Below are positions 1 through 64,000 of a stretch of 64,000 bases of DNA, piece after piece. The stretch's first letter is position 1; each line of letters starts with the position of its first letter. This DNA comes from Paraburkholderia largidicola. GTDB taxonomy: Bacteria; Pseudomonadota; Gammaproteobacteria; Burkholderiales; Burkholderiaceae. Position numbers and translations under genes: made by a program. The stretch lies in the NCBI RefSeq assembly GCF_013426895.1, contig NZ_AP023175.1:1674001-1738000 (forward strand), written 5' to 3'. The notes beneath the pieces were generated by a model. It ran no database searches and was not told the DNA's origin. It saw only the letters and a list, made by a program, of their open reading frames with translations.

Positions 1-52
1 GCCCATGTGGACAGCTTAGACGCGCGCCTTCGCTGCGCCACCGTTTTTGCAC

Positions 53-58
53 TATACT
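53..58 (+). promoter_or_regulatory. Probable -10 element for a leaderless ArsR mRNA
   Basis: TATACT matches the sigma70 -10 consensus at five of six positions and lies 7 bases before the ATG at 66. Transcription would therefore begin at about 65-66, and no Shine-Dalgarno sequence precedes the ATG. No good -35 is seen; TTCGCT at 29-34 is the best candidate. The leaderless reading is an inference from this spacing. Confidence 0.4.
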
Positions 59-65
59 TAGCCTT

Positions 66-434
66 ATGGCTAACTATCATGGCGAAATAAGCGAGGTGTT
101 CCAGGCGCTGTCCGATCCGACCCGTTGCGCGATCGTCGGCATGCTCGGGCGCGGCGCGCAGACCGTCTCGGTGCTGGCCCAGCCGTTCGACATGGCGTTG
201 CCGTCGTTCATGAAACACGTCGCCGTGCTGGAGCACAGCGGTCTGATCCGCACGCGCAAGATCGGCCGCGCGCGCACCTGTGAACTGATGCCCGCGAAGC
301 TGACGGAAGTCGAAACCTGGCTGGCCGCGCAGCGCGCCGCGTGGGAAGCACGATCCGACCGGATGGTCGAATTCGTCGAACAGCTTCATCAAGAGGAGCA
401 AGCTGATGTCAACCCAACCCGTCGAAAGCGCTGA
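66..434 (+). CDS. ArsR-family winged-helix transcriptional regulator
   Basis: A 122-residue protein with the compact layout of ArsR-type repressors: an N-terminal 'FQALSDPTRCAIVGML' helix pair (about residues 11-27), then a winged helix with 'PSFMKHVAVLEHSGLIRTRKIGR' split over residues 46-68. The cysteine-rich metal site of ArsR/SmtB is absent; the single Cys in the first helix suggests a non-metal member. It overlaps the following AHSA1 gene by 29 bases. That pairing is common in bacteria, where the regulator controls its SRPBCC partner. The start has no Shine-Dalgarno site and sits just after a -10-like box. Confidence 0.88.
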   Translation: MANYHGEISEVFQALSDPTRCAIVGMLGRGAQTVSVLAQPFDMALPSFMKHVAVLEHSGLIRTRKIGRARTCELMPAKLTEVETWLAAQRAAWEARSDRMVEFVEQLHQEEQADVNPTRRKR

Positions 435-897
435 CACGAACGATCTCGTCATCACGCGCGTGCTGCGCGCACCGGTTGCTGCGTTGTGGCGCGCGTGGAC
501 CGAACCGGACCTGCTGAAGGAATGGTGGTGCCCGAAGCCCTGGACCACTGAAGTCCGCGCGTTCGATCTGCGGCCGGGCGGCGCCTTCCACACCTTCATG
601 CAAGGTCCCGATGGCGGCACGAGCGACAACCCCGGCTGCTTTCTCGAAGTCGCCCCGCAAGCGCGCATCGTGTTCACGTCGATGCTCACGGCGGGCTGGC
701 GTCCCAACACGCCCTGGCTCGGCTTCACCGCCGACATCGCCATGTCCGGGGAAGGCGAAGGCAGCCGCTACATCGCGCGCGTCATGCATCCCGATGCCGC
801 GACGCGCGACCGGCACGAGCAACTCGGCTTCTTCGACGGCTGGAACACCTGCATCACGCAACTCGACGAATTCGCGCTCACGCTAGGCCGGGCGTAA
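406..897 (+). CDS. SRPBCC / AHSA1-domain protein
   Basis: A 163-residue protein of the START-like SRPBCC fold, in the branch related to the activator of Hsp90 ATPase (AHSA1). Visible hallmarks are the N-terminal 'RVLRAPVAALWRAWTEPDLL', the 'EWWCPKPWTTE' strand and 'FDLRPGGAFHTFMQGPDGG'. These proteins bind small hydrophobic ligands in a deep pocket; the ligand here is unknown. The start codon lies inside the 3' end of the ArsR gene, and an AGAGGAG Shine-Dalgarno sequence within the ArsR gene precedes it, so the two are probably translated from one mRNA. Confidence 0.87.
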   Translation: MSTQPVESADTNDLVITRVLRAPVAALWRAWTEPDLLKEWWCPKPWTTEVRAFDLRPGGAFHTFMQGPDGGTSDNPGCFLEVAPQARIVFTSMLTAGWRPNTPWLGFTADIAMSGEGEGSRYIARVMHPDAATRDRHEQLGFFDGWNTCITQLDEFALTLGRA

Positions 898-1022
898 GCA
901 CCGGCGCGTGAGCGGGCCTCGCGCGCTGAACGTCAAACGGTATCAGTGGCCAGAGGCGCCTTCATCGCGCGGCGGTGCCGGGTGAACGGAGAACGACCGT
1001 ACATCGACGTCTCAGCAGGCGT

Positions 1023-3032
1023 TCAACCCGCCTCGACCATTCCCCACTTCATAGCCGGCCCTCGCGAAGTCTCTTCCGCATATCGCGCGGGCGCGCCCGG
1101 CACCGCGCGAACGCGCGCAGGCGTGCGCGACAAGCGGTACGGCACCTTAAGAATCGGCCAGAATGCGCCGCTCGCATCGCGTGCGACGCTCAGCACGTCC
1201 GCGAGAAAATCGCCGTCTTCGATCAGTTCATCGACACGCGCAACAGGCACCGCGCTGACGCCTGCGTTTGCCAGCGCGGCAACCGCCGAGGCCCGCGACA
1301 GCGACCCGCACCGCTCGCGCCTGGCGCAAGCCGCGAGCGCAGCCACATCGAAACGCTCATCGCTTTCGAGCCACACATGTCCGTCGATGCACGCGACAGC
1401 GATCCCCTCCCATGCGGGATTGCCCGACGCAAACAGCGCGCACCAGGCCGCCACGTCCTGCATCGATATTTCGACGAAGGTCCCGGCCTGCCGCGCGGGA
1501 TCGGCGAGGAGCGCGACGATTGCCAGCAGCGCAGCCTGCCCGCCCAGAATGTCCGCGCCCGATGCGCCGAGCTTCACGGGCTGGCCATTGCCGCGCGTCA
1601 GGTCCATGAGGCCGCCCATCGCCTGGATGACCGTGTCGAACGCGGGCCGCGCCGGGTAGGCAGACGCGATGCCGAAACCCGAGATCGAGCAATAGATCAG
1701 GCGCGGGTTGATCTCGCCAAGCGCCTCGCGTCCGAAACCGAGCTTTGCGAGCGCACCCGGCCGCAGATTCTCCACGAGCACATCGGCATCGGCGAGCAGT
1801 GTGCGCAGATGCGCGCGGTCGGCCGGCTGCTTCAGATCGAGCGCCAAGGTCTGCTTGTCCGTGTTGTTGAGCGCGAAGAAGTAGCTCGTGCCCGCCTGCC
1901 CCGGCGTCCATGCGCGCGCGACCTCGCCGTCGGGCGGCTCGATCTTCACGACGTCCGCGCCCAGCGCCGCCAGATGCTTGCCGACCAGCGGCGCCGTCGT
2001 GTACTGCCCGATCTCGACGACCTTGATACCGGCAAGCGGCCCGGCGTCGCAGGAGCGCACTGTGCTTTCGACGCCTGTACGCGCCGCTAAAGATGCGTCG
2101 TCCGTCAAGCGCGACATGCCGAAGATCGACACCTGCCGATACGTCTCGCCATCGATCCCGCGCGCGTCGATCTGCGCCGCCGCATCCGCGTGCCGCATGC
2201 GGAAGTTCGGCTCGCTGGACAGTCCCGCGACGGACACGATCGGTCCGGCCGCCACGCCAATCTGTTCGCACAGTTGCGAGCATGCGTCCGTCGTCAGCGT
2301 GGACGTCCACGTTTCGATCAGCGCATCGAGTTCATCGACATTCGACACACGCCCTTGCAACGTGTCGAAGCGCGGCTCGTCGAGTTGCGGCACGCGCGCC
2401 GCGCGCTTGATCTTGCGCCACTGCTCTTCGGTGCTGGTGCAAATCAGCACCCAGCCGTCGAGCGTCCGATACGCATTCCACGGCGCGCAAGCTGGATGAC
2501 GATTGCCGACGCGGCCAACCGTCCGTTGCGCGAACGCTGCGGGCAGAAACGTCGTGAGCGCGCTCGCCGCGCAGCCGAACAAGGTCACGTCGATGTTCTG
2601 CGCGATGCCGTGCAGGCGCTTCACGCGTACGGCCGCCGCAATCGACGCGCACGCATACAGCGCCGCCGATATCTCCGTGAACGGCACGCCGATGCGCACC
2701 GGCTCGCCATGCGCAAAGCCCGTCGTGTCCATCAGGCCGCTGATCGCCTGGATCTGCGCATCGGATGCACGCATGCCCGATCGCGCGCCTTGTGGTCCCG
2801 TCGCGGTGATATCGCAAACGATATGCTTGCCCGCTGCCTTCATTTCCGCGATCGCGTTTCGTTCGCTCGCCGTGCTCACGTCCGATGAAACGACGAACAC
2901 GTCATACGCGAAGCCATTCGCTGGCTGCGCCTGCGCAAATGTGACTTGCGCCCCGGCGCGTTCGAGCAGCGTCGCACCGAGCCTCACGGCCTGGCGCGAG
3001 CCCCAGGCCAGAATTTGCACACCGTCCAGCAT
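1023..3032 (-). CDS. CaiB/BaiF family III CoA-transferase, tandem two-domain form
   Basis: A 669-residue protein, nearly twice the usual 380-420 residues of a family III CoA-transferase. The C-terminal half is canonical: 'LAGIKVVEIGQYTTAPLVGKHLAALGADVVKIEPP', 'FFALNNTDKQTLALDLKQ', 'ENLRPGALAKLGFG', 'LIYCSISGFG'. The N-terminal half, beginning 'MLDGVQILAWGSRQAVRLGATLLERAGAQV' (split: LDGVQILAWG and following), looks like a second, diverged copy. The start at 3032 was chosen because GAAGGAG lies 8 bases upstream; an 18-codon extension has no such site. It moves CoA between acids, probably to activate the substrate of this locus. It is divergent from the LysR gene, with a 31-bp element between them. 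The substrate is unknown. Confidence 0.85.
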   Translation of the reverse strand: MLDGVQILAWGSRQAVRLGATLLERAGAQVTFAQAQPANGFAYDVFVVSSDVSTASERNAIAEMKAAGKHIVCDITATGPQGARSGMRASDAQIQAISGLMDTTGFAHGEPVRIGVPFTEISAALYACASIAAAVRVKRLHGIAQNIDVTLFGCAASALTTFLPAAFAQRTVGRVGNRHPACAPWNAYRTLDGWVLICTSTEEQWRKIKRAARVPQLDEPRFDTLQGRVSNVDELDALIETWTSTLTTDACSQLCEQIGVAAGPIVSVAGLSSEPNFRMRHADAAAQIDARGIDGETYRQVSIFGMSRLTDDASLAARTGVESTVRSCDAGPLAGIKVVEIGQYTTAPLVGKHLAALGADVVKIEPPDGEVARAWTPGQAGTSYFFALNNTDKQTLALDLKQPADRAHLRTLLADADVLVENLRPGALAKLGFGREALGEINPRLIYCSISGFGIASAYPARPAFDTVIQAMGGLMDLTRGNGQPVKLGASGADILGGQAALLAIVALLADPARQAGTFVEISMQDVAAWCALFASGNPAWEGIAVACIDGHVWLESDERFDVAALAACARRERCGSLSRASAVAALANAGVSAVPVARVDELIEDGDFLADVLSVARDASGAFWPILKVPYRLSRTPARVRAVPGAPARYAEETSRGPAMKWGMVEAG

Positions 3033-3094
3033 GGTTGTCTCCTTCAGTCCCACCAGTTGCCTTTGAATCAACGATACGGCGCGCAACAGGCGCG

Positions 3095-3125
3095 CTCAAA
3101 CGACATTTGCTGCGCACTCGATTGA
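3095..3125 (+). promoter_or_regulatory. 31-bp conserved element, copy A
   Basis: The element starts CTCAAACGAC, has a 13-base middle containing TGCGC, and ends TCGATTGA. Two more copies with identical 10-13-8 spacing lie at 5763-5793 and 5859-5889. It lies between the divergent CoA-transferase and LysR genes, where an autoregulating LysR protein usually binds. Function is inferred from repetition and position. Confidence 0.6.
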
Positions 3126-3218
3126 GTTTTGCTGACGCCAATGCAACCGCGAATGCGGACGCGCTTCTACGTAGCAATCCCGGCATGCAGCGTGCAAAGC
3201 GCGTGCTACCATTTTTCG

Positions 3219-4133
3219 ATGCGAACCCTTCCGTCACTCAACGCACTGCGCGCCTTCGAGGTCTGTGGCCGCCTGCTCAGCGTGCAGCTCGCCGCGAACG
3301 AACTCAACGTCACGCCCGCGGCTGTCAGCCGGCAGATCAAGCTGCTCGAAGACCAGCTCGGCGTGCTGCTGTTCGAGCGGGGTCATCGCGCGATCGCACT
3401 GACGCCGATGGGCGAGCGCTACCTCGCCGACGTCGTGCGCGGCTTCGAAACGCTGCGCACCGCGACGATCAATCTCACGGAAGCCCGCCGCCGCCGCACG
3501 CTGAAGATTCGCGGCTACACGACGTTCTCGATGAACTGGCTGCTGCCGCGTCTGTCGACGTTTCATCGCGAGCATCCCGATATCGAAGTCAGTCTCACCA
3601 CCTCGCTGCAACCCGTCGACTTCAACACTGAAGACGTCGACGCGGCGATCCGCCTCTCACATGCGCCATCGTCCGATCTCGGTTACGACCGGCTCGTACC
3701 GAACGAACTCGTGCCCGTGTGCAGCCCCGAGTTCCTGCGCGCGCATCCCGATCTCGCCGATGCCACGCCTGAGGCGCTGCGCAACGTGCCCTTGCTGCAT
3801 TCGCTGGCGCGCCGCGAAGACTGGGCCAAGTGGCTCGACGCGGCGGGCGTGCGCGGCGTCAATCCGCTGAGCGGACTCAGCTACGAAAGCTCGATCCTCG
3901 CGTACTTCGCGGCGACGCAAGGCGTGGGCGTTGCGATGGCGCAGCGCGTGCTCGTCGCCGATCAGTTGCGCGACGGCACGCTCGTGATGCCCTTCTCGTT
4001 CGTGCTCGACCAGGGCGCCTACACCTACTACCTGATCTATCCGCGCGAGCATCTGTCGAATGCCGAGTTCGCTGCGTTCCGCAACTGGCTTTTGTCGATT
4101 GGCGAAGCGCCTGACGCGTCTAGCGGCCCTTGA
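3219..4133 (+). CDS. LysR-family regulator, GcvA-like
   Basis: A 304-residue LysR-type regulator. The N-terminal winged helix is 'LPSLNALRAFEVCGRLLSVQ' followed by 'AANELNVTPAAVSRQIKLLE' and 'LGVLLFERGHRAIALT', wording typical of the GcvA branch. Residues from about 90 form the periplasmic-binding-like effector domain. The ATG at 3219 matches the family start; the 30 codons upstream look non-coding and contain the regulatory region. It is divergent from the CoA-transferase gene and ends just 13 bases before the stop of the facing enoyl-CoA hydratase gene, so the two 3' ends overlap slightly. It probably controls the 1.0-8.6 kb locus through the 31-bp elements. Confidence 0.9.
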   Translation: MRTLPSLNALRAFEVCGRLLSVQLAANELNVTPAAVSRQIKLLEDQLGVLLFERGHRAIALTPMGERYLADVVRGFETLRTATINLTEARRRRTLKIRGYTTFSMNWLLPRLSTFHREHPDIEVSLTTSLQPVDFNTEDVDAAIRLSHAPSSDLGYDRLVPNELVPVCSPEFLRAHPDLADATPEALRNVPLLHSLARREDWAKWLDAAGVRGVNPLSGLSYESSILAYFAATQGVGVAMAQRVLVADQLRDGTLVMPFSFVLDQGAYTYYLIYPREHLSNAEFAAFRNWLLSIGEAPDASSGP

Positions 4134-4923
4134 ATTGCGGTTTACGCTTTTCGGCGAAGGCCTTACGCCCTTCCACGCGATCTTCCGAATCGCGCATCGC
4201 GCCCCACGCCAGCTCGGTAAATTCGAGCGCTTGCGCCAACGGCACATTGCTGCTCGTTTCCGCGACCTTCTTGATCATCTGCACGGCAAGCGGACCATTC
4301 GATGCAATCGCGCGCGCGAGCTCGCGCGCCTTGTCCATCAGCGCTTCGGGCTCGACGACATCGGATATCAACCCGATCCGCTCCGCGTATGCCGCGTCGA
4401 TCTTGCAGCCCGTCAGCAGCATCTTCATCGCGATTGCGGAAGGCACCGCTTTTTGCAACGTCTGAATGCCGCATACGGCAGGAATGCTCGCGACGACAGC
4501 TTCGGGCAAACCGAACACCGCCTCCGTCGAGGCGATCCGCAAGTCGCATTGCAGCGCCAGTTCGAGTCCGCCGCCGAGGCAATAGCCGTTGATCGCGCCG
4601 ATGACCGGCTTGAAGAGGCGCAGCGAGGTGAGATCCATCAGGCGCACATAGATGCCTTCGGCGGCAGCGCGGTCGATGGATCGCACGAACGACGAACTAA
4701 AGCTGGTCGAAGGCGGCAGCGTGTTCTTCAGATCCGCGCCGACGCAGAACGACTTGCGGCCTGCGCCCGTCAGCACGATTACGCGCACTTCATCGTCGTC
4801 GCGCGCTTCCGCCAGCGCGGCGCGCAAATCCTTGAGGCTGTCGAGGTCGAGCGCGTTGAGCGCTTCGGGACGGTCCAGGCTCACCGTCGCCACATGGTCC
4901 GACACGCTGTAGTGAATCGTCAT
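4120..4923 (-). CDS. Enoyl-CoA hydratase/isomerase family protein
   Basis: A 267-residue crotonase-fold enzyme, the normal length. It has the oxyanion-hole segment 'GRKSFCVGADL' and the second 'NGYCLGGGLELALQCDLR'. Both catalytic glutamates of true hydratases can be placed: Glu121 (GGGLELAL) and Glu141 (GLPEAVV). It should therefore hydrate a 2-enoyl-CoA. GAGGAG lies upstream of the ATG at 4923. It lies 10 bases downstream of the SDR gene on the same strand, suggesting one operon for a beta-oxidation-like sequence. The natural acyl chain is not evident. Confidence 0.9.
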   Translation of the reverse strand: MTIHYSVSDHVATVSLDRPEALNALDLDSLKDLRAALAEARDDDEVRVIVLTGAGRKSFCVGADLKNTLPPSTSFSSSFVRSIDRAAAEGIYVRLMDLTSLRLFKPVIGAINGYCLGGGLELALQCDLRIASTEAVFGLPEAVVASIPAVCGIQTLQKAVPSAIAMKMLLTGCKIDAAYAERIGLISDVVEPEALMDKARELARAIASNGPLAVQMIKKVAETSSNVPLAQALEFTELAWGAMRDSEDRVEGRKAFAEKRKPQFKGR

Positions 4924-4933
4924 GATGTGCTCC

Positions 4934-5701
4934 TCAAACGCTCGGTGACGACAGCGAACGGCCGCCGCACACATAAAGCGTCTGCCCCGTGATGTACGAC
5001 GCTTCGCGCTGCGCGAAGAACAAGACGGCCTGCGCGATATCGTCGGGCGTGCCGATGCGCTGCACGGGCACCGACTTCTTCAGCCGCTCCTGAAGGTCCG
5101 CATCGAAGGCCTGAAACAACGGCGTATCGACGATGCCCGGCGCAATCGCGTTGACCGTGATGCCCGCGCTTGCCCATTCGAGCGCGAGACTGCGCGTCAG
5201 GCTCACCACGCCGCCCTTCGCCGCCGAATAGTTCGACTGCCCGACACCACCCAACCAGGCGCGCGACGAAATGTTCACGATGCGCCCATAGCGCGCGGCG
5301 CTCATATGCGCGAGCACGGCGCGGCAGCACAGAAACTGCGACTTCAGGTTCACGCCGATCACGGCATCCCAATCGTCGTCGCTCATCTTCGTGATGCGTT
5401 TGTCGCGCACGATGCCCGCGTTGTTCACCAGCACGTCGATCTGACCGAAGCGTTCGACGACAGCCTCGACTGCTTCGTTGACGGACGCGCTATTCGTCAC
5501 ATCGACGGGCAGCGCGATCACATCGGCACCCGCGGCGGCCAGCGTGCTGGCGGCGTGATCGAGCGCCGCGCGGTCGAGATCGAACAGCGCGATGCGGCGC
5601 CCGTTGCGAGCCAGCGCAGCCGCGATGCCGAAGCCGATACCCTTCGCGCCGCCCGTGACGATGGCGACTTCGGCGGCCGGGTTGTGAGGTGATGCGTTCA
5701 T
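4934..5701 (-). CDS. Short-chain dehydrogenase/reductase (SDR), 3-hydroxyacyl-CoA type
   Basis: A 255-residue classical SDR. It has the cofactor motif TGGAKGIG near residue 18, the NNAG motif (LVNNAGIV), a Ser ('VNISSRAW') and the YSAAK catalytic pair, followed by 'VNAIAPGIVDTPL'. It is of the FabG/3-hydroxyacyl-CoA dehydrogenase kind and fits the hydratase just downstream. The ATG at 5701 has GGAGA upstream; the longer frame start at 5734 does not. Divergent from the transporter gene, with two of the 31-bp elements in between. Confidence 0.9.
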   Translation of the reverse strand: MNASPHNPAAEVAIVTGGAKGIGFGIAAALARNGRRIALFDLDRAALDHAASTLAAAGADVIALPVDVTNSASVNEAVEAVVERFGQIDVLVNNAGIVRDKRITKMSDDDWDAVIGVNLKSQFLCCRAVLAHMSAARYGRIVNISSRAWLGGVGQSNYSAAKGGVVSLTRSLALEWASAGITVNAIAPGIVDTPLFQAFDADLQERLKKSVPVQRIGTPDDIAQAVLFFAQREASYITGQTLYVCGGRSLSSPSV

Positions 5702-5762
5702 GACGTGTCTCCATGGAATGAAAAGCCTGTGCATCCCATGCTAGGGCGCACCACACCCCACG

Positions 5763-5793
5763 CTCAAACGACTTTTTTCGCGGCTTCAATTGA
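5763..5793 (+). promoter_or_regulatory. 31-bp conserved element, copy B
   Basis: Begins CTCAAACGAC and ends TCAATTGA with a 13-base T-rich middle. The first ten bases are identical to copy A at 3095. Over 38 bases from this point A and B agree at 28 positions. Probable LysR-protein site upstream of the SDR/hydratase transcript. Confidence 0.6.
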
Positions 5794-5858
5794 CTTTCGC
5801 TCAATCGAAACCGCTCGCGTCCGCGCCTCGGCGGTCTGCGGCTTCGCTGCAAAAAATA

Positions 5859-5889
5859 TCAATCGAAAGCGCAGAAAAAGTCGTTTGCG
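5859..5889 (-). promoter_or_regulatory. 31-bp conserved element, copy C
   Basis: Read on the minus strand it begins CGCAAACGAC, has TTTTTCTGCGCTT in the middle and ends TCGATTGA. It matches copy A in the TGCGC core and in the end, and copy B in the T-run. It is the copy nearest the transporter start at 6007. Confidence 0.6.
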
Positions 5890-6006
5890 CGGCGCATCTG
5901 GCGAAACCTACGATGCGTCCATGTGCCGGATCAAGCGATACGTTCAGCACTTCTCACCTGCGTCGCGCAACCAGCGCGCGCTCACCACAAGAGACACGGA
6001 GACAGC

Positions 6007-7314
6007 ATGGACACCATCCTTCCGGGCGTTGCGCACGAGGAATCCGCGACGCCGCTCACGCGAGCGCAGAGAAAAGCCATCGTGGCGGCGACGCTCGGCA
6101 CGGTCGTCGAATTCACCGACTGGATCATTTACGCGACCTTTGCCGCGCTGTTCTCACGGCACTTCTTTCCCGCGAACAACGACCGCGTATCGCTGCTCTC
6201 CGCATTCGCGGTGTTCGCGGTCGGCTTCGTGATGCGGCCTATCGGCGGCGCGCTGCTCGGCGCGTATGCCGACCGGCACGGCCGCAAGAACGGCCTGGCG
6301 CTGTCGGTCGCATTGATGGCGGGCAGCTCGCTCGTGATCGCCGTGTGTCCCGGCTATGAATCGATTGGCATTGCGGCGCCGCTGATTCTCGTGCTCGCAC
6401 GGCTCATTCAGGGCTTTGCGGCGGGCGGTGAGTTCGGCTCGGCGTCGACGTTCCTGATCGAATCATCCGCGCCTTCGCGGCGCGGCTTCGCGGGCTCGTG
6501 GCAACACTTCGCGGTCAATGCAGGCGTGCTGGTGGCGGCGTTGATCGGCGCGATCCTCACGTCGATGATCGATCATGCGGGCATGGCGAAGTGGGGCTGG
6601 CGCGTTGCCTTCACGATTGCCGGCCTGCTCGGCTTCGTTGCGTTGTGGGTCCGCCTTGCCGTCGCCGAAACCGATGCGTTCAAGAAGAGTGCCGCGACGC
6701 ATCAACGCACGCGTCATCCGTTTCTCGAGATCGTTCGCGAGCATCCTCGCGCCGCGCTGCGCGTGATCGGCATCGCGATGGCGGGCAACCTCTGCATCTA
6801 TCTGTGGCTCGTGCTGTTTCCGACGCTTGCGCATCTGCGCACGGGCCTGCCGCTGCATGACGCGTTCAACGCGAGCGTGATTTCGATCGTCGTCTCGCTG
6901 ATTGCGATTCCGTTTATCGGCAAGTTGTCGGACCGCATTGGCCGCAAGCCCGTATTGCTCGTTTTCGCAGGCGGCTCGGCGCTGTTCGCATGGCCCGCGC
7001 TGCATTTCCTCAGCAACGACTTCTGGAGCGCCACCGCAATCGTCACGATCGGCATGCTGCTTTCATCGGGCTTCGCCGCAACCTGCGCGACGGTGATGGC
7101 CGAGCAGTTCCCGGCGCGAGTGCGTGCGACGGGTGTCGCGCTGCCCTATGCGGTATCGGCGGCGCTGTTCGGCGGGACGCTGCCTTACATCGTCACCGCG
7201 ATGTCGAGTTCCGGTATGTCGCAATACCTGTGGGTCTACGTCGCAGCCGTGTGCACCGTGGGCTTCGTGGTCTATGCACGGATGCCGGAGACGCGCGGGA
7301 AGGTTCTGGATTGA
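6007..7314 (+). CDS. MFS transporter, metabolite:H+ symporter (MHS) type
   Basis: A 435-residue, twelve-helix major facilitator of the MHS group, which imports organic acids with protons. Signature segments are 'GTVVEFTDWIIYATFAALF' in helix 1, 'RPIGGALLGAYADRHGRKNG' in the 2-3 loop and 'RLIQGFAAGGEFGSAS'. The ATG at 6007 follows GGAGA; the frame continues upstream without a Shine-Dalgarno site. It precedes the thiolase by 78 bases and is divergent from the SDR gene. It is probably the importer for the acid degraded by this locus, which is activated by the CoA-transferase. Confidence 0.87.
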   Translation: MDTILPGVAHEESATPLTRAQRKAIVAATLGTVVEFTDWIIYATFAALFSRHFFPANNDRVSLLSAFAVFAVGFVMRPIGGALLGAYADRHGRKNGLALSVALMAGSSLVIAVCPGYESIGIAAPLILVLARLIQGFAAGGEFGSASTFLIESSAPSRRGFAGSWQHFAVNAGVLVAALIGAILTSMIDHAGMAKWGWRVAFTIAGLLGFVALWVRLAVAETDAFKKSAATHQRTRHPFLEIVREHPRAALRVIGIAMAGNLCIYLWLVLFPTLAHLRTGLPLHDAFNASVISIVVSLIAIPFIGKLSDRIGRKPVLLVFAGGSALFAWPALHFLSNDFWSATAIVTIGMLLSSGFAATCATVMAEQFPARVRATGVALPYAVSAALFGGTLPYIVTAMSSSGMSQYLWVYVAAVCTVGFVVYARMPETRGKVLD

Positions 7315-7392
7315 GCGTTACTGAACGTTACTGAGCATTCGGCAGACTCGCTCGTCGTCACAGGTTCTGATGTTCGTTTATTGGAGGCAGCA

Positions 7393-8565
7393 ATGCGCAA
7401 AGTGGTAATCGGCGGCGTCGGCATGACGTCCTTTGGCAAATTCCTGGAGCGGAATCTGAAGTCGCTCGCGGAAGAATCGGTCTCGCTCGCATTGAAGGAT
7501 GCGCGCGTCAGCGTCGACGAGGTCGATCGCGTGTTTTTCGGCAATGCGGCGGCAGGCGTCGTCACCGGTCAGGAAATGATTCGCGCGCAGTCGTCGCTGC
7601 GTAATACGGGGCTCGACGGCAAGCCGATGTTCAACGTCGAGAACGCGTGCGCGTCGGGCAGTTCGGCGTTGAATCTCGCATGGCTTTCCGTTGCTTCGGG
7701 ACAGTCGGAAACGGCGCTCGTGGTCGGTGTCGAAAAGCTCACGCACGAAGACAAGGCGATCTCGTTCGGCGCGTTCGCAAAAGCCGTGGATCTCGAAGAG
7801 CCGCTGCCCGAAGGCGTCACGACGGGAACGGGCTCACTCTTCATGGACCTCTATGCGGCCAAGGCGCGCAAATGGATGGAAAAGACGGGCGCCCAGGCGA
7901 GCGATTTCGCGCGCGTCGTCGTGAAGAGCCGCCGCGCCGGATCGCTGAATCCGCATGCGCAGTTTCGCAACGAGACGAGCGTCGAAGAAGTGCTCGCCAG
8001 CCGGATGGTCAGCGATCCGCTGACGCTCTTCATGTGCTCGTCGATCGGCGACGGCGGCGCGGCTGTGTTCATCTGCTCGGAACAATTCGCGGCGAAGCGC
8101 GACATTCGTCCTGTGTACATCCGCGCGAGTTCGATCGTGTCGGCGAAAGCGGATGGATCGGGCGAACTCGTCGCGGTGCGCGCAGCGAATGCGGCGTATG
8201 AACAGGCGGGCATCGGTCCGTCGGATGTGCATGTGGTCGAATTGCACGACGCCTCCGCGCCTGCCGAACTCATTCACTACGAGAACCTCGGTCTGTGCGC
8301 ACCCGGCGATGCGCCGAAGCTGATTCGTTCCGGCGATACGGATATCGGCGGGCGGATTTCCGTGAATCCGAGCGGCGGCCTGTTGTCGCGCGGTCATCCT
8401 GTCGGCGCGACGGGCGTCGCGCAGATCGTCGAACTGACGCAGCAATTGCGCGGTCAGGCGGGCGCACGGCAACGGCCTGGGGCGAAGGTGGCGCTGGCCG
8501 AGAATAATGGCGGTCAACTGGCGGGGGATTCGGCGGTTGCGCTGGTGACGATTCTGTCGACTTGA
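7393..8565 (+). CDS. Thiolase, SCPx-like acetyl-CoA acetyltransferase
   Basis: A 390-residue thiolase of the sterol-carrier-protein-x branch. The nucleophile Cys86 sits in 'NVENACASGSSALN', with 'ELHDASAPAELIHYENLGLC' and 'SGGLLSRGHPVGATG' supplying the other active-site loops. It would cleave a 3-oxoacyl-CoA with CoA. GGAG lies 6 bases before the ATG at 7393. A TTG upstream at 7381 is rejected because it lies before the Shine-Dalgarno site. It completes the hydratase, dehydrogenase and thiolase set of the locus. Confidence 0.9.
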   Translation: MRKVVIGGVGMTSFGKFLERNLKSLAEESVSLALKDARVSVDEVDRVFFGNAAAGVVTGQEMIRAQSSLRNTGLDGKPMFNVENACASGSSALNLAWLSVASGQSETALVVGVEKLTHEDKAISFGAFAKAVDLEEPLPEGVTTGTGSLFMDLYAAKARKWMEKTGAQASDFARVVVKSRRAGSLNPHAQFRNETSVEEVLASRMVSDPLTLFMCSSIGDGGAAVFICSEQFAAKRDIRPVYIRASSIVSAKADGSGELVAVRAANAAYEQAGIGPSDVHVVELHDASAPAELIHYENLGLCAPGDAPKLIRSGDTDIGGRISVNPSGGLLSRGHPVGATGVAQIVELTQQLRGQAGARQRPGAKVALAENNGGQLAGDSAVALVTILST

Positions 8566-8582
8566 TTGCAGCTTGCTGTACC

Positions 8583-8611
8583 GTCGCGCCGCGTGAAGCA
8601 CGCGGCGCGAC
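8583..8611. terminator. Perfect 12-bp hairpin between convergent genes
   Basis: GTCGCGCCGCGT pairs perfectly with ACGCGGCGCGAC across a 5-base loop (GAAGC). It lies in the 65-base gap between the convergent thiolase and desaturase genes, so it probably terminates both. There is no U-run on either side, so strict intrinsic termination is uncertain. Confidence 0.55.
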
Positions 8612-8630
8612 GTCTGGATACGGCGCAATT

Positions 8631-9632
8631 TCACGCCACCGCACTCCCCCGCTTGCCAACCGGCAACTCGCGCACGACGACATACTCGGGATCGCGCCGC
8701 TGCCTCGCGAAGATCACCAGGATTTCACGCCACGCAGACCACAAGCCCCCATACGGTTGCGGCATCTGCTCAGCAACGGCCTCGTGAAATCTCGGCAGTG
8801 CATGAAACGGCACACTCGGGAACATGTGATGTTCAATATGGAAATTCATGTTCCAGTACAGCAGGCGCACAACCGGATTCAGCTTCACGGTACGGCTGGA
8901 CACGCGATGATCGAGCACGTTCTCCTTCAGGCCCGTATGCTGGGTCAACGCGCACAGCTCATGCAACCAGGTTCCATAAGCACGCGCCAGAAACAGAAAC
9001 ACGATAGGCAACCAGCTATGCGCAAGCACGGCCCAAACGAACACAGCGACATAGCACGCAAGCAGCACACGCGAGTTATCGCACATCTTCTTGTACTCCG
9101 CCTCGGGCACGACCTCTTTCGCGCCCTTCGTGATAATGCCGAAGCTGTGCAGAAAGACCGCGCCGAGAAACTGCACGCCATGCGATACGCGCACGAAATC
9201 CGTCATCAGTTTTATATAGCTATGCGGCCGACGCTTGAACGCCAGTTCAGGATCTTTATAAGGCGCTGCCGTCAGATGCGTGTAGGTGTGATGCTTCGCA
9301 TGAAGCCAGCGGCTATACACCTGCTCGCGCCATGACATGAGGCAGATCGCCCAGTAGACGGCCTCGTTCAGCCAACGCGTCTTGAATACCGTGCCATGCC
9401 CCAGTTCGTGCGCGGCGGCCTCGCTGAACGCAAACACCGTTCCGTACAAAAGAAACGCGGGAATCACCCATGCTGTGCCAAGCGATGCCCACGCGAGCGC
9501 GCCTGTCGCCGCAACGAGCGCGAAGAAGCCGCCCGCCTGTACGAGACCGCGCGCATCGGAACGCGTGGAAAAATCCTTGAGCATCTTGCGATCGATGTCG
9601 ACCCTGTGCCACGCGTGCATATCGATGTTCAT
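8631..9632 (-). CDS. Membrane fatty acid desaturase
   Basis: A 333-residue integral membrane di-iron desaturase. The three histidine boxes are complete: HELGH at residues 75-79, HAKHHTYTH at 111-119 and HIEHH at 265-269. Hydrophobic stretches lie before the first box and between boxes two and three. It introduces a double bond, or hydroxylates, a fatty acyl chain at the membrane. No reductase or ferredoxin partner is adjacent. It reads in the same direction as the sugar-binding protein gene, 18 bases downstream of it, but a functional link is unlikely. Confidence 0.87.
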   Translation of the reverse strand: MNIDMHAWHRVDIDRKMLKDFSTRSDARGLVQAGGFFALVAATGALAWASLGTAWVIPAFLLYGTVFAFSEAAAHELGHGTVFKTRWLNEAVYWAICLMSWREQVYSRWLHAKHHTYTHLTAAPYKDPELAFKRRPHSYIKLMTDFVRVSHGVQFLGAVFLHSFGIITKGAKEVVPEAEYKKMCDNSRVLLACYVAVFVWAVLAHSWLPIVFLFLARAYGTWLHELCALTQHTGLKENVLDHRVSSRTVKLNPVVRLLYWNMNFHIEHHMFPSVPFHALPRFHEAVAEQMPQPYGGLWSAWREILVIFARQRRDPEYVVVRELPVGKRGSAVA

Positions 9633-9650
9633 TGCGTCATCCCCACACGA

Positions 9651-10706
9651 TTAACGATATGAGCCTGCGTACTTCTGCACGGGCGCGAGGTTGTCCTTCG
9701 TGACGAAGCTCGGCCCGGAACTCACCGTCGAGCCCGTATAAACCGGCTTCAGATCGTATTTGGCGAGCCGCGCCGCGACCTTTTTGTCCTCTCTCAATGC
9801 CGCGACGATGCGCGCGGAGTCGTTCGTCTTGTCGCGAATCGCAATCGCCATTGCCGCGACGGACAAATAGCCTTGCAGATATGGCTGCTGGTCGATGGCG
9901 AATGCGATCTGCCCCGCCTGAATCGACTTCAGGATGTCGGGCGAAAGATCGAACGTGGCAACGTAAATCTTCCCGCTCATGCCCGCGTCCTTCACGCCGC
10001 GCAGCACGCCCGTCGCCTGATCGGGACCGAGCGCGAGAATCGCTTGCGTCGTCGGGTGCGATCTCAGGTAGGCGGCGACCTTGCTTTCGATCACCGTCGG
10101 ATCTTCGCCGCTATCCATCGTCGACTTCTTGTAGTCGACGCCGAGCGCATCGGCGAAACCCTTGCAGCGGTCCCACAGCGCCTGAATGTCCGCGCCGTGA
10201 TTCACGCACAGAAACTCGTGGATACCCGCCGCCTTCGCGCGCTCGCCCGCTGCCTTGCCGGCATCGTATTCGGGCTGGCCGATGTGCATCAACGCGCCGA
10301 GCTTCATGCCCGATTCGGGCCCGCCGTTGATCGTGACAAGCGGAATGTGCTTCGCTTTCACGCCCGTCAGACCCTTCTGGATCATGTCGAAGTTCGGCAC
10401 CGTCGTGATCACGCCCGAGTAGTTGCGCGCCGCCGCCTGTTCGAGAATGCGCACCATGTCGCCCGTATCGCCCGAAGGCGGATTGCGGTAATCGACGGGC
10501 ACGTTGAAATCTTCGCTCGCGTCGCGCATGCCGTTCTTGACGGTGTTCCACCAGACGTTCGAATCCGATCCGTGACTGACCATCACGAAGCGCTCGTCGG
10601 CGGCGGCGCTGTTCGCGGCGAAGCCGGTGACCAGCGTCAGCGCTGCGAGCGCAGAGGCGATTCGTTTGACCGCGCGTTGGGTTGCGCGAAATGCGGGCTT
10701 GTCCAT
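9651..10706 (-). CDS. Periplasmic sugar-binding protein of ABC type (orphan)
   Basis: A 351-residue periplasmic binding protein of the ribose-binding (type 1) fold. An N-terminal signal peptide ends near 'AANSAAADERF'. The mature part starts 'FVMVSHGSDSNVWWNTVKNG' and includes 'AARNYSGVITTVPN', 'PLVTINGGPESG' and 'ILALGPDQATGVLRGVKDAG', all typical of sugar ABC systems. GGAGA precedes the ATG at 10706. No ABC permease or ATPase lies in the window, so this is an orphan unless its partners are elsewhere. The divergent LacI regulator suggests sugar-dependent control. Confidence 0.85.
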   Translation of the reverse strand: MDKPAFRATQRAVKRIASALAALTLVTGFAANSAAADERFVMVSHGSDSNVWWNTVKNGMRDASEDFNVPVDYRNPPSGDTGDMVRILEQAAARNYSGVITTVPNFDMIQKGLTGVKAKHIPLVTINGGPESGMKLGALMHIGQPEYDAGKAAGERAKAAGIHEFLCVNHGADIQALWDRCKGFADALGVDYKKSTMDSGEDPTVIESKVAAYLRSHPTTQAILALGPDQATGVLRGVKDAGMSGKIYVATFDLSPDILKSIQAGQIAFAIDQQPYLQGYLSVAAMAIAIRDKTNDSARIVAALREDKKVAARLAKYDLKPVYTGSTVSSGPSFVTKDNLAPVQKYAGSYR

Positions 10707-10855
10707 GATGGTTGTCTCCTGACATGGGATTGGCATGGCGGAATGCACTCTGCGGAGATGCGCGACGCCGGGCCACCGGATCTTGATCGCCGGGGCTTTA
10801 TCGCTAACGCCCGGTCGCTTCCGGTGGTTAGAATCTAGTTGATCGAATCTCTGCT

Positions 10856-10886
10856 CTCAAACGGTTTATTGAGGATATTTCCTCAA
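10856..10886. promoter_or_regulatory. Probable LacI operator with three half-sites
   Basis: CTCAA (10856-10860), TTGAG (10869-10873) and CTCAA (10882-10886) alternate in orientation. The second pair forms a perfect inverted repeat, TTGAGGA-TATT-TCCTCAA (10869-10886). It ends 14 bases before the start of the LacI gene, consistent with autorepression and control of the divergent binding-protein gene. Confidence 0.5.
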
Positions 10887-10900
10887 ACAGGAGGGACCGT

Positions 10901-11932
10901 ATGAACGTCAGACGCAAGCCGACCATGGAAGATGTCGCGAAGGCCTCGGGCGTCAGCTATTCGACTGTCGAGCGCGTGCTGAACGGGCGTGGCGGCGTGG
11001 CACGCGAGAAGGAATCGCGCGTGCTCGAATGGGCGCGCAAGCTCAAGATGGATCGCGCGCTCGACGAAGTGTCGGTGCGCTGGCTGCGCATCGCGATCCT
11101 CACGCAACAACCATCGTCGCCGTACTACGTTGCGCTACGGCAGGGGTTCGAGCTTGCGCAGAAGTCGTTCGAAACGCATCGCGTGGTGTGCCATCTGACG
11201 TTTTTCGACGACCTCGAACCGAAGTCGCTGGCGGCCGTCATCAATCGCGCCTCGCAGAAGGCGGACGCGATGATCGTCGTCGCGTACGAGCACAGCGTCG
11301 TCGTCGATGCGATCTCGCGCGTCGCGCGCAAGATTCCCGTCGTGACACTGGCGAGCGATCTTCCAGACACGGGGCGGCTCGCGTATGTCGGCATCGACAA
11401 TCGCTGTGCGGGACGAACCGCGGGTGAACTGATGGGCCGGTTTATCGGACGCGACGGCGGACAGGTCATCGTGATTGCGGGCTTGCGCACGTATCTCGGG
11501 CACGAAGAACGCGAAGCCGCGTTTCGCTCAGTCATGCGCCGCAAGTTTCCTGCGTGCGACGTGGTGGCGACTGTCGAAAGCCGTGAAGACGAAAAATCAA
11601 CTGAGCGCTTGACGCGCGATGCCTTCAAAAAGTACCCGGATTTGCGCGGCATTTACAACCTGTCAGTTGGCGATGAGGGCATTGCGCGCGCGCTCAAGGC
11701 ACTCAAGCGCGAGCATTCGACAGTATTGATCGGTCACGAACTGACTGAGATCAGCCGGGCGTTGCTGATAGACGGCGTGATGGATGCCGTGCTCGATCAG
11801 AGTCCCTTTGTCGAAGCAGTGCGGGCCGTCGAAGCGATATTGGGTCATTACAACAGGGGCACGCCTTCAGGTCTTCCGTTGCAAACGCCGATGTCGATCT
11901 ATCTGCAGGAGAACTTGCCGCCAGCATCGTGA
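10901..11932 (+). CDS. LacI-family transcriptional regulator
   Basis: A 343-residue LacI-type repressor. The N-terminal helix-turn-helix is 'TMEDVAKASGVSYSTVERVL' with the hinge 'NGRGGVAREKESRVLEWAR'. From about residue 60 a periplasmic-binding-like domain binds the effector; it contains 'RLAYVGIDNRCAGRTAGELM'. It is a paralogue of the LacI protein at 13385-14440, which carries nearly the same signature. AGGAGG precedes the start. It is divergent from the orphan binding protein. Confidence 0.9.
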   Translation: MNVRRKPTMEDVAKASGVSYSTVERVLNGRGGVAREKESRVLEWARKLKMDRALDEVSVRWLRIAILTQQPSSPYYVALRQGFELAQKSFETHRVVCHLTFFDDLEPKSLAAVINRASQKADAMIVVAYEHSVVVDAISRVARKIPVVTLASDLPDTGRLAYVGIDNRCAGRTAGELMGRFIGRDGGQVIVIAGLRTYLGHEEREAAFRSVMRRKFPACDVVATVESREDEKSTERLTRDAFKKYPDLRGIYNLSVGDEGIARALKALKREHSTVLIGHELTEISRALLIDGVMDAVLDQSPFVEAVRAVEAILGHYNRGTPSGLPLQTPMSIYLQENLPPAS

Positions 11933-11962
11933 TCTAGAAAACGTGTTTGAACGATCGCCTGT

Positions 11963-12838
11963 TCAGGGCTTCTTCCGCGCCTGCGCTTCAATCAGTTGAA
12001 GCAACACCTTCACCGGGTCGCTCAGATGCTGCGGCGCGCGATGCACAAGGCCGATGTCGCGATGAAACGTGTGATGCCCGAGGTCGACGGCACGCACCTT
12101 CGCAGGCCAGCGCCGGTACGTCGCCGTTTGCGGCACGATCGCCACGCCGACGCCATTTTCCACCAGTCTGACGATCGCTTCGAGTTCGTCCAGTTCGCAC
12201 ACTTCGCGCACGGTGAAGTGCATCCGGCGCAGGAATCGGTCCACTTGCCGGCCGCCGAACGACGCGCGGTCGTAGCGAATGAACGGCTGATCCGCAAGGA
12301 GTTCGGCCCAGTCCTTGCCCTTCACACTACGCGGCACGATCAGCCTGAACGGCTCTTGTGCGAGTGCGGTCCAGCGCAGATCGCTCTGAAAAGAAAACGG
12401 CGGACGAATGATCGCGGCGATATCGATCTCACCGGCGTCGACGAGATTGACGAGTTCCATCGACACACCGGGAATCACACGCGTGGTGCAGCCCGGACAT
12501 TGCGCATGGAACCGCGCCAAGGCATCGGGCAACAACGAGCGCTGCACCGATGCAATCGCACCGATAGTCACGCGCACGATGGCCGCCGGATCGGCCGCTG
12601 ACGAACTGAGGTTGTTGTATAGCCGGACGACTTCCTGCGCCTGCACGAGTATCTGCTGACCCGTCGCATTCAAACGCGCCGTCCGCCCTTCGCGGTCGAA
12701 CAGTGCAAAGCCCATTTCCGCTTCGAGCCGCTGCATCTGCGCGCTGACGGCAGCCTGGGTCAGACCGATCCTGTTGCCGGCAGCAGCGAAGGTGCCTTCC
12801 TGGGCGACGGCGATCAGCGTTTTCAGCTCACGGATCAT
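11963..12838 (-). CDS. LysR-family transcriptional regulator
   Basis: A 291-residue LysR regulator. The N-terminal domain reads 'LKTLIAVAQEGTFAAAGNRI' then 'LTQAAVSAQMQRLEAEMG' and 'LFDREGRTARLN'. The C-terminal domain is of the substrate-binding fold, with 'PFIRYDRASFGGRQVDRFL' resembling CysB/CbbR-type proteins. It is divergent from the VOC gene across a short AT-rich gap (12839-12940) and probably regulates it and itself. Confidence 0.9.
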   Translation of the reverse strand: MIRELKTLIAVAQEGTFAAAGNRIGLTQAAVSAQMQRLEAEMGFALFDREGRTARLNATGQQILVQAQEVVRLYNNLSSSAADPAAIVRVTIGAIASVQRSLLPDALARFHAQCPGCTTRVIPGVSMELVNLVDAGEIDIAAIIRPPFSFQSDLRWTALAQEPFRLIVPRSVKGKDWAELLADQPFIRYDRASFGGRQVDRFLRRMHFTVREVCELDELEAIVRLVENGVGVAIVPQTATYRRWPAKVRAVDLGHHTFHRDIGLVHRAPQHLSDPVKVLLQLIEAQARKKP

Positions 12839-12940
12839 TGATAAATTCTGTTTGTGTTTGACGAAATTATATATTGATTCTATTTTTCAATTCCGCCGCG
12901 TAGTATGTGCGATCTGCGAGCGCCCCACATGGAGAAAACA
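12839..12940. promoter_or_regulatory. AT-rich divergent promoter region
   Basis: The gap between the LysR gene and the VOC gene is clearly AT-rich around 12839-12892, unlike the flanking genes. LysR-type sites (T-N11-A) are expected here, but no single site can be picked with confidence. Confidence 0.35.
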
Positions 12941-13366
12941 GTGAGCCTTTCCCCTTTTCATCTGGCCATTCCCGTCTACGATCTTCCCGCCGCGCGCGAC
13001 TTTTACGGACGCGTGTTCGGCCTCGAAGAAGGCCGCTCCAGCGCACAATGGGTGGACTTCAATTTCTTCGGCCATCAACTCGTGATTCACGAACATCCGA
13101 AGACCGCTTCGCAAGAGAGCGTGCACAGCAATCCCGTCGACGGCCATGACGTGCCCGTGCCGCATTTCGGCGTCGTGCTCGCATGGGATCAATGGGAAGC
13201 GCTTGCGGAACGGTTGAAATCGTTCGGTACGAAGTTCGTGATCGAGCCGTATATCCGCTTTCAGGGGCAGGTCGGCGAACAGGCGACGATGTTCCTGTTC
13301 GATCCGTGTGGCAACGCGCTGGAGTTCAAGGCGTTCAAGGATATCGGCCAGCTATTCGCGAAGTAA
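12941..13366 (+). CDS. VOC-family (glyoxalase/dioxygenase fold) protein
   Basis: A 141-residue vicinal-oxygen-chelate protein with two beta-alpha-beta-beta-beta modules. '[20 protein letters not shown]' opens the first module, and '[16 protein letters not shown]' closes the second with the usual metal-binding glutamate. The GTG at 12941 was chosen because GGAG lies 6 bases upstream. The ATG at 12929 overlaps that Shine-Dalgarno site. The reaction cannot be told from sequence; candidates include glyoxalase and dioxygenase. Expression is probably under the divergent LysR. Confidence 0.82.
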
Positions 13367-13384
13367 CGCACGACGCGCGATGCT

Positions 13385-14440
13385 TCACGGCAGATTCTCG
13401 CGCAGCACGATGCTGAACTGCACAGGCTTCACGCCGTCCAGCGCGTCGCGCCCCTCACGCACGTTGCCGAAAATTTTCAGGCAGTTGCCGACCATCGCCT
13501 GCGGCGTCTGCGTGATGAGCGCGTCCATCGTTCCATCGATCAGCAACGCCCGCGTATCCGGCGTCAGGCCGTGTCCGACGAACAGTATCTTCTGTTCGGT
13601 CTTGGCTTCGACGATCGCACGCGCCACCCCATCCGAGCCGCCGCCGCTGTTGTAGATGCCCGCCAGATCGGGATGCTGCGCGATCAGGTTGCGCGTCTGC
13701 ACGTAATTGCGCTCGCTGTCGTCCTGCCCTTCGCGCAAGCCAATCACCTTCACCTGCGGAAACGTCGATTCGATCAGATGCAGAAAGCCGATCTCGCGTT
13801 CCTCATGCCCGCGATAGTTGAGACTGCCCGCCAGCATCGCAATCTTGCCTGCCGGTCGCGGCCCCATGAAGCGGCCCAGCAGCAGCGCCGCCGTGCGCCC
13901 CGCTGAACGGTTGTCGATGCCGACATAAGCGAGCCGGCGCGAATTCGACAGATCCGAGATCAGCGTAATGGCGGGCACGTTCTGTTCGGCAAGCGCATTC
14001 ACCGCATCGCGCACGACGGGATGTTCGAGCGCCATGAAGACCACGCCGTCCGCGCGCTGACCGTAGTGCAGCAGACGCGCGGCGAGTTCGTTCGGATTGA
14101 AGCTCTCCACGTAATGCACCCGGCAGCGCATCCCTTGCGCGGCCCACTGGTTGTGCGCGAACTCGATGTAATCGCCCAACATGCGCAAATAGCGGTTCGT
14201 GCCCGCCGGCACCAGAAACTCGATCTTCAGCGGCCGCGCCGGTTTCGCTTCGGGTGTGGGCGCATCGATCGCGTAGCCCGCCTGCGCGGCTGCCTGCATC
14301 ACTCGGCGCGCCGTCATCGGCCGCACACCGTCGCGGCCATTCAACACGCGATCGACTGTCGCCGTCGACACGCCCGCCGCAGCGGCGATGTCCGCGATCC
14401 GCGCGCGCGGCGGAAAAAGAGGAATAGGCGCGTCAGCCAT
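13385..14440 (-). CDS. LacI-family regulator of the TRAP/RuBisCO-like operon
   Basis: A 351-residue LacI-type regulator. The helix-turn-helix is 'RIADIAAAAGVSTATVDRVL', the hinge 'NGRDGVRPMTARRVMQAA'. The effector domain starts near residue 70 ('PLKIEFLVPAGTNRYLRMLG') and contains 'RLAYVGIDNRSAGRTAALLL'. It is divergent from the TRAP/VOC/RuBisCO-like/kinase operon; inverted repeats in the gap are candidate operators. It most likely represses that operon until a sugar acid or derived phosphate is present. Confidence 0.9.
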   Translation of the reverse strand: MADAPIPLFPPRARIADIAAAAGVSTATVDRVLNGRDGVRPMTARRVMQAAAQAGYAIDAPTPEAKPARPLKIEFLVPAGTNRYLRMLGDYIEFAHNQWAAQGMRCRVHYVESFNPNELAARLLHYGQRADGVVFMALEHPVVRDAVNALAEQNVPAITLISDLSNSRRLAYVGIDNRSAGRTAALLLGRFMGPRPAGKIAMLAGSLNYRGHEEREIGFLHLIESTFPQVKVIGLREGQDDSERNYVQTRNLIAQHPDLAGIYNSGGGSDGVARAIVEAKTEQKILFVGHGLTPDTRALLIDGTMDALITQTPQAMVGNCLKIFGNVREGRDALDGVKPVQFSIVLRENLP

Positions 14441-14461
14441 GCGGGTTCCTGAGGGCTAAGT

Positions 14462-14472
14462 CCATCAAAAAC
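14462..14472 (+). promoter_or_regulatory. Inverted-repeat operator arm 1
   Basis: CCATCAAAAAC is the exact reverse complement of GTTTTTGATGG at 14588-14598. Both lie in the gap between the LacI gene and the operon it faces. The spacing (about 115 bases between arms) would suit DNA looping by a tetrameric LacI protein; this is inference. Confidence 0.45.
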
Positions 14473-14587
14473 AATCAGGTTTGCGGTTTGACAGGGCGAG
14501 TGGTGGTCCCTAGTCTTGCAGCAACATCATGCAGATACGGCACAGCGTAGCGAAAAATCTTCGGCAGCGCGCGTGCGGGACTTGATG

Positions 14588-14598
14588 GTTTTTGATGG
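14588..14598 (-). promoter_or_regulatory. Inverted-repeat operator arm 2
   Basis: GTTTTTGATGG, the exact complement of the arm at 14462-14472. A further TTGATGG lies immediately upstream at 14582-14588, giving a direct repeat of the core. It lies 77 bases before the TRAP binding-protein start. Confidence 0.45.
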
Positions 14599-14674
14599 CG
14601 CATGATGCCACAGCGGCACACATCACACAAAACGAACAACCCTCATGCATGGGACAAAGGAAGGAGACATTCGA

Positions 14675-15697
14675 ATGACCAATCTCGTCAGGCGCTCGCT
14701 GCTTCGCGCCGCCGCGGCAGCCCCCGTCGCCGGCGCGCTCGGCTTTCCCGCCATCGTCCGTGCTGCTGCGCCGCAATACACATTCAAGTACGGCAACAAC
14801 CTGCCCCTCACGCATCCTCTCAACATCCGCGCGAAGGAAGCGGCGGATCAGGTGAAGGAGCAGTCGAAGGGGCGCATGGAAATCCGCATCTTCCCGAACA
14901 ATCAGTTGGGCGGCGATACCGACATGCTCGCGCAGGTGCGCAGCGGCGGCATCGAAATGTTCACGCCGTCGGCACTCGTCGTGTCGACGCTCGCGCCCGT
15001 CGCCGCGATCAACGCGATCGGCTTCGCGTTCAGCGACTACTCGCAGGTGTGGAGCGCGATGGACGGCAAGCTCGGCGCGTATGTGCGCGCTGCGATGTTG
15101 AAGGCCGGTCTCGAATCGTTCGACAAGATGTGGGACAACGGCTTTCGCGAGACCACGTCGAGCACACGCGCAATCGCGAACGCAGCGGACATGCACGGGC
15201 TGAAGATTCGCGTGCCCGTGAGCCCGTTGAGCATCGACATGTTCAAGGGTCTCGGCGCGGCGCCGACGAGCCTGCAGTTCAGCGAGGTCTATTCGTCGCT
15301 GCAGACGCATATCGTCGATGCGCAGGAAAACCCGCTGCCCATCGTGCAGGTCGCGAAGCTCTACGAAGTGCAAAAGTACTGCTCGCTGACGAATCACATC
15401 TGGGACGGCTTCTGGTTCGTGCTGAACCAGCGTGCGTGGCAGAAGCTGCCGAAGGACCTGCAAGGCATCGCGTCGGATGCGTTCAACCAGGCCGCGCTGC
15501 GCCAGCGCGACGACGTGCGCAAGCTCAACGACGCCGCCATCGCCGATCTGCAAACCAAAGGCCTGTCGATCAACCGCCCGTCGCCCGACACGTTCCGCTC
15601 GGCACTTCGGCAAGCGAACTTCTATGCCGACTGGAAAGGCCGCTTCGGCAACGAGGCGTGGTCGCTGCTGGAAGGCTACACGGGCAAGCTCGCGTGA
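14675..15697 (+). CDS. TRAP transporter solute-binding protein (DctP family)
   Basis: A 340-residue periplasmic receptor of a TRAP transporter. The N-terminus has a twin-arginine-like signal, 'RRSLLRAAAAAPVAGALGFP', ending near 'AIVRAAA'. The mature chain has 'YGNNLPLTHPLNIRAKEAAD', 'IFPNNQLGGDTDMLAQVRSG' and 'GLKIRVPVSP'. Arg179 in the last segment matches the family arginine that holds the carboxylate of the ligand, so an organic acid is expected. AAGGAGA precedes the ATG at 14675. First gene of the operon, followed by its permease. Confidence 0.93.
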   Translation: MTNLVRRSLLRAAAAAPVAGALGFPAIVRAAAPQYTFKYGNNLPLTHPLNIRAKEAADQVKEQSKGRMEIRIFPNNQLGGDTDMLAQVRSGGIEMFTPSALVVSTLAPVAAINAIGFAFSDYSQVWSAMDGKLGAYVRAAMLKAGLESFDKMWDNGFRETTSSTRAIANAADMHGLKIRVPVSPLSIDMFKGLGAAPTSLQFSEVYSSLQTHIVDAQENPLPIVQVAKLYEVQKYCSLTNHIWDGFWFVLNQRAWQKLPKDLQGIASDAFNQAALRQRDDVRKLNDAAIADLQTKGLSINRPSPDTFRSALRQANFYADWKGRFGNEAWSLLEGYTGKLA

Positions 15698-15750
15698 ATC
15701 GGCGCGGTGTGCCGCGCACGCCGCGCGCATCGCTCATTGGGGAGACCGAC

Positions 15751-17661
15751 ATGACGGATCAGGCACTGCCGCACGCAGCGCTCGCGGATGGGGCCGCCGC
15801 TGCGCAATTCGATGCCGCACTCGCCGCGAGCGGCCCGAGGCGCTGGCTGCGGCGCTTCGACCGCGCGCTCATTGCGCTCGTCGAAAGCGCGTGCGCGCTG
15901 CTGCTTGCCGTCGAAATCGTCGTGCTGTTCGTGGGTGTGGTGTGCCGCTATGCGCTGCATCAGCCGCTCGTCTGGTCGGATGAACTGGCGGGCATTCTGT
16001 TCTTGTGGCTGTCGATGCTCGGCGCCGTGCTCGCGTTACGGCGCGGCGAGCACATGCGGATGACAGCCTTCGTCAGCCGCCTGTCCCCGCAGCGGCGCGC
16101 GCTCGTCGATACGCTGGCTATCGTTCTCTCGATCGCACTGCTCGCGCTCGTGCTGTGGCCCGCGTATGACTTCGCCGCCGCCGAGACCGTGATCCTCACC
16201 CCCGCACTGCAGATCAGCGACGCCTGGCGCGCGTTCGCGCTGCCCGTCGGCGCGGCGTTAATGCTGCTCGTCGGCTTGATCCGCCTCGCGCAAGTGAGCC
16301 GCGTGCGCGACGTCGTCATGGCGCTGGTGTTCGTCGCCGTGGTCGCGGGCGTCATCTTGTGGGCAGCGCCTGTCTTGCCCGATCTCGGCAAGGCGAATCT
16401 GCTGATCTTCTTCGTCGGCGTCGTCGCGATCGGCATTTTCTCGGGCGTGCCGATCTGCTTTTCATTCGCGCTCGCGACCTTCGGCTATCTGAGCCTCACC
16501 ACCGATACACCGCTCGAAGTGATCGTCGGACGCATGGACGAGGGCATGTCGCATCTCGTGCTGCTCGCTGTGCCGCTCTTCGTATTCCTCGGCCTGATGA
16601 TCGAAATGACGGGCATGGCGCGCGCGATGATCCAGTTTCTCGCGAGCCTCGTCGGTCATGTGCGCGGCGGGCTGTCATATGTGCTGATCGGCACGATGTA
16701 TCTGGTGTCGGGTATCTCGGGTTCGAAGGTCGCCGACATGGCCGCCATCGCGCCCGTGCTGTTCCCCGAAATGAAACGGCGCGGCGCCGACGAAGGCGAC
16801 CTCGTCGCCCTGCTCTCGACGGCGGGCGCACAGACGGAAACCGTGCCGCCGAGCATCGTGCTCATCACGATCGGCTCCGTCACGGGCCTGTCGATCTCCG
16901 CGCTGTTCACGGCGGGCATGCTGCCCGCGCTGGTGCTCGCGCTGATGCTGTGTTTCGTCGTGTGGCTGCGCTATCGCAAGGAAGATCTGAGCCACGCGCA
17001 ACGCTTCAACCGGCGTGAAATCGGCCGCATGTTCGTCGTCGCGTTACCTGCGCTCGCGCTGCCGTTCGTGATTCGCGGCGCGGTAGTCGAAGGCGTCGCC
17101 ACGGCGACGGAAGTATCGACCATCGGCATCGCGTATGCGGTGCTGATCGGCCTGTTCGTCTACCGGCGCTTCGCGTGGTCCCGCCTGCCGCGCATGCTGA
17201 TCGATGCGGCGACGCTGTCGGGTGCGATCATCTTCATCATCGGCTGCGCGACGGCGATGGCCTGGGCGCTCACGCAATCGGGCTTCTCGCAGGACCTGGC
17301 CGAACTGATGACTGCCCTGCCGGGCGGAACGTGGGCGTTCCTCGCGCTGTCGATGGTCGTGTTCATCGTGCTCGGCAGCGTGCTCGAAGGCATTCCCGCG
17401 ATCGTGCTGTTCGGTCCACTGCTGTTTCCGATTGCGCGCGCCGCCGGCGTCAACGAAGTGCACTACGCCATCGTCGTGATTCTTTCGATGGGCGTGGGCC
17501 TGTTCTCGCCGCCGTTCGGCGTCGGCTACTACTCGGCGTGCGCGGTCAGCCGCATCAATCCCGATGCCGGCATGCGGCCCATCGTCGGCTATATGAGCGC
17601 ACTGGTGATCGGCCTGATTCTCGTCGCGTTCATTCCGTGGATATCGACCGGCTTTCTCTGA
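15751..17661 (+). CDS. TRAP transporter fused permease (DctQ-DctM)
   Basis: A 636-residue inner-membrane protein in which the small DctQ subunit (about residues 30-200; note 'YALHQPLVWSDELAGILFLW') is fused to the large DctM subunit (about 205-636). DctM motifs include 'FSGVPICFSFALATFGYL', 'VPLFVFLGLMIEMTGMARAM', 'SGSKVADMAAIAPVLFPEMK' and 'GLFSPPFGVGYYSACAV'. It imports the acid captured by the upstream receptor using the sodium gradient. GGGGAGA precedes the ATG at 15751. It lies 53 bases after the receptor gene. Confidence 0.93.
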   Translation: MTDQALPHAALADGAAAAQFDAALAASGPRRWLRRFDRALIALVESACALLLAVEIVVLFVGVVCRYALHQPLVWSDELAGILFLWLSMLGAVLALRRGEHMRMTAFVSRLSPQRRALVDTLAIVLSIALLALVLWPAYDFAAAETVILTPALQISDAWRAFALPVGAALMLLVGLIRLAQVSRVRDVVMALVFVAVVAGVILWAAPVLPDLGKANLLIFFVGVVAIGIFSGVPICFSFALATFGYLSLTTDTPLEVIVGRMDEGMSHLVLLAVPLFVFLGLMIEMTGMARAMIQFLASLVGHVRGGLSYVLIGTMYLVSGISGSKVADMAAIAPVLFPEMKRRGADEGDLVALLSTAGAQTETVPPSIVLITIGSVTGLSISALFTAGMLPALVLALMLCFVVWLRYRKEDLSHAQRFNRREIGRMFVVALPALALPFVIRGAVVEGVATATEVSTIGIAYAVLIGLFVYRRFAWSRLPRMLIDAATLSGAIIFIIGCATAMAWALTQSGFSQDLAELMTALPGGTWAFLALSMVVFIVLGSVLEGIPAIVLFGPLLFPIARAAGVNEVHYAIVVILSMGVGLFSPPFGVGYYSACAVSRINPDAGMRPIVGYMSALVIGLILVAFIPWISTGFL

Positions 17662-17731
17662 GCGCGCTTCCGTTTTATCCATCGTTACACCGTTTCATCA
17701 CGATCCCTTCTCTGGTATTGGGAGTGTCTTC

Positions 17732-18271
17732 ATGAGTCGTTTTTTCGGCGAAATCCGCCAGGCCGGTTATGTCGTGCGCGACATCGAGGCGGCAATGGAC
17801 CACTGGAGCCGCGTGCTCGGCGTCGGCCCGTGGTTCTATAACGAACGCGTGCCTATCGAGGACTATCGCTATCGCGGCGAACACTACGACGTGCATAACT
17901 CGGTGGCGCTCGCGAATTCGGGCGACTTGCAGGTCGAACTGATCCAGACACGCAACGACGCGCCTTCGATGTACCGCGACTTTCTCGCGGCCGGTCACAC
18001 TGGCTTGCAGCACAACGCCTACTGGACGACTTCGTTCGATGCCGATCTCGAACGTCTGCTTCAGCAAGGCTTTAAGGTGGCGATGAGCGGCAACGTCGGC
18101 AAGAACGGGCGCTTCGTGTACTTCGACACGGAGCAGCATCCGGGGACGGTGATCGAACTGTCGGAAGTGGCGGGGCCGAAGGGCAAGCTGTTCGACATGA
18201 TCCGTGCCGCGTCGCTGAACTGGGACGGCCGCGATGCCGTGCGCCCGTTTCCCGATCTGACGACGCTATGA
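17732..18271 (+). CDS. VOC-family enzyme in the RuBisCO-like operon
   Basis: A 179-residue vicinal-oxygen-chelate protein of the glyoxalase/methylmalonyl-CoA-epimerase kind. Metal-ligand positions can be read as Gln10 (EIRQAGYVV), Glu69 (LQVELIQ), His94 (GLQHNAYW) and Glu142 (TVIELSEV). That set suits an isomerase or epimerase using a divalent metal to stabilise an enediolate. GGGAG precedes the ATG. Its stop overlaps the start of the RuBisCO-like gene by 4 bases, so the two are translationally coupled. It may supply the isomerisation step otherwise missing from this pathway; that is inference. Confidence 0.8.
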   Translation: MSRFFGEIRQAGYVVRDIEAAMDHWSRVLGVGPWFYNERVPIEDYRYRGEHYDVHNSVALANSGDLQVELIQTRNDAPSMYRDFLAAGHTGLQHNAYWTTSFDADLERLLQQGFKVAMSGNVGKNGRFVYFDTEQHPGTVIELSEVAGPKGKLFDMIRAASLNWDGRDAVRPFPDLTTL

Positions 18272-19554
18272 GCGCGCCATCCTCTCGCGACGACAGCGTC
18301 GAAGCCGATTATCTGATCGAGACACCGCTCGACCTCGAACGGGTCGCCGACACGATAGCGGGCGAACAATCGAGCGGCACCTTCGTGCGCGTTGCCAATG
18401 AAAGCGACGCGTTGCGCGCGCGCAGCCGCGCAAGCGTGCTGCGCATCGAGGAGCTGGAGCCAGTGCCGCATGCGTCGCTGCCGAGCGCATGGCTCACAAG
18501 GCAACGCGTGAACGGGCCGTTCAGGCGCGCGCGCGTCACGCTGTCGTTTCCGGTCGCGAACATCGGCGCCAATCTGCCGACGCTCGCCGCGACGCTCGCC
18601 GGCAATCTGTACGATCTCGGCGAAGTGACGGGCATGCGTCTGCAGTCCGTGCGTGTGCCGCGTGCGTATCGCGAGCGCTTCGATCTTCCCGAGCACGGCG
18701 TCGCGGGCACGCGGCGTCTGACGGGCGTTGTCGAAGGGCCGATGGTCGGCACGATCATCAAGCCGAATGTGGGGCTGTCCGCGCAGGAGACCGCGCAACT
18801 CGTCAGAACGCTGTGCGAGGCGGGCATCGATTTCATCAAGGACGACGAGGTCTGCGCGAACCCGGAGCACGCGCCGATCGCAGAGCGCGTGCCCGCCGTG
18901 ATGCGCGAAGTGCGCGCGTTTCGCGAGCGCACGGGCAAGCGCGTGATGATCGCATTCAACATCACCGACGACATGGACGCGATGCGGCGTCACGCCGAAC
19001 TCGTCGAACGCGAAGAAGGCGACTGCGTGATGGCGAGCATCAACTGGTGCGGTTTCTCCGCGATCCAGGCGCTGCGCCGCGCGACGCCGCTCGCGCTGCA
19101 CGCGCATCGCAACGGCTTCGGCATGATGTCGCGCGACGCTTCGCTCGGCATCGGCTTTCAGGCTTATCAGACGCTATGGCGACTCGCGGGCGTCGATCAT
19201 ATGCACGTGCATGGACTCGCGGGCAAGTTCGCGCAAAGCGACACGGAAGTGACCGAATCCGCTCGCGACTGCGCCACGCCGCTCGCCGACGGACTCGACG
19301 ACCGCGTGCTGCCCGCGTTCTCGTCCGGACAATGGGCGGGCACGGTCCCCGCCACCTTCGATGCGATCGGCACGAGCGATCTGCTCTTCATGTCAGGCGG
19401 CGGCGTGCTCGCGCATCCGGACGGTCCGGCGGCGGGCGTGCGCAGCGTGCGGCAGGCGTGGGACGCCGCGCAATCGCGCACTCCGTTGCACGACTATGCC
19501 GCGCACGCGCCGGAACTGCGCGCCGCGCTCGCGTTCTTCGGACCGCGGACATGA
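18268..19554 (+). CDS. RuBisCO-like protein (form IV, large-subunit family)
   Basis: A 428-residue member of the RuBisCO large-subunit family. Aligned by motif to spinach numbering: Lys165 (K175, 'GTIIKPNVGLS'), Lys191-Asp193-Glu194 (K201 carbamate and Mg ligands, 'GIDFIKDDEV'), His280-Arg281 (H294-R295), His313 (H327), Lys320 (loop-6 K334) and GGG 377-379. Lys177 is replaced by Asn167 and Thr173 by Ile, and H298 by Phe, so true CO2-fixing RuBisCO activity is unlikely. The Mg/carbamate centre is intact, so it should act on an enolisable sugar phosphate. Known relatives next to DUF1537 kinases act on 3-oxo-isoapionate 4-phosphate. Overlaps both neighbours by 4 bases. Confidence 0.92.
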   Translation: MSAPSSRDDSVEADYLIETPLDLERVADTIAGEQSSGTFVRVANESDALRARSRASVLRIEELEPVPHASLPSAWLTRQRVNGPFRRARVTLSFPVANIGANLPTLAATLAGNLYDLGEVTGMRLQSVRVPRAYRERFDLPEHGVAGTRRLTGVVEGPMVGTIIKPNVGLSAQETAQLVRTLCEAGIDFIKDDEVCANPEHAPIAERVPAVMREVRAFRERTGKRVMIAFNITDDMDAMRRHAELVEREEGDCVMASINWCGFSAIQALRRATPLALHAHRNGFGMMSRDASLGIGFQAYQTLWRLAGVDHMHVHGLAGKFAQSDTEVTESARDCATPLADGLDDRVLPAFSSGQWAGTVPATFDAIGTSDLLFMSGGGVLAHPDGPAAGVRSVRQAWDAAQSRTPLHDYAAHAPELRAALAFFGPRT

Positions 19555-20858
19555 GCGCATCGTACGGTTTCTACGGCGACGATTTTACGGGCGCAACCGA
19601 CACGCTCGCGCATCTCGCCCGTGCCGGCCGCAAGTCACTGCTGTTTCTCGCGCCGCCCAGTCAGGCGCGGCTCGCCAGTGTCGGCCCGCTCGACGCGATC
19701 GGCATTGCGGGCGCCGCGCGCGCGATGCCGCCCGCCGCGATGGCCGACGAGCTGGCGCGGGTCGGCGCCTGCTTCGCCGCGCTCGGCGTGCGCGTGATGC
19801 ACTACAAGGTGTGCTCGACGTTCGACAGCGCGCCGGACGTCGGCAACATCGCGACTGCCGTCGCGACGCTGCGCCGCTACGTCGACAATCCGTTCGTTGC
19901 CATTGTCGGCGGCCAGCCTGGGCTGCTGCGCTACTGCGCGTTCGGGCAACTGTTCGCGGCATCGGGCGGCGATACGCGCGCCGTTCATCGCATCGACCGA
20001 CATCCGACGATGAGCCGTCATCCCGTCACGCCGATGCACGAAGCCGATTTGCGGCTGCATCTCGAAGCTCAGGGCATGCGCGATGTGGCATCGGTGGATT
20101 GGCGCGCGTACGCAATGCCGTTCGACGAACTCGAAGCGATGGTCGATGCGAAGGTCGCGTTGGGTTCGTCCGCTATCGTTTTCGACGTGCTGCGCGACGA
20201 TGATCTGCTGACGCTTGGACGCCTGATCTCGGCGCGTTCGCAGCGTGCGCCGCTGCTGGCCGTAGGCGCGAGCAGCGTCGCGCAGGCATGGTGCGCTGCC
20301 GATGGCGCGTCGGCTGGATGCCGGGAACGTGAAGCGCCGCCGCTCGGCCGCGCGCAAGGGCCCGTATTCGCGCTCGCGGGCAGCCTGTCGCCCGTCACGG
20401 CGGCGCAGATCGAAGCCACCCGCTCGTACTGGAAGATCGAACTCGATCCGCTCGCGTGCGACGGCGATACGCTGCGTTTCAAAGCCGCGCCCATCGTCGA
20501 CATGCTGCGCGACGGACGCAATGTGCTCGCGTTCACGCGCCGCCCGCACGCATCGGCGCGTGACGCGCAGCAGGTGGACGCAAGCCGCGAGCAGACTGCG
20601 CATGCGTGCGCGGCGCTGCTGCGCGACGTGGTGCGCGCGGCGAGGCCACGACGCATCGGCATTGCGGGCGGCGACACATCGAGCCATGCGGTCCAGGCAC
20701 TCGATGCGTGGGGTCTGTCCTATCGCGCGCCGCTGACGGCGGGCGTCACCGTCTGCCGCCTGCATGCCGACGAGCCCTGGCTCGACGGCACCGACATCAT
20801 GTTCAAAGGCGGGCAGATGGGCGACGTGGATGTCCTCGAACGGCTGATCGAAGGCTGA
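19551..20858 (+). CDS. DUF1537 four-carbon acid sugar kinase family protein
   Basis: A 435-residue ATP-dependent sugar-acid kinase of the DUF1537 family. The N-terminal domain begins 'YGFYGDDFTGATDTLAHLAR' (GDDFTGATD at residues 9-17). The C-terminal nucleotide domain has 'GGDTSSHAVQALDAWGL' from residue 373 and 'MFKGGQMGDVDVL' near 417-429. Family members phosphorylate tetronates, and OiaK phosphorylates 3-oxo-isoapionate. Placed directly after a RuBisCO-like gene with a 4-base overlap, it probably makes the phosphate substrate for that protein. It is the last gene of the operon. Confidence 0.9.
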   Translation: MSASYGFYGDDFTGATDTLAHLARAGRKSLLFLAPPSQARLASVGPLDAIGIAGAARAMPPAAMADELARVGACFAALGVRVMHYKVCSTFDSAPDVGNIATAVATLRRYVDNPFVAIVGGQPGLLRYCAFGQLFAASGGDTRAVHRIDRHPTMSRHPVTPMHEADLRLHLEAQGMRDVASVDWRAYAMPFDELEAMVDAKVALGSSAIVFDVLRDDDLLTLGRLISARSQRAPLLAVGASSVAQAWCAADGASAGCREREAPPLGRAQGPVFALAGSLSPVTAAQIEATRSYWKIELDPLACDGDTLRFKAAPIVDMLRDGRNVLAFTRRPHASARDAQQVDASREQTAHACAALLRDVVRAARPRRIGIAGGDTSSHAVQALDAWGLSYRAPLTAGVTVCRLHADEPWLDGTDIMFKGGQMGDVDVLERLIEG

Positions 20859-20874
20859 ATGCGCGTTGTGCGCG

Positions 20875-23800
20875 TCAGCCCTCCAGCTTCGACATCACCG
20901 ACGTCGCCGGATCGTACTGGTAGCCCTTTTGCGCGAGTTGCTGGGTCATCGTCGCGCCGATCAGCTTCTTCTGCGCTTCCCTGAACACCAGTTCATGATC
21001 GGGCTTGAGACGCTCCAGTTCGAATGACAGCCTGCGCAAGAGCGCGACTTCGCCGGTGCTGCGCGCGTCGATGAAGAGGATTTTTTCGTTCGCCTGGTCG
21101 AGCCGCTGCTTGATGTCCTTCGCGTACGTCACCCATTGCTCGGCGTTCGCGCGAAGCTCGTTGTAGGCCTTCGTGTGAGTCTTCGCCTGAGCCGCGATCT
21201 GGCGTTGCAAGGACGCGAGTTCTTCCGCGACATCGGCTCCGCCCGGCAGTTCGCCGCCTTGCGCACCCTGTGTCGATGCCTGTTCGCGCGGGCGCTCGGC
21301 CAGGCTTTGCGCCAGTTCGGCTGCGCGCTGTTCCGCGGCATCGGCCCGCTCTTTCGCGGCGAACGCGTCTTGCGTCGCGCGCGCCAGTTCGGCGCTGGCC
21401 GCCGTCTGCGACTCGCTCATCGCGCTGATCTGCGCGCGGGCTTCGTCCAGTTCGCGCGTGACGCGCTGCAGTTCGTTGAGTTGCGTCGACGCGCTGTCGC
21501 TTTTCGCTGCGGCCGCCTCGCGCTCGGATGAAAGGCTCTGCTCTGCTTGCGCTGCCTGACGTTCGGCTGCGTCCGCTCTTTCCTTCGCCGCCGATGCGTC
21601 CTGTGCGAGCTTTGCCAGTTCTGCGCTCGCGGATGTGTGCGCGTCGGTGAGCGTGTCGATCTGCTTGCGGGCTTCGGCGAGTTCTTGCGTCACGCGCTGC
21701 AGTTCGTCGAGTTGCGACGATGCTTCGCTGTTGCGCGCGACGGCGGCTTCCCGTTCCGCTGCGAGGCTCTGTTCCAGTTGTGCTGCACGTTGCCCGGCTG
21801 AGTCCGCTCGTTCTTTTGCGGCGGATACTTCTTGCGTGAGCCGCGACAGTTCGGCGCTTGCGACGGACTGGGCTTCCGTCAGCGCGGCTGCCTGTTTGCG
21901 GGCTTCATCGCGTTCGGCTGCGAGCGTTTGTTCGGCTGCTTCCGCGCGGTGCTTCGCCGCGGATGCGTCTTGCGTCACCTGCGCCAGTTCTGCGGCTGCC
22001 GCCGTTTGCGTCTCGGTCAGCGCGTTGATCTGATTACGCGCTTCTTCGAGTTCGCGCGTAACGCGTTGCAGCTCGTTCGATTGAGCCGACGCTTCGGCGC
22101 TTCGCGCTGTCGCTGCCTCGCGTTCCGCATCGAGATCCCGTCCCAACTGGGCTGACAGTTGCGCGGCTGCATCGGCGCGGCGCTTTTCGGCGGATGCATC
22201 TTGCGTCATCTGCGCCAGTTCGGCGGCGGCTGCCGTTTGCGCCTCGGTCAGCGCGTTGATCCGATTGCGGGCCTCTTCGAGTTCGCGCGTGACGCGTTGC
22301 AACTCGTCGAACTGAGCGGACGCTTCGCTGTTGCGCGCCACGGCTGCTTCGCGCGCGACGGCAAGACTCTCGTCCAGCTGGACGGCGCGCTGTTCGGCGG
22401 CTTCGGCCCGCTGCTTCGTGGATGCGGCTTCCTGCCGGACGTTCGCCAGTTCGGCGCTTGCCGCCGTCTGCGCCTCGGTGAGCGCGTGGATCTGTGTTCG
22501 CGCGCCTTCGAGTTCATCCGTGACGCGCTGCAATTCGCTGGTCCGCGCCGCCGATGCCTCTCGCTCGCTCGCGAGGTTCTGCTCCAGCTCCGTTGCGCGT
22601 CGTTCGGCGGCTTCGGCCCTTTCCTTCGCGGCCGTCGAGTCTTGCGTCAACGCGTCGATCCGTGAACGGGCTTCGTCGAGTTCGCGCGTGACGCGCTGCC
22701 GTTCGTCGCTTTGCGCCGCCGTGGCCTCGCGCTCGGATGCGAGGCTTTGCTCCAGTTCCGCTACTCGCTGCCCGGCCGCGTCGGCCCGTTGTTTTGCCGA
22801 CGATGCGTCTTCCGTGACCCGCGCCAGTTCGGCGCTTGCGGCCGTCTGCGCCTCGGTCAGCGCATTGATCTGCGCGCGAGCTTCGTCCAGTTCGGTCCTG
22901 ACACGCTGAAGTTCATCGCTGTGCGCCGCCGTTGTCTCGCGCTCTACCGTCAGGCTCTGCTCGAGTTGCGACACGCGCTGCTCGGCCGCATCGGCCCTTT
23001 GCTTCGCGGTGGACGCGTCCTGCGAGACCCGCGCCAGTTCGGCACTCGCGGCCGTCTGCGCCTCGGTCAGCGTATCGGCACGCGTGCGTGCTTCTTCCAG
23101 TTCGCGTGTGACGCGCTGCAGTTCGTCGCGCTGCGCCGCCGTGGCCTCGCGTTCCACCGTCAGGCTCTGGTCCAGCTGGGACGCGCGTTGTTCCGCTGCG
23201 TCGGCACGTTCGGTCGCGGCAGAGACGTCCTGCGTCATGCGCGCCAGTTCGGCTGCCGCCAGCGTGTGCGCCTCGGTCAGCGCGCCGATCTGCGCTCGGG
23301 ATTCGTTCAGTTCGTGGTTGACGCGCTCAAGTGCGTTGCGCTGCTCGGACAGGTCGGCGGCATGTTCCAGCGCGGCGTCGCGTTCCGCGGCGAGTGCATT
23401 GCGGGTCTCGTTCAGGTCGGCCTCGACCGATGCGAGGCGCGCGGTGCTCTCGTTCGCCTGCGCCGCCGCTGCATCGGCGCGCGACACCGCTGCGGCCGCT
23501 TCCTGGGACCAGCGCTCGGCTTCTTCCGACTTCGCCTGGCAAGCCTCGTCCAGTGTCGCGATCTGCCGACGCGCGTCATCGCGCTCGCGGCCAAGCCGCG
23601 CGATCTCGTCGTTTTTGCCCGAAACCGTCGCGGCGAGCCATTCATTTGCCCGGTGCTGATCTTCGAGCGTGCTCTGGATCGCCGTGAGCCTGGCCTCGCC
23701 CGCCGATGCGCGCTCGCTCAGGTTCTGGGCGCTGGCCTCGGCGGCTTCCGCGCGCGCGGTTACTGTTTCGAAGTCGGCGCGAACCTGCGCGGCGGATTCC

Positions 23801-24243
23801 TGCAACGCGTGGAGGTCGTGGCGCAACCTGTCCAGCCGCTCGCGCCCCGTCGCGGCCTCTTCCCCCGTCTCCTGATACGCGGCAAGCGCCTCGTCACGCT
23901 CCCTGCGCACGACATCGAGTTGCTGGCTCGCCGCATCCAGGCCTTCGCTGAGCAACCGCCCGGCGTCGTCCTGTGAAGCGGTCCAGATGCGGCGTGCGGC
24001 TTCCATCAAGGTTTCCGCCAGTTCGCCCGGCAGCGCCTTCTGCGCTTGCGTCTCCGGTGCCGGCGGCTGCGGCTCGCGCGCCTCGCGCCAGCGTTGCAGC
24101 GCGGCGGCGACCGCGACGATCGAACCGCTGCGAACTTCCGCCCAGATCGTGACGGGGGAAACCAGACGGCCTTCTTCGGTCATGCGGTCTGCAACGGCTG
24201 CGACCTGCTCATCAATCATGGTGGTGTCGGTGTCGGTGGACAT
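20875..24243 (-). CDS. Giant KfrA-like DNA-binding coiled-coil protein
   Basis: A 1122-residue protein. The N-terminal 60 residues, with 'VAAVADRMTEEGRLVSPVTI' and 'SIVAVAAALQRWREAR', resemble the KfrA_N helix-turn-helix of plasmid proteins. Residues about 65-980 are an almost unbroken coiled coil, with about ten tandem repeats from residue 305. The last 140 residues are different: 'LASLQRQIAAQAKTHTKAYN' then 'LLRRLSFELERLKPDHELVF'. Plasmid KfrA proteins are about 300-400 residues, so this is a roughly threefold expansion. The ATG at 24243 has GAGG upstream. Possible roles are replicon organisation or partition, or a filament-like scaffold; none is proven. Confidence 0.8.
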   Translation of the reverse strand: MSTDTDTTMIDEQVAAVADRMTEEGRLVSPVTIWAEVRSGSIVAVAAALQRWREAREPQPPAPETQAQKALPGELAETLMEAARRIWTASQDDAGRLLSEGLDAASQQLDVVRRERDEALAAYQETGEEAATGRERLDRLRHDLHALQESAAQVRADFETVTARAEAAEASAQNLSERASAGEARLTAIQSTLEDQHRANEWLAATVSGKNDEIARLGRERDDARRQIATLDEACQAKSEEAERWSQEAAAAVSRADAAAAQANESTARLASVEADLNETRNALAAERDAALEHAADLSEQRNALERVNHELNESRAQIGALTEAHTLAAAELARMTQDVSAATERADAAEQRASQLDQSLTVEREATAAQRDELQRVTRELEEARTRADTLTEAQTAASAELARVSQDASTAKQRADAAEQRVSQLEQSLTVERETTAAHSDELQRVRTELDEARAQINALTEAQTAASAELARVTEDASSAKQRADAAGQRVAELEQSLASEREATAAQSDERQRVTRELDEARSRIDALTQDSTAAKERAEAAERRATELEQNLASEREASAARTSELQRVTDELEGARTQIHALTEAQTAASAELANVRQEAASTKQRAEAAEQRAVQLDESLAVAREAAVARNSEASAQFDELQRVTRELEEARNRINALTEAQTAAAAELAQMTQDASAEKRRADAAAQLSAQLGRDLDAEREAATARSAEASAQSNELQRVTRELEEARNQINALTETQTAAAAELAQVTQDASAAKHRAEAAEQTLAAERDEARKQAAALTEAQSVASAELSRLTQEVSAAKERADSAGQRAAQLEQSLAAEREAAVARNSEASSQLDELQRVTQELAEARKQIDTLTDAHTSASAELAKLAQDASAAKERADAAERQAAQAEQSLSSEREAAAAKSDSASTQLNELQRVTRELDEARAQISAMSESQTAASAELARATQDAFAAKERADAAEQRAAELAQSLAERPREQASTQGAQGGELPGGADVAEELASLQRQIAAQAKTHTKAYNELRANAEQWVTYAKDIKQRLDQANEKILFIDARSTGEVALLRRLSFELERLKPDHELVFREAQKKLIGATMTQQLAQKGYQYDPATSVMSKLEG
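21295..23331 (-). repeat. Tandem coiled-coil repeats of 70/77/56 residues inside the KfrA-like gene
   Basis: The repeat begins LQRVTRELEEAR, continues ALTEAQTAASAELA, then QDAS.AKQRADAAEQR and EQSLA.ERE. Units at residues 305, 375, 445, 515, 571, 648, 725, 781, 848 and 925 have lengths 70, 70, 70, 56, 77, 77, 56, 67, 77 and a partial 59. Apart from the 67-residue unit and the partial last one, all lengths are multiples of seven, so the heptad register is kept when units gain or lose segments. Confidence 0.85.
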
Positions 24244-24631
24244 AGGCGCCTCGAGAATCAACTGGCCAGGCGAAAGACAAAATTTTCGATACGTTACTAC
24301 GATCGGCGGCATCCGCAACGTAAGAAACGTGCCAATGCGCATCCAGCAAGCATTTGAAGGGCGGTGCAGGCGTCCGTAACGCTACGCCCTGATTCTGACA
24401 GGCGGCATCGACGGGATGGGCGATGGCTTTGGGCCAACGGTTGTCAGAACCCGCGCAACGGGCGTTCGACCCGGTTGCAGGACGTATGCCCACGCGCCAT
24501 CGCCGTCGGCAGGCGGGACTCGCGCGGGAAATTTGATCGCGTGCAAGATTCTCTTCCCTTATGCGACAATACGAATAATTCTCATTTAGAAGCTTTATTT
24601 TTGCTTACTGGACTCGTCCGGAAGACCGCGC
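24244..24631. other. Intergenic region between KfrA-like gene and FecI-type sigma gene
   Basis: A 388-base non-coding stretch separating two divergent transcripts. The KfrA-proximal half shows no recognisable element. The end near the sigma gene becomes AT-rich (24560-24605) and holds a Fur-box-like sequence at 24569-24587. Confidence 0.5.
24569..24587 (+). promoter_or_regulatory. Fur-box-like site upstream of the FecI-type sigma gene
   Basis: ATACGAATAATTCTCATTT resembles natural Fur sites of the AATAATTCTCATTT type found before iron-starvation sigma genes. It lies 44 bases before the sigma start, in an AT-rich patch. Iron-dependent repression of the sigma/FecR pair is inferred. Confidence 0.55.
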
Positions 24632-25144
24632 ATGCCGGCAGACAATCTCTCGTTGCGTCTCGAGGTCGAAGACCTCTACGTCGCCCATCATGGCTGGCTT
24701 CACACGTGGCTGCGCCGCAAGCTGGGATGCGCGCATCGGGCGGCCGACCTTGCGCACGACACCTTCATGCGCCTGCTCGCGCGCGACGAACCGCTTGAAC
24801 TGCTCGAACCGCGCGCCTTCCTGACGACGGTCGCCCAGCGCGTGCTGGCGAATCACTGGCGACGCGAGCAGATCGAGCGCGCGTACCTCGAAGCGCTCGC
24901 GCTGGTGCCGGAGCCGCTTGCGCCGTCGCCCGAAGAGCGTGCCGTGCTGCTCGAAACACTGTGCGAGATCGATGCGTTGCTCGACGGTCTGCCCGTACTG
25001 GTAAAACGCGCGTTCCTGATGGCGCAACTCGACGGCGCGACGCAGACGGAAATCGCCGCCACGCTGCGCATTTCCCTTGCGACGGTGAAGCGCTATCTGC
25101 TGAAAGCAGCCGCGCAATGCTTCTTTGCAATGAAACTGGAATGA
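24632..25144 (+). CDS. ECF sigma factor, FecI-type (iron starvation)
   Basis: A 170-residue extracytoplasmic-function sigma factor. Region 2 is 'LYVAHHGWLHTWLRRKLGC' with 'AADLAHDTFMRLLARDEPL' and 'FLTTVAQRVLANHWRRE'; region 4 is 'LPVLVKRAFLMAQLDGATQT' followed by 'EIAATLRISLATVKRYL'. This wording is typical of FecI. It is followed after 4 bases by FecR and then by a TonB receptor with a signalling domain, the complete three-part surface-signalling set. It directs RNA polymerase to the receptor gene when the ferric ligand binds. Confidence 0.92.
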   Translation: MPADNLSLRLEVEDLYVAHHGWLHTWLRRKLGCAHRAADLAHDTFMRLLARDEPLELLEPRAFLTTVAQRVLANHWRREQIERAYLEALALVPEPLAPSPEERAVLLETLCEIDALLDGLPVLVKRAFLMAQLDGATQTEIAATLRISLATVKRYLLKAAAQCFFAMKLE

Positions 25145-25148
25145 ACGC

Positions 25149-26135
25149 GTGAATATCGGCAGCCCTCCTGGCATCGCGCCCAATGTCGCGCGTCGTGCGG
25201 TCGAATGGTGGCTCGATCTGCAGTCCGGCGACATCACGGACTCGCAACGACGCGCGTTCGAATGCTGGCGGGCCGAACATGCCGACCACGATCGCGCGTG
25301 GCGGCATATCCAGTCCGTGAGTCAACGCTTTCAGACGCTCAACGATGGCGCAGGCGGGAGTGCCGCGCGCGCCGCGTTGACGCGTCCACGTTCGCCCGCG
25401 CGGCGCGCGGGCGTCAAGGCGCTGGTCCTGCTCTTCTTTGCGGGCGGGACCGCCTGGCTTGCGCGCGATCAGATTGCGTGGCGGAGCTGGAGCGCGGATC
25501 TGCGCACCAGCACGGGCGAGCAGCGCAACGTGACGCTCGCCGACGGCACGCGGCTCATGCTCAATACCGCGAGCGCCGTCGATGTCCGCTTTTCCGACAC
25601 CGAGCGCCGCATCGTTCTGCTTCGTGGCGAAATCATGGTCGTCACGGGGCACGACGACGGACCCACGCCGCGCCCGTTCGTCGCACAGACGGCACAAGGC
25701 GTATCGATACCGCTCGGCACGCGCTTCTCGCTCAGACAGGAAGACTCGACGACCCGGCTCGACGTGTTCGAAGGCGCGGTCAAGGTCGAACCGGGCCACG
25801 CGCCGGGGGTGTCGAAGGTCGTGCATGCAGGCGAGCGCATGCGCTTCACCGCCACGCAGATCATGTCTATCGAGCCGACAAGCGCGGATACCGCGGCATG
25901 GACACAAGGCATGCTGGTCGCCAGCAACATGCGTCTGACCGACTTCCTGTCGGAACTCGGACGGTATCGGGACGGCTACCTGCGCTGCGATCCTTCGATC
26001 GCGGACTTCCGCTTGTCAGGCACGTATCCGCTATCGGACACCGATCGCGTGCTCAACACCCTCGCGACCACGCTGCCCGTCGAACTGGAGTACATCACGC
26101 GCTACTGGGTAACGGTGAAGCGAGCGCGTTCGTAG
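25149..26135 (+). CDS. FecR-type anti-sigma/sigma regulator
   Basis: A 328-residue inner-membrane protein. Residues 12-55 form the N-terminal DUF4880 segment that contacts the sigma factor ('ARRAVEWWLDLQSGDITDSQ'). One membrane span lies at about 89-105 ('VKALVLLFFAGGTAWLA'). The periplasmic FecR domain starts with 'STGEQRNVTLADGTRLMLNT' and receives the signal from the receptor's STN domain. The start is GTG at 25149, 4 bases after the sigma stop; an ATG at 25141 reads straight into a stop codon. Confidence 0.9.
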   Translation: MNIGSPPGIAPNVARRAVEWWLDLQSGDITDSQRRAFECWRAEHADHDRAWRHIQSVSQRFQTLNDGAGGSAARAALTRPRSPARRAGVKALVLLFFAGGTAWLARDQIAWRSWSADLRTSTGEQRNVTLADGTRLMLNTASAVDVRFSDTERRIVLLRGEIMVVTGHDDGPTPRPFVAQTAQGVSIPLGTRFSLRQEDSTTRLDVFEGAVKVEPGHAPGVSKVVHAGERMRFTATQIMSIEPTSADTAAWTQGMLVASNMRLTDFLSELGRYRDGYLRCDPSIADFRLSGTYPLSDTDRVLNTLATTLPVELEYITRYWVTVKRARS

Positions 26136-26248
26136 CGCGCAATCACTACGCGGCAAAAAATTTTCGTCGACATTGAGCTGTTTTCGATTCTCGCGGGACA
26201 AGGCAGATGAGAACACCAGATCATCTACCTCCTCGAGCCTCGTAAAAC

Positions 26249-28729
26249 ATGGGACTTTCTGCAAGAGCCAGCGCGAATACCGCCGCACGAGAATCACGTC
26301 GTCGTGCGTTTCCCGGACGGCACATCATCGGCATTGCGACGGCAACCATCTTCGCGACCATTGCGTCTCCCACCGTCTTCGCCGCCGATGCAACGGAAAC
26401 GGCCCAAGCCTCACCACGCAAGACTTTCGATGTCGCTGCCGGACCGCTCGAAAGCGCGCTCAGCCAGTACGGCCAGCAAGCGCGCATCATGCTGTCGTAT
26501 CCGAGCGCGCTCACCGCGAATCGTCATAGCGCGGGCCTGCATGGCGAATACGATACGCAACAGGGGCTCGTGCGGCTGTTGCGCGGCACGGGGCTGTCGT
26601 CCGTTCAACAGAGCAACGGCAGCTACACGCTGGTCGAAGATGCCAGCAATGTCGAACTCGACGACACGGCCGTATTGCCCACCGTCAAGGTCGCCTCGAC
26701 AGGCATCAGCGCGGGGAGTTACCGACCGCCACCCGAAGCGAATATCACGCGCTCCGACATTCCCGTCATCGATACGCCGCAGGCCATCAACGTCGTGCCC
26801 GCGCAAGTGTTGCGCGATCAGCGTCCGCGCAATCTCGACGACGCGCTCGCCAACGTCAGCGGCATCGTGCAAGGCAACACGCTGGCGGGCACGCAGGACA
26901 CGTTGCTCAAACGCGGCTTCGGCGGCAACCGCGACGGCTCGATCATGCACAACGGCATGCCGCTCGTGCAGGGCCGCGGCCTCAACGCCGCAGCGGATAG
27001 CGTCGAAGTGCTCAAGGGACCGGCATCGCTGCTCTACGGCATCATGGACCCGGGCGGCGTCGTCAACGTGGTGAGCAAGCAGCCGCTGCTCACGCCTTAT
27101 CACGCCGTCTCGTTGCTCGGTTCGACCTATGGCCACGGCCGCAACGGCGCGGATGGCACGCTCGATCTGACAGGACCCATCGGCGATTCGGGCCTCGCGT
27201 ACCGTCTCATCGTCGACCAGGTCAACGAACAATACTGGCGCAACTTTGGCGAACACCGCGAAACGCTCGTCGCGCCTTCGCTTGCCTGGTATGGACGCGA
27301 TACCCAGGTCGTACTGTCCTACGAGTATCGCAAGTTTCTGTATCCGTTCGATCGCGGCACCGCGCTCGATCCCAAGACCAACGAGCCGCTGGCCATTCCC
27401 GCGCGCGAGCGTCTCGATGAGCCGTTCAACGAAATGGACGGCGAATCGCATCTCGCGCAACTGACCGTCGATCATCAGATCAACGCGAACTGGAAGGCGC
27501 ATTTCGGCTACAGCTACAACCGCGAAACGTACGACGCCGGCCAGTTGCGCGTGCAAGGCGTCAACAGCACGACAGGCGTGCTCTCGCGCAGCAACGACGC
27601 GACGCACGGCGCGCTCAGCACGGACAGCTACGCGATCGCCTATATCGATGGACATTTCACGGTGGCGGGATTGCGCAACGACCTGCAAGTGGGTGTCGAC
27701 GACGAATATCGGCGCATCTATCGGAAGGACCTGTTGCGGCAGGCGACGAAGTACACGTTCAACTATTTGCACCCCGTGTATGGGCTCGAAAGCCCGTCGA
27801 CCACCGTGTCCGCCAGCGACAGCGACCAGACCGACACGCTGCATGACGCATCCGTGTTCTTTCAGGACAGCCTGCATCTGACCGACAAATGGATCCTCGT
27901 CGGCGGCGCACGGTTCCTGTCGTACAACCAGGTCGCGGGACGCGGCCGCCCGTTCCACGTGAACACCGATCTGAACGGGACCAAATGGTTGCCGCGCGCG
28001 GGTATCGTCTACAAGTGGACCGATAACGTCTCGTTGTACGGCAGCTATACGCAATCGCTGAAGCCAACGTCGACGATCGCTCCGCTCAGCACGGGCGTCG
28101 TGATCGACTCGTCGGTGCTGCCCGAAGAAGCGACCTCGTGGGAAGTCGGCGCGAAAGTCGCCATGCCGGCCGGCCTGACGGGCACGCTCGCGTTCTTCAA
28201 CATCGATAAATCGAACGTGCTGGTGTCACAGTACAACGACTCGACCAAACAAACCGACTGGCGAACGTCGGGCAAGGCGCGCTCGCGCGGCATCGAGCTC
28301 GATGTCGCCGGGCAGATCGGCCAACGCTGGAGCGTCATTGCGAGCTACGCGTATATCGACGCGAAAACGACGGAAGACCCGCTCTATGCGGGCAACCGGC
28401 TGTGGAATGTCGCGCAGCATACGGCGTCGCTCGCGGCCGTTTACGACTTCGGTGCGATCTTCGGCGGCGATCAGTTGCGCGTGGGCGCGGGCGCGCACTA
28501 CGTCGGCGAACGGCCCGGCGATTCGGCGAACAGCTTCACCCTGCCCGCCTATACCGTCGCCGATGCGTTCGCAAACTACAACACGAAATGGGGCGGACAT
28601 AACGTGTCGTTCCAGTTGAATGTGAAGAACCTCTTCAACAAGACCTATTACCCGTCCAGCGCTAATCGCTATTTCGTCGCGGTCGGCGACGCGCGGCAGG
28701 TTTCGCTTCTTTCTACGCTCGAATTCTGA
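26249..28729 (+). CDS. TonB-dependent siderophore receptor with STN signalling domain (FecA/FpvA type)
   Basis: An 826-residue outer-membrane receptor. A signal peptide ends near residue 45 ('IASPTVFAADA'). The STN (secretin/TonB N-terminal) domain spans about 57-130 ('FDVAAGPLESALSQYGQQAR'). It is followed by the plug ('DTPQAINVVPAQVLRDQRPR' and 'VEVLKGPASLLYGIMDPGG') and a beta barrel ending in a terminal Phe (STLEF). It imports a ferric siderophore with TonB energy and signals through FecR to the sigma factor. The ligand is unknown; no siderophore synthesis genes are in the window. Confidence 0.93.
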   Translation: MGLSARASANTAARESRRRAFPGRHIIGIATATIFATIASPTVFAADATETAQASPRKTFDVAAGPLESALSQYGQQARIMLSYPSALTANRHSAGLHGEYDTQQGLVRLLRGTGLSSVQQSNGSYTLVEDASNVELDDTAVLPTVKVASTGISAGSYRPPPEANITRSDIPVIDTPQAINVVPAQVLRDQRPRNLDDALANVSGIVQGNTLAGTQDTLLKRGFGGNRDGSIMHNGMPLVQGRGLNAAADSVEVLKGPASLLYGIMDPGGVVNVVSKQPLLTPYHAVSLLGSTYGHGRNGADGTLDLTGPIGDSGLAYRLIVDQVNEQYWRNFGEHRETLVAPSLAWYGRDTQVVLSYEYRKFLYPFDRGTALDPKTNEPLAIPARERLDEPFNEMDGESHLAQLTVDHQINANWKAHFGYSYNRETYDAGQLRVQGVNSTTGVLSRSNDATHGALSTDSYAIAYIDGHFTVAGLRNDLQVGVDDEYRRIYRKDLLRQATKYTFNYLHPVYGLESPSTTVSASDSDQTDTLHDASVFFQDSLHLTDKWILVGGARFLSYNQVAGRGRPFHVNTDLNGTKWLPRAGIVYKWTDNVSLYGSYTQSLKPTSTIAPLSTGVVIDSSVLPEEATSWEVGAKVAMPAGLTGTLAFFNIDKSNVLVSQYNDSTKQTDWRTSGKARSRGIELDVAGQIGQRWSVIASYAYIDAKTTEDPLYAGNRLWNVAQHTASLAAVYDFGAIFGGDQLRVGAGAHYVGERPGDSANSFTLPAYTVADAFANYNTKWGGHNVSFQLNVKNLFNKTYYPSSANRYFVAVGDARQVSLLSTLEF

Positions 28730-28751
28730 ACGCGGCCACGAGGACATCAAC

Positions 28752-29486
28752 ATGAAACGCAATCGAACGGCAGCGCCCGATCACACGCGACGCCATGCGC
28801 TCTCTTCGCTTTTGGGTTTGGCGACTGCCGCGCTATTACCGTCCATCGCTCGCGCCAATACCAAAGACGCTCGAAAAAACATCGTGATGGTCGTACAACT
28901 GAACGGCCCCAACCTCGCGACCGATCAGCGCATTGCAGCCCATCTCGGCGCACGCGGCTACTCGGTTCAACTCGTCGATCAGGATTACCGCCCCGAACTC
29001 GCGCGCGACGCGAATCTGATCGTGATCTCGTCGACGGTGTCGTCGAAGGATGTACTGCCTGGATGGCGCACGTTACCCGTGCCGCTCGTCACCTGGGAAA
29101 ACGACTTGCTCGACGATTTGGCGATGTGTGGCAAACGCCATGATGTCGATTTCGGTGAGACCGATAAAGAGCGCTACCTGTGGCTGGTGAATGCACCGCA
29201 TCCGATTGCTGCGGGCTTGCCGGCAGGCGTCGTCAACGTGTACGGAAAGCAGGCGGCGATGAGCTGGGGCAAGCCGGGCCTCGGCGCATCCGTTATCGCG
29301 AGCGTCTACGGTCAGCCCGACAAGGCTGCCATTTTCGCCTACGAAGCGGGCGCAACGATGGACTACGAAGCGCTCGCACCCGCTCGACGCGTGATGTTCT
29401 TCATGAGCAACGACTCCTTCGCGAACCTCTCGCAGTCAGGCCAGCAATTGTTCGATGCCGCGATAGACTGGGCCATCAAACGTTAG
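28752..29486 (+). CDS. Exported protein of unknown function downstream of the receptor
   Basis: A 244-residue protein with an N-terminal twin-arginine-like signal ('TRRHALSSLLGLATAALLPS', ending IARA). The mature chain alternates strands and helices: 'KNIVMVVQLNGPNLATDQRI', 'LIVISSTVSSKDVL', 'VPLVTWENDLLDDLAMCG', 'AMSWGKPGLGASVIASVYGQ'. This looks like a Rossmann or ThuA/glutamine-amidotransferase-like fold, without a catalytic Cys-His-Glu triad that I can place. It starts 22 bases after the receptor stop, with GAGGA upstream, so it is probably co-expressed and may help periplasmic iron release. Function is not established. Confidence 0.75.
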   Translation: MKRNRTAAPDHTRRHALSSLLGLATAALLPSIARANTKDARKNIVMVVQLNGPNLATDQRIAAHLGARGYSVQLVDQDYRPELARDANLIVISSTVSSKDVLPGWRTLPVPLVTWENDLLDDLAMCGKRHDVDFGETDKERYLWLVNAPHPIAAGLPAGVVNVYGKQAAMSWGKPGLGASVIASVYGQPDKAAIFAYEAGATMDYEALAPARRVMFFMSNDSFANLSQSGQQLFDAAIDWAIKR

Positions 29487-29502
29487 GCATCCCCGGCTCG
29501 GA

Positions 29503-29802
29503 TCAATGATGGTCGAACAGGATGCTATTGTTGATGCCTTGCGCCGGAGACCCCGATTGCGAAAAATTCAACGGCATCGTTCCGTAGCCGCTGTCCGATT
29601 GCTGTGCCACTGTCGACGCGTTTGCGTTGTAGTCGGGATAGTGCACCTTCGATTGATGCAACGTGCCATCTTTCTCGGCTTGCACGATTTGCGCCTTGAC
29701 TTCGCCGCGCGTCGTCGTCTGATTCGAATCGATCTTTGCGTATGAGATTGCAGGCATCAGAAGCACGGCCGTCAGCATTGCGATGGTGATTGAGGTTTTC
29801 AT
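29503..29802 (-). CDS. DUF4148-domain small secreted protein
   Basis: A 99-residue protein with a clear signal peptide (MKTSITIAMLTAVLLMPAIS, cleaved after YA) and the DUF4148 pattern 'TTRGEVKAQIVQAEKDGTLH' followed by 'KVHYPDY'. DUF4148 proteins are abundant in Burkholderiales and are of unknown role. AAGGAG precedes the ATG. The C-terminus is Asn/Ser/Gln-rich and probably disordered. It faces the end of the exported-protein gene, so its transcription converges with the iron operon. Confidence 0.85.
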   Translation of the reverse strand: MKTSITIAMLTAVLLMPAISYAKIDSNQTTTRGEVKAQIVQAEKDGTLHQSKVHYPDYNANASTVAQQSDSGYGTMPLNFSQSGSPAQGINNSILFDHH

Positions 29803-30206
29803 CGAACTCTCCTTGCTTGGTGAACAGGTTCAAAAAGATGCCCGTTCAGATTAGGTCCAAAAGACTTAACGGTTCCTTATTCGCTCACGACGATTTCAAG
29901 TTGCCGTTGTCATCAGGCTTGGGACCAGGTTTGTGACGGTTAGATTATTGTCGAGCGCGGATGACCATAATCTGGCCGCTCGATTACGAATCTGTTATCT
30001 GCAAGGAAGGTCATCGAATGAGGTGTCAATCGATGGCGTACGTTCGGCTGTATTCGAAGCGTCAATCTGTCGATGAGCGTTCGAACAAGATGGATTTGCT
30101 TGGCGCTGGTGAATGCGTTGGACGCATTAGACGAAGCGACAGTCACACTGCATGGTATGCCTGTCGCTTCCTTTACCTCTCTGCGCTGATTATCGCAGCT
30201 TCCTGC
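29803..30206. other. Non-coding gap between DUF4148 gene and second TonB receptor gene
   Basis: A 404-base stretch with no convincing gene. It should contain the promoter of the DUF4148 gene (minus strand) near 29810-29900 and the 3' end of the receptor transcript. The only clear structure is the hairpin at 30133-30170. Confidence 0.5.
30133..30170 (-). terminator. Hairpin after the second TonB receptor gene
   Basis: GAAGCGACAG pairs perfectly with CTGTCGCTTC over an 18-base loop that itself holds GCAT-GGT-ATGC. It lies 37 bases downstream of the receptor stop. There is no U-run, so it may be Rho-assisted or an mRNA-stabilising hairpin. Confidence 0.45.
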
Positions 30207-32384
30207 TTAGAATTGCATCGTCGCGCTAGCCACCGCCGTACGCGTCGCGGACGGGCTGACGTAGTAGCCCCACGCGGTCGTCCAGTAACGGCGGTTGAGG
30301 AGGTTGTTGATACCCGCGCGGAACGTCACTTCTTTGCCCGCAATACGCGTTTCATACTTGCCGCTCAGATCGAACACCGTATATGCCGGCACGAATTGCG
30401 TGTTGGCGGCATCCACGGCCATATCGCTGACATAGCGGCCACCGAACGCAAGCGTAAGACGACGCATGTACGACGGGTTGTATTCGACGCGGCCCGTCAC
30501 GGTCCATCGCGGCGCCCCATAGATACGCTTGCCCTCGATAGTCGGATCGTCGATATCGACGGCCTTGGTATCGAGCCACATCACGCCACCCATCACGCGC
30601 CAGTCGCTGGCAAGCTGAAGCCAGCCGCTCGCATCGACGCCCGTGTAACGCTTGGTGCCGTCCTGAACGAAGATGTTCGCCGAGTTCGTGTAGTTGTAGC
30701 CCTGATCGACGCGGAACAGCGCGAGATTCGCACCCCACTTGCTGCGATCCGTCTTGAAGCCCACTTCATATTGCTTGCTGCGCAGCGGACCGAACGTCGC
30801 TGGGTAGTTGAGGTTGGTGTTCGCAGCCGAACCGCCTTGCTCCAGCGACTGAACGTAGCTGAAGTACAGCGTCGAATACGCGTCCGTCTTGTACATCAGC
30901 GCCACAGTCGGCGTCACGGGAGACGCGCTGTAGTTCGCCGTGGTCGCGCCCGTCGGATCGTACGTGAACTGATGGAACTGCGTATAGCGCAAGCCGAGCA
31001 GCGCCGAAATGCGCGGCGTGAACTGAACCGTGTCGCTAGCGTAGATCGCGGCCTGTGTCGTGCGGGACTGCTTGTACAGGTTCTCGCCGATATGCACGTC
31101 GGCATTGGTCAGGAACGTGCTGCTATAGATGTTGCCGATACCGAGGGTATACCCGTCGTTCCAGCCTTCGCTGTTATCGTACTCAGTGACTTGCGATTGA
31201 TAGCCCGCACCGAAGACGACATCGTGCTTGATGCTGCCCGTGTTGAACTTGCCTTCCACCATCGCGTCGACGTTCTGGTAGAAGTATCGCGTCATCGCCG
31301 CATACAGCGTGTTGGAGTAGTCACCGGCCGTGTTGTACACGTACAGCAGACTGTCCGAGTTCGTGCGGTTTTCCTTCGCGAAGCGGTACTTCACGCTCGC
31401 GTGCCAGTTCTCGGAGAGCCGATAGTCGAGCCCCGTTCCGAACGACGCCATTTCGACCTGGTAGTAGTTCTGCGGTTGCGACAGATTGTGCGTGACCAGA
31501 CTGGCGTCCGGAATGCCGCCCGCGTCCGAGCCGAACATCAGGCCGAAGATCGTGCCTTCCTGCTTACGCTTCGTGTAGAACGCGTCGACCGTCCACGTCA
31601 GGTCCGGCGTGATGCGGAAGTCGAGCGCCGCCGACGCCACCTGGCGTCGCAGATGTCCATTTGCCTCGGCCGTATTGCCTTCCTCGTTGACGAGGTTGAA
31701 GCGGTAGCCGAACCGGTCGTCCTTGCCAAAGCGGCCGCCAACGTCAAGCTTCTCGCTGAACACACCCGCCGACTGATAGCCCACCGAAAAGCTGCGATAC
31801 GGCGTATCGGTCGGACGCTTCAGCACGTAGTTGACGATACCGCCCGGCGAGCCGAACCCGTACATGAAGCCCGACAGCCCCTTCAGCAGTTCGACCTGCT
31901 CGAACGGCTCGAGTGCGAGATCGGTGTCCCACGACGGGAAGCTCTGTCCATCGACCTTGATGCTGTTGAGCGTGTCGATCGGCAGGCCTCGCACGTTGAA
32001 CATCGAGTTTTCGCCGATGGCGTTGGTGCTCGTGATCGACACGGCCGGGTCGTACTGGAACAGGTCGTTGGCCGTATTCGCGAACAGATCCTGCGCCTCT
32101 TCGCTCGTCACGACGTGCGTCGAAAACGGCGTGTCGACCTGCTTGAGTGTGCCGAGCGCACCGGCACTGATCTTGTCGGGCTGCGCCCCATTGTTATCCG
32201 CCGACGCTTTCACGCTGACGGTTGGGAGCGTCGCGTCTGCGGCAACCGCGTCGTCCGCGCGAGCGCACGACGTCGCAGTCGATAGCGCCAGTCCGACGCT
32301 GATGAGTAGCGCGGCGCCGAGAACAGACTGGTTACGGGAATAGCGGTGAGCGGTAAGCGCGTGGTCAGACTTCAGAATCTTCAT
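30207..32384 (-). CDS. TonB-dependent siderophore receptor (no STN domain)
   Basis: A 725-residue outer-membrane receptor. The signal peptide ends near 'TSCARADDAVAADA'. The TonB box and plug follow directly ('TLPTVSVKAS', 'FNVRGLPIDTLNSIKVDG', 'FEQVELLKGLSGFMYGFGSP'), with no STN domain, so it is a transporter without sigma signalling. The barrel ends 'AVASATMQF' with the usual terminal Phe. It probably takes up a ferric siderophore. A Fur-like box lies about 65 bases upstream of the start. No Shine-Dalgarno site is obvious before the ATG. Confidence 0.92.
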   Translation of the reverse strand: MKILKSDHALTAHRYSRNQSVLGAALLISVGLALSTATSCARADDAVAADATLPTVSVKASADNNGAQPDKISAGALGTLKQVDTPFSTHVVTSEEAQDLFANTANDLFQYDPAVSITSTNAIGENSMFNVRGLPIDTLNSIKVDGQSFPSWDTDLALEPFEQVELLKGLSGFMYGFGSPGGIVNYVLKRPTDTPYRSFSVGYQSAGVFSEKLDVGGRFGKDDRFGYRFNLVNEEGNTAEANGHLRRQVASAALDFRITPDLTWTVDAFYTKRKQEGTIFGLMFGSDAGGIPDASLVTHNLSQPQNYYQVEMASFGTGLDYRLSENWHASVKYRFAKENRTNSDSLLYVYNTAGDYSNTLYAAMTRYFYQNVDAMVEGKFNTGSIKHDVVFGAGYQSQVTEYDNSEGWNDGYTLGIGNIYSSTFLTNADVHIGENLYKQSRTTQAAIYASDTVQFTPRISALLGLRYTQFHQFTYDPTGATTANYSASPVTPTVALMYKTDAYSTLYFSYVQSLEQGGSAANTNLNYPATFGPLRSKQYEVGFKTDRSKWGANLALFRVDQGYNYTNSANIFVQDGTKRYTGVDASGWLQLASDWRVMGGVMWLDTKAVDIDDPTIEGKRIYGAPRWTVTGRVEYNPSYMRRLTLAFGGRYVSDMAVDAANTQFVPAYTVFDLSGKYETRIAGKEVTFRAGINNLLNRRYWTTAWGYYVSPSATRTAVASATMQF

Positions 32385-32449
32385 TCGTTGTTATGGCAGG
32401 CGGGTTACGAAACACCTGGTGCAAATGGTGGCGAAAATTTCGGGTGAAT

Positions 32450-32468
32450 GGTAATGACAACGATTCGC
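32450..32468 (-). promoter_or_regulatory. Fur-box-like site upstream of the second TonB receptor
   Basis: GGTAATGACAACGATTCGC matches the 19-base Fur consensus at 13 of 19 positions by eye. It lies 66-84 bases upstream of the receptor ATG, where a repressor would cover the promoter. Confidence 0.5.
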
Positions 32469-32602
32469 AATTGCAAATCAATTTGACCGTTTAGTACATT
32501 TAGTCGTCACCACGCCACAGCCTGTTTTTCGCGTGTAGATGCCGCTCGCGCCGACCCGTGGCGGCGCTCACGAGGCGCGCCGTGTTTCTTACTAAAACTA
32601 TC

Positions 32603-32623
32603 AAATGCGACTCATTCGCATTT
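32603..32623. promoter_or_regulatory. 21-bp perfect palindrome, possible metal-regulator site
   Basis: AAATGCGA-CTCAT-TCGCATTT: 8-base arms match perfectly around a 5-base centre. The arms share the ATGCGA and TCGCAT words with some Fur and Zur sites. It is 220 bases upstream of the receptor start and 10 bases upstream of an ATG on the plus strand. The cognate regulator is not known. Confidence 0.45.
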
Positions 32624-32889
32624 ACGACGAAAATGTGGCATACTCTTGCCAGGCGCGTGTTTCCCCTCGTCTATGACGCATTGCGACAGATGACAGGCGG
32701 TAGATGGGGACCTATGTTCTTCAGGCTCTATCGTATCGTTCGGAGTGCAAATTACTCTTTGCTTGTCGTGCTGATCGCCGAATACGCAACGCTTGCTGTC
32801 ACGACCGACCGCGCTGGAACATCCGCGCACCCGTGACACCCGGCGATGGATGTCCGCCACGGGTTGAAGGAGACACAGGGAGCAAAACG

Positions 32890-33045
32890 ATGAACGTATG
32901 GTTCGACGGCAGAAATGTGGATGCTCAGCAGCGACGCGGAAACGCTGGACGATATATCCGGCGTGCTGCCGGATTCGCTATTGTGGGGGCCGGTGCGCTG
33001 ATCGGAATGGTGCGACTTGCAGCGTGGTTGTCGAGCGCCACGTGA
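32890..33045 (+). CDS. Possible small single-span membrane protein
   Basis: A 51-residue ORF starting MNVWFDGRNVDAQQRRGNAG, followed by a hydrophobic span (AAGFAIVGAGALIGMVRLAA, about residues 28-47). GAAGGAGA at about 32863-32870 and GGGAG at 32878-32882 lie upstream. It is shorter than most gene callers accept. The Arg-rich segment before the span suggests an inside N-terminus. No family is recognised. Confidence 0.4.
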   Translation: MNVWFDGRNVDAQQRRGNAGRYIRRAAGFAIVGAGALIGMVRLAAWLSSAT

Positions 33046-33104
33046 CGCCCGTACGAGGAAACATTGAAGCCGCCGAAGATTGCCGGGCGCTTTAGAGTTA
33101 TTTA

Positions 33105-34115
33105 CTACAGCCCGTCGTAGACCATCTTTGTGAATTGGCTGCCGTTGAACACGAAATTCCCCCATTTCGCGTCGAAGGCCGCGGTCGGCCTGGCGGCGAT
33201 AATTTCGTCCAGTGATTTGCCCTGCGATTTCAAGGCTGCGACGTTATTGCGGACCGTAACCAGCATGTCGCGGAATTCGATCAGTTGAGTGCGCGTCCCC
33301 ACCGCGCCATGGCCGGGAACGACGATGGTGTGGTCTGTGGTAGATGCCACAGCCTTGTTGGCCCATTTGATCGCACCGTCGATATTGCCGCCATCTTCAT
33401 TGTCGATATACGGATAAATGCCGTTCCAGAAGGTGTCTCCCAGCGCCAGAACATCGGCCTTTTTGAAGTAGACCCATAGATCTCCATCGGTGTGGCCACC
33501 ACCGAAGTTCTCTACTTCAATCGTCGTTCCTGCGAAGTTGAAAGTCTTTTCGTTATCGACAATCAGGGTTGGGCGTGCACCGGCCGGCACCGGATCGAAG
33601 GTCCAATTCCAGGCGTTGACATGCGTGGTCTCGGTCAGATGCTTCAAAGTATTCTTGTGCGCAACGATGGTGGCGCCAGCTGCGTGCATCCATGCATTGC
33701 CGTCGGTATGGTCCCAATGCCAATGCGTGTTCACCACGTATTTCAGCGGTGAGGGACTGATCTTGCCGAGGGCGGCCTGCAGCTTTTCTTGCGATTTGCT
33801 AATGCCCGCGTCGACCAGAAATTTGCCATCCTTGCCCGACAGGACGGTAATGTTGCCGCCTGAACCCATCAGCACGGTGATATTTCCACGCAATGGCTGC
33901 ACGACGATTTCCCCGTCGGCACGGCGTAAATATCGGGCGCCTGCACCAGTGTGAAAATAGTCGTCTGGTCCGGCGTTGCTTCCTGGTGAAGGTGGACTGC
34001 CCGTTTCAGCGAACGCTGCCGTCGAGGCTAGCGACGACCCCGCAGCAATCGCGAGCAATACAAACAGTGTGGAAAGCATGCTGCCTTTATTTCCTGGCTT
34101 GATCAACGTATTCAT
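33105..34115 (-). CDS. Periplasmic metallo-beta-lactamase-fold hydrolase
   Basis: A 336-residue protein. The N-terminus is a long signal peptide (LSTLFVLLAIAAGSSLASTA, cleaved near AFA-ET). The metal motif is 'VVNTHWHWDHTDGNAWMHAA' (HxHxDH), followed by 'FGGGHTDGDLWVYF' and 'TIVVPGHGAVG', which supply the remaining His ligands of a two-metal site. It probably hydrolyses a periplasmic ester, lactone or similar substrate; beta-lactamase activity cannot be assumed. The ATG at 34115 precedes a clean signal peptide; the 60-codon upstream extension looks non-coding. Base composition is visibly less GC-rich than its neighbours, suggesting separate acquisition. Confidence 0.85.
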   Translation of the reverse strand: MNTLIKPGNKGSMLSTLFVLLAIAAGSSLASTAAFAETGSPPSPGSNAGPDDYFHTGAGARYLRRADGEIVVQPLRGNITVLMGSGGNITVLSGKDGKFLVDAGISKSQEKLQAALGKISPSPLKYVVNTHWHWDHTDGNAWMHAAGATIVAHKNTLKHLTETTHVNAWNWTFDPVPAGARPTLIVDNEKTFNFAGTTIEVENFGGGHTDGDLWVYFKKADVLALGDTFWNGIYPYIDNEDGGNIDGAIKWANKAVASTTDHTIVVPGHGAVGTRTQLIEFRDMLVTVRNNVAALKSQGKSLDEIIAARPTAAFDAKWGNFVFNGSQFTKMVYDGL

Positions 34116-34327
34116 GGTTCTTCGCTTTCGTTTGGGAAACCGGTACATCTGAATGCTTGTCGAGCAATGGGGATAGCCGGCGAACGGGTCATTTCCCCAA
34201 AGGGCGAAGAAATAGTGATGCGACGCGGCTATAGCGTCCAAGACCTGTTTACTATTCAAACGATAAGCAACGCCTATAGTTGGCCGGCTCTCCACGGATC
34301 AAGGGCACGAACCCATCGTCTCGCAAA

Positions 34328-34364
34328 TTTACTTGACACCTAAACTATCAAAACCTAAAGTAAA
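34328..34364 (+). promoter_or_regulatory. sigma70 promoter with flanking inverted repeat before the CoA-thioester aromatic operon
   Basis: TTGACA (34333-34338) is a perfect -35 box, followed after 17 bases by TAAAGT (34356-34361) as the -10. TTTACTT (34328-34334) and AAGTAAA (34358-34364) form a 7-base inverted repeat that overlaps both boxes. A MarR-type repressor binding here would block the polymerase. The MarR gene is the third gene of the operon. Confidence 0.6.
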
Positions 34365-34391
34365 GCCGAGCACACACGTTGGGGAACCAGC

Positions 34392-36764
34392 ATGCGCATT
34401 GTCTGTATCGGCGGCGGCCCGGCTGGGCTGTATTTCGGGTTGTTGATGAAGCACCGGCATCCGGCGCACGAAGTGGTCGTCGTCGAGCGCAACCGGCCGT
34501 ATGACACCTTCGGCTGGGGCGTCGTGTTTTCAGACCAGACGCTCGGCAATCTGCGCGCCGCCGACGCCAATAGCGCCGACATGATCCTCGGCGCGTTCAA
34601 TCACTGGGACGACATCGAAATCCACTTTCGCGGCGCGAAGGTACGCTCGTCGGGACACGGCTTTTGCGGCATCGGCCGCAAGCGGCTGCTGAACATCCTG
34701 CAGGCGCGCTGCGAAGAACTCGGCGTGAAGCTGGTGTTCGAAACGCAGGTCACGAACGACGACGATTACGACGCCGACCTCATCATCGCCAGCGACGGCC
34801 TGAACAGCGCCATCCGCCAGAAATACGCTTCGACCTATCAGCCCGACGTCGACATGCGCGATTGCCGCTTCGTGTGGCTCGGCACGAACAAGCTCTTCGA
34901 CGCCTTCACATTTGCGTTCGAAAAGACCGAATGGGGCTGGTTCCAGGCGCACGCGTACCGCTTCGACGACCAGACGTCGACGTTCATCGTCGAAACGCCT
35001 GAGCGCGTGTGGCGCGCGGCAGGACTCGACGAAATGAGCAAGGAAGAGAGCATCGCGTTCTGCGAGCGGCTGTTCGCGAAGTATCTCGACGGCCATCCGT
35101 TGATGTCGAACGCGAGCCACTTGCGCGGCTCGTCGCAATGGATCCGCTTTCCGCGTGTCGTCAATCGCGAATGGGCGCACTGGAAAACAGCCGCCGACGG
35201 CAAACGCGTACCCGTCGTGCTGATGGGCGACGCCGCGCACACCGCGCATTTTTCGATCGGTTCCGGCACCAAGCTCGCGCTCGAAGACGCGATCGAACTC
35301 GCGAACAGCATCGACGCGCATCCGCATGATCTCGCCGCCGCGCTCGCGCACTACACGGAAGTGCGCAGCGTGGACGTGCTGCGCATCCAGAACGCCGCGC
35401 GCAATTCGACGGAATGGTTCGAGCATGTCGACCGTTACACGTCTTTCGAGCCGGAGCAGTTCGCATATTCGCTGCTGACTCGCTCGCAGCGCATATCGCA
35501 CGAGAACCTGCGCGAGCGCGATGCCGGCTATCTCTCGTCATTCGAAGACTGGCTCGCAGCGCGCGCGGGCATCGAACGCGCGCCGGACAAGCACTCCGTT
35601 CCGCCCATGTTCACGCCGTTCAAACTGCGAGGCGTGACGCTGAAGAACCGTGTCGTCGTGTCGCCGATGGCGCAGTATTCAGCCGTCGACGGCGTCGCGG
35701 GCGACTATCACCTGATGCATCTCGGCGCTCGCGCCATGGGTGGCGCGGCGCTCGTGATGACCGAGATGACCTGCGTGTCGCCCGAGGCACGCATCACGCC
35801 CGGATGCCCCGGCATGTACGCGCCGGAACATCTGGCCGCGTGGCGTCGCATCGTGCAGTTCGTGCACGCGCAGTCCGACGCGAAGATCGGCATGCAGCTC
35901 GGCCACGCGGGCGCCAAGGCGTCGACGCGTGTCAGCTGGGACGGCATCGACCAGCCCTTGCCCGAAGACAACTGGTCATTGGTGTCGGCATCGCCGCAGC
36001 AATACCTGCGCGGCGTGAGCCAATGGTCGCGCGAAGCGACGCATGCAGAACTGCGCGAGATCGAAGCACAGTTCGTGCGTGCGACGGAAATGGCCGCGGA
36101 AGCGGGCTTCGACTGGCTCGAATTGCACTGCGCGCACGGGTATTTCCTGTCGAGCTTTCTCTCGCCGCTCACCAATCATCGCACTGACGAATACGGTGGA
36201 ACGCTGGCGAATCGTCTGCGCTATCCGCTCGAAGTGTTCGCCGCGATGCGCAAGGCCTGGCCGCAGGACAAGCCGATGTCGGTGCGCATTTCCGCGCACG
36301 ACTGGGTCGACGGCGGCACGACACCCGACGATGCCGTCGAGATCGCGCGCGCGTTCAAGGCGGCGGGCGCGGACATGATCGATGTGTCGTCGGGACAGGT
36401 GAGCAAGGAAGAAAAGCCCGTGTACGGTCGCATGTTCCAGACGCCGTTCGCCGATCGCATCCGCAACGAAGCGGGCATCGCGACGATCGCGGTCGGCGCG
36501 ATCTCCGAGGCGGACCACGTGAACAGCATCATCGCTGCGGGCCGCGCGGACCTGTGTGCGGTTGCGCGTCCGCATCTGGCGAATCCGTCGTGGACGCTGA
36601 ACGAAGCAGCGAAGATCGGCTACTTCGACGTGAACTGGCCGAAGCAGTACACCGCCGCCAAGTCGCAACTCGAACGCAACTACGAGCGCGAGCGCGCACA
36701 GGCCGCCGAGAATGCACGGCTGTCGCCGCTAGAGCGCGCACAACGCGCGGAAGGAACGGTTTGA
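34392..36764 (+). CDS. Aminobenzoyl-CoA/salicylyl-CoA monooxygenase - Old Yellow Enzyme fusion
   Basis: A 790-residue two-domain flavoprotein. Residues 1-400 are a class A flavin monooxygenase ('[18 protein letters not shown]' and '[20 protein letters not shown]'). From about 408 it is an Old Yellow Enzyme-type FMN reductase ('[20 protein letters not shown]', '[12 protein letters not shown]', '[20 protein letters not shown]'). The family includes 2-aminobenzoyl-CoA monooxygenase/reductase of Azoarcus evansii, which hydroxylates and then reduces the ring of the CoA thioester; databases often label such fusions salicylyl-CoA 5-hydroxylase/oxidoreductase. The following genes suit ring opening by beta-oxidation. 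Overlaps the SDR gene by one base. Confidence 0.9.
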
Positions 36765-37543
36765 TGAACAGCACCCTTGCGGGAAAACACGCGGTAGTCA
36801 CGGGCGGCGGCAGCGGCATCGGCGCGGCGACGGCAGAAGCGCTGGTTCGCGCGGGTGCGCGCGTCACGTTGATGGGCCGCGATGCGCAACGTCTTGCCGC
36901 GCAGCGCGAAACGTTGAGCGCGTATGGCGAGATCGCAGCTTGCATCAGCGTCGATGTGTGCGACGAAAGCGCTGTCAACAAGGCATTTTCTGAAGCATCG
37001 TCGATTGCAGGCGCTGTCGACGTGCTCGTCAACAATGCAGGCCAGGCACAAGCCGCACCGTTCACGCAGACGGATATGGCGCTGTGGCAACGCATGCTCG
37101 ACGTCAACCTGACGGGCGTGTTTCTCTGCACGCGCGCCGTGTTGCCGTCGATGCTCGACCGCAACTATGGCCGCATCATCAACGTCGCGAGCACGGCGGG
37201 ACAGATCGGTTACGCGTACGTCGCCGCTTACTGCGCGGCCAAGCATGGCGTGATTGGCCTCACGCGCTCGCTCGCACTCGAGGTCGCGACGAAGGGCGTC
37301 ACCGTCAACGCCGTCTGTCCCGGCTATACGGAAACGGAACTGCTGCGCGCGTCGCTCGACCAGATCACCTCGAAGACTTCGCGCAGCGAGCAGGAAGCAC
37401 GCGACATTCTCGTGCGCAACAACCCGCAGCGCCGCTTCATCGCGCCCGCCGAAGTCGCAAACGCCGTGCTGTGGCTGTGCATGCCGGGTTCCGAATCCAT
37501 CACAGGTCAATCTGTTTCCGTTTCAGGCGGAGAAGTCACATGA
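36764..37543 (+). CDS. SDR-family dehydrogenase of the aromatic-CoA operon
   Basis: A 259-residue short-chain dehydrogenase. The NAD(P) motif is TGGGSGIG near residue 13, with NNAG ('DVLVNNAGQA'), a Ser ('INVASTAGQ') and the YCAAK active-site pair, then 'VNAVCPGYTETELL'. It probably oxidises a 3-hydroxyacyl-CoA intermediate during ring cleavage. The start ATG at 36764 shares its A with the TGA of the monooxygenase, and the stop overlaps the MarR start. A GGAAGGAA-like Shine-Dalgarno site precedes it. Confidence 0.9.
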   Translation: MNSTLAGKHAVVTGGGSGIGAATAEALVRAGARVTLMGRDAQRLAAQRETLSAYGEIAACISVDVCDESAVNKAFSEASSIAGAVDVLVNNAGQAQAAPFTQTDMALWQRMLDVNLTGVFLCTRAVLPSMLDRNYGRIINVASTAGQIGYAYVAAYCAAKHGVIGLTRSLALEVATKGVTVNAVCPGYTETELLRASLDQITSKTSRSEQEARDILVRNNPQRRFIAPAEVANAVLWLCMPGSESITGQSVSVSGGEVT

Positions 37544-38097
37544 GCAACATTGCAAAGAAGAAAACTACCGACGCCGCCGACTCCAAACCGACGCGCAAAG
37601 GCATTGCGAAACCCGCGGAGAACGTCGTGGACATGGAAATGAGCACGGGCGCGGACAGCCACATGGGCTTACGCCTGTGGCTGCGCATGCTGACGACGAC
37701 CAACCTCGTGCAAGCGGAATTGCGCAAGCGTCTGCGCAACGAGTTCGACACGACGTTGCCGCGCTTCGATCTGATGGCGCAACTGGAGCGTCATCCTGAA
37801 GGCCTGAAGATGACGGAACTGTCGCGCCGCTTGATGGTGACGGGCGGCAATATCACCGGCATTACAGATCAACTGGAAAAAGAAGGCCTCGTCGCGCGCG
37901 ACACCGATCAGAACGACCGCCGTTCGATCAGCGTGCGTCTCACGCCGGAAGGCCGCGCGCTGTTCGACAGAATGGCCGTCGCACACGAACAATGGGTCGT
38001 CGAGATGTTCGGCGGCCTCGATCTCGATGAGAAATCGCGCACGCATCAAAAGCTCGGCAAGCTCAAGCAGCATCTGCTGAACACGATCAAGAGCTGA
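37540..38097 (+). CDS. MarR-family transcriptional regulator
   Basis: A 185-residue MarR-type winged-helix protein. The N-terminal 40 residues are a Lys-rich tail ('MSNIAKKKTTDAADSKPTRK'). The DNA-binding core is 'GLKMTELSRRLMVTGGNITG' then 'ITDQLEKEGLVARDTDQNDR', where the wing carries the Asp-Arg pair typical of MarR. It lies inside the operon, overlapping the SDR gene by 4 bases, so it probably controls the operon and senses an aromatic acyl-CoA, as related BadR and HpaR-like proteins do. The likely site is the inverted repeat at the 34.3 kb promoter. Confidence 0.9.
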   Translation: MSNIAKKKTTDAADSKPTRKGIAKPAENVVDMEMSTGADSHMGLRLWLRMLTTTNLVQAELRKRLRNEFDTTLPRFDLMAQLERHPEGLKMTELSRRLMVTGGNITGITDQLEKEGLVARDTDQNDRRSISVRLTPEGRALFDRMAVAHEQWVVEMFGGLDLDEKSRTHQKLGKLKQHLLNTIKS

Positions 38098-38127
38098 CGC
38101 GCGACATCTGCAAAAGAGGAGACAACG

Positions 38128-38979
38128 ATGACCCGTTCCGCTGCCGATGCCCTGCTCGCCGGCAATCGCACGACACTCGCCGCTTACGACGCGAAGCACT
38201 TCGGCTGGTCCGTCAACGCGGGCGTCGCGACGATCACGCTGAATCGCCCGGAGCGCAAGAATCCGCTGACCTTCGAGTCGTACGCGGAGTTGCGTGATCT
38301 GTTCCGGCAACTCGCGTATGCAACCGACGTAAAGGTCGTCGTCATGCACGGCGCGGGCGACAACTTCTGCTCGGGCGGCGACGTGCACGACATCATCGCG
38401 CCGCTGATCGATCTGCCAATGCCCGAACTGCTGCTCTTCACGCGCATGACAGGCGATCTGGTCAAAGCGATGCGGCATTGCCCGCAGCCGGTCATCGCGG
38501 CCGTCGACGGCGTCTGCGCAGGCGCGGGCGCGATTCTCGCGATGGCCTCCGACATGCGCCTCGGCACCGCGCGCAGCAAGCTTGCGTTTCTGTTCACGCG
38601 TGTGGGCCTTGCCGGTTGCGACATGGGCGCGTGCTCGATCCTGCCGCGCATCATCGGCCAGGGGCGCGCATCCGAATTGCTTTACACGGGGCGCTCCGCG
38701 AGCGGCGAAGAAGGTTACGCATGGGGCTTCTACAACCGCTTGTGCGCGCCGGAAGCGCTGCTCGACGAAGCATCGAAACTCGCCGCCGATCTCGCCGCGG
38801 GCCCGACGTTCGCGCATGGCGTCACGAAGAAGATGCTGCACCAGGAATGGAGCATGAGCATCGACGAAGCGATCGAATCCGAAGCGCAGGCACAGGCCAT
38901 CTGCATGACGACGCGCGATTTCGAGCGTGCGTATCGCGCGTTCGCGGCGAAGTCGCGCCCCGTGTTCGAAGGAGACTGA
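38128..38979 (+). CDS. Enoyl-CoA hydratase/isomerase relative lacking the catalytic glutamates
   Basis: A 283-residue crotonase-fold protein with the oxyanion segments '[12 protein letters not shown]' and '[17 protein letters not shown]'. In true hydratases the second segment reads GGGxEL and a PE follows later; here they are AGAILA and [13 protein letters not shown], so both catalytic glutamates are missing. It may therefore catalyse a different step, such as ring-opening hydrolysis or an isomerisation, or use other residues. Starts after GAGGAG, 30 bases after the MarR stop. The acyl-CoA dehydrogenase starts 2 bases after its stop. Confidence 0.85.
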
Positions 38980-38981
38980 TC

Positions 38982-40178
38982 TTGAATCACGACGATCCGC
39001 ACGGCGCATTGGCCTGGCCATTCTTCGAAGCGCGTCACCGCGAACTTGCAGAAGGAATCGAAACGTGGGCCACGCAGCATCTCGCGCATGTATCACATGA
39101 CGACGCCGACACGACGTGCCGTCAACTCGTGCGCGCGTTAGGCGAAGCGGGCTGGCTGAAGTACGGCGTGGGCGGCACGCAATACGGCGGGCATGGCGAC
39201 ACGATCGACACGCGCGCCGTGTGTCTGCTGCGCGAGACGCTTGCAAAACACGACGGTCTCGCAGACTTCGCGCTCGCCATGCAAGGCCTCGGTTCGGGCG
39301 CGATCACGCTGGCGGGCACGCATGAACAGAAAGCGCTCTATTTGCCGCGCGTCGCAAAGGGCGAAGCAATCGCAGCGTTCGCGTTGTCCGAGCCCGAGGC
39401 CGGTTCCGATGTTGCAGCGATGGCCTTGCAGGCACGCGCGGACGGTGACAGCTATGTGCTCGACGGCGACAAGACGTGGATTTCGAACGGCGGCATCGCC
39501 GACTTCTATGTGGTGTTTGCACGAACGGGCGAAGCACCCGGCGCACGCGGTATCACCGCATTCATTGTCGATGCCGACACGCCGGGCCTGCAGATCGCCG
39601 AACGCATCGACGTGATTGCGCCGCATCCGCTCGCGCGTCTGCATTTCGCCAAGGCCCGCGTGCCGCGCAGCCAGATGCTTGGCGCGCCCGGTGAAGGCTT
39701 CAAGATCGCGATGCGCACGCTGGATATCTTCCGCACGTCGGTCGCGGCAGCGTCGTTGGGCTTTGCACGACGTGCGTTGCAGGAAGGCCTCGAACGCGCC
39801 GCGTCGCGCAAGATGTTCGGCCAGACGCTCGGCGATTTTCAGTTGACGCAGGCCAAACTCGCGCAGATGGCGCTGACGATCGACAGCAGCGCGCTGCTCG
39901 TATACCGCGCCGCATGGCTGCGCGACCAGGGCGAGAGCGTCACGCGCGAAGCCGCGATGGCGAAGTGGCATGCGAGCGAAGGCGCGCAGCAGGTGATCGA
40001 CGCCGCCGTGCAACTGTGGGGCGGCATGGGCGTGCAGAGCGGCACGACGGTCGAAAGGCTTTATCGCGAGATACGCGCGCTACGCATTTACGAAGGCGCG
40101 ACGGAAGTGCAGCAACTGATCGTCGGACGCGATCTGCTCAAGGCGCATGCAGCCGCGCAGCAGGAGCGCGCGTCATGA
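38982..40178 (+). CDS. Acyl-CoA dehydrogenase family protein
   Basis: A 398-residue flavin dehydrogenase. '[18 protein letters not shown]', '[17 protein letters not shown]', '[20 protein letters not shown]' and '[13 protein letters not shown]' are family signatures. The catalytic base is probably Glu371 in '[12 protein letters not shown]'. It would oxidise a cyclic or opened acyl-CoA in the aromatic pathway. The start is TTG at 38982: GGAG lies 7 bases upstream, and no ATG in frame is better placed. A longer upstream ORF merely reads through the previous gene in another frame. Overlaps the thioesterase by 4 bases. Confidence 0.9.
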
Positions 40179-40618
40179 GCGCCACGTTCGACATGCCCAT
40201 GCGCATCCGTTTCGCGCATTGCGATCCGGCCGGCATCGTCTACTTCCCGCAGTATCTGGTGATGACGAACATGCTCGTCGAAGAGTGGTTCAACGAGCGT
40301 CTTGCCATCGACTACGCGCACATGATCCAGACGCGCCACGTCGGCCTGCCTATCGTGAAGCTCGACTGCGAGTTTTCAAGGCCAAGCCGCATGGGCGAAA
40401 CGATCACGCTTTCGCTGGACGTCACGCGCATCGGACGCCGTTCGATTGGGATCGCGATCGTCGCCCGTTGCGCGGATGAAGTGCGCTTTCGTTCGGCGCA
40501 AGTGCTCGTCACGACATCGCTGGAAAACGGGCAGTCAATCGACATTCCCGACGACATCGCCGCCGCGCTCGCGGCATTCGCGCCGCACGCCGTTCGATCC
40601 GAGGAGCAACGCTCATGA
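40175..40618 (+). CDS. Thioesterase, 4-hydroxybenzoyl-CoA thioesterase family
   Basis: A 147-residue hotdog-fold thioesterase. '[20 protein letters not shown]' carries the catalytic Asp (CDPAGIV) typical of 4-hydroxybenzoyl-CoA thioesterases. It may release stalled aromatic acyl-CoA to recover CoA, a known housekeeping role in CoA-dependent aromatic pathways. Translationally coupled on both sides, with ATGA overlaps to the acyl-CoA dehydrogenase and the RidA-like gene. Confidence 0.88.
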
Positions 40619-41013
40619 AGAAACGATCGCTTCTGCCCGCGGGCTGGGTCAAGCCGAAGGGCTACGCCAATGGTGTCGCGGCGAGCGGCACGCAGGTGTT
40701 CATCGCCGGACAGATCGGCTGGAACGAAGAAGCACGCATGACGAGCGACCGCTTCGCCGAACAGGCAATCCAGGCGCTGCGCAATGTGCTCGCCGTACTG
40801 CGCGAGGCAGGCGGACAGCCCGAGCACCTCGTGCGCATGACATGGTACGTCACCGACAAGCGCGAGTACCTCGCGTCGCTGAAGGAGATCGGTCAGGCGT
40901 TCCGTGAACTGATCGGCGATTACGACATCGCGATGAGCGCCGTGCAGGTCGTCGCGCTGATCGAGGACGACGCCAAAGTGGAAATCGAAGCAACCGCCGT
41001 GGTGACGGACTAG
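40615..41013 (+). CDS. RidA-like protein (YjgF/YER057c/UK114) without the key arginine
   Basis: A 132-residue protein of the RidA fold ('FIAGQIGWNEEARMTSDRFA', 'VEIEATAVV'). In true RidA enamine/imine deaminases the stretch reads R-S-A-V-E-V with a substrate-binding arginine near 105; here it is 'IAMSAVQVV', so Met107 replaces it, while the conserved Glu (VEIEA) remains. Deaminase activity is thus doubtful, although an enamine is expected from 2-aminobenzoyl-CoA oxidation. It may be a ligand-binding or hydrolase variant. Confidence 0.85.
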   Translation: MKKRSLLPAGWVKPKGYANGVAASGTQVFIAGQIGWNEEARMTSDRFAEQAIQALRNVLAVLREAGGQPEHLVRMTWYVTDKREYLASLKEIGQAFRELIGDYDIAMSAVQVVALIEDDAKVEIEATAVVTD

Positions 41014-41077
41014 ACGCGCTTCGAGCCGCGCACACCCACTTATTCCGCAGATAACGCACGTATGGCAGGGGAGTTTC

Positions 41078-42721
41078 ATGATGGAACCGTCAGCTCACGT
41101 CGATACTTTCGCGCGCGATCACTTGCCGCCGCAGGATCAATGGCCGGTGTTCCTGCTCGACAATCCGGACATCGCGTATCCGGCGCGATTCAACTGCGCG
41201 ACTGAACTGCTCGATCGCGCCGTCGACAATGGGCATCGCGATCGGCCTGCAATCTGGTCCGACATCGACGGCAAGCCGCATGCGACCACGTACGGCGAAC
41301 TGCTGGCGATGGTGAATCGCAGCGCCCATGTGCTGATCGACGAAATGGGTTTGCGGCCTGGCAATCGCGTGCTGTTGCGCGGGCCGAACACGTTGCAGAT
41401 GGCCGTCGCGTTTCTCGCGGCGCTGAAGGCGGGTCTCGTCGTCGTGCCGACCATGCCGCTGCTGCGCGCGAAAGAACTCAAGCAGATCATCGACAAGGCG
41501 CAAATCGGCGCGGCACTGTGTGACACGCGTTTGACGGAAGAACTCTCGCGCTGCACGACGCGAGGCGACGAGTACTTCTGCGAAGGCCTCAAAACCACGC
41601 TGATCTTTCACGACGACGACGCAGCAGGTTCGCTCGAAACACTTGCCGCATCCAAACCCGCTGAATTCAAGGCCTGCGACACGGCCGCCGACGACGTCTG
41701 CCTGATCGCCTTCACGAGCGGCACGACGGGTGCGCCCAAGGGCTGCATGCATTTTCATCGCGACGTGCTCGCGATGTGCGATCTGTTTCCGCGCCACATC
41801 CTGAAACCCACCGCTGACGACATCTTCTGCGGCACACCGCCGCTCGCATTCACGTTCGGCCTTGGCGGGCTGCTGTGCTTTCCGTTGCGCGCAGGCGCAT
41901 CGACGGTGCTGATCGAGAAGCAGACGCCCGAAATGCTGCTGCAAAACGTCGAGCGCTTTCATGCAACCGTGATGTTCACCGCGCCGACGTTCTATCGGCA
42001 GATGGCGCCGTTGATTCCGCGTTTCGACATTGCGTCGCTGAAAAAGACCGTGTCCGCAGGCGAAGCGCTGCCCGACTCGACGCGCGAGCTTTGGCGCGAA
42101 GCGAGTGGGATTGAAATGATTGACGGCATCGGCGGCACGGAGCTGATTCATATCTTCATCTCGTCGGCGGGACACGACGTACGGCCGCACGCGATCGGCA
42201 AGGCCGTGCCCGGCTACGTCGTGCAGGCCGTCGATGACAACATGCGCCCCGTGCCCACCGGCACGCTCGGCAAGCTCGCCGTGCGCGGGCCGACGGGCTG
42301 CCGCTATCTGGCCGACGAGCGCCAGCTCAAGTTCGTGCGCGACGGCTGGAACCTGCCCGGCGATTCCGTCTATCTCGACGCAGACGGCTATGTGTTCTAT
42401 CAGGCGCGCGCCGACGACATGATCGTCTCGGCGGGCTACAACATCTCCGGCCCGGAAGTGGAAAGCGTGCTGATGCAGCATCAGGCTGTCGCCGAATGCG
42501 GCGTCATCGGCGTGCCCGACGAGACACGCGGACAGATCGTGAAGGCGTTCATCGTGCTCAATGCCGGCTACAGCGGCAATGAGAAACTGGTCGCGGAGTT
42601 GCAGGAATTCGTGAAGAATACCGTTGCGCCGTACAAGTATCCGCGCGTCGTCGCCTTCATCGACACGCTGCCTCGCACGGAAACCGGCAAGCTCAAGCGG
42701 TTCGCTTTGCGTGCGATGTAG
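41078..42721 (+). CDS. Aryl-CoA ligase (2-aminobenzoate/benzoate-CoA ligase type)
   Basis: A 547-residue AMP-forming ligase of the ANL superfamily. The phosphate loop is TSGTTGAPKG at residues 213-222, followed by 'DGIGGTELIHIFIS' as the adenine-binding stretch, and a C-terminal catalytic lysine (TGKLKRF, Lys538). The sequence style is that of benzoate- and 2-aminobenzoate-CoA ligases. It should form the CoA thioester that the monooxygenase uses. GGGGAG precedes the start; ATG at 41078 and 41081 are both possible. It lies 64 bases after the RidA-like gene. Confidence 0.9.
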   Translation: MMEPSAHVDTFARDHLPPQDQWPVFLLDNPDIAYPARFNCATELLDRAVDNGHRDRPAIWSDIDGKPHATTYGELLAMVNRSAHVLIDEMGLRPGNRVLLRGPNTLQMAVAFLAALKAGLVVVPTMPLLRAKELKQIIDKAQIGAALCDTRLTEELSRCTTRGDEYFCEGLKTTLIFHDDDAAGSLETLAASKPAEFKACDTAADDVCLIAFTSGTTGAPKGCMHFHRDVLAMCDLFPRHILKPTADDIFCGTPPLAFTFGLGGLLCFPLRAGASTVLIEKQTPEMLLQNVERFHATVMFTAPTFYRQMAPLIPRFDIASLKKTVSAGEALPDSTRELWREASGIEMIDGIGGTELIHIFISSAGHDVRPHAIGKAVPGYVVQAVDDNMRPVPTGTLGKLAVRGPTGCRYLADERQLKFVRDGWNLPGDSVYLDADGYVFYQARADDMIVSAGYNISGPEVESVLMQHQAVAECGVIGVPDETRGQIVKAFIVLNAGYSGNEKLVAELQEFVKNTVAPYKYPRVVAFIDTLPRTETGKLKRFALRAM

Positions 42722-42796
42722 CGCCTGACGCTTCATTCGATAACGGTGAGCGGTGACGCGCGCAGTCCCCGTCGTCCCACAATCGAGGAGCATTTG

Positions 42797-44020
42797 ATGG
42801 CCGGTTCCTTTATCGAAGTCGCCGCTCGCGATGGCGGCCGTTTCAACGCATACATGGCGCGCCCCGCGCAGGGGTCCGGTCCGGGCCTCGTGCTGCTGCA
42901 AGAGATTTTCGGCATCAACGACTATCTGAAACAAACGGCCGACCGCTACGCCGAAGAAGGCTATGTCGTGCTCGTGCCCGATCTGTTCTGGCGCATGCAA
43001 CCGAATGTCGTGCTCGGCTATGACGGCGACGACATGAAGCGCGCGCTCGACTTCCATGCGAAGTTCGACGTCGATCTCGCCGTGCAGGATATCGCCGCGA
43101 CGCTCGATGCGTTGCGCGCGCTGCCCGAGCAACAAGGCAAGGTCGGCGCGGTCGGCTATTGCCTCGGCGGCAAGCTCGCGATGCTCGCGGCCGCGCGCAC
43201 GGATGTCGATTGTGCGGTCAGCTATTACGGTGTCGGGCTCGATACGTATATCGACGAAGTGAAGAACATTCGCTGCCCGATGGTGTTTCACTTCCCCGAA
43301 AACGACGCGTACTGCCCGCCGCCCGTTCGCGAGCAGATCGGGGCCGCGCTGCGCACGCATCCCGACATCGAGCAGTATGTGTATCCCGGCTGCGATCACG
43401 CGTTCGCCGCGCCCGCACGCCCGCAATACGACAAACCCGCCGCGATGATGGCGTACTCGCGCACGCTCGCGCTGCTGCGCAAGGTACTCGGCCCGATCTA
43501 CGATCTGAATACGCTGTGGGAACAGCATTGCTATTTCGAGTTCGCGACGCGCGACGTCGAAGCCGTGATGCCGACGATGGTCGCGCAACCGTACGTCAAC
43601 CACGTGCCGACCATGACGGGCGGCGTCGGTTATGACAATCTCAAGCGCTTCTATACGAATCACTTCGTCAACTCGAATCCACCGGACACAAAGCTGATTC
43701 CGATTTCGCGGACCATCGGCTCCGATCGCATCGTCGATGAATTCATTTTTGCCTGCACGCATAGCTGCGAGATCGACTGGCTGCTGCCGGGCGTAGTGCC
43801 GACGGGCAAATACTTCGAGGTGCCGATGCTCGCTGTCGTGTGCTTTCGCGGCGACAAGCTGTACAACGAGCATATCTATTGGGATCAGGCGTCCGTGCTC
43901 GTGCAGGTCGGCTTGCTCGATCCGAAGGGTTTGCCCGTTGCAGGCATCGAGAGCGCGCGCAAGCTGCTCGACGAAAAGCTGCCGTCCAATCAGTTGATGG
44001 GCGACAAGTGGTCGGCATGA
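42797..44020 (+). CDS. Dienelactone hydrolase fused to a SnoaL-like domain
   Basis: A 407-residue fusion. Residues 1-235 are a dienelactone-hydrolase fold with the triad Cys122 (GAVGYCLGGK), Asp170 (FPENDAYCPP) and His201 (PGCDHAFAAP), and Glu36 (LLQEIFG). Residues about 245-400 are a SnoaL/NTF2-like domain ('HYVNHVPTMTGG'-style 'NHVPTMTGGVGYDNLKRFYT'). A normal dienelactone hydrolase is about 240 residues. GAGGAG precedes ATG 42797. It is the last gene of the aromatic-CoA operon and may open a lactone or hydrolyse an intermediate. Confidence 0.85.
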   Translation: MAGSFIEVAARDGGRFNAYMARPAQGSGPGLVLLQEIFGINDYLKQTADRYAEEGYVVLVPDLFWRMQPNVVLGYDGDDMKRALDFHAKFDVDLAVQDIAATLDALRALPEQQGKVGAVGYCLGGKLAMLAAARTDVDCAVSYYGVGLDTYIDEVKNIRCPMVFHFPENDAYCPPPVREQIGAALRTHPDIEQYVYPGCDHAFAAPARPQYDKPAAMMAYSRTLALLRKVLGPIYDLNTLWEQHCYFEFATRDVEAVMPTMVAQPYVNHVPTMTGGVGYDNLKRFYTNHFVNSNPPDTKLIPISRTIGSDRIVDEFIFACTHSCEIDWLLPGVVPTGKYFEVPMLAVVCFRGDKLYNEHIYWDQASVLVQVGLLDPKGLPVAGIESARKLLDEKLPSNQLMGDKWSA

Positions 44021-44056
44021 TGGTTGCTCGTGCAACGTGAAGCATCATATTGAATA

Positions 44057-44080
44057 GAGGCCGCCCTCTTGCGCGGCCTC
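44057..44080 (+). terminator. Probable terminator of the aromatic-CoA operon
   Basis: GAGGCCGC pairs with GCGGCCTC across an 8-base loop, 36 bases after the hydrolase fusion stop. CATCAT and ATGATG flank it and extend the pairing. No U-run follows, so efficiency is uncertain. Confidence 0.5.
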
Positions 44081-44135
44081 GTATGATGTTCGCTCCGCCG
44101 ATACACGGCCCCCTCACGCGACTCGCCGCCCGCTC

Positions 44136-44807
44136 ATGCTCATCGTCCACCACCTGAACAACTCCCGTTCGCAGCGCGTGCTGTGGCTGCTCGAAGAACT
44201 CGGCGTGCCGTACGAGATCAAGCGTTACCAGCGCGACCCGAAGACGATGCTCGCGCCGCCCGAACTGCGGGCCGTTCATCCCCTCGGCAAGTCGCCCGTC
44301 GTCACGGATGATGGTCAGACCCTCGCTGAATCCGCCGCGATCATCGAGTATCTGCTCGAACGTTACGGACAAGGCCGCTTCGAGCCGCCTGCCGGCACGC
44401 CCGAACGCCAGAAGTTCAGATACTGGATGCACTACGCGGAAGGCTCTGCGATGCCGCCGTTGCTGCTCAAGCTGGTCGCGTTGCGGATCGGCAGCGCGCC
44501 GATGCCTTTCTTCGCGAAGCCGATTGCGAAGAAGATTTCGTCGACGTTGCAATCCACCTTCATCGATCCGCAGATCGCGTTGCATATGGGATTTATCGAA
44601 GATTCGCTGTGCGCGACCGGCTGGTTCGCGGGCAACGAATTCACAGCCGCTGATATTCAAATGAGCTTCCCCGTCGAAGCCGCTACCGCGCGCGGCAACC
44701 GCGATACGAAATATCCATCTGTCGCCCGTTTTCTCGACACGATCCATGCCCGGCCCGCCTACCAGCGCGCGCTCGAACGCGGCGGCAAGTACGATTTATT
44801 GAGCTGA
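44136..44807 (+). CDS. Glutathione S-transferase family protein
   Basis: A 223-residue GST. The thioredoxin-like N-terminal domain starts 'LIVHHLNNSRSQRVLWLLEE' with a Ser-rich active-site turn (NNSRSQR) and 'GKSPVVTDDGQTLAESAAII' as the glutathione-binding loop. The all-helical C-terminal domain follows from about residue 88. It may detoxify electrophiles. It is separated from the upstream operon by the hairpin, so it is probably transcribed alone. Confidence 0.9.
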   Translation: MLIVHHLNNSRSQRVLWLLEELGVPYEIKRYQRDPKTMLAPPELRAVHPLGKSPVVTDDGQTLAESAAIIEYLLERYGQGRFEPPAGTPERQKFRYWMHYAEGSAMPPLLLKLVALRIGSAPMPFFAKPIAKKISSTLQSTFIDPQIALHMGFIEDSLCATGWFAGNEFTAADIQMSFPVEAATARGNRDTKYPSVARFLDTIHARPAYQRALERGGKYDLLS

Positions 44808-44938
44808 GCCGTGTCGATTCCGGCTGCGTTCGATCGTCGTGTCAAGTAGAGGCAGGCACGCGCGGGAATGGCAGTTGCCGTCCGGCACGGATGCTCGCTA
44901 GACTGCAAGCGCTTCGACCGCATGGAGGAAACGCGCGC

Positions 44939-46408
44939 ATGACGCATAACATCGAAGGGAAAAAACGCTGGCTCGCACTGATCGTGCTATGCATGGGCGT
45001 GCTGATGATCGTTCTCGATACGACCATCGTCAACGTCGCCCTGCCGTCGATCGCGGCCGATCTTGGCTTCTCCGAAACCGCCCTCGTGTGGGTGGTCAAT
45101 GCGTACATGCTGACCTTCGGCGGCTTTCTGTTGCTCGGCGGCCGGCTCGGCGATCTGTACGGACACCGCAAGCTCTTCCTCGCGGGCATTACGCTGTTCA
45201 CGCTGGCGTCGCTCGCGTGCGGACTCGCGAACTCGCAGGTCATGCTGGTTTGCGCGCGCGCCATTCAAGGTCTGGGTGGCGCGGTGGTGTCTGCCGTTTC
45301 GCTGTCGCTCATCATGAATCTGTTCACCGAAGAGGGCGAGCGCGCCAAGGCGATGGGTGTCTACGGCTTCGTGTGCGCGGGCGGCGGCAGCATCGGTGTG
45401 CTGCTCGGCGGATTGCTGACCAATCTGCTGAGCTGGCACTGGATCTTTCTCGTCAATCTGCCCATCGGGATCGCCGTGTATGGGGCGTGCCTCGCGCTGA
45501 TGCCGGCCGGCCGTGGGCACGCGCACGGCGAACGGCTCGACGTAGCGGGCGCGGCAACCGTGACCACATCGCTGATGCTGGCCGTCTACGCGATCGTCAA
45601 CGGCAACGAGGCGGGCTGGCTCTCCGCGCAGACCGTCGGCCTGATCGTCGTCGCGCTGGCGCTGCTCGGCGCGTTTCTCATCATCGAGGCACGCGTCGCG
45701 CATCCGTTGATGCCGCTCAAGCTCTTCACGTTGCGCAATGTCGCGACGGCCAACGTGGTCGGCGTGTTGTGGGCGGCGGCGATGTTCGCGTGGTTCTTCA
45801 TCTCCGCGCTTTATTTGCAGCGTGTGCTCGGCTATGCGCCGCTTCAGGTCGGCCTCGCGTTCCTGCCCGCGAACCTCATCATGGGCTTCTTCTCGCTCGG
45901 CCTGTCGGCGCGCATGGTGATGCGCTTCGGCATTCGTCGGCCGCTGGCTGTCGGGCTGTTTCTTGCGGCGCTCGGGCTGCTGCTGTTTGCGCGCGCGCCC
46001 GTTGACGGGCACTTCGTCGTCGATGTGCTGCCTGGCATGGTGTTGCTCGGCGTGGGCGCGGGCGTCGCGTTCAATCCGATGCTGCTCGCTGCAATGAGCG
46101 ATGTCGATCCCGCGGATTCCGGGCTCGCATCGGGCATCGTCAACACGTCGTTCATGATGGGCGGCGCATTGGGACTCGCGGTGTTGGCGAGTCTCGCGGC
46201 CGCTCAATCGGCGAGCGGCGGCACGCAGCAGGCCGACATGCCCGCTGCGCTCGCGAGCGGCTATCACGTTGCGCTTCTCGTCGGCGCGATCTTCGCGGCC
46301 ATGGCTGCGACGATTGGCGGCGCGTTGCTGCGGCCCGGCTCACCGCCCGCCGCGCAACGGGAGCGCGACGACGACACGTTGAAGCAGCAGATGGAGCAAT
46401 CGCCATGA
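44939..46408 (+). CDS. MFS drug-efflux transporter, DHA2 (EmrB/QacA) type
   Basis: A 489-residue fourteen-helix major facilitator. 'LDTTIVNVALPSIAADLGFS' in helix 1 and 'GGRLGDLYGHRKLFLAGITL' in the 2-3 loop are DHA2 signatures, and 'ARAIQGLGGAVVSAVSLSLI' follows. It exports drugs or metabolites with protons. GGAGG lies 8-12 bases before the ATG at 44939; the upstream in-frame extension lacks a Shine-Dalgarno site. No membrane-fusion partner is adjacent. Overlaps the SnoaL gene by 4 bases. Confidence 0.9.
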   Translation: MTHNIEGKKRWLALIVLCMGVLMIVLDTTIVNVALPSIAADLGFSETALVWVVNAYMLTFGGFLLLGGRLGDLYGHRKLFLAGITLFTLASLACGLANSQVMLVCARAIQGLGGAVVSAVSLSLIMNLFTEEGERAKAMGVYGFVCAGGGSIGVLLGGLLTNLLSWHWIFLVNLPIGIAVYGACLALMPAGRGHAHGERLDVAGAATVTTSLMLAVYAIVNGNEAGWLSAQTVGLIVVALALLGAFLIIEARVAHPLMPLKLFTLRNVATANVVGVLWAAAMFAWFFISALYLQRVLGYAPLQVGLAFLPANLIMGFFSLGLSARMVMRFGIRRPLAVGLFLAALGLLLFARAPVDGHFVVDVLPGMVLLGVGAGVAFNPMLLAAMSDVDPADSGLASGIVNTSFMMGGALGLAVLASLAAAQSASGGTQQADMPAALASGYHVALLVGAIFAAMAATIGGALLRPGSPPAAQRERDDDTLKQQMEQSP

Positions 46409-46764
46409 ATAAGACCACGGATGTGCCCGAACTGGTTCGCCGCTGCTTCGCGGCGTATCAGCACAAGGACCGCGCGACGATCGAAGCGATCCTCGCCGAC
46501 GATTTCCATTTCACGAGTCCGCGTGACGATCATATCGACCGGCGCGAATACTTCGAACGCTGCTGGCCGTTCAACGAGCAGGTCGAGTTCTTTCGGATCG
46601 AGAAGCTGTTCAGCGAAGGCAACGAAGCGTTCGTGCGTTATGCGTGCAAGCCGGTGAATCGCGAGGCGTTTCGCAATACCGAGTTCTTTCGGGTCGAGAA
46701 CGGCAAGATCGTCGAGGTGCAGGTGTACTTCGGTTCGCCCGCGAAAGACGTATCTTCGCGCTGA
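46405..46764 (+). CDS. SnoaL/NTF2-like small protein
   Basis: A 119-residue cone-shaped NTF2-like protein ('LVRRCFAAYQHKDRATIEAI', 'DDFHFTSPRDDHIDRREYFE', 'NTEFFRVENGKIVEVQVYFG'). Such proteins bind or isomerise small hydrophobic ligands. Coupled to the efflux pump by an ATGA overlap, so it may act on the pump's substrate. Confidence 0.85.
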   Translation: MNKTTDVPELVRRCFAAYQHKDRATIEAILADDFHFTSPRDDHIDRREYFERCWPFNEQVEFFRIEKLFSEGNEAFVRYACKPVNREAFRNTEFFRVENGKIVEVQVYFGSPAKDVSSR

Positions 46765-46854
46765 CTGACGGCTGCGCGACAAGAACCGCAAGCGCGATCA
46801 AATGAATCACGCGGCCAATCGATATGCTGGGTTCATGCCGAAACGAGAGTCCGT

Positions 46855-47700
46855 ATGAGCCTGATCGGAAACCCTGCGGGAAAAGCGTTGTGGTTTATCG
46901 AAAGCCACTTTCATGAGGAACTGTCGCTCGACGATATCGCCAGTTGCGGTTGCGTCTCGCGCTTTCATCTGTCGCGCGCGTTCGAAGCTGCAACCGGCCA
47001 CGCGGTGATGCGCTATGTGCGCGCGCGCCGCCTGACGGAAGCGGCGCGGCAGCTTGCGCGCGGCGCGCCGGATATCCTCGCCGTTGCGGTCGATGCGGGT
47101 TACGGCTCTCACGAGGCATTCACGCGCGCGTTTCGCGAGCAGTTCGGGCTCACGCCCGAAGCGTTGCGCGCGCAAGGTCATCTCGACAACCTCGCACTCG
47201 TGGAGCCGATCAAAATGGATGAATCACTTCTCGCCCATCTGGAGCCGCCGCGTTTCGTGGACGGCAAACCCTTGCTCGTCGCAGGATCGAGCGAACGCTA
47301 CCACTGCGAAAGCAGTTCGGGCATACCCGCGCAATGGCAACGCTTCAACGCGATCTTCGGCAAGGTGCCCGGACAGGTCGGCAAGGTCGCGTACGGTGTC
47401 TGCTACAACGCCGACGACTCAGGCAATTTCGATTATCTGTGCGGCGTGGAAGTCGCCGATTTCTCGGGCCTGCCCGACGAACTAAGCCGCGTGCGCATCG
47501 GCGCGCAGCGCTATGCGGTGTTCACGCATAGCGAGCACATTTCGACGATACGCCGCACGTGGAACACGATCTGGAACAAGTGGTTGCCGGAATCCGGGCA
47601 CACGCCCGCCGATGCGCCCAACTTCGAGCGCTACAACGAGCAGTTCAATCCCGTGACGGGCATGGGCGGCGTCGAAATCTGGCTGCCGCTCAGGAACTGA
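46855..47700 (+). CDS. AraC-family regulator with GyrI-like effector domain
   Basis: A 281-residue regulator. The DNA-binding part is N-terminal (about residues 8-106): 'LSLDDIASCGCVSRFHLSRA' and 'ILAVAVDAGYGSHEAFTRAF'. The C-terminal half (about 125-281) is a GyrI-like effector-binding domain, as in Rob, which binds drugs or small molecules. The gene follows the efflux pump and SnoaL genes by 90 bases on the same strand, so it may regulate them. Confidence 0.88.
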   Translation: MSLIGNPAGKALWFIESHFHEELSLDDIASCGCVSRFHLSRAFEAATGHAVMRYVRARRLTEAARQLARGAPDILAVAVDAGYGSHEAFTRAFREQFGLTPEALRAQGHLDNLALVEPIKMDESLLAHLEPPRFVDGKPLLVAGSSERYHCESSSGIPAQWQRFNAIFGKVPGQVGKVAYGVCYNADDSGNFDYLCGVEVADFSGLPDELSRVRIGAQRYAVFTHSEHISTIRRTWNTIWNKWLPESGHTPADAPNFERYNEQFNPVTGMGGVEIWLPLRN

Positions 47701-47708
47701 AGCGCTAA

Positions 47709-48293
47709 TCAGCGCGTGCCGCCGACCGGCGCGGCTTCGACTTCGAACGTGTCGCCCGTTTCGAAGAACGTGCCGCCCGCGACGTAGTGGCAGGTGCGCA
47801 TGTCGTGATCGTCGCCGAAGTGCCAGCGGTTGTCCGAGTAGACGCGGCCGTCCGCGTAGCACGCGACCACTTCGGCGAGGATCAGATCGTGCCGCTGGGC
47901 GTCGTCGGGAATCACCTTGCATTCGAACCACGCCACACACCCTTCCAGCATCGGCACATCGATCTTCTCGGCCGGAAACGTCTCGAGCTGAAGCGCGGTG
48001 AACTTGTCGATTTCGACGCCCGCGTTCGAACCGACGGCGAGCGTATGGCGCGCGAAGCCACGTGTAGGCAGTTGCAGGCCGAACACGCCGCTTGCTTCGA
48101 CAAGCTGCCGCGTCAACGTCTTCGCGTCGATCACCACGACGATTTTCGGCGGCACGAAATCCAGCGGCATGGCCCACGAAGCGGCCATCACGTTCGAACG
48201 CCCGTCGTGCGCGCTCGTGATCAAGGTGACGGGGCCGTGGTTCAGAAGGCGCGTCGCGCGCGAGAGATCGACGGGTTGCCGGAATGATTGCAT
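47709..48293 (-). CDS. Flavin reductase-like protein (FMN-binding split barrel)
   Basis: A 194-residue split-barrel flavoprotein. The opening 'HGPVTLITSAHDGRSNVMAA' then 'SWAMPLDFVPPKIVVVIDA' is the flavin_Reduct pattern that binds FMN phosphate, followed by 'GFARHTLAVGSNAGVEIDKF' and 'GCVAWFECKVIPD'. It could supply reduced flavin or act on its own substrate. The ATG at 48293 fits the family; the upstream frame is not protein-like. It converges with the AraC gene, leaving 8 bases. Confidence 0.87.
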   Translation of the reverse strand: MQSFRQPVDLSRATRLLNHGPVTLITSAHDGRSNVMAASWAMPLDFVPPKIVVVIDAKTLTRQLVEASGVFGLQLPTRGFARHTLAVGSNAGVEIDKFTALQLETFPAEKIDVPMLEGCVAWFECKVIPDDAQRHDLILAEVVACYADGRVYSDNRWHFGDDHDMRTCHYVAGGTFFETGDTFEVEAAPVGGTR

Positions 48294-48407
48294 GAGAGAC
48301 CTTCGCGATATCGATCGCTGCATTCTAGCGAAGCCGTGCAAAACGCGAAGCTTACGTGCCGCGGTAGCAGACCGCGCGCGGGGGAAAGCGGATGCAAGAA
48401 TCCGGAC

Positions 48408-48435
48408 AAAAAAACGGCGGCGCCAATGCGCCGCC
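48408..48435 (-). terminator. Rho-independent terminator (minus strand)
   Basis: GGCGGCGC pairs with GCGCCGCC across a CAAT loop, and on the minus strand is followed by T, six or more times (A-run at 48408-48414). It lies 25 bases downstream of the small hypothetical gene. This is the best intrinsic terminator in the window. Confidence 0.9.
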
Positions 48436-48459
48436 CGCAGATCCGCATGGATGCGAAAG

Positions 48460-48786
48460 TCAGTGCGTCGTCGGGGGCTTGCCGTGCGTGACGTCGAGCG
48501 GTTTGTGCGCCTCGCCGTTCGCGCCCGGGAAGAATGCGTTCCATGCGGCACGCACGCCCTCGGCTGCCGTGGCTTCCGCGTCGATGGTTTCCGGTTCGTC
48601 CACGCGTGCGGGATCTTCACTCAGACCGCGCCAGTGGGTGAACACGAGTAGCGGTTTCTCGGTCCATCCGCCTTCGATGAATTTTGCGAATGCCGTGTCG
48701 CCGCTCACCAGCTGGACTTCGTACCACCCGTCTCGCACGGGCGCATAGTCGTCCAGCGGGAACCATGCGGTCGCTTCGATTTCCAT
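48460..48786 (-). CDS. Small conserved-looking hypothetical protein
   Basis: A 108-residue acidic protein (MEIEATAWFPLDDYAPVRDG start). It has regular strand-like segments ('GWYEVQLVSGDTAFAKFIEG', 'LLVFTHWRGLSEDP') and a disordered tail. GGAGA lies 8 bases before the ATG and a clear terminator follows the stop, so it is probably a real single-gene unit. No family is recognised. Confidence 0.8.
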   Translation of the reverse strand: MEIEATAWFPLDDYAPVRDGWYEVQLVSGDTAFAKFIEGGWTEKPLLVFTHWRGLSEDPARVDEPETIDAEATAAEGVRAAWNAFFPGANGEAHKPLDVTHGKPPTTH

Positions 48787-48997
48787 AGTGCCGTCTCCTG
48801 TCGCGGATGTGACTCATAGGGAGGCATTGTTTATGCCTTACGGGGGGCGCGCCCGCTCACGGCGTCGGATCATGGCGCGGTCCGGGACTTGCAGGGCGAA
48901 CAGCCCCGGAAAAACCGACGCACTTTTTGACCACGACGCACCACCAGATTTACACATCTCGCCTGTCGGCGTAAAGCCCGGCAACATATTCGGATTT

Positions 48998-49025
48998 TTC
49001 GAACGTACGGTCCAAAACGTTCGAA
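48998..49025. other. 9-bp inverted repeat after the DUF2252 gene
   Basis: TTCGAACGT and ACGTTCGAA form a perfect inverted repeat with a 10-base centre, just 10 bases beyond the DUF2252 stop. On the minus strand it is followed by A-rich, not U-rich, sequence, so it does not look like a simple terminator. It could bind a protein or form an mRNA 3' hairpin. Confidence 0.4.
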
Positions 49026-49034
49026 CCCGAAAAT

Positions 49035-50249
49035 TCACGTTTTCGCGTTCAACGTGAAGGCGCCGCGATCGAAAGCTTCGCAGTATGTTTTCCAGTCACT
49101 GACGACCTGCGCTTCGCACTGCGTCGCGAGGTCGATCAACGGCAATTGCCACTTGCTGTCTTCGCCGAACGCGATCAGGTCGTCGGCGATCGCGGAAGTC
49201 TGCCGTCCGCTGCTGCGAAAGTGCGCCCACGCGACCAGCTCCGCCATGTTGCGCACGACCGACTCCAGCCGTGGCAGCTTGCCGTTCCAGGCGTCGAGTG
49301 CGACGCGGTCTTCCGATGGCTGCAACCCGCGCAGCACGAACGGCCGCCGTTCGAACTCGACGGCGTGCAAAAAGGCTTGCGACACGACCTGGTTACGCCT
49401 CTGTATATCGACCACGCGCTCGGACTCGCTGCCCCATTTGGGCTGCGGCGTATGGACGTTCGGCGCGGTGGCGGACGGCAAAGCCAGCTTCATGTCGAGC
49501 AGGTAATTGCCGTCGGGCGAACCCTTGCCTTCGACGAGAATCACATAGCGCTCGACGCCCAGACTGCCCGTACCCGCAATGCGGCGCGCGACGTCGATGA
49601 TCTCGTAGAACCGGGGATTCGGCTCGCGCTTCGCAAAATCGTTCATGAACGCGACGACCCTGGCGCGCGCGTCGCCCGTGACAGGCAGCGCTTTCTTGCC
49701 GTCAGCGCGCAGCGTCCGCTTTTTGCCTTTCAGATCGGTGCGCCGGTTCAGGTGATCGGCACGCGAGCGCTGGTGCAACGCCGCGAACAGTTCGCCGACC
49801 ATGCCCTCAGCCGTCTCCTCCTCGATCCAGCGCGCCTTGCCGAAGCGCAGCGCGGCGGCGTAGGCGTCGGTGGCCGTGTGGCACAGCGCGAGCGCCTCGG
49901 CGCGGCTGAGCTTAAGGTCGTCCGCCGCCACCAGCACGCTCGACAGCAGCCGGATCATCTCGTACAGGCAGGGCGCGAGGCATGCCTCGTCGAAATCATT
50001 GATGTCGAAATAGATGAGCCGGTTATCGCCCTTGTAGCTGCCGAAATTCTCCAGATGCATGTCGCCGCAGATCCACGCTCGCGGCGAACCGTCCAGCACC
50101 GTGCCTTTGGACAGACGCTTGTAGAACAGATGACAGGTTCCGCGCAGAAACACGAATGGCGACGTGCGCATGCGCGCGTATTTCATTGCGAGGCGGTCGG
50201 GGTCACGGCCGGCATTGAACCGGGCGATTTCATCAGCAACGTCGAGCAT
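49035..50249 (-). CDS. DUF2252 family protein
   Basis: A 404-residue protein. 'FLRGTCHLFYKRLSKGTVLD' then 'AWICGDMHLENFGSYKGDNR' and 'IYFDINDFDEACLAPCLYEM' are the DUF2252 hallmarks. The HxxN and DFD-like patterns recall aminoglycoside-phosphotransferase or kinase-like active sites (GDMHLEN and DINDFD), so a phosphotransfer role is possible but unproven. Divergent from the GNAT gene at 50472. Confidence 0.9.
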   Translation of the reverse strand: MLDVADEIARFNAGRDPDRLAMKYARMRTSPFVFLRGTCHLFYKRLSKGTVLDGSPRAWICGDMHLENFGSYKGDNRLIYFDINDFDEACLAPCLYEMIRLLSSVLVAADDLKLSRAEALALCHTATDAYAAALRFGKARWIEEETAEGMVGELFAALHQRSRADHLNRRTDLKGKKRTLRADGKKALPVTGDARARVVAFMNDFAKREPNPRFYEIIDVARRIAGTGSLGVERYVILVEGKGSPDGNYLLDMKLALPSATAPNVHTPQPKWGSESERVVDIQRRNQVVSQAFLHAVEFERRPFVLRGLQPSEDRVALDAWNGKLPRLESVVRNMAELVAWAHFRSSGRQTSAIADDLIAFGEDSKWQLPLIDLATQCEAQVVSDWKTYCEAFDRGAFTLNAKT

Positions 50250-50471
50250 GCGGACCTCTCACGAATGGGGAATGATCGGGATCATTCTGTACCGACAGCC
50301 TTTCACTTCCAAACGTTCGCCGTACCCACGCCACGCTCGCGAACGAGTATGCGAGCGCGCCGCAATGCTGGCTCCATCGAATCGCGCCCACCTGGTTCTT
50401 ACGGGCGCGCAGCCTTTGCCGTATCGTGCCCGCTAGGCATACTTCAACGGTACACGCGACGGGAGAAAGAC

Positions 50472-51191
50472 GTGGTGCAACGAGTCAACGAATACGGTCA
50501 GGCGATCGGCGAACCCATGCCACAGTGGCAAGCCGCAAAGGCACCAGGCGATCAGCCGATGACAGGCCGCTACTGCCGGCTGGAGCGGGTCGACGTGGAA
50601 CGCCACGCGGACGATCTGTACGACGCCTACAGCGCCGCGCCCGACGGCCGCGACTGGACCTACCTCTCCGTAGGCCCGTTCGACACGCGCGAGGCCTACC
50701 GCGACTTCCTCGCGTCCTGCGCGGCTTCCCCTGACCCGCTGCATCACACCGTCATCGATCTCGCGACGGGCAAAGCCATCGGCACGCTTTCGCTGATGCG
50801 CATCGACAAGGCGAACGGCGTGATCGAAGTCGGCTTCGTCGTGTTTTCGCAGCGTCTGCAAAAGACGCGCATGGCGACGGAATCGATCTTCCTGTTGATG
50901 CAGCGCGTCTTCGACGAACTCGGCTACCGGCGCTTCGAGTGGAAATGCGATTCGCTGAATGCGCCGTCGCGCGCCGCGGCGGCCCGCTTCGGCTTCACGT
51001 ACGAAGGCATCTTCCGTCAGGCCGTAACTTACAAAGGCCGCAACCGCGATACAGCGTGGTTCTCGATCATCGACAGCGAATGGCCGGCGCTGCGCGCCGG
51101 CTTCGCGCAATGGCTCGACGAAGCGAACTTCGACGCGCAGGGCACGCAGCGGCGCACGTTGCAGGCGTGCATGGCGGCGTCACGCACCTGA
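50472..51191 (+). CDS. GNAT N-acetyltransferase, RimJ/RimL type
   Basis: A 239-residue acetyltransferase. 'RYCRLERVDVERHADDLYDA' opens the RimJ-like fold. The acetyl-CoA site is in 'VGFVVFSQRLQKTRMATESI', and 'WKCDSLNAPSRAAAARFGFT' is the conserved tail. It probably acetylates a protein N-terminus or a small amine. The GTG at 50472 is preceded by GGGAG; the much longer upstream frame is the complement of DUF2252 and was rejected. GTG 50475 is equally possible. Confidence 0.87.
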   Translation: MVQRVNEYGQAIGEPMPQWQAAKAPGDQPMTGRYCRLERVDVERHADDLYDAYSAAPDGRDWTYLSVGPFDTREAYRDFLASCAASPDPLHHTVIDLATGKAIGTLSLMRIDKANGVIEVGFVVFSQRLQKTRMATESIFLLMQRVFDELGYRRFEWKCDSLNAPSRAAAARFGFTYEGIFRQAVTYKGRNRDTAWFSIIDSEWPALRAGFAQWLDEANFDAQGTQRRTLQACMAASRT

Positions 51192-51213
51192 GCGACGTAG
51201 CGAGGCGGCGCCG

Positions 51214-51558
51214 TCACATCATCAGGAATGCTTTCAAACTGCGGCGGATCGCATCCAGTTCGGGCTGCGCGATCCGCTCTTCCCTGAATTCACCGCGCCG
51301 CGCCACCCAGTCGAGCGTGGTGATCTGGTCGATCAGCGCGACGCACGGTTTTGGCAAAGCGGAGACAGGAATCTCCGTCGAAAAGCCGCGAATCTTCGAC
51401 GTACACGGCACGGCGACAATGCGCTGTGCCGGACCGTTGTGCTCGTAATGCGATAGCACCACCACAGGCCGAGGATAACTGCCGCCCTGCTCGTGCCCGA
51501 CCACGGGCTCGAGCCTCATCCACCACACATCGCCGATTTCGGGAACACCGTTCTTCAT
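51214..51558 (-). CDS. PemK/MazF-family endoribonuclease toxin
   Basis: A 114-residue CcdB/MazF-fold toxin. 'IGDVWWMRLEPVVGHEQGGS' followed by 'YPRPVVVLSHYEHN', then 'IVAVPCTSKIRGFSTEIPVS' and 'CVALIDQITTLDWVARRGEF', match PemK/MazF. These cut mRNA at short motifs and arrest growth. AAGGAG precedes the ATG at 51558. It starts 8 bases after the antitoxin stop, so the antitoxin is translated first. Confidence 0.9.
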   Translation of the reverse strand: MKNGVPEIGDVWWMRLEPVVGHEQGGSYPRPVVVLSHYEHNGPAQRIVAVPCTSKIRGFSTEIPVSALPKPCVALIDQITTLDWVARRGEFREERIAQPELDAIRRSLKAFLMM

Positions 51559-51566
51559 GTTGCTCC

Positions 51567-51839
51567 TTACCAGTCGTCCTGGTCCGTTGGATCGGCAAGT
51601 TCCGAACCTACCGCCGCGCCATGATCGATGGTCGGATGCACGTCGCCGGGCCGCGCCGCGAGCTGCTCGCGATACTCGTCCCAATTGAACGTCCTGATGG
51701 TGGGCGTGGCGACGAGCGCTCCGTCCGCTACCACCATGTCGACTTCCTGATCTTCGCGCAGGTGCAGTTCGTCAGCCAGGCTTGCGGGAATGCGCACTGC
51801 AAGGCTGTTGCCCCACCGCTTGATTGTCTGAATAGCCAT
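51567..51839 (-). CDS. AbrB/MazE-type antitoxin
   Basis: A 90-residue antitoxin. The N-terminal swapped-hairpin DNA-binding domain is 'IQTIKRWGNSLAVRIPASLA' with 'DELHLREDQEVDMVV'. The C-terminal tail (residues 60-90) is acidic and probably disordered, and blocks the toxin. AAGGTGGT lies before the ATG at 51839. Autoregulation through the palindrome 80-95 bases upstream is expected. Confidence 0.9.
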   Translation of the reverse strand: MAIQTIKRWGNSLAVRIPASLADELHLREDQEVDMVVADGALVATPTIRTFNWDEYREQLAARPGDVHPTIDHGAAVGSELADPTDQDDW

Positions 51840-51915
51840 AGCACCACCTTCGCACGAGAAACCCAGATACACGATTGCCTCCTTGAAACTCCACGAGGGA
51901 GCAGAAGCGCCGCGC

Positions 51916-51934
51916 GTATCTACAATGTAGATAC
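51916..51934. promoter_or_regulatory. Palindromic operator of the toxin-antitoxin operon
   Basis: GTATCTAC-AAT-GTAGATAC is a perfect palindrome with 8-base arms. A third half-site GTATCTAC lies at 51972-51979. An outer inverted repeat, GCGCCGCG (51907-51914) and CGCGGCGC (51945-51952), surrounds it. It lies upstream of the antitoxin gene, where MazE-type proteins bind. Confidence 0.75.
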
Positions 51935-52096
51935 CGTCATGCTACGCGGCGCGGGTTGATGTGTCAACGCTGTATCTACGTGCGATTGGGTGGTTCAGAT
52001 GGACCGATGCATTCGCGTAGTTAATTTCGCATCGGCGGCGGCTTCGAACAATTCGGCCGGAAGATATAGGAACCCTAGGAAAAGCCTGAAAAAGGC

Positions 52097-52621
52097 CTAG
52101 CCGGCGCGGCAAAACACCCCGGTCGGATGCCCTTTGTATGTCGCCTGCCGCGTTTCGACGTAACCGCATTTCGCCGCGACCCGCCGCGACGCCGTGTTGT
52201 CCGGCGCGATGATGCAGACGGTCTCGCGCTCCGGCCATTTGGCATCGGCCCATGCCAGCGCGCCGCGCACGGCTTCCGTGGCATACCCGAGACCATGCAC
52301 GGACGGCATCAACGCCCAGCCGATCTCAGGTGCGTCGAGCGGCGGTTCGATGTCCCGCTGGTAGTCCGCAAAGCCGATCTCGCCGACGAACCGCCCGCTG
52401 TTTTTCTCGCGGATCACCCAGTAGCCGTAGCCGAGCAGCGCCCAGTGCCCGGCATAGCGCAGCAGCCGCGACCAAACCTCTTCGCGGCTAAATCGCTTTC
52501 CGCCGATAAAGCGCGTAACGGTCTCATCGGACCACAAGGCGTAGCTCTCGTCGAAGTCCTCACGAACATGAGGACGCAAGATCAGACGATCGGTTTCAAG
52601 CTCAAAGACGGAAGGATTCAT
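52097..52621 (-). CDS. GNAT N-acetyltransferase, RimJ/RimL-like
   Basis: A 174-residue acetyltransferase ('ELETDRLILRPHVREDFDES', 'VGEIGFADYQRDIEPPLDAP', 'GWALMPSVHGLGYATEAVRG'). The Gly-rich turn GLGYAT binds acetyl-CoA pyrophosphate. The ATG at 52621 follows a weak site, and the family N-terminus 'ETDRLILRP' supports it; upstream codons look unrelated. The substrate is unknown. Confidence 0.88.
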   Translation of the reverse strand: MNPSVFELETDRLILRPHVREDFDESYALWSDETVTRFIGGKRFSREEVWSRLLRYAGHWALLGYGYWVIREKNSGRFVGEIGFADYQRDIEPPLDAPEIGWALMPSVHGLGYATEAVRGALAWADAKWPERETVCIIAPDNTASRRVAAKCGYVETRQATYKGHPTGVFCRAG

Positions 52622-52728
52622 CGCGCATATCCGGCAGGAGCCGGCAAGGAGGAAAGCGCCGATGATCGCAGATACGCGCGCCGCCGCGAAAGCCATTCAC
52701 GCGCGGCGCGCGCCACGCTCAACAGACA

Positions 52729-53205
52729 TCACTGCCCGTTGAAAGCCGCTTCGAGCGCTTTCACATCGAGCTTCACCATTTGCATCATTGCCTGCATCGC
52801 GCGCTGGACCTTCGTCTGGTCCTTGTCCGTCAGGAACTTCATCATCGCGGTCGGCACGATCTGCCACGACACGCCAAAGCGGTCCGTCAGCCAGCCGCAT
52901 TGCACCGGTGACCCGCCGCCTTCGAGCAGCCCGTCCCACAACGTGTCGACTTCCTCCTGCGATTCGCACTTCACGAACATCGAAATCGCCGGAGAGAACT
53001 TGTACTGCGGGCCGCCGTTCAACGCGAGAAACTCACGGCCTTCCAGATGGAAGGTGATCGTCAGGACTTCCCCAGCCTTGCCAGGCATCGATTCGCCGTA
53101 ATGCGTGATGTCGCCGATGCTCGAATTCCTGAAGATGCCCGTGTAGAACCGGACGGCTTCCTCCGCGTTGCCGTCGAACCACAGGCACGTCGCAATCTTG
53201 TCCAT
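52729..53205 (-). CDS. PhnB-like VOC-family protein
   Basis: A 158-residue protein of the 'DUF899/PhnB' VOC branch: 'ATCLWFDGNAEEAVRFYTGI', 'LTITFHLEGREFLALNGGPQ', 'VQCGWLTDRFGVSWQIVPTA'. Its C-terminal helix holds 'VQRAMQAMMQMVKLDVKALE'. Related proteins were annotated as 3-demethylubiquinone methyltransferases in error; the true function is unknown. AAGGAGA precedes ATG 53205. It follows the second PhnB-like gene with 93 bases between. Confidence 0.85.
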   Translation of the reverse strand: MDKIATCLWFDGNAEEAVRFYTGIFRNSSIGDITHYGESMPGKAGEVLTITFHLEGREFLALNGGPQYKFSPAISMFVKCESQEEVDTLWDGLLEGGGSPVQCGWLTDRFGVSWQIVPTAMMKFLTDKDQTKVQRAMQAMMQMVKLDVKALEAAFNGQ

Positions 53206-53298
53206 CACATCTCCTTGGATTGCTGTATCGGGCGCGGCAGCGTGCGGCGAAATGCGCGATTCATCACCGCGCATCGACTCACGCGCCCGCAACGGCTG

Positions 53299-53787
53299 TT
53301 ATTGACGGCCTTGCGCCATCATCTGCTCCATCGCCGATTTCATTTCGTCGGGCGTGACGTCGCGCTTATGCGTCGCGACGGACCAGCGGTGGCCGAACGG
53401 ATCCTCGACCTGGCCGTAACGGTCGCCCCAGAACATATCGGTGGCGGGCATGATGACTTTCGCGCCCGCTGCCGCGGCTTGCGCGATGGTGGCGTCCGCG
53501 TCGTTGACATACAGGTGCAGCACGACAGGCGTGCCCTTCAGTTCCTTCGGCCCGAACGACGCGCCGTTGCCGCAATCGGGCATTTCGTCGACCAGCATCA
53601 GCGTCGAATCGCCGATTTTCAGCGACGCATGCATGATCTTGCCGCCGGGACCGGGCAGGCGCACCTGCTCGACTGCATTGAATGCTTTCTTGTAGAACTC
53701 GATTGCTTCGGCCGCGCCCGCGACGATGATGTGCGGTGTCAACGTGTGCATCCCTTCGGGGATGGGCTTGACGGCTGGCGTGGACAT
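53299..53787 (-). CDS. PhnB-like VOC-family protein
   Basis: A 162-residue VOC protein ('LTPHIIVAGAAEAIEFYKKA', 'GGKIMHASLKIGDSTLMLVD', 'QVEDPFGHRWSVATHKRDVT'), typical of the PhnB/YP_ glyoxalase-like group. The His and Glu positions for a metal are only partly preserved. AGGAGA precedes the ATG at 53787. It pairs with the neighbouring VOC gene. Confidence 0.87.
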   Translation of the reverse strand: MSTPAVKPIPEGMHTLTPHIIVAGAAEAIEFYKKAFNAVEQVRLPGPGGKIMHASLKIGDSTLMLVDEMPDCGNGASFGPKELKGTPVVLHLYVNDADATIAQAAAAGAKVIMPATDMFWGDRYGQVEDPFGHRWSVATHKRDVTPDEMKSAMEQMMAQGRQ

Positions 53788-53936
53788 GATCGTGTCTCCT
53801 GATGTGAAGAGTTTCATGAGTGACGAAGTTTCGCCCGATTAGCGAGTCTTCATCACTACGACGAGTAAGCCATCGTCAGATCGACACACGCAACCGTTTA
53901 TTTTTTTCGAGCCGGATCGAGCGAGGTCAAACAGGA

Positions 53937-54170
53937 TCAAACCGGCCGCCAATGCCCTGGCACCCACGCCCAGTGATTGCCTTCCCAGCGATAGTGACCC
54001 TTCACCCACCGATACCCCGGCGCGGGCGCCGCGGGTATCACCTCCGCGACGGGCGCAGGCTGCGCCGGCCGCGCGGGTTCGACGACATAGCAGGCGGAAA
54101 GCGTCGATGCGCAGAGCGCGGCCGCCAGCAGCGCACGCAGCTTCGAGGAGTTCAGATTCAGAGCATTCAT
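53937..54170 (-). CDS. YXWGXW-type lipoprotein
   Basis: A 77-residue lipoprotein. The signal has a lipobox (LSAC, Cys27), then a Pro/Ala linker and 'YRWVKGHYRWEGNHWAWVPG', the aromatic repeat of YXWGXW-type envelope proteins. Their role is unknown. ATG at 54170 gives better Shine-Dalgarno spacing than the ATG at 54182, which touches the AAGGAG. Confidence 0.82.
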   Translation of the reverse strand: MNALNLNSSKLRALLAAALCASTLSACYVVEPARPAQPAPVAEVIPAAPAPGYRWVKGHYRWEGNHWAWVPGHWRPV

Positions 54171-54224
54171 CGTTGCATTCATCTCCTTGTTGAGTGTGAG
54201 TCGATTGTTAAATCCGACTCCGGT

Positions 54225-55385
54225 TTAGACGCGGATCAATCCCGTCATCGGCGGCGCGCTGCCTGCTTGCGCGAACAGCGTGCGCGAAGTCCGGTGCGGA
54301 TCGAGCCCAAGGCTTTCGCTCGCGACGCCCGTAATCAGCGCATCGAGCGACGCTGTCGGCTTCAGATCGCGAGCCTGGTACAGATCGCTTTGCCGCAAGC
54401 CCGGCCAGTCGGCGACGACGCGCCCGCCCGCCACCGCCCCGCCGATCACCATCGCAACGGATGCCGTGCCATGGTCCGTGCCGCCCGTTCCGTTCGCCGC
54501 CGCCATGCGGCCGAACTCGGTGGCGACCAGCACCGTCGTTTTGCTCCACGCCGGTCCGAGTCCGTCGCGTAATGCAGCGAGCATCGTGTCGAGCGCCTTG
54601 AGTTGTGCGGCGAGGCGCGGCATCTGCGCACTGTGCGTGTCCCAGCCGCCCGTTTCGATCATCGCGATGCGCGGCCCGTCGTCGCGCGACAGAAACCCGG
54701 CCGCGAGCTTGCCGAGACTCGCCGGGTCCTGGCGCGCGCCCGCATCGCCCGCGAGACCGCGCGCCGCCATCGCCGATTCCCATAACGGACGCAACTGCGC
54801 GTCCTGTTCATAGAGTTGCGAGACGCGCGTGAGCAGATCGTCGGGCGCCTGCGGCAGCCCGGAAGGCGCATACGACGCGACGTTCGACGCGCCCCGCAAC
54901 GCCATCGGCACGGTCGGCGCGAATGCGATGGCGTTCTCGCGCGTGGTCGATGTCGCACCGGGCATCATGCCGACCAGGCGATTGAGCCAGCCATCCTTCA
55001 CCTGGTACGCGGACGATCCGCCCGTCTCCAGCACGTTCTGTCCGTCGAAATGCGAGCGGTCCCGATACGGCGACGCGACGGCGTGCACGAAAAGCGCCTC
55101 GCGCCGCCCGTACATCTGCCCAATCTGCACGAGCGACGGATGCAGCGCGAACGTGCCGTCGAGCTTCGTCGAAGCCGACGTATCGACGGCCAGCGCGCCG
55201 CGCAGCGACGCGTACGCGGGCTCCGCATACGGCACGACGATGTTCAGCCCATCGGCGGCGCCGCGCTGGATCACGAACACGAAGCGGCGGTCGGTCGCGG
55301 CGCGCGCGAACACCATCTGCGGCGCGACGAGCATCGCGCCCGCGCCGGCGGCTGCGATGCGCACGAAACTGCGGCGAGTGAGCAT
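54225..55385 (-). CDS. DUF1501 exported protein (sulfatase/phosphatase-like)
   Basis: A 386-residue protein with a twin-arginine signal (TRRSFVRIAAAGAGAMLVAP). The body has 'RFVFVIQRGAADGLNIVVPY', 'TAFALHPSLVQIGQMYGRRE'-like 'FALHPSLVQIGQMYGR', 'MIETGGWDTHSAQMPRLAAQ' and 'VATEFGRMAAANGTGGTDHG', the DUF1501 signature related to alkaline-phosphatase-fold enzymes. It always pairs with DUF1800, as here. An ATG at 55391 overlaps the DUF1800 stop (ATGA); ATG 55385 has the better-spaced GGAG. Confidence 0.9.
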   Translation of the reverse strand: MLTRRSFVRIAAAGAGAMLVAPQMVFARAATDRRFVFVIQRGAADGLNIVVPYAEPAYASLRGALAVDTSASTKLDGTFALHPSLVQIGQMYGRREALFVHAVASPYRDRSHFDGQNVLETGGSSAYQVKDGWLNRLVGMMPGATSTTRENAIAFAPTVPMALRGASNVASYAPSGLPQAPDDLLTRVSQLYEQDAQLRPLWESAMAARGLAGDAGARQDPASLGKLAAGFLSRDDGPRIAMIETGGWDTHSAQMPRLAAQLKALDTMLAALRDGLGPAWSKTTVLVATEFGRMAAANGTGGTDHGTASVAMVIGGAVAGGRVVADWPGLRQSDLYQARDLKPTASLDALITGVASESLGLDPHRTSRTLFAQAGSAPPMTGLIRV

Positions 55386-55387
55386 GG

Positions 55388-56905
55388 TCATCTCCGTTGA
55401 AGATCAGGCGAGACGAGCAGCAGTGCGAGCGCCGTCGATGCGCTTTCCGCGCGCGACACGGCGAGTTGCGTCGGCTCGCTCAGCGAACCCGCCGTCAGCG
55501 TTTGCCCGAGCGAACGCGCATCGAGCCGGTCGCCGACGCGCGCTGCGAAACGCTGCGCGATCTCGACGCGCCGCACGAGTGCATCGGGCGCGGCCCAGCT
55601 CGCGGCGATGTCGTCATAGCCGGCTGGCGATCCGGGACGCCACACCTGCTGGCCGAGTTGCGTCAGCACGGGCGCCATCTGGACGGTATTCGCGCCGTCG
55701 TTCAGGTTGTGCATGCCGAGGCCGCGCATCGACGAAATCGTCCACTCCCACGGCGACTTGAACTTGACGGCCACGGGCGACCACGCGGCATCACTGTCGA
55801 TCAGCGCGCGATACACCGTCGGCAGATCGCCGCGGCTGCGCATGAAAGCTGTCGCCAACTGGTCGACCACCTCCGGCGGCGGATTGTCCGCTACGAAGTG
55901 GCGCGCTAGCTTGGTCGCGATATGCGTCGCGGTGGCGGGCGCGCTCGACAGATCGCGCAGCACCGCGAGCGTTTGCCCTTCGCCCGGCTGGTCATAGCGG
56001 CGGCCCATGATGGTCCGTGTCCCCGGCTCGTGCAGTTGCGGACGGAACATGAACGCGCCCGGCGGCGCGGTGCCTGCGTTGTTGGCCTGCGGACCTTGCG
56101 CGGCCGCAATGCTCCAGCCCGTCATGGCGCGCGCGAACTCGGTGACGTCGTCCTGCGTGTAGCCACTGCGCACGCCGAGCGTATGCAGTTCCATGATCTC
56201 GCGCGCGAGGTTTTCGTTGAGTCCGGGCTTGCGGTTCGGATTGCGCTGCGCTGCACGCAGCGCGGCGACGCTGTTGGGTCCGACCGAGCGCGTCTGGTCG
56301 AGAAAAAGCTGCATCGCGGGATGACGCTCGACAGCCACCAGCATGTCTTCAAAGCGCCCGAGCACGTGCGGGCGGATCGCCTCCGCTTCGAACGCGCCAG
56401 CGAACGGCGCGACGCGGCCTTTGTCGATCGATACCGCGAAGTGGTTCGACCAGAAGTGCACGAGCCGTTCGACGAACGGCGCGGGCGTCGTCAGCGCGCT
56501 CGCGACGCGCGCGTTCACGGCCGCGCGGTAGGTGTCGCGCGATTCCATGCGCAGCGCCTTGTTCGCGGCCTGACGGGCGGCTTTGCGCGCATCGTCCGCG
56601 TTGCTGGCGAGGTTCGGCGCGCTGGCTGTATTCGCGCCGCTCGCCGTGGAATTCGTGGCGTTCGTTGCCGGGTTTGCCATCGCCTGCTGGCGTTCGTCTT
56701 CGAGATCCGCGGCAATGGCCAGCGACGTCGGCTGCGCAGCCCATGCCGCGGGCATCGGCTGATAGGCGTCGAACTGCGCGAGCAGCCAGTTCTTCGGATT
56801 CGCCGGCGGCGCTTCGTCGGCGCGTGCGCCGAGGCCGAAGCGGTTCAGCGCGATCGCGGCGGCGCTCATCGGCGGCGCCGTCATTGCAGCGGGTGAATTG
56901 GCCAT
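55388..56905 (-). CDS. DUF1800 protein, partner of DUF1501
   Basis: A 505-residue protein of the DUF1800 family: 'AALNRFGLGARADEAPPANP'-type N-terminus ('IALNRFGLGARADE'), 'FVERLVHFWSNHFAVSIDKG', 'GLNENLAREIMELHTLGVRS' and 'DVTEFARAMTGWSI'. Residues about 85-125 are an Ala/Asn-rich insert. The pair DUF1800-DUF1501 is widespread, often exported, and of unknown biochemical role. The stop overlaps the DUF1501 start region. Confidence 0.9.
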   Translation of the reverse strand: MANSPAAMTAPPMSAAAIALNRFGLGARADEAPPANPKNWLLAQFDAYQPMPAAWAAQPTSLAIAADLEDERQQAMANPATNATNSTASGANTASAPNLASNADDARKAARQAANKALRMESRDTYRAAVNARVASALTTPAPFVERLVHFWSNHFAVSIDKGRVAPFAGAFEAEAIRPHVLGRFEDMLVAVERHPAMQLFLDQTRSVGPNSVAALRAAQRNPNRKPGLNENLAREIMELHTLGVRSGYTQDDVTEFARAMTGWSIAAAQGPQANNAGTAPPGAFMFRPQLHEPGTRTIMGRRYDQPGEGQTLAVLRDLSSAPATATHIATKLARHFVADNPPPEVVDQLATAFMRSRGDLPTVYRALIDSDAAWSPVAVKFKSPWEWTISSMRGLGMHNLNDGANTVQMAPVLTQLGQQVWRPGSPAGYDDIAASWAAPDALVRRVEIAQRFAARVGDRLDARSLGQTLTAGSLSEPTQLAVSRAESASTALALLLVSPDLQRR

Positions 56906-56999
56906 GCTCGCCCCTGTTTCGCCTGTCGTGCGTGGTTCGATGTGTATTAAACGGAGCGAGCGGCGCTTTTCCGTCGCTGCTTTTCCCGGGCGTGGTCGA

Positions 57000-57497
57000 T
57001 CAGTCGCTCGCGGGCCGATTGACCGGCTGCTGCGCCTGCGGAAGCCGCCAGTTTCCCCGCTCGCGCAAGCCTTCCGCGAACTTCACGCGCTCGTCGGGCG
57101 ACAAGGTCGCGGCGAAATCCGCGACGCTTTGCTCGACCCGCGAGCGCAGCGCGATATCAGCTTCGCGCGTGCGGTTGAGCGCGACCTCGAGCGCGGCGCG
57201 GTCCAGTTGCGGCGCGGCCAGCAGCCGCAGCACCTCGCGCCGGTCCTCGCGCCCATCACGCGCGTACTCGCGCGCTTCGCGGCGTGCGGTCTTCAAGGCA
57301 TCGACGAACTGCTGCTGGCGCTCCACCGACAACCCTGCCGCCGCGAAACGCAGCGCGCGCGGTTGCGCTTGCGCGGCGGCCGCCGCGCCGCCATGCGCGA
57401 CGAACCACTGATACGCGCCGCCCGCGACGCCGCCAATCAGAAACACGTTGAGCACCAGCGAGCCGACCAACAGAAACTTCCAGGCGCGTCCGCTCAT
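57000..57497 (-). CDS. Periplasmic heavy-metal-sensor-like protein (CpxP/Spy related)
   Basis: A 165-residue protein anchored by one membrane span (FLLVGSLVLNVFLIGGVAGG, residues 8-27). The periplasmic part is helical, with 'AAAGLSVERQQQFVDALKTA' and 'FAATLSPDERVKFAEGLRER', which recalls LTxxQ-type metal-sensor proteins (ZraP/CpxP family). No clear Cys/His metal cluster is visible, so metal sensing is unproven. It overlaps the anti-sigma gene by 4 bases and is the last of the three-gene operon. Confidence 0.8.
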   Translation of the reverse strand: MSGRAWKFLLVGSLVLNVFLIGGVAGGAYQWFVAHGGAAAAAQAQPRALRFAAAGLSVERQQQFVDALKTARREAREYARDGREDRREVLRLLAAPQLDRAALEVALNRTREADIALRSRVEQSVADFAATLSPDERVKFAEGLRERGNWRLPQAQQPVNRPASD

Positions 57498-57937
57498 TCA
57501 TCACTCCAGTCTGCGGCTGTGCCGCCAAATCCAGTTGTCAGATAGGAAGACTCCGGTCCCGTCGACGGGTTGCCCGTCACCAGAAAAAACGACACCGCGA
57601 ATGCGCCAGCCAATCCGCCGATCAACCCGACGCCCGCGAACGCCGCGCCCGACCACCACCAGCCCGCGCGCGCGCCCGGCCTGGCCAACGACAGCCAGTG
57701 CGGCCGGCGGCTTCTGGGCGCCGAAGCAATTACCCGCTCGGTCAGCGCCCGCTCGGGCGCAGCGACAGCATCGCTCGTGAGCCATGCGTCGAGTAGCGCG
57801 GCCTGCGCGAGCAGCGCGTCCGCCTCGCTGCGATGCTGCGCGGCCCACGCGCTCGCGGCCGCGCGCTCCGCGTCGGGCCAATGGCGCGCATCGGCGCCAT
57901 ACGCATCGACGATTGCGCGAAATCTCTCGGGTGTCAT
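57494..57937 (-). CDS. Putative anti-sigma factor, single-span membrane protein
   Basis: A 147-residue protein with an N-terminal cytosolic part (residues 1-90) and one C-terminal membrane span (about 92-120, WWWSGAAFAGVGLIGGLAGA). It has no zinc-binding HxxxCxxC motif. It lies directly between an ECF sigma gene and a periplasmic sensor gene, with 4-base overlaps on both sides, so an anti-sigma function is inferred from position rather than sequence. Confidence 0.75.
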   Translation of the reverse strand: MTPERFRAIVDAYGADARHWPDAERAAASAWAAQHRSEADALLAQAALLDAWLTSDAVAAPERALTERVIASAPRSRRPHWLSLARPGARAGWWWSGAAFAGVGLIGGLAGAFAVSFFLVTGNPSTGPESSYLTTGFGGTAADWSDE

Positions 57938-58536
57938 CGGCTGGTCCTCGTTCCGGAAAGATCGTCGCCCGCCAGTTGCGCGCGCAGATTGCGGCGCGCG
58001 CGGGCCAGCAGGCTTTCGAGCGCATCGACGGTAATGCCCATCAGCGCGGCCGCCTCGATGTTCGACAGTTCCTGGTAGTAATTGAGCACGAGCGCCTCGC
58101 GCTGGCGCGCCGGCAACGCGGCGAGTGCCGCGCGCACGCGTGCCTCGCGCGACTGCGCTTCGAGTTGCGCGTCGGGCGCGGCGGCGGGATCGGCGGCGTC
58201 GGGCAGCTCGTCGGCGGGTTCCTCGCGATGCGCGCGCAACCGGTCGTAGCAAAGATTCAGCGCAACGCGATGCAGCCACGTGTCGAAACGCGCCTCGCCC
58301 TCGCGCCAGCGCGGCGCCTGCTTCCAGATGCGCATGAACGCTTCCTGCGCGACGTCTTCCGCTTCCATACGGTCTCCCAGCATCCGCGTGGCGAGCGCCA
58401 GCAGACGCGGCAACTTGCGCGCGACGAGCGTGCGGACGGCGGCGGGCTCCTGCCTGCCGACGCCCGCCACCAGTTCCGCGTCCGGATCGCGTTCGCTCAA
58501 CGCGCGCGGCTCCGGATATGCCGCAGGTTCCACGCA
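57934..58536 (-). CDS. ECF-family RNA polymerase sigma factor
   Basis: A sigma-70 ECF factor of about 200 residues. Region 2 is 'LLALATRMLGDRMEAEDVAQ' then 'EAFMRIWKQAPRW', with 'FDTWLHRVALNLCYDRLRAH'. Region 4 is 'LPARQREALVLNYYQELSNI' then 'EAAALMGITVDALESLLARA'. The start is uncertain: GTG at 58536 gives a normal length but has no Shine-Dalgarno site, and TTG at 58671 gives 45 extra residues that look non-native. It heads the sigma/anti-sigma/sensor operon. Confidence 0.85.
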   Translation of the reverse strand, partial: CVEPAAYPEPRALSERDPDAELVAGVGRQEPAAVRTLVARKLPRLLALATRMLGDRMEAEDVAQEAFMRIWKQAPRWREGEARFDTWLHRVALNLCYDRLRAHREEPADELPDAADPAAAPDAQLEAQSREARVRAALAALPARQREALVLNYYQELSNIEAAALMGITVDALESLLARARRNLRAQLAGDDLSGTRTSR

Positions 58537-58677
58537 TGTCGCGTGTATCGCGCGGCACCCGTCGCGACGGGATGTGCTGTCGTCACTTGCTGTCGCTCCC
58601 TGTTGTTCTGATCGAGTGACTTCACGGGAACGCCTCGAACTTCGCGATGCGCTCCATCCATGCCCATTCAAGCCCGT

Positions 58678-58782
58678 TCAATATACGACGACGGCCGGCC
58701 TGTAGTAGTAAGGGCGCGCCGGCACCACCACGCAACCCGCGAGCGTCGCGGCAAGCAACGCCAGTAAAAGTAGCTTCTTCAT
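58678..58782 (-). CDS. Small lipoprotein
   Basis: A 34-residue peptide, too short for most gene callers. The signal is MKKLLLLALLAATLAGC, a perfect lipobox (LAGC, Cys17), followed by VVVPARPYYYRPAVVVY. GGAGA lies 8 bases before the ATG. It lies between the sigma gene and the YXWGXW protein and probably anchors in the outer membrane. Confidence 0.7.
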   Translation of the reverse strand: MKKLLLLALLAATLAGCVVVPARPYYYRPAVVVY

Positions 58783-58804
58783 CTCGCAGTCTCCGTCGCC
58801 ACGT

Positions 58805-59107
58805 TCACAGCGCCCAGTGCGCGGGCACCCAGCGCCAGTTCGGGCCACGCGCGACCCAATGTCCCGGCACCCAGCGATAGCCCGGATGCAGGGTCTGCCA
58901 GTGCCCCGCCACCCACACGTAGCGGCCGCCCGCCCAGCGCCAGTGGCCGGGGTCCCATGCATAGCCGGCGCGTGGCGGCGGCACGGCTTCGACGCGCGGA
59001 GCGGGCGGCGCCATCGGCGCGACGATCACTGCCTGTGCGAAAGCGGCCGACGTGCTCAGCGCGGCCACGCCTGCGGCAAGCATGCGGACCAGTTTTTGCG
59101 TATTCAT
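58805..59107 (-). CDS. YXWGXW-type exported protein
   Basis: A 100-residue exported protein. The signal peptide ends near 'ALSTSAAFAQA'. The mature part repeats 'YAWDPGHWRWAGGRYVWVAG' and 'YRWVPGHWVARGPNWRWVPA', six tryptophan-rich GHW/YxW blocks. Related Burkholderia proteins are of unknown role in the envelope. GGAGA precedes the ATG at 59107. The longer upstream frame was rejected. Confidence 0.87.
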   Translation of the reverse strand: MNTQKLVRMLAAGVAALSTSAAFAQAVIVAPMAPPAPRVEAVPPPRAGYAWDPGHWRWAGGRYVWVAGHWQTLHPGYRWVPGHWVARGPNWRWVPAHWAL

Positions 59108-59284
59108 TGCGTTCTCCCTTGAATCCGTTGCCGGTCTCGAATCAGCCGGTTTAGGGGTTAAACGCGCGAGCCGTGAAAATCCGTCGCGGAATTTTTCGCG
59201 GTTCGGGGACACGCCGGGCACGCTGGCGCGGGCTCGGGGGAATGGGTATCGTCAAGGCTGGACTTCACACGACAGGAGTGCCGA

Positions 59285-59749
59285 GTGACAAACAACAACT
59301 GGTTCTCGAAGTTCTCGACGGGTCTCTCCACGATGGCCGGCAAGCCGGCGACGTTCGTGATTGCCGTGGCGCTCGTCGTCGTGTGGGCCATCAGCGGGCC
59401 GATGTTCCATTTCAGCGACACCTGGCAACTGGTGATCAATACATCGACGACGATCGTCACCTTTCTGATGGTCTTTTTGATCCAGAACACGCAAAACCGC
59501 GACACGGCCGCGATGCAGATCAAGCTCGACGAACTGATCCGCGCGCTGGACGGCGCGCACAACGCGCTACTCGATCTCGAAGAACTGAACGAGAAGGATC
59601 TTGGGCGCTTTCGCCGCCGCTATGAGCAGCTCGCCGAAGAAGCGCGCAGCGCGCTGCGCTCGGGCGGCACCGACACCGACTCGCCGTTCATCGACCAGAG
59701 CGACAGCGATGACGACAAGGGCCGCAAGCCTCGTAAGGACGCGCACTGA
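59285..59749 (+). CDS. Low-affinity iron permease-like membrane protein
   Basis: A 154-residue protein with two membrane spans, 'TFVIAVALVVVWAISGPMFH' (about residues 23-41) and 'TIVTFLMVFLIQNTQNRDTA' (56-70), then a conserved 'AAMQIKLDELIRALDGAHNA' helix. This is the low-affinity iron permease family pattern, of uncertain transport role in bacteria. The start is GTG at 59285 with AGGAG upstream. The tail is acidic (DTDSPFIDQSDSDDDKG). Confidence 0.87.
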   Translation: MTNNNWFSKFSTGLSTMAGKPATFVIAVALVVVWAISGPMFHFSDTWQLVINTSTTIVTFLMVFLIQNTQNRDTAAMQIKLDELIRALDGAHNALLDLEELNEKDLGRFRRRYEQLAEEARSALRSGGTDTDSPFIDQSDSDDDKGRKPRKDAH

Positions 59750-59752
59750 GAA

Positions 59753-60556
59753 ATGACCCAAGCGACGCCTCCCGTCCTGCGCGACGCCGATAAAGGCCAT
59801 TCGCTCGCGCGGCGCTATCCACGCGGGCTGCGCATCGACCCGCATTCGCACACGTGGGCGCAGGTGCTCTATGCCGTGTCGGGTGTGATGTGGGTCGAAG
59901 CCGGACGCGAGGCGCTCGTCGTCCCGCCGCAGCGCGCCGTGTGGCTGCCCGCGGGCACCGAGCACTCGATCCACATGATGAGCGACGTCGAGATGCGCAA
60001 TCTGTATTTCCATGAGCGCAGCATCGGCCATCTGAGCGCGCGCAGTGACGTGTTCGAGATCAACGGCCTGTTGCGCGAACTGATTGCGTCGATTGCCGAA
60101 CATGAAGAGGCACAGACGCGCGACGAAGACTATCTGGGCACCGCGTACCGGCTCGCCATGCTCGAACTCGAACAGGCGCCACGCTCGTCGCTGCGCATTC
60201 CGCTGCCCGATGCATCGGACCGGCGGCTCGACGCGCTGTGCCGCGCCGTGATCGACAATCCGTCGAATGCGATCAGCTTCGAGCAGCATGCGGCGTCGGT
60301 GGGCGCGAGCGTGCGCACGCTGTCGCGGCTCTTCACGCGCGCGCTGGGTATCGGCTTTGCGGAGTGGCGCAGGCAGGTGCAGCTGGCCGTCGCCGTGTCG
60401 GGACTCGCCGAAGGACGCGCGGTCAGCACCATCGCGCGGGAGCTCGGCTATCTGCCGAGCAGTTTCAGCGATATGTTCCGCCGCGAGCTCGGCGCGCCGC
60501 CGACCGACTTCGATCCTCACGCGACGCTGGCCGCGTCGGCTGCGTTAAAGTCCTGA
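59753..60556 (+). CDS. AraC-family regulator with N-terminal cupin
   Basis: A 267-residue regulator. Residues about 20-95 form the cupin sensor ('GLRIDPHSHTWAQVLYAVSG', 'REALVVPPQRAVWLPAGTEH'). The C-terminal AraC domain has 'SFEQHAASVGASVRTLSRLF' and 'STIARELGYLPSSFSDMFRR'. The ligand is unknown. The gene starts 3 bases after the iron-permease-like stop, suggesting one transcript. Confidence 0.9.
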   Translation: MTQATPPVLRDADKGHSLARRYPRGLRIDPHSHTWAQVLYAVSGVMWVEAGREALVVPPQRAVWLPAGTEHSIHMMSDVEMRNLYFHERSIGHLSARSDVFEINGLLRELIASIAEHEEAQTRDEDYLGTAYRLAMLELEQAPRSSLRIPLPDASDRRLDALCRAVIDNPSNAISFEQHAASVGASVRTLSRLFTRALGIGFAEWRRQVQLAVAVSGLAEGRAVSTIARELGYLPSSFSDMFRRELGAPPTDFDPHATLAASAALKS

Positions 60557-60684
60557 ATCAGTTACGCATCGCATCACGCGCAAGCGCGCTCGCTGCGCTT
60601 GAGCGAGAATCGTGGGCGTCGGCGACGCGGATGTTTATCGGTCGATGTCGCCATCGCCAAATCTTTAACGTGAGGAAACGTGAA

Positions 60685-60978
60685 ATGAGCAAGGGATACT
60701 GGGTCACTCTGTACCGCAAGACAAACGATGCGGCGGCGCTGGCCGCATACGCGCAACTGGCGTTGCCGGCCGTCACGGCGGCGGGCGGCAAGTTCCTCGT
60801 GCGAGGCCTTGCCGAAGAAGTGCGTGAACAAGGTCTGAAGGACCGCACCGTCGTGATCGAATTCCCGACCTACGAGCAGGCCGTCGCGGCCTACGACAGC
60901 GACGACTACAAGAAGGCTCTGGCTGCGCTCGGGAATGGCGTCGAGCGCGATCTGCGCATCGTGCGCGGCGCGGAATAA
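60685..60978 (+). CDS. DUF1330 family protein
   Basis: A 97-residue ferredoxin-like-fold protein: 'KGYWVTLYRKTNDAAALAAY', 'GGKFLVRGLAEEVREQGLKD' and 'RTVVIEFPTYEQAVAAYDSD', the DUF1330 pattern. Function is unknown; members form dimers related to monooxygenase-like domains. AGGAA precedes the ATG at 60685. Confidence 0.88.
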   Translation: MSKGYWVTLYRKTNDAAALAAYAQLALPAVTAAGGKFLVRGLAEEVREQGLKDRTVVIEFPTYEQAVAAYDSDDYKKALAALGNGVERDLRIVRGAE

Positions 60979-61002
60979 TTTCGTAGCAGCAGCATGGGTG
61001 AG

Positions 61003-61031
61003 ACGTTGCGGAACAGCGCGGGCCGCAACGT
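61003..61031. terminator. Bidirectional hairpin between convergent genes
   Basis: ACGTTGCGG pairs perfectly with CCGCAACGT over an 11-base loop. It fills the 57-base gap between the convergent DUF1330 and DUF429 genes, so it may terminate both. No U-run is present. Confidence 0.5.
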
Positions 61032-61035
61032 TCGC

Positions 61036-61770
61036 TCAGTAGCGGATCACCATCGGCAGTTGCGCGCTGTCGCGCGGATCGTCATCGGGCAGCATGACGG
61101 CGCTGCCCGCCGCGATGCGGCGCGCGCTCCATAGCACCGCAAAAGCATCGAGCACGTCGTCTTTCTGCGCGTGCCTCGCAACACGACCGTCAAGCGCAGT
61201 CTGCAACTCGGCGCCGAAGACAGGAGCAAGCAAGGCTCGTCTTTCCGCATGCCCGGCTTCCGACGTTTTGCCCTCTTTGAGTCCGGCCGCCTCACCGCCC
61301 TGCTCGATCCGAAGCTGCATGAAGGCAAGCTCCGGATGGACCTCGAACACACGCGAAGCATCGCGTCTGCTATCGCGTAGCAATGCATCGACTTCGGCGA
61401 TCTTGCCGAGAACGTTGAAGGCCTGCTGCGAAATTCCCTTGCCCGTTGCTTCGCGGTTCAGATCACACGCCGTTCGATAATCCCCGATGCCAAGCGTCTG
61501 CCGCACGGGCGTCTGGAACACCGACGCACTGCGCGGCCACTTCAGCCGCTTCCTCGCTTCGGCATCGCACGCACGGTATCCCGTCGATGAAAGACCGATC
61601 GGCATATCGACGGCCACGATGGCGGGCGCCGGCGCCCACGCGAGCAACGCGGTAAACGATGCGCAGATGCGCGTCTCGATCTCGCCCGTGCGGGCGTGCT
61701 GCCTGACCGCGTACCAGCCGCCCTTGCAGCCGTCCACGCCGAGCAGGTCGGTTGTCTCTTCGTGCTTCAC
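61036..61770 (-). CDS. DUF429 family protein
   Basis: A 244-residue protein of the RNase H-like DUF429 family. 'DLLGVDGCKGGWYAVRQHAR' opens the fold; 'IVAVDMPIGLSSTGYRACDA' supplies the second acidic strand; 'RVFEVHPELAFMQLR' and 'KDDVLDAFAVLWSARR' complete the conserved acidic cluster. It may be a nuclease-like or predicted hydrolase. The GTG at 61770 begins the conserved part; upstream codons look non-coding, and the Shine-Dalgarno match (GGGAAA) is weak. Confidence 0.82.
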   Translation of the reverse strand: MKHEETTDLLGVDGCKGGWYAVRQHARTGEIETRICASFTALLAWAPAPAIVAVDMPIGLSSTGYRACDAEARKRLKWPRSASVFQTPVRQTLGIGDYRTACDLNREATGKGISQQAFNVLGKIAEVDALLRDSRRDASRVFEVHPELAFMQLRIEQGGEAAGLKEGKTSEAGHAERRALLAPVFGAELQTALDGRVARHAQKDDVLDAFAVLWSARRIAAGSAVMLPDDDPRDSAQLPMVIRY

Positions 61771-61940
61771 ACGTTTCCCGATTGATCGTTCCGAACCAGC
61801 GCCGGGCGCTGTCCGATATTCGAAAGCACTTGTCTGAACCACGCCGCGCCGGTCACTTAGACTGCCTTCATACGCTGCTTCACGTAACGTGAAGCAACAG
61901 GCGAACCCCATCGAATCCGACAGTTTCCGCAGGAGCGGCA

Positions 61941-62897
61941 ATGAAAGCGATCCAGTTCAATGCATTTGGCGGTCCCGAAGTCCTCGACCTCGTCGACCTG
62001 CCGACACCCACCGTCGACGCCGACAGCGCGATCGTGCAGGAAAAAGCCGCCTCGGTGAATCCGAGCGACGTGAAAAACCTCTCGGGCCATTTCGGCCACA
62101 CGACGCTGCCGCGCATCCCCGGCCGCGACTTCAGCGGCGTCGTCACGGAAGGCCCCGCCGAATGGATCGGCGCGGAAGTATGGGGCACGGGCGGCGACAT
62201 CGGCTTCACGCGCGACGGCACGCACGCGCAGTTCATCAAGATTCCCGTCGGCGCGCTGTCGCGCAAGCCGCGCACGCTCACGCACGAACAGGCCTCGGCG
62301 ATCGGCGTGAATTTCGTGGTCGCGTGGCTCGGCGTCGTCGATTATGCACAGCTCGTCGCGGGCGAAACGGTTGCCGTGATCGGCGCGAGCGGCGGCGTCG
62401 GCGGCGCGGTCGTGCAGATCGCGAAGTCACGCGGCTGCAAGGTGATCGCCGTCGATCGCCATGCGCCCGACGCGGACTCGCCCGCGGGGCGTCTGCTCGA
62501 CCACTATGTGCCGTTCGACGAGCACGCCGCGGAACGTGTGAAGGAACTCGGCGGCGCGGATGTCGTGTACGACGCCGTCGGCGGCGTTGCGTTCGAAACG
62601 GCGCTGAAACTCGCGAAGTGGCGCGGCCGCGTGGTCGAAATCAGCGCGACGGGCAAGCGGCGCGTCGAGTTCGACGTGATCGACTTCTATCACAACGAGA
62701 CGCAGCTGTTCGGCGCGGACAGCGCCAAGCTCGGCGCCGCGGATTCCGCGCGCCTGATGACGGAACTGGCCAGCGTGTTCGACAGCGGCGCATTGCAGGC
62801 GCCGTCGATCGCGCAGACCTTCCCGCTCGACCACGCGCGCGACGCTTACGTGGCCGTCGCGGGCGGCACGCGCGGGCGCGTCGTCATCACGATGTGA
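61941..62897 (+). CDS. Zinc-less quinone oxidoreductase / medium-chain alcohol dehydrogenase family
   Basis: A 318-residue medium-chain dehydrogenase/reductase. The N-terminal catalytic domain is 'ASVNPSDVKNLSGHFGHTTL' and 'IPGRDFSGVVTEGPAEWIGA'. NADPH binds at GASGGVGG (residues 148-155, 'VAVIGASGGVGGAVVQIAKS'). The Cys/His ligands of zinc enzymes are missing, so a quinone or enone reductase is likely. GCAGGAGC precedes the ATG. Divergent from DUF429, with the small XapX gene downstream. Confidence 0.88.
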   Translation: MKAIQFNAFGGPEVLDLVDLPTPTVDADSAIVQEKAASVNPSDVKNLSGHFGHTTLPRIPGRDFSGVVTEGPAEWIGAEVWGTGGDIGFTRDGTHAQFIKIPVGALSRKPRTLTHEQASAIGVNFVVAWLGVVDYAQLVAGETVAVIGASGGVGGAVVQIAKSRGCKVIAVDRHAPDADSPAGRLLDHYVPFDEHAAERVKELGGADVVYDAVGGVAFETALKLAKWRGRVVEISATGKRRVEFDVIDFYHNETQLFGADSAKLGAADSARLMTELASVFDSGALQAPSIAQTFPLDHARDAYVAVAGGTRGRVVITM

Positions 62898-62927
62898 CCA
62901 ACCCGATCCCTACAACCGGAGACTCGT

Positions 62928-63104
62928 ATGAAGCCGTATATCGTGTCGCTGGCGGCGGGTGTCGTCGTCGGACTGCTGTACAACATCGTCGATGTGAAAT
63001 CGCCCGCGCCGCCCATCGTCGCGCTGCTCGGCCTGCTCGGGATGGTCGCGGGCGAGCATGCGATTCCGTTCGTGCGCTCGCTGCTCGCTCACGTGGCGAG
63101 CTGA
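62928..63104 (+). CDS. XapX-domain small membrane protein (DUF1427)
   Basis: A 58-residue protein, below the size limit of most gene finders. It reads MKPYIVSLAAGVVVGLLYNI, then a second hydrophobic segment (PIVALLGLLGMVAGEHAIPF). The two-helix pattern with a PAPP turn and GMVxGE is the XapX domain. CCGGAG lies before the ATG. It lies 30 bases after the oxidoreductase and is probably co-transcribed. Confidence 0.88.
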   Translation: MKPYIVSLAAGVVVGLLYNIVDVKSPAPPIVALLGLLGMVAGEHAIPFVRSLLAHVAS

Positions 63105-63121
63105 AGCGCAACACGCGGCGC

Positions 63122-64000
63122 TTACTGCAAGCGTCCGTGCGCGCCCCGCATTTCGCGCGCACGCTCGAGCAACAGTTCACGTTCGCGAGCATTGCGCGTC
63201 ATCGATGCGGCGCGCTCGAACTCCCCGCGCGCCTCGTCGTTGCGGCCGAGCTTGGCGAGCAGATCACCGCGCACGCTCGGCAGCCAGTGATAGTTTTTCA
63301 GCGAAGGCTCGTCGGCAAGCCCATTGACGAGTTCGAGCGCAGCCATCGGGCCATACGCCATGCCGACGGCAACCGCGCGGTTCAGATCGACCACGGGCGA
63401 CGGCGCGACTTCGGCGAGCGCATCGTAGAGCGCGACGATCTGCGCCCAATCCGTTTCCGCCGCCGTGCGGGCGCGCGCATGGCACGCGGCGAGCGCGGCC
63501 TGCAATGTATAGGGACCGCTCATCCCGCCGAGCGCTTCCGAGCGTGCAAGCGCACTCAGCCCGCGACGGATCAGCAGCGGGTCCCAACGGCTGCGGTCCT
63601 GATCGGGCAGTAACACGGGCCGCCCCTGCGCATCGACGCGCGCATGCATGCGCGACGCCTGGATCTCCATCAGCGCGACCAGTCCGTACACTTCGCTTTC
63701 GTCGGGCATCAGACCGGCGAGCACGCGGCCGAGGCGCAGCGCTTCCTCGCACAGCGTCGGGCGCATCCAGTCGTCGCCCGCCGTCGCCGAATAGCCTTCG
63801 TTGAAGATCAGATAAATCACTTCGAGCACCGACGCGAGCCGCACCGCGCGATCGTTCGCCTGCGGCACTTCGAACGGCACCTTCGCCGCCGACAGCGTCT
63901 TCTTGGCGCGCACGATACGTTGCGCAATGGTCGGCTCGGGCACGAGGAACGCGCGCGCGATCTCATCCGTCGTCAGGCCGCCGAGCAGGCGCAGCGTGAG
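63122..64000 (-). CDS. COG4941-type sigma factor (DUF6596), 5' end cut by window
   Basis: The reading frame is open to the window edge, so the gene is partial; at least 292 residues are visible. The edge-proximal part is region 4 ('LTLRLLGGLTTDEIARAFLV' then 'PEPTIAQRIVRAKKTL'). It is followed by the long DUF6596 tail ('VLEVIYLIFNEGYSATAGDD', 'LIRRGLSALARSEALGG', 'VVDLNRAVAVGMAYGPMAAL') that marks this sigma group, usually paired with a YCII-domain protein. It converges on the XapX gene, leaving 17 bases. Confidence 0.88.
   Translation of the reverse strand, partial: LTLRLLGGLTTDEIARAFLVPEPTIAQRIVRAKKTLSAAKVPFEVPQANDRAVRLASVLEVIYLIFNEGYSATAGDDWMRPTLCEEALRLGRVLAGLMPDESEVYGLVALMEIQASRMHARVDAQGRPVLLPDQDRSRWDPLLIRRGLSALARSEALGGMSGPYTLQAALAACHARARTAAETDWAQIVALYDALAEVAPSPVVDLNRAVAVGMAYGPMAALELVNGLADEPSLKNYHWLPSVRGDLLAKLGRNDEARGEFERAASMTRNARERELLLERAREMRGAHGRLQ

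Follow-up and report, generated by a model that had tools for sequence, protein, structure and literature searches.

What would a RuBisCO-like protein (RLP) do in an operon that sets it between an enzyme of the VOC/glyoxalase fold and a DUF1537 sugar-acid kinase? The question is raised by a six-gene cassette in the window, the whole 64 000-nucleotide stretch of Paraburkholderia largidicola DNA that was analysed (Table 1). Coordinates and Pfam domains bear out the gene order given in a sequence-only reading of the locus (LacI, DctP, fused DctQM, VOC, RLP, DUF1537), together with the 4-base overlaps between VOC and RLP (18268-18271) and between RLP and kinase (19551-19554). This order is not due to chance, because it recurs across many genera of Pseudomonadota, and many bacteria that live in soil or with plants carry the cassette. 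From gene order, conservation, a regulatory motif, active-site residues, a natural exchange of the RLP–kinase pair and the absence of an ApnO-like gene, we infer the substrate, the VOC reaction and the products. We tentatively propose, with somewhat less than even confidence, a catabolic route for a 3-C-carboxy-aldose in which a TRAP transporter, a VOC ketol isomerase, the kinase and an RLP transcarboxylase/hydrolase would act together.

Table 1. Features of the cassette, in coordinates of the window
Feature	Position	Strand	Domains or remarks
LacI-family regulator	13385-14440	-	LacI HTH + Peripla_BP_4; PF00356 + PF13407 (Pfam); divergent from operon
Motif copy 1 (16 bp, conserved), CCATCAAAAACAATCA; candidate operator for LacI	14462-14477	+	
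Sigma-70-like promoter TTGACA-17 bp-TAGTCT	14488-14516	+	Predicted, by eye; positions checked
Motif copy 2	14583-14598	-	Inverted, 0 mismatches to CCATCAAAAACAATCA
DctP, TRAP solute-binding protein	14675-15697 (alternative start 14645)	+	PF03480
Fused TRAP permease DctQM	15751-17661	+	PF04290 and PF06808 within one ORF
VOC/glyoxalase-fold enzyme, proposed ketol isomerase	17732-18271	+	PF13669 glyoxalase; metal quartet Q10, E69, H94, E142
RLP, VOC-linked clade, proposed transcarboxylase/hydrolase	18268-19554	+	PF02788 + PF00016
DUF1537 sugar-acid kinase, OiaK-related	19551-20858	+	PF07005 + PF17042

The VOC gene is constant in every VOC-clade case examined, which is what a gene-neighbourhood comparison had been suggested to settle. 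Of 349 VOC loci, 80 were kept, and in each of them an RLP gene adjoins the VOC gene with a gap of at most 206 bases. Close RLPs among 299 genomes of the family are accompanied by VOC in 24 of 24 cases; the same holds for 7/7 in a second RLP sample (three of these genomes are also among the VOC loci), and in a third for all seven VOC-clade RLPs plus one exchange RLP, of the kind described below. The LacI gene is likewise present in 77 of the 80 loci, the remaining three being short contigs. With up to three mismatches, the 16-bp motif occurs in 86 of 87 distinct LacI–DctP gaps, as compared to 0 of 1589 control windows, and in 69 of the 87 gaps with up to two. Across the 9.47 Mb genome, the two copies at the operon are the only ones with at most one mismatch, so no co-regulated partner is seen. 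An SDR gene lies between LacI and DctP in two Ancylobacter loci and one Neorhizobium locus, where it would be superfluous to a redox-free route and counts against one.

DctP, with its conserved arginine, and the DctQ and DctM domains make up a DctP-QM TRAP transporter; Arg179 (counted from start 14675), proposed earlier as the carboxylate-binding residue, is invariant in 31/31 aligned rows. The AlphaFold model of DctP is poor (pLDDT 66.8) and served for structure matching only, with 4OAN as the closest PDB match. The density in 4OAN was reportedly modelled as 2-acetolactate. This compound appears among TRAP ligands in a review (PMC5812351). The 4OAN protein matches a gene product of one genome at 100%, and in the 16 kb read around that gene DctQM is present, while VOC, RLP and kinase were not found; close homologues occur in 202 of 391 genomes of the 4OAN source family (1e-110). 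4OAN is a paralogue of the cassette's solute-binding protein, so that 2-acetolactate is only a hint to the ligand.

The nearest known system is the D-apionate route of Xanthobacter autotrophicus, which Carter et al. (2018) reportedly described with ApnO, OiaK and the RLP OiaT. There, too, an RLP comes after a DUF1537 kinase and has all the RuBisCO-type catalytic residues examined, and the phosphorylated 3-oxo acid is probably identical or homologous to that of the cassette; the route differs in having ApnO, whereas the cassette has VOC, LacI with TRAP, and RLP and kinase of other clades. As the sequence-only reading had claimed for the apionate oxidoisomerase, the whole genome contains no ApnO-like gene at E 1e-20 (we take the PGDH_C protein searched for to be ApnO). 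We therefore rejected the ordinary D-apionate pathway. In the form where ApnO and ApnL are encoded elsewhere and the VOC is incidental, it would accord with the homology of RLP and kinase and with the ApnO-like gene in 5 of 43 tested genomes that carry the VOC cassette. The other 38, P. largidicola included, have no such gene, four of the five that do also carry a second RLP (47-49% to the operon RLP) within ~1.4 kb on the same contig, and the VOC linkage is unbroken in the VOC-clade cases examined; this reading is scarcely credible.

In five Bradyrhizobium genomes, LacI-DctP-DctQM-VOC and the motif are retained, while the RLP and the kinase come from the ApnO branch. Our tree included one of these exchange RLPs, which is sister to an ApnO-linked RLP (100/99), and the five exchange kinases are sister to the kinase of that same ApnO-linked locus (100/100); all five genomes lack an ApnO-like gene. 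The exchange implies that the VOC stands where ApnO does in the D-apionate route, so that the earlier proposal of a VOC in place of the usual oxidoisomerase is now well supported by this exchange, by the constancy of the VOC gene and by the ApnO-like absence. It also points to the likely intermediate of the VOC-linked RLP clade: the VOC enzyme probably yields 3-oxo-isoapionate or a close analogue of it. At the pocket positions with N and Y/F in the VOC clade, the exchanged RLPs have S and W as in OiaT, so the pocket gives a mixed indication. Occupying ApnO's place could alternatively mean performing its isomerase half, that is, a redox-free ketol-acid isomerisation shifting the hydroxymethyl or carboxylate group of a 2-oxo-apionate made elsewhere, and ApnO-like proteins do combine a PGDH_C domain with a weak acetohydroxyacid-isomeroreductase N-domain match. 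However, we know of no VOC enzyme that performs an alkyl shift, and 2-oxo-apionate would need a source; the operon has no dehydrogenase and the genome no second motif site. We consider such a shift very improbable.

A family tree, as had been called for, places the RLP itself outside the clade of OiaX and apart from the rows linked to ApnO. It is a close relative of PDB 3NWR (749 bits over 422 residues), the entry 'A rubisco-like protein' from Burkholderia fungorum; we know of no function assigned to 3NWR or to the VOC-linked clade. OiaX orthology was rejected: the RLP scores 424.5 bits against a cut-off of 700 (NCBIfam NF042437; 760.2 for a Rhizobium OiaX) and falls outside an OiaX clade of seven rows (100/100). 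OiaT orthology was rejected as well, given 45% identity to the presumed OiaT of X. autotrophicus, whose gene adjoins an ApnO-like gene and OiaK, and the position of the RLP in a separate VOC-linked group apart from the ApnO-linked rows, at a support of only 81/55 (the presumed OiaT was not a row of this tree; two other RLPs of the same genus were). In spinach RuBisCO numbering, VOC-clade RLPs retain E60, N123, H294, R295, H327, K334, K175, K201, D203 and E204 (33/33 rows), the RuBisCO residues for carboxylation and hydrolysis, and the presumed OiaT retains the same ten. The OiaX branch of Rhizobium, with homologous RLP and kinase, has D, G and Q at E60, N123 and H327 (7/7). OiaX is the name of the decarboxylase RLP and OiaT that of the transcarboxylase/hydrolase RLP, and OiaC is not known to be an RLP. 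The sequence-only reading had named OiaC as one, which looks wrong: PMC6302742 describes two RLPs for 3-oxo-isoapionate-4-phosphate, one a decarboxylase and the other a transcarboxylase/hydrolase. That reading had also left cleavage or decarboxylation as alternatives for the RLP; we propose cleavage, and plain decarboxylation is not favoured, since the residues altered in OiaX are retained here.

The kinase misses the OiaK cut-off (271.7 vs 700 bits, NCBIfam NF042436; 794.3 for the presumed OiaK of X. autotrophicus), yet fits this model better than that for 3-oxo-tetronate kinase (151.2 bits, cut-off 350). DUF1537 pathways with an isomerase–kinase–decarboxylase logic are known, and Zhang et al. 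(2016) reportedly described four-carbon acid-sugar pathways with OtnK/OtnC/OtnI and DtnK/PdxA, and are said to have noted gene clusters in which TRAP and DUF1537 accompany a member of the RuBisCO superfamily. The cassette has the TRAP and DUF1537 kinase logic in common with these pathways, which use an aldolase-type or PdxA decarboxylase and OtnI where it uses RLP and VOC. With that familiar logic and the partial 3-oxo-tetronate kinase match in mind, the substrate might be a linear C4-C5 2-oxo sugar acid, the VOC converting 2-oxo to 3-oxo like OtnI, the kinase acting like OtnK and the RLP decarboxylating. We judge this improbable, because the exchange involves a pair of the ApnO branch that presumably acts on a branched substrate, the RLP retains the residues of the presumed OiaT and not those of OiaX, and the kinase scores better with the OiaK model.

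The complete metal quartet noted earlier in the VOC enzyme holds up: Q10, E69, H94 and E142 are invariant in 43/43 aligned rows. These Q-E-H-E ligands form a glyoxalase I-type metal site, and the quartet is that of human glyoxalase I. The fold is the one common to glyoxalase I and methylmalonyl-CoA epimerase; the closest structure is 3GM5, a putative methylmalonyl-CoA epimerase with Q-E-H-E at the aligned positions, so the quartet alone cannot tell isomerase from epimerase. The VOC might be an epimerase or racemase of the methylmalonyl-CoA epimerase type: TRAP would import a 3-oxo sugar acid in the wrong configuration, and the VOC would invert the centre beside the ketone ahead of kinase and RLP. 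Several observations make this unlikely. The epimerase assignment of 3GM5 is itself putative. In the methylmalonyl-CoA epimerase of Streptomyces, H and Q take the places of Q10 and E69, and the VOC position matched to its E43, by hand in a weak alignment, is E in only 25 of 43 rows. In a 3-oxo-isoapionate-like compound, moreover, C2 is quaternary, and nothing beside the ketone could be epimerised unless C4 were chiral. The VOC also differs from methylmalonyl-CoA epimerase in its C-terminus (residues 6-147 of 179 align with 3GM5, leaving ~30 beyond) and misses the family cut-off (22.6 vs 114.95 bits, NCBIfam TIGR03081).

Under the proposed ketol-isomerase route, the cassette would be self-contained: TRAP would import a C-branched sugar acid that already has a carbonyl, apiuronate- or L-aceric-acid-like and most simply a 3-C-carboxy-aldose, R-C(OH)(COO-)-CHOH-CHO. 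The VOC would move the carbonyl by one carbon, with no redox step, to R-C(OH)(COO-)-CO-CH2OH, which is 3-oxo-isoapionate for R = CH2OH. The kinase would phosphorylate the CH2OH group, and the RLP would move the carboxylate and hydrolyse the C-C bond to yield 3-phosphoglycerate and R-COO-, that is, glycolate for R = CH2OH or lactate for R = CHOH-CH3 (L-aceric acid). A more specific version is possible but doubtful: a new VOC class, the 3-C-carboxy-aldose ketol isomerases, feeding an RLP C-C hydrolase in a three-enzyme route from L-aceric acid to 3-phosphoglycerate and lactate, or from apiuronate to 3-phosphoglycerate and glycolate. Both are branched sugar acids of, or chemically akin to, pectic rhamnogalacturonan-II; apiuronate is not known to be an abundant natural sugar. 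Among the literature matches listed, from journals outside subscription, none announces such a pathway. A large RLP clade with a solved structure (3NWR) gains a tight genomic context and a predicted reaction type. If the route is correct, it would provide a redox-free entry into RuBisCO-like catabolism with the substrate narrowed to a short list of compounds, and would make questionable the annotation '3-oxo-isoapionate-4-phosphate transcarboxylase/hydrolase' of a 69% homologue from Achromobacter kerstersii.

A side clue came from a GH127-type glycosidase gene that adjoins the RLP–kinase pair in 5/5 genomes with a match (249 genomes, one family). Two of these enzymes were tested, and both match 5MQO, the BT1003 structure, less closely than they do other members of GH127/146. 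The gene first hinted at aceric acid because BT1003, of the same GH127-type family, is an aceric acid hydrolase according to PMC10850190 and PMC5698469. One of the enzymes scored 87.4 bits with the NCBIfam aceric acid hydrolase model (cut-off 950); with this and the poorer match to 5MQO, we set the neighbour aside as proof of an aceric-acid (pectin side-chain) substrate. The GH127-linked RLPs in the tree (two of the five, the other three being 77-79% identical to one of them) fall in another branch than the operon RLP.

Re-reading of the coordinates, with which Pfam and NCBIfam matches agree, bore out the operon described in the sequence-only reading: LacI, DctP, fused DctQM, a glyoxalase-fold protein (VOC), a RuBisCO-like protein (RLP), and a DUF1537 kinase all lie at their assigned places in this 9.47 Mb genome, with 4-base overlaps at the VOC/RLP and RLP/kinase junctions. 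We scanned one genome per species (84,980 species) for VOC homologues, obtained 349 confirmed stretches, and retained the best 80. Among these best 80, the RLP gene lies downstream of VOC, at most 206 bases away, in all 80, the kinase is present in 77 (the other three are contig ends), LacI in 77 (the remainder are short contigs), and a DctP match in 74, while none has a gene like that of ApnO, the oxidoisomerase of the D-apionate route. In the reverse direction, an RLP of at least 67% identity occurs in 24 of 299 genomes of the window's own family, always adjoined by VOC; VOC lies beside 7/7 RLPs in another family (119 genomes), where three of the seven genomes had also yielded VOC loci, and across the phylum (398 genomes) it accompanies seven VOC-clade RLPs and one of the exchange RLPs described below. 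The same gene order occurs on annotated plasmids of Azospirillum, Roseomonas, Neorhizobium (with an additional SDR), and Alloyangia, Paroceanicella, Paracoccus, and Sulfitobacter (these four with separate DctQ and DctM). Some loci have swapped the transporter for another TRAP type or an ABC system with SBP_bac_3, yet retain VOC, RLP, and kinase. The role earlier proposed for VOC, as replacing the usual oxidoisomerase or isomerase, is strengthened; the exact pathway we offer as a hypothesis.

Coordinates of features in the window and in related loci (G000, own genome; C2 and C3, its contigs; L-numbers, individual loci)
Feature	Location	Note
Window	G000:C2:1674001-1738000	
VOC-RLP-kinase cassette	window 13385-20858	LacI -, other genes +
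16-bp motif copies	window 14462; 14583	second inverted
Sugar-binding protein and another LacI gene	window 9651-11932	
LysR gene	window 11963-12838	divergent from second VOC gene
Second small VOC gene	window 12905-13366	just upstream of cassette
Coiled-coil protein	window 20875-24342	repetitive, 1155 aa
Apparent RuBisCO large subunit	G000:C3:1434250-1435461 (L002)	
Asp/Glu-racemase-family gene	L273:16664-17323	Bacteroidota plasmid pectin locus
Asp/Glu-racemase-family gene	L197:13469-14140	GH127-type locus
Asp/Glu-racemase-family gene	L199:15540-16199	GH127-type locus
Asp/Glu-racemase-family gene	L309:6136-6792	GH127-type locus

The reference for the ApnO branch is a genome that we take to be X. 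autotrophicus Py2 (L260), in which an RLP, presumed to be OiaT, adjoins a kinase that passes the NCBIfam OiaK cut-off (794.3 bits against 700) and a PGDH_C protein that is presumably ApnO. With this last protein as query (1e-20), 38 of 43 VOC-cassette genomes, including the window's own, lack an ApnO-like gene; four of the five with a match hold a second RLP (47-49%) within ∼1.4 kb of it. The presumed OiaT shares 45% identity with the window RLP, which scores 424.5 bits against the OiaX cut-off of 700, and the window kinase likewise falls below that of OiaK (271.7 of 700). In a tree of 79 RLPs, the 33 VOC-linked members group together (81/55; recovered in 78% of bootstrap trees), the seven OiaX rows form a second group (100/100), and ApnO-linked and SDR-linked RLPs fall outside both; four branches (L162, L182, L011, and, inside the VOC group, L172) drew a long-branch warning from the program. 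The 26 VOC-linked kinases likewise group together in the kinase tree (100/99).

Five Bradyrhizobium genomes (L192, L262-L265) present a natural exchange. They keep LacI, DctP, DctQM, VOC (76-78% identical to that of the window), and a 16-bp motif, and carry an RLP (52-54%) and kinase (35-37%) of the ApnO branch; the one exchange RLP in the tree is sister to an ApnO-linked RLP (100/99), and all five kinases join the kinase of that same locus (100/100). Each genome has one RLP match at 1e-100, and none of the five has an ApnO-like gene. A kinase and RLP of the ApnO branch should thus be able to accept what VOC makes, and the exchange indicates that this product is 3-oxo-isoapionate or a homologue. 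Other Bradyrhizobium members (L270, L271) keep the ordinary cassette; the genus assignment comes from a contig of a further member, which matches a named B. aeschynomenes locus.

The motif, CCATCAAAAACMATCA, lies inside the LacI-DctP gap. It occurs in 86/87 distinct gaps at up to three mismatches (the miss is L090), these being the very gaps from which it was derived, in 69 at up to two, and in 49 at up to one, as against 0/1589 random control windows from the same loci. At up to two mismatches it is found in all five exchange loci and 8/9 re-examined VOC loci, and in 0/39 ApnO, SDR, GH127, OiaX, or 4OAN loci. The only two copies in the window's own genome at up to one mismatch are both in this gap, so the regulon is probably this operon alone.

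Elsewhere, RLP-kinase pairs lie beside ApnO-like genes (e.g. L127-L131, L260) or SDR genes with a related TRAP system (e.g. L132, L193, L194, L201, L202, L209, L210, L267-L269, L280), whose DctP, where matched, is ∼49-54% identical to that of the window; we speculate that the SDR type possibly serves reduced branched acids such as 2-carboxyarabinitol. In L197, L199, L277, L308, and L309, a GH127-type glycosidase gene directly precedes RLP and kinase, mostly near β-galactosidase, fucosidase, or SGNH esterase genes; these loci may handle a sugar acid from a pectin-like glycan. Aceric acid, suggested as substrate by the GH127 group, was not upheld: these GH127 proteins, two of which were compared, do not look like the aceric acid hydrolase BT1003, and we therefore make no such assignment. 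In four pectin-like loci an Asp/Glu-racemase-family gene lies close to the RLP-kinase pair, and its product may be a further enzyme of redox-free entry. The solved SBP closest to the window DctP is 4OAN (RPB_2686; L301, L302); close homologues of its TRAP system occur in 202 of the 391 genomes searched in the family to which it belongs (1e-110), and the parts of L301 and L302 that were read contain neither VOC nor RLP nor kinase. A haloarchaeal plasmid (L011) carries RLP, DUF1537 kinase, and ApnO-like genes together, which suggests D-apionate use in Halalkalicoccus.

The second small VOC gene is probably unrelated to the cassette, since no match to it was reported in the loci of relatives that were compared. 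The sugar-binding protein beside another LacI gene scores 223.6 bits against the NCBIfam rhizopine SBP model, below its threshold of 420. By eye, the N-terminus of the coiled-coil protein looks KfrA-like, and motifs read the same way mark an apparently genuine RuBisCO large subunit on another contig of the genome.
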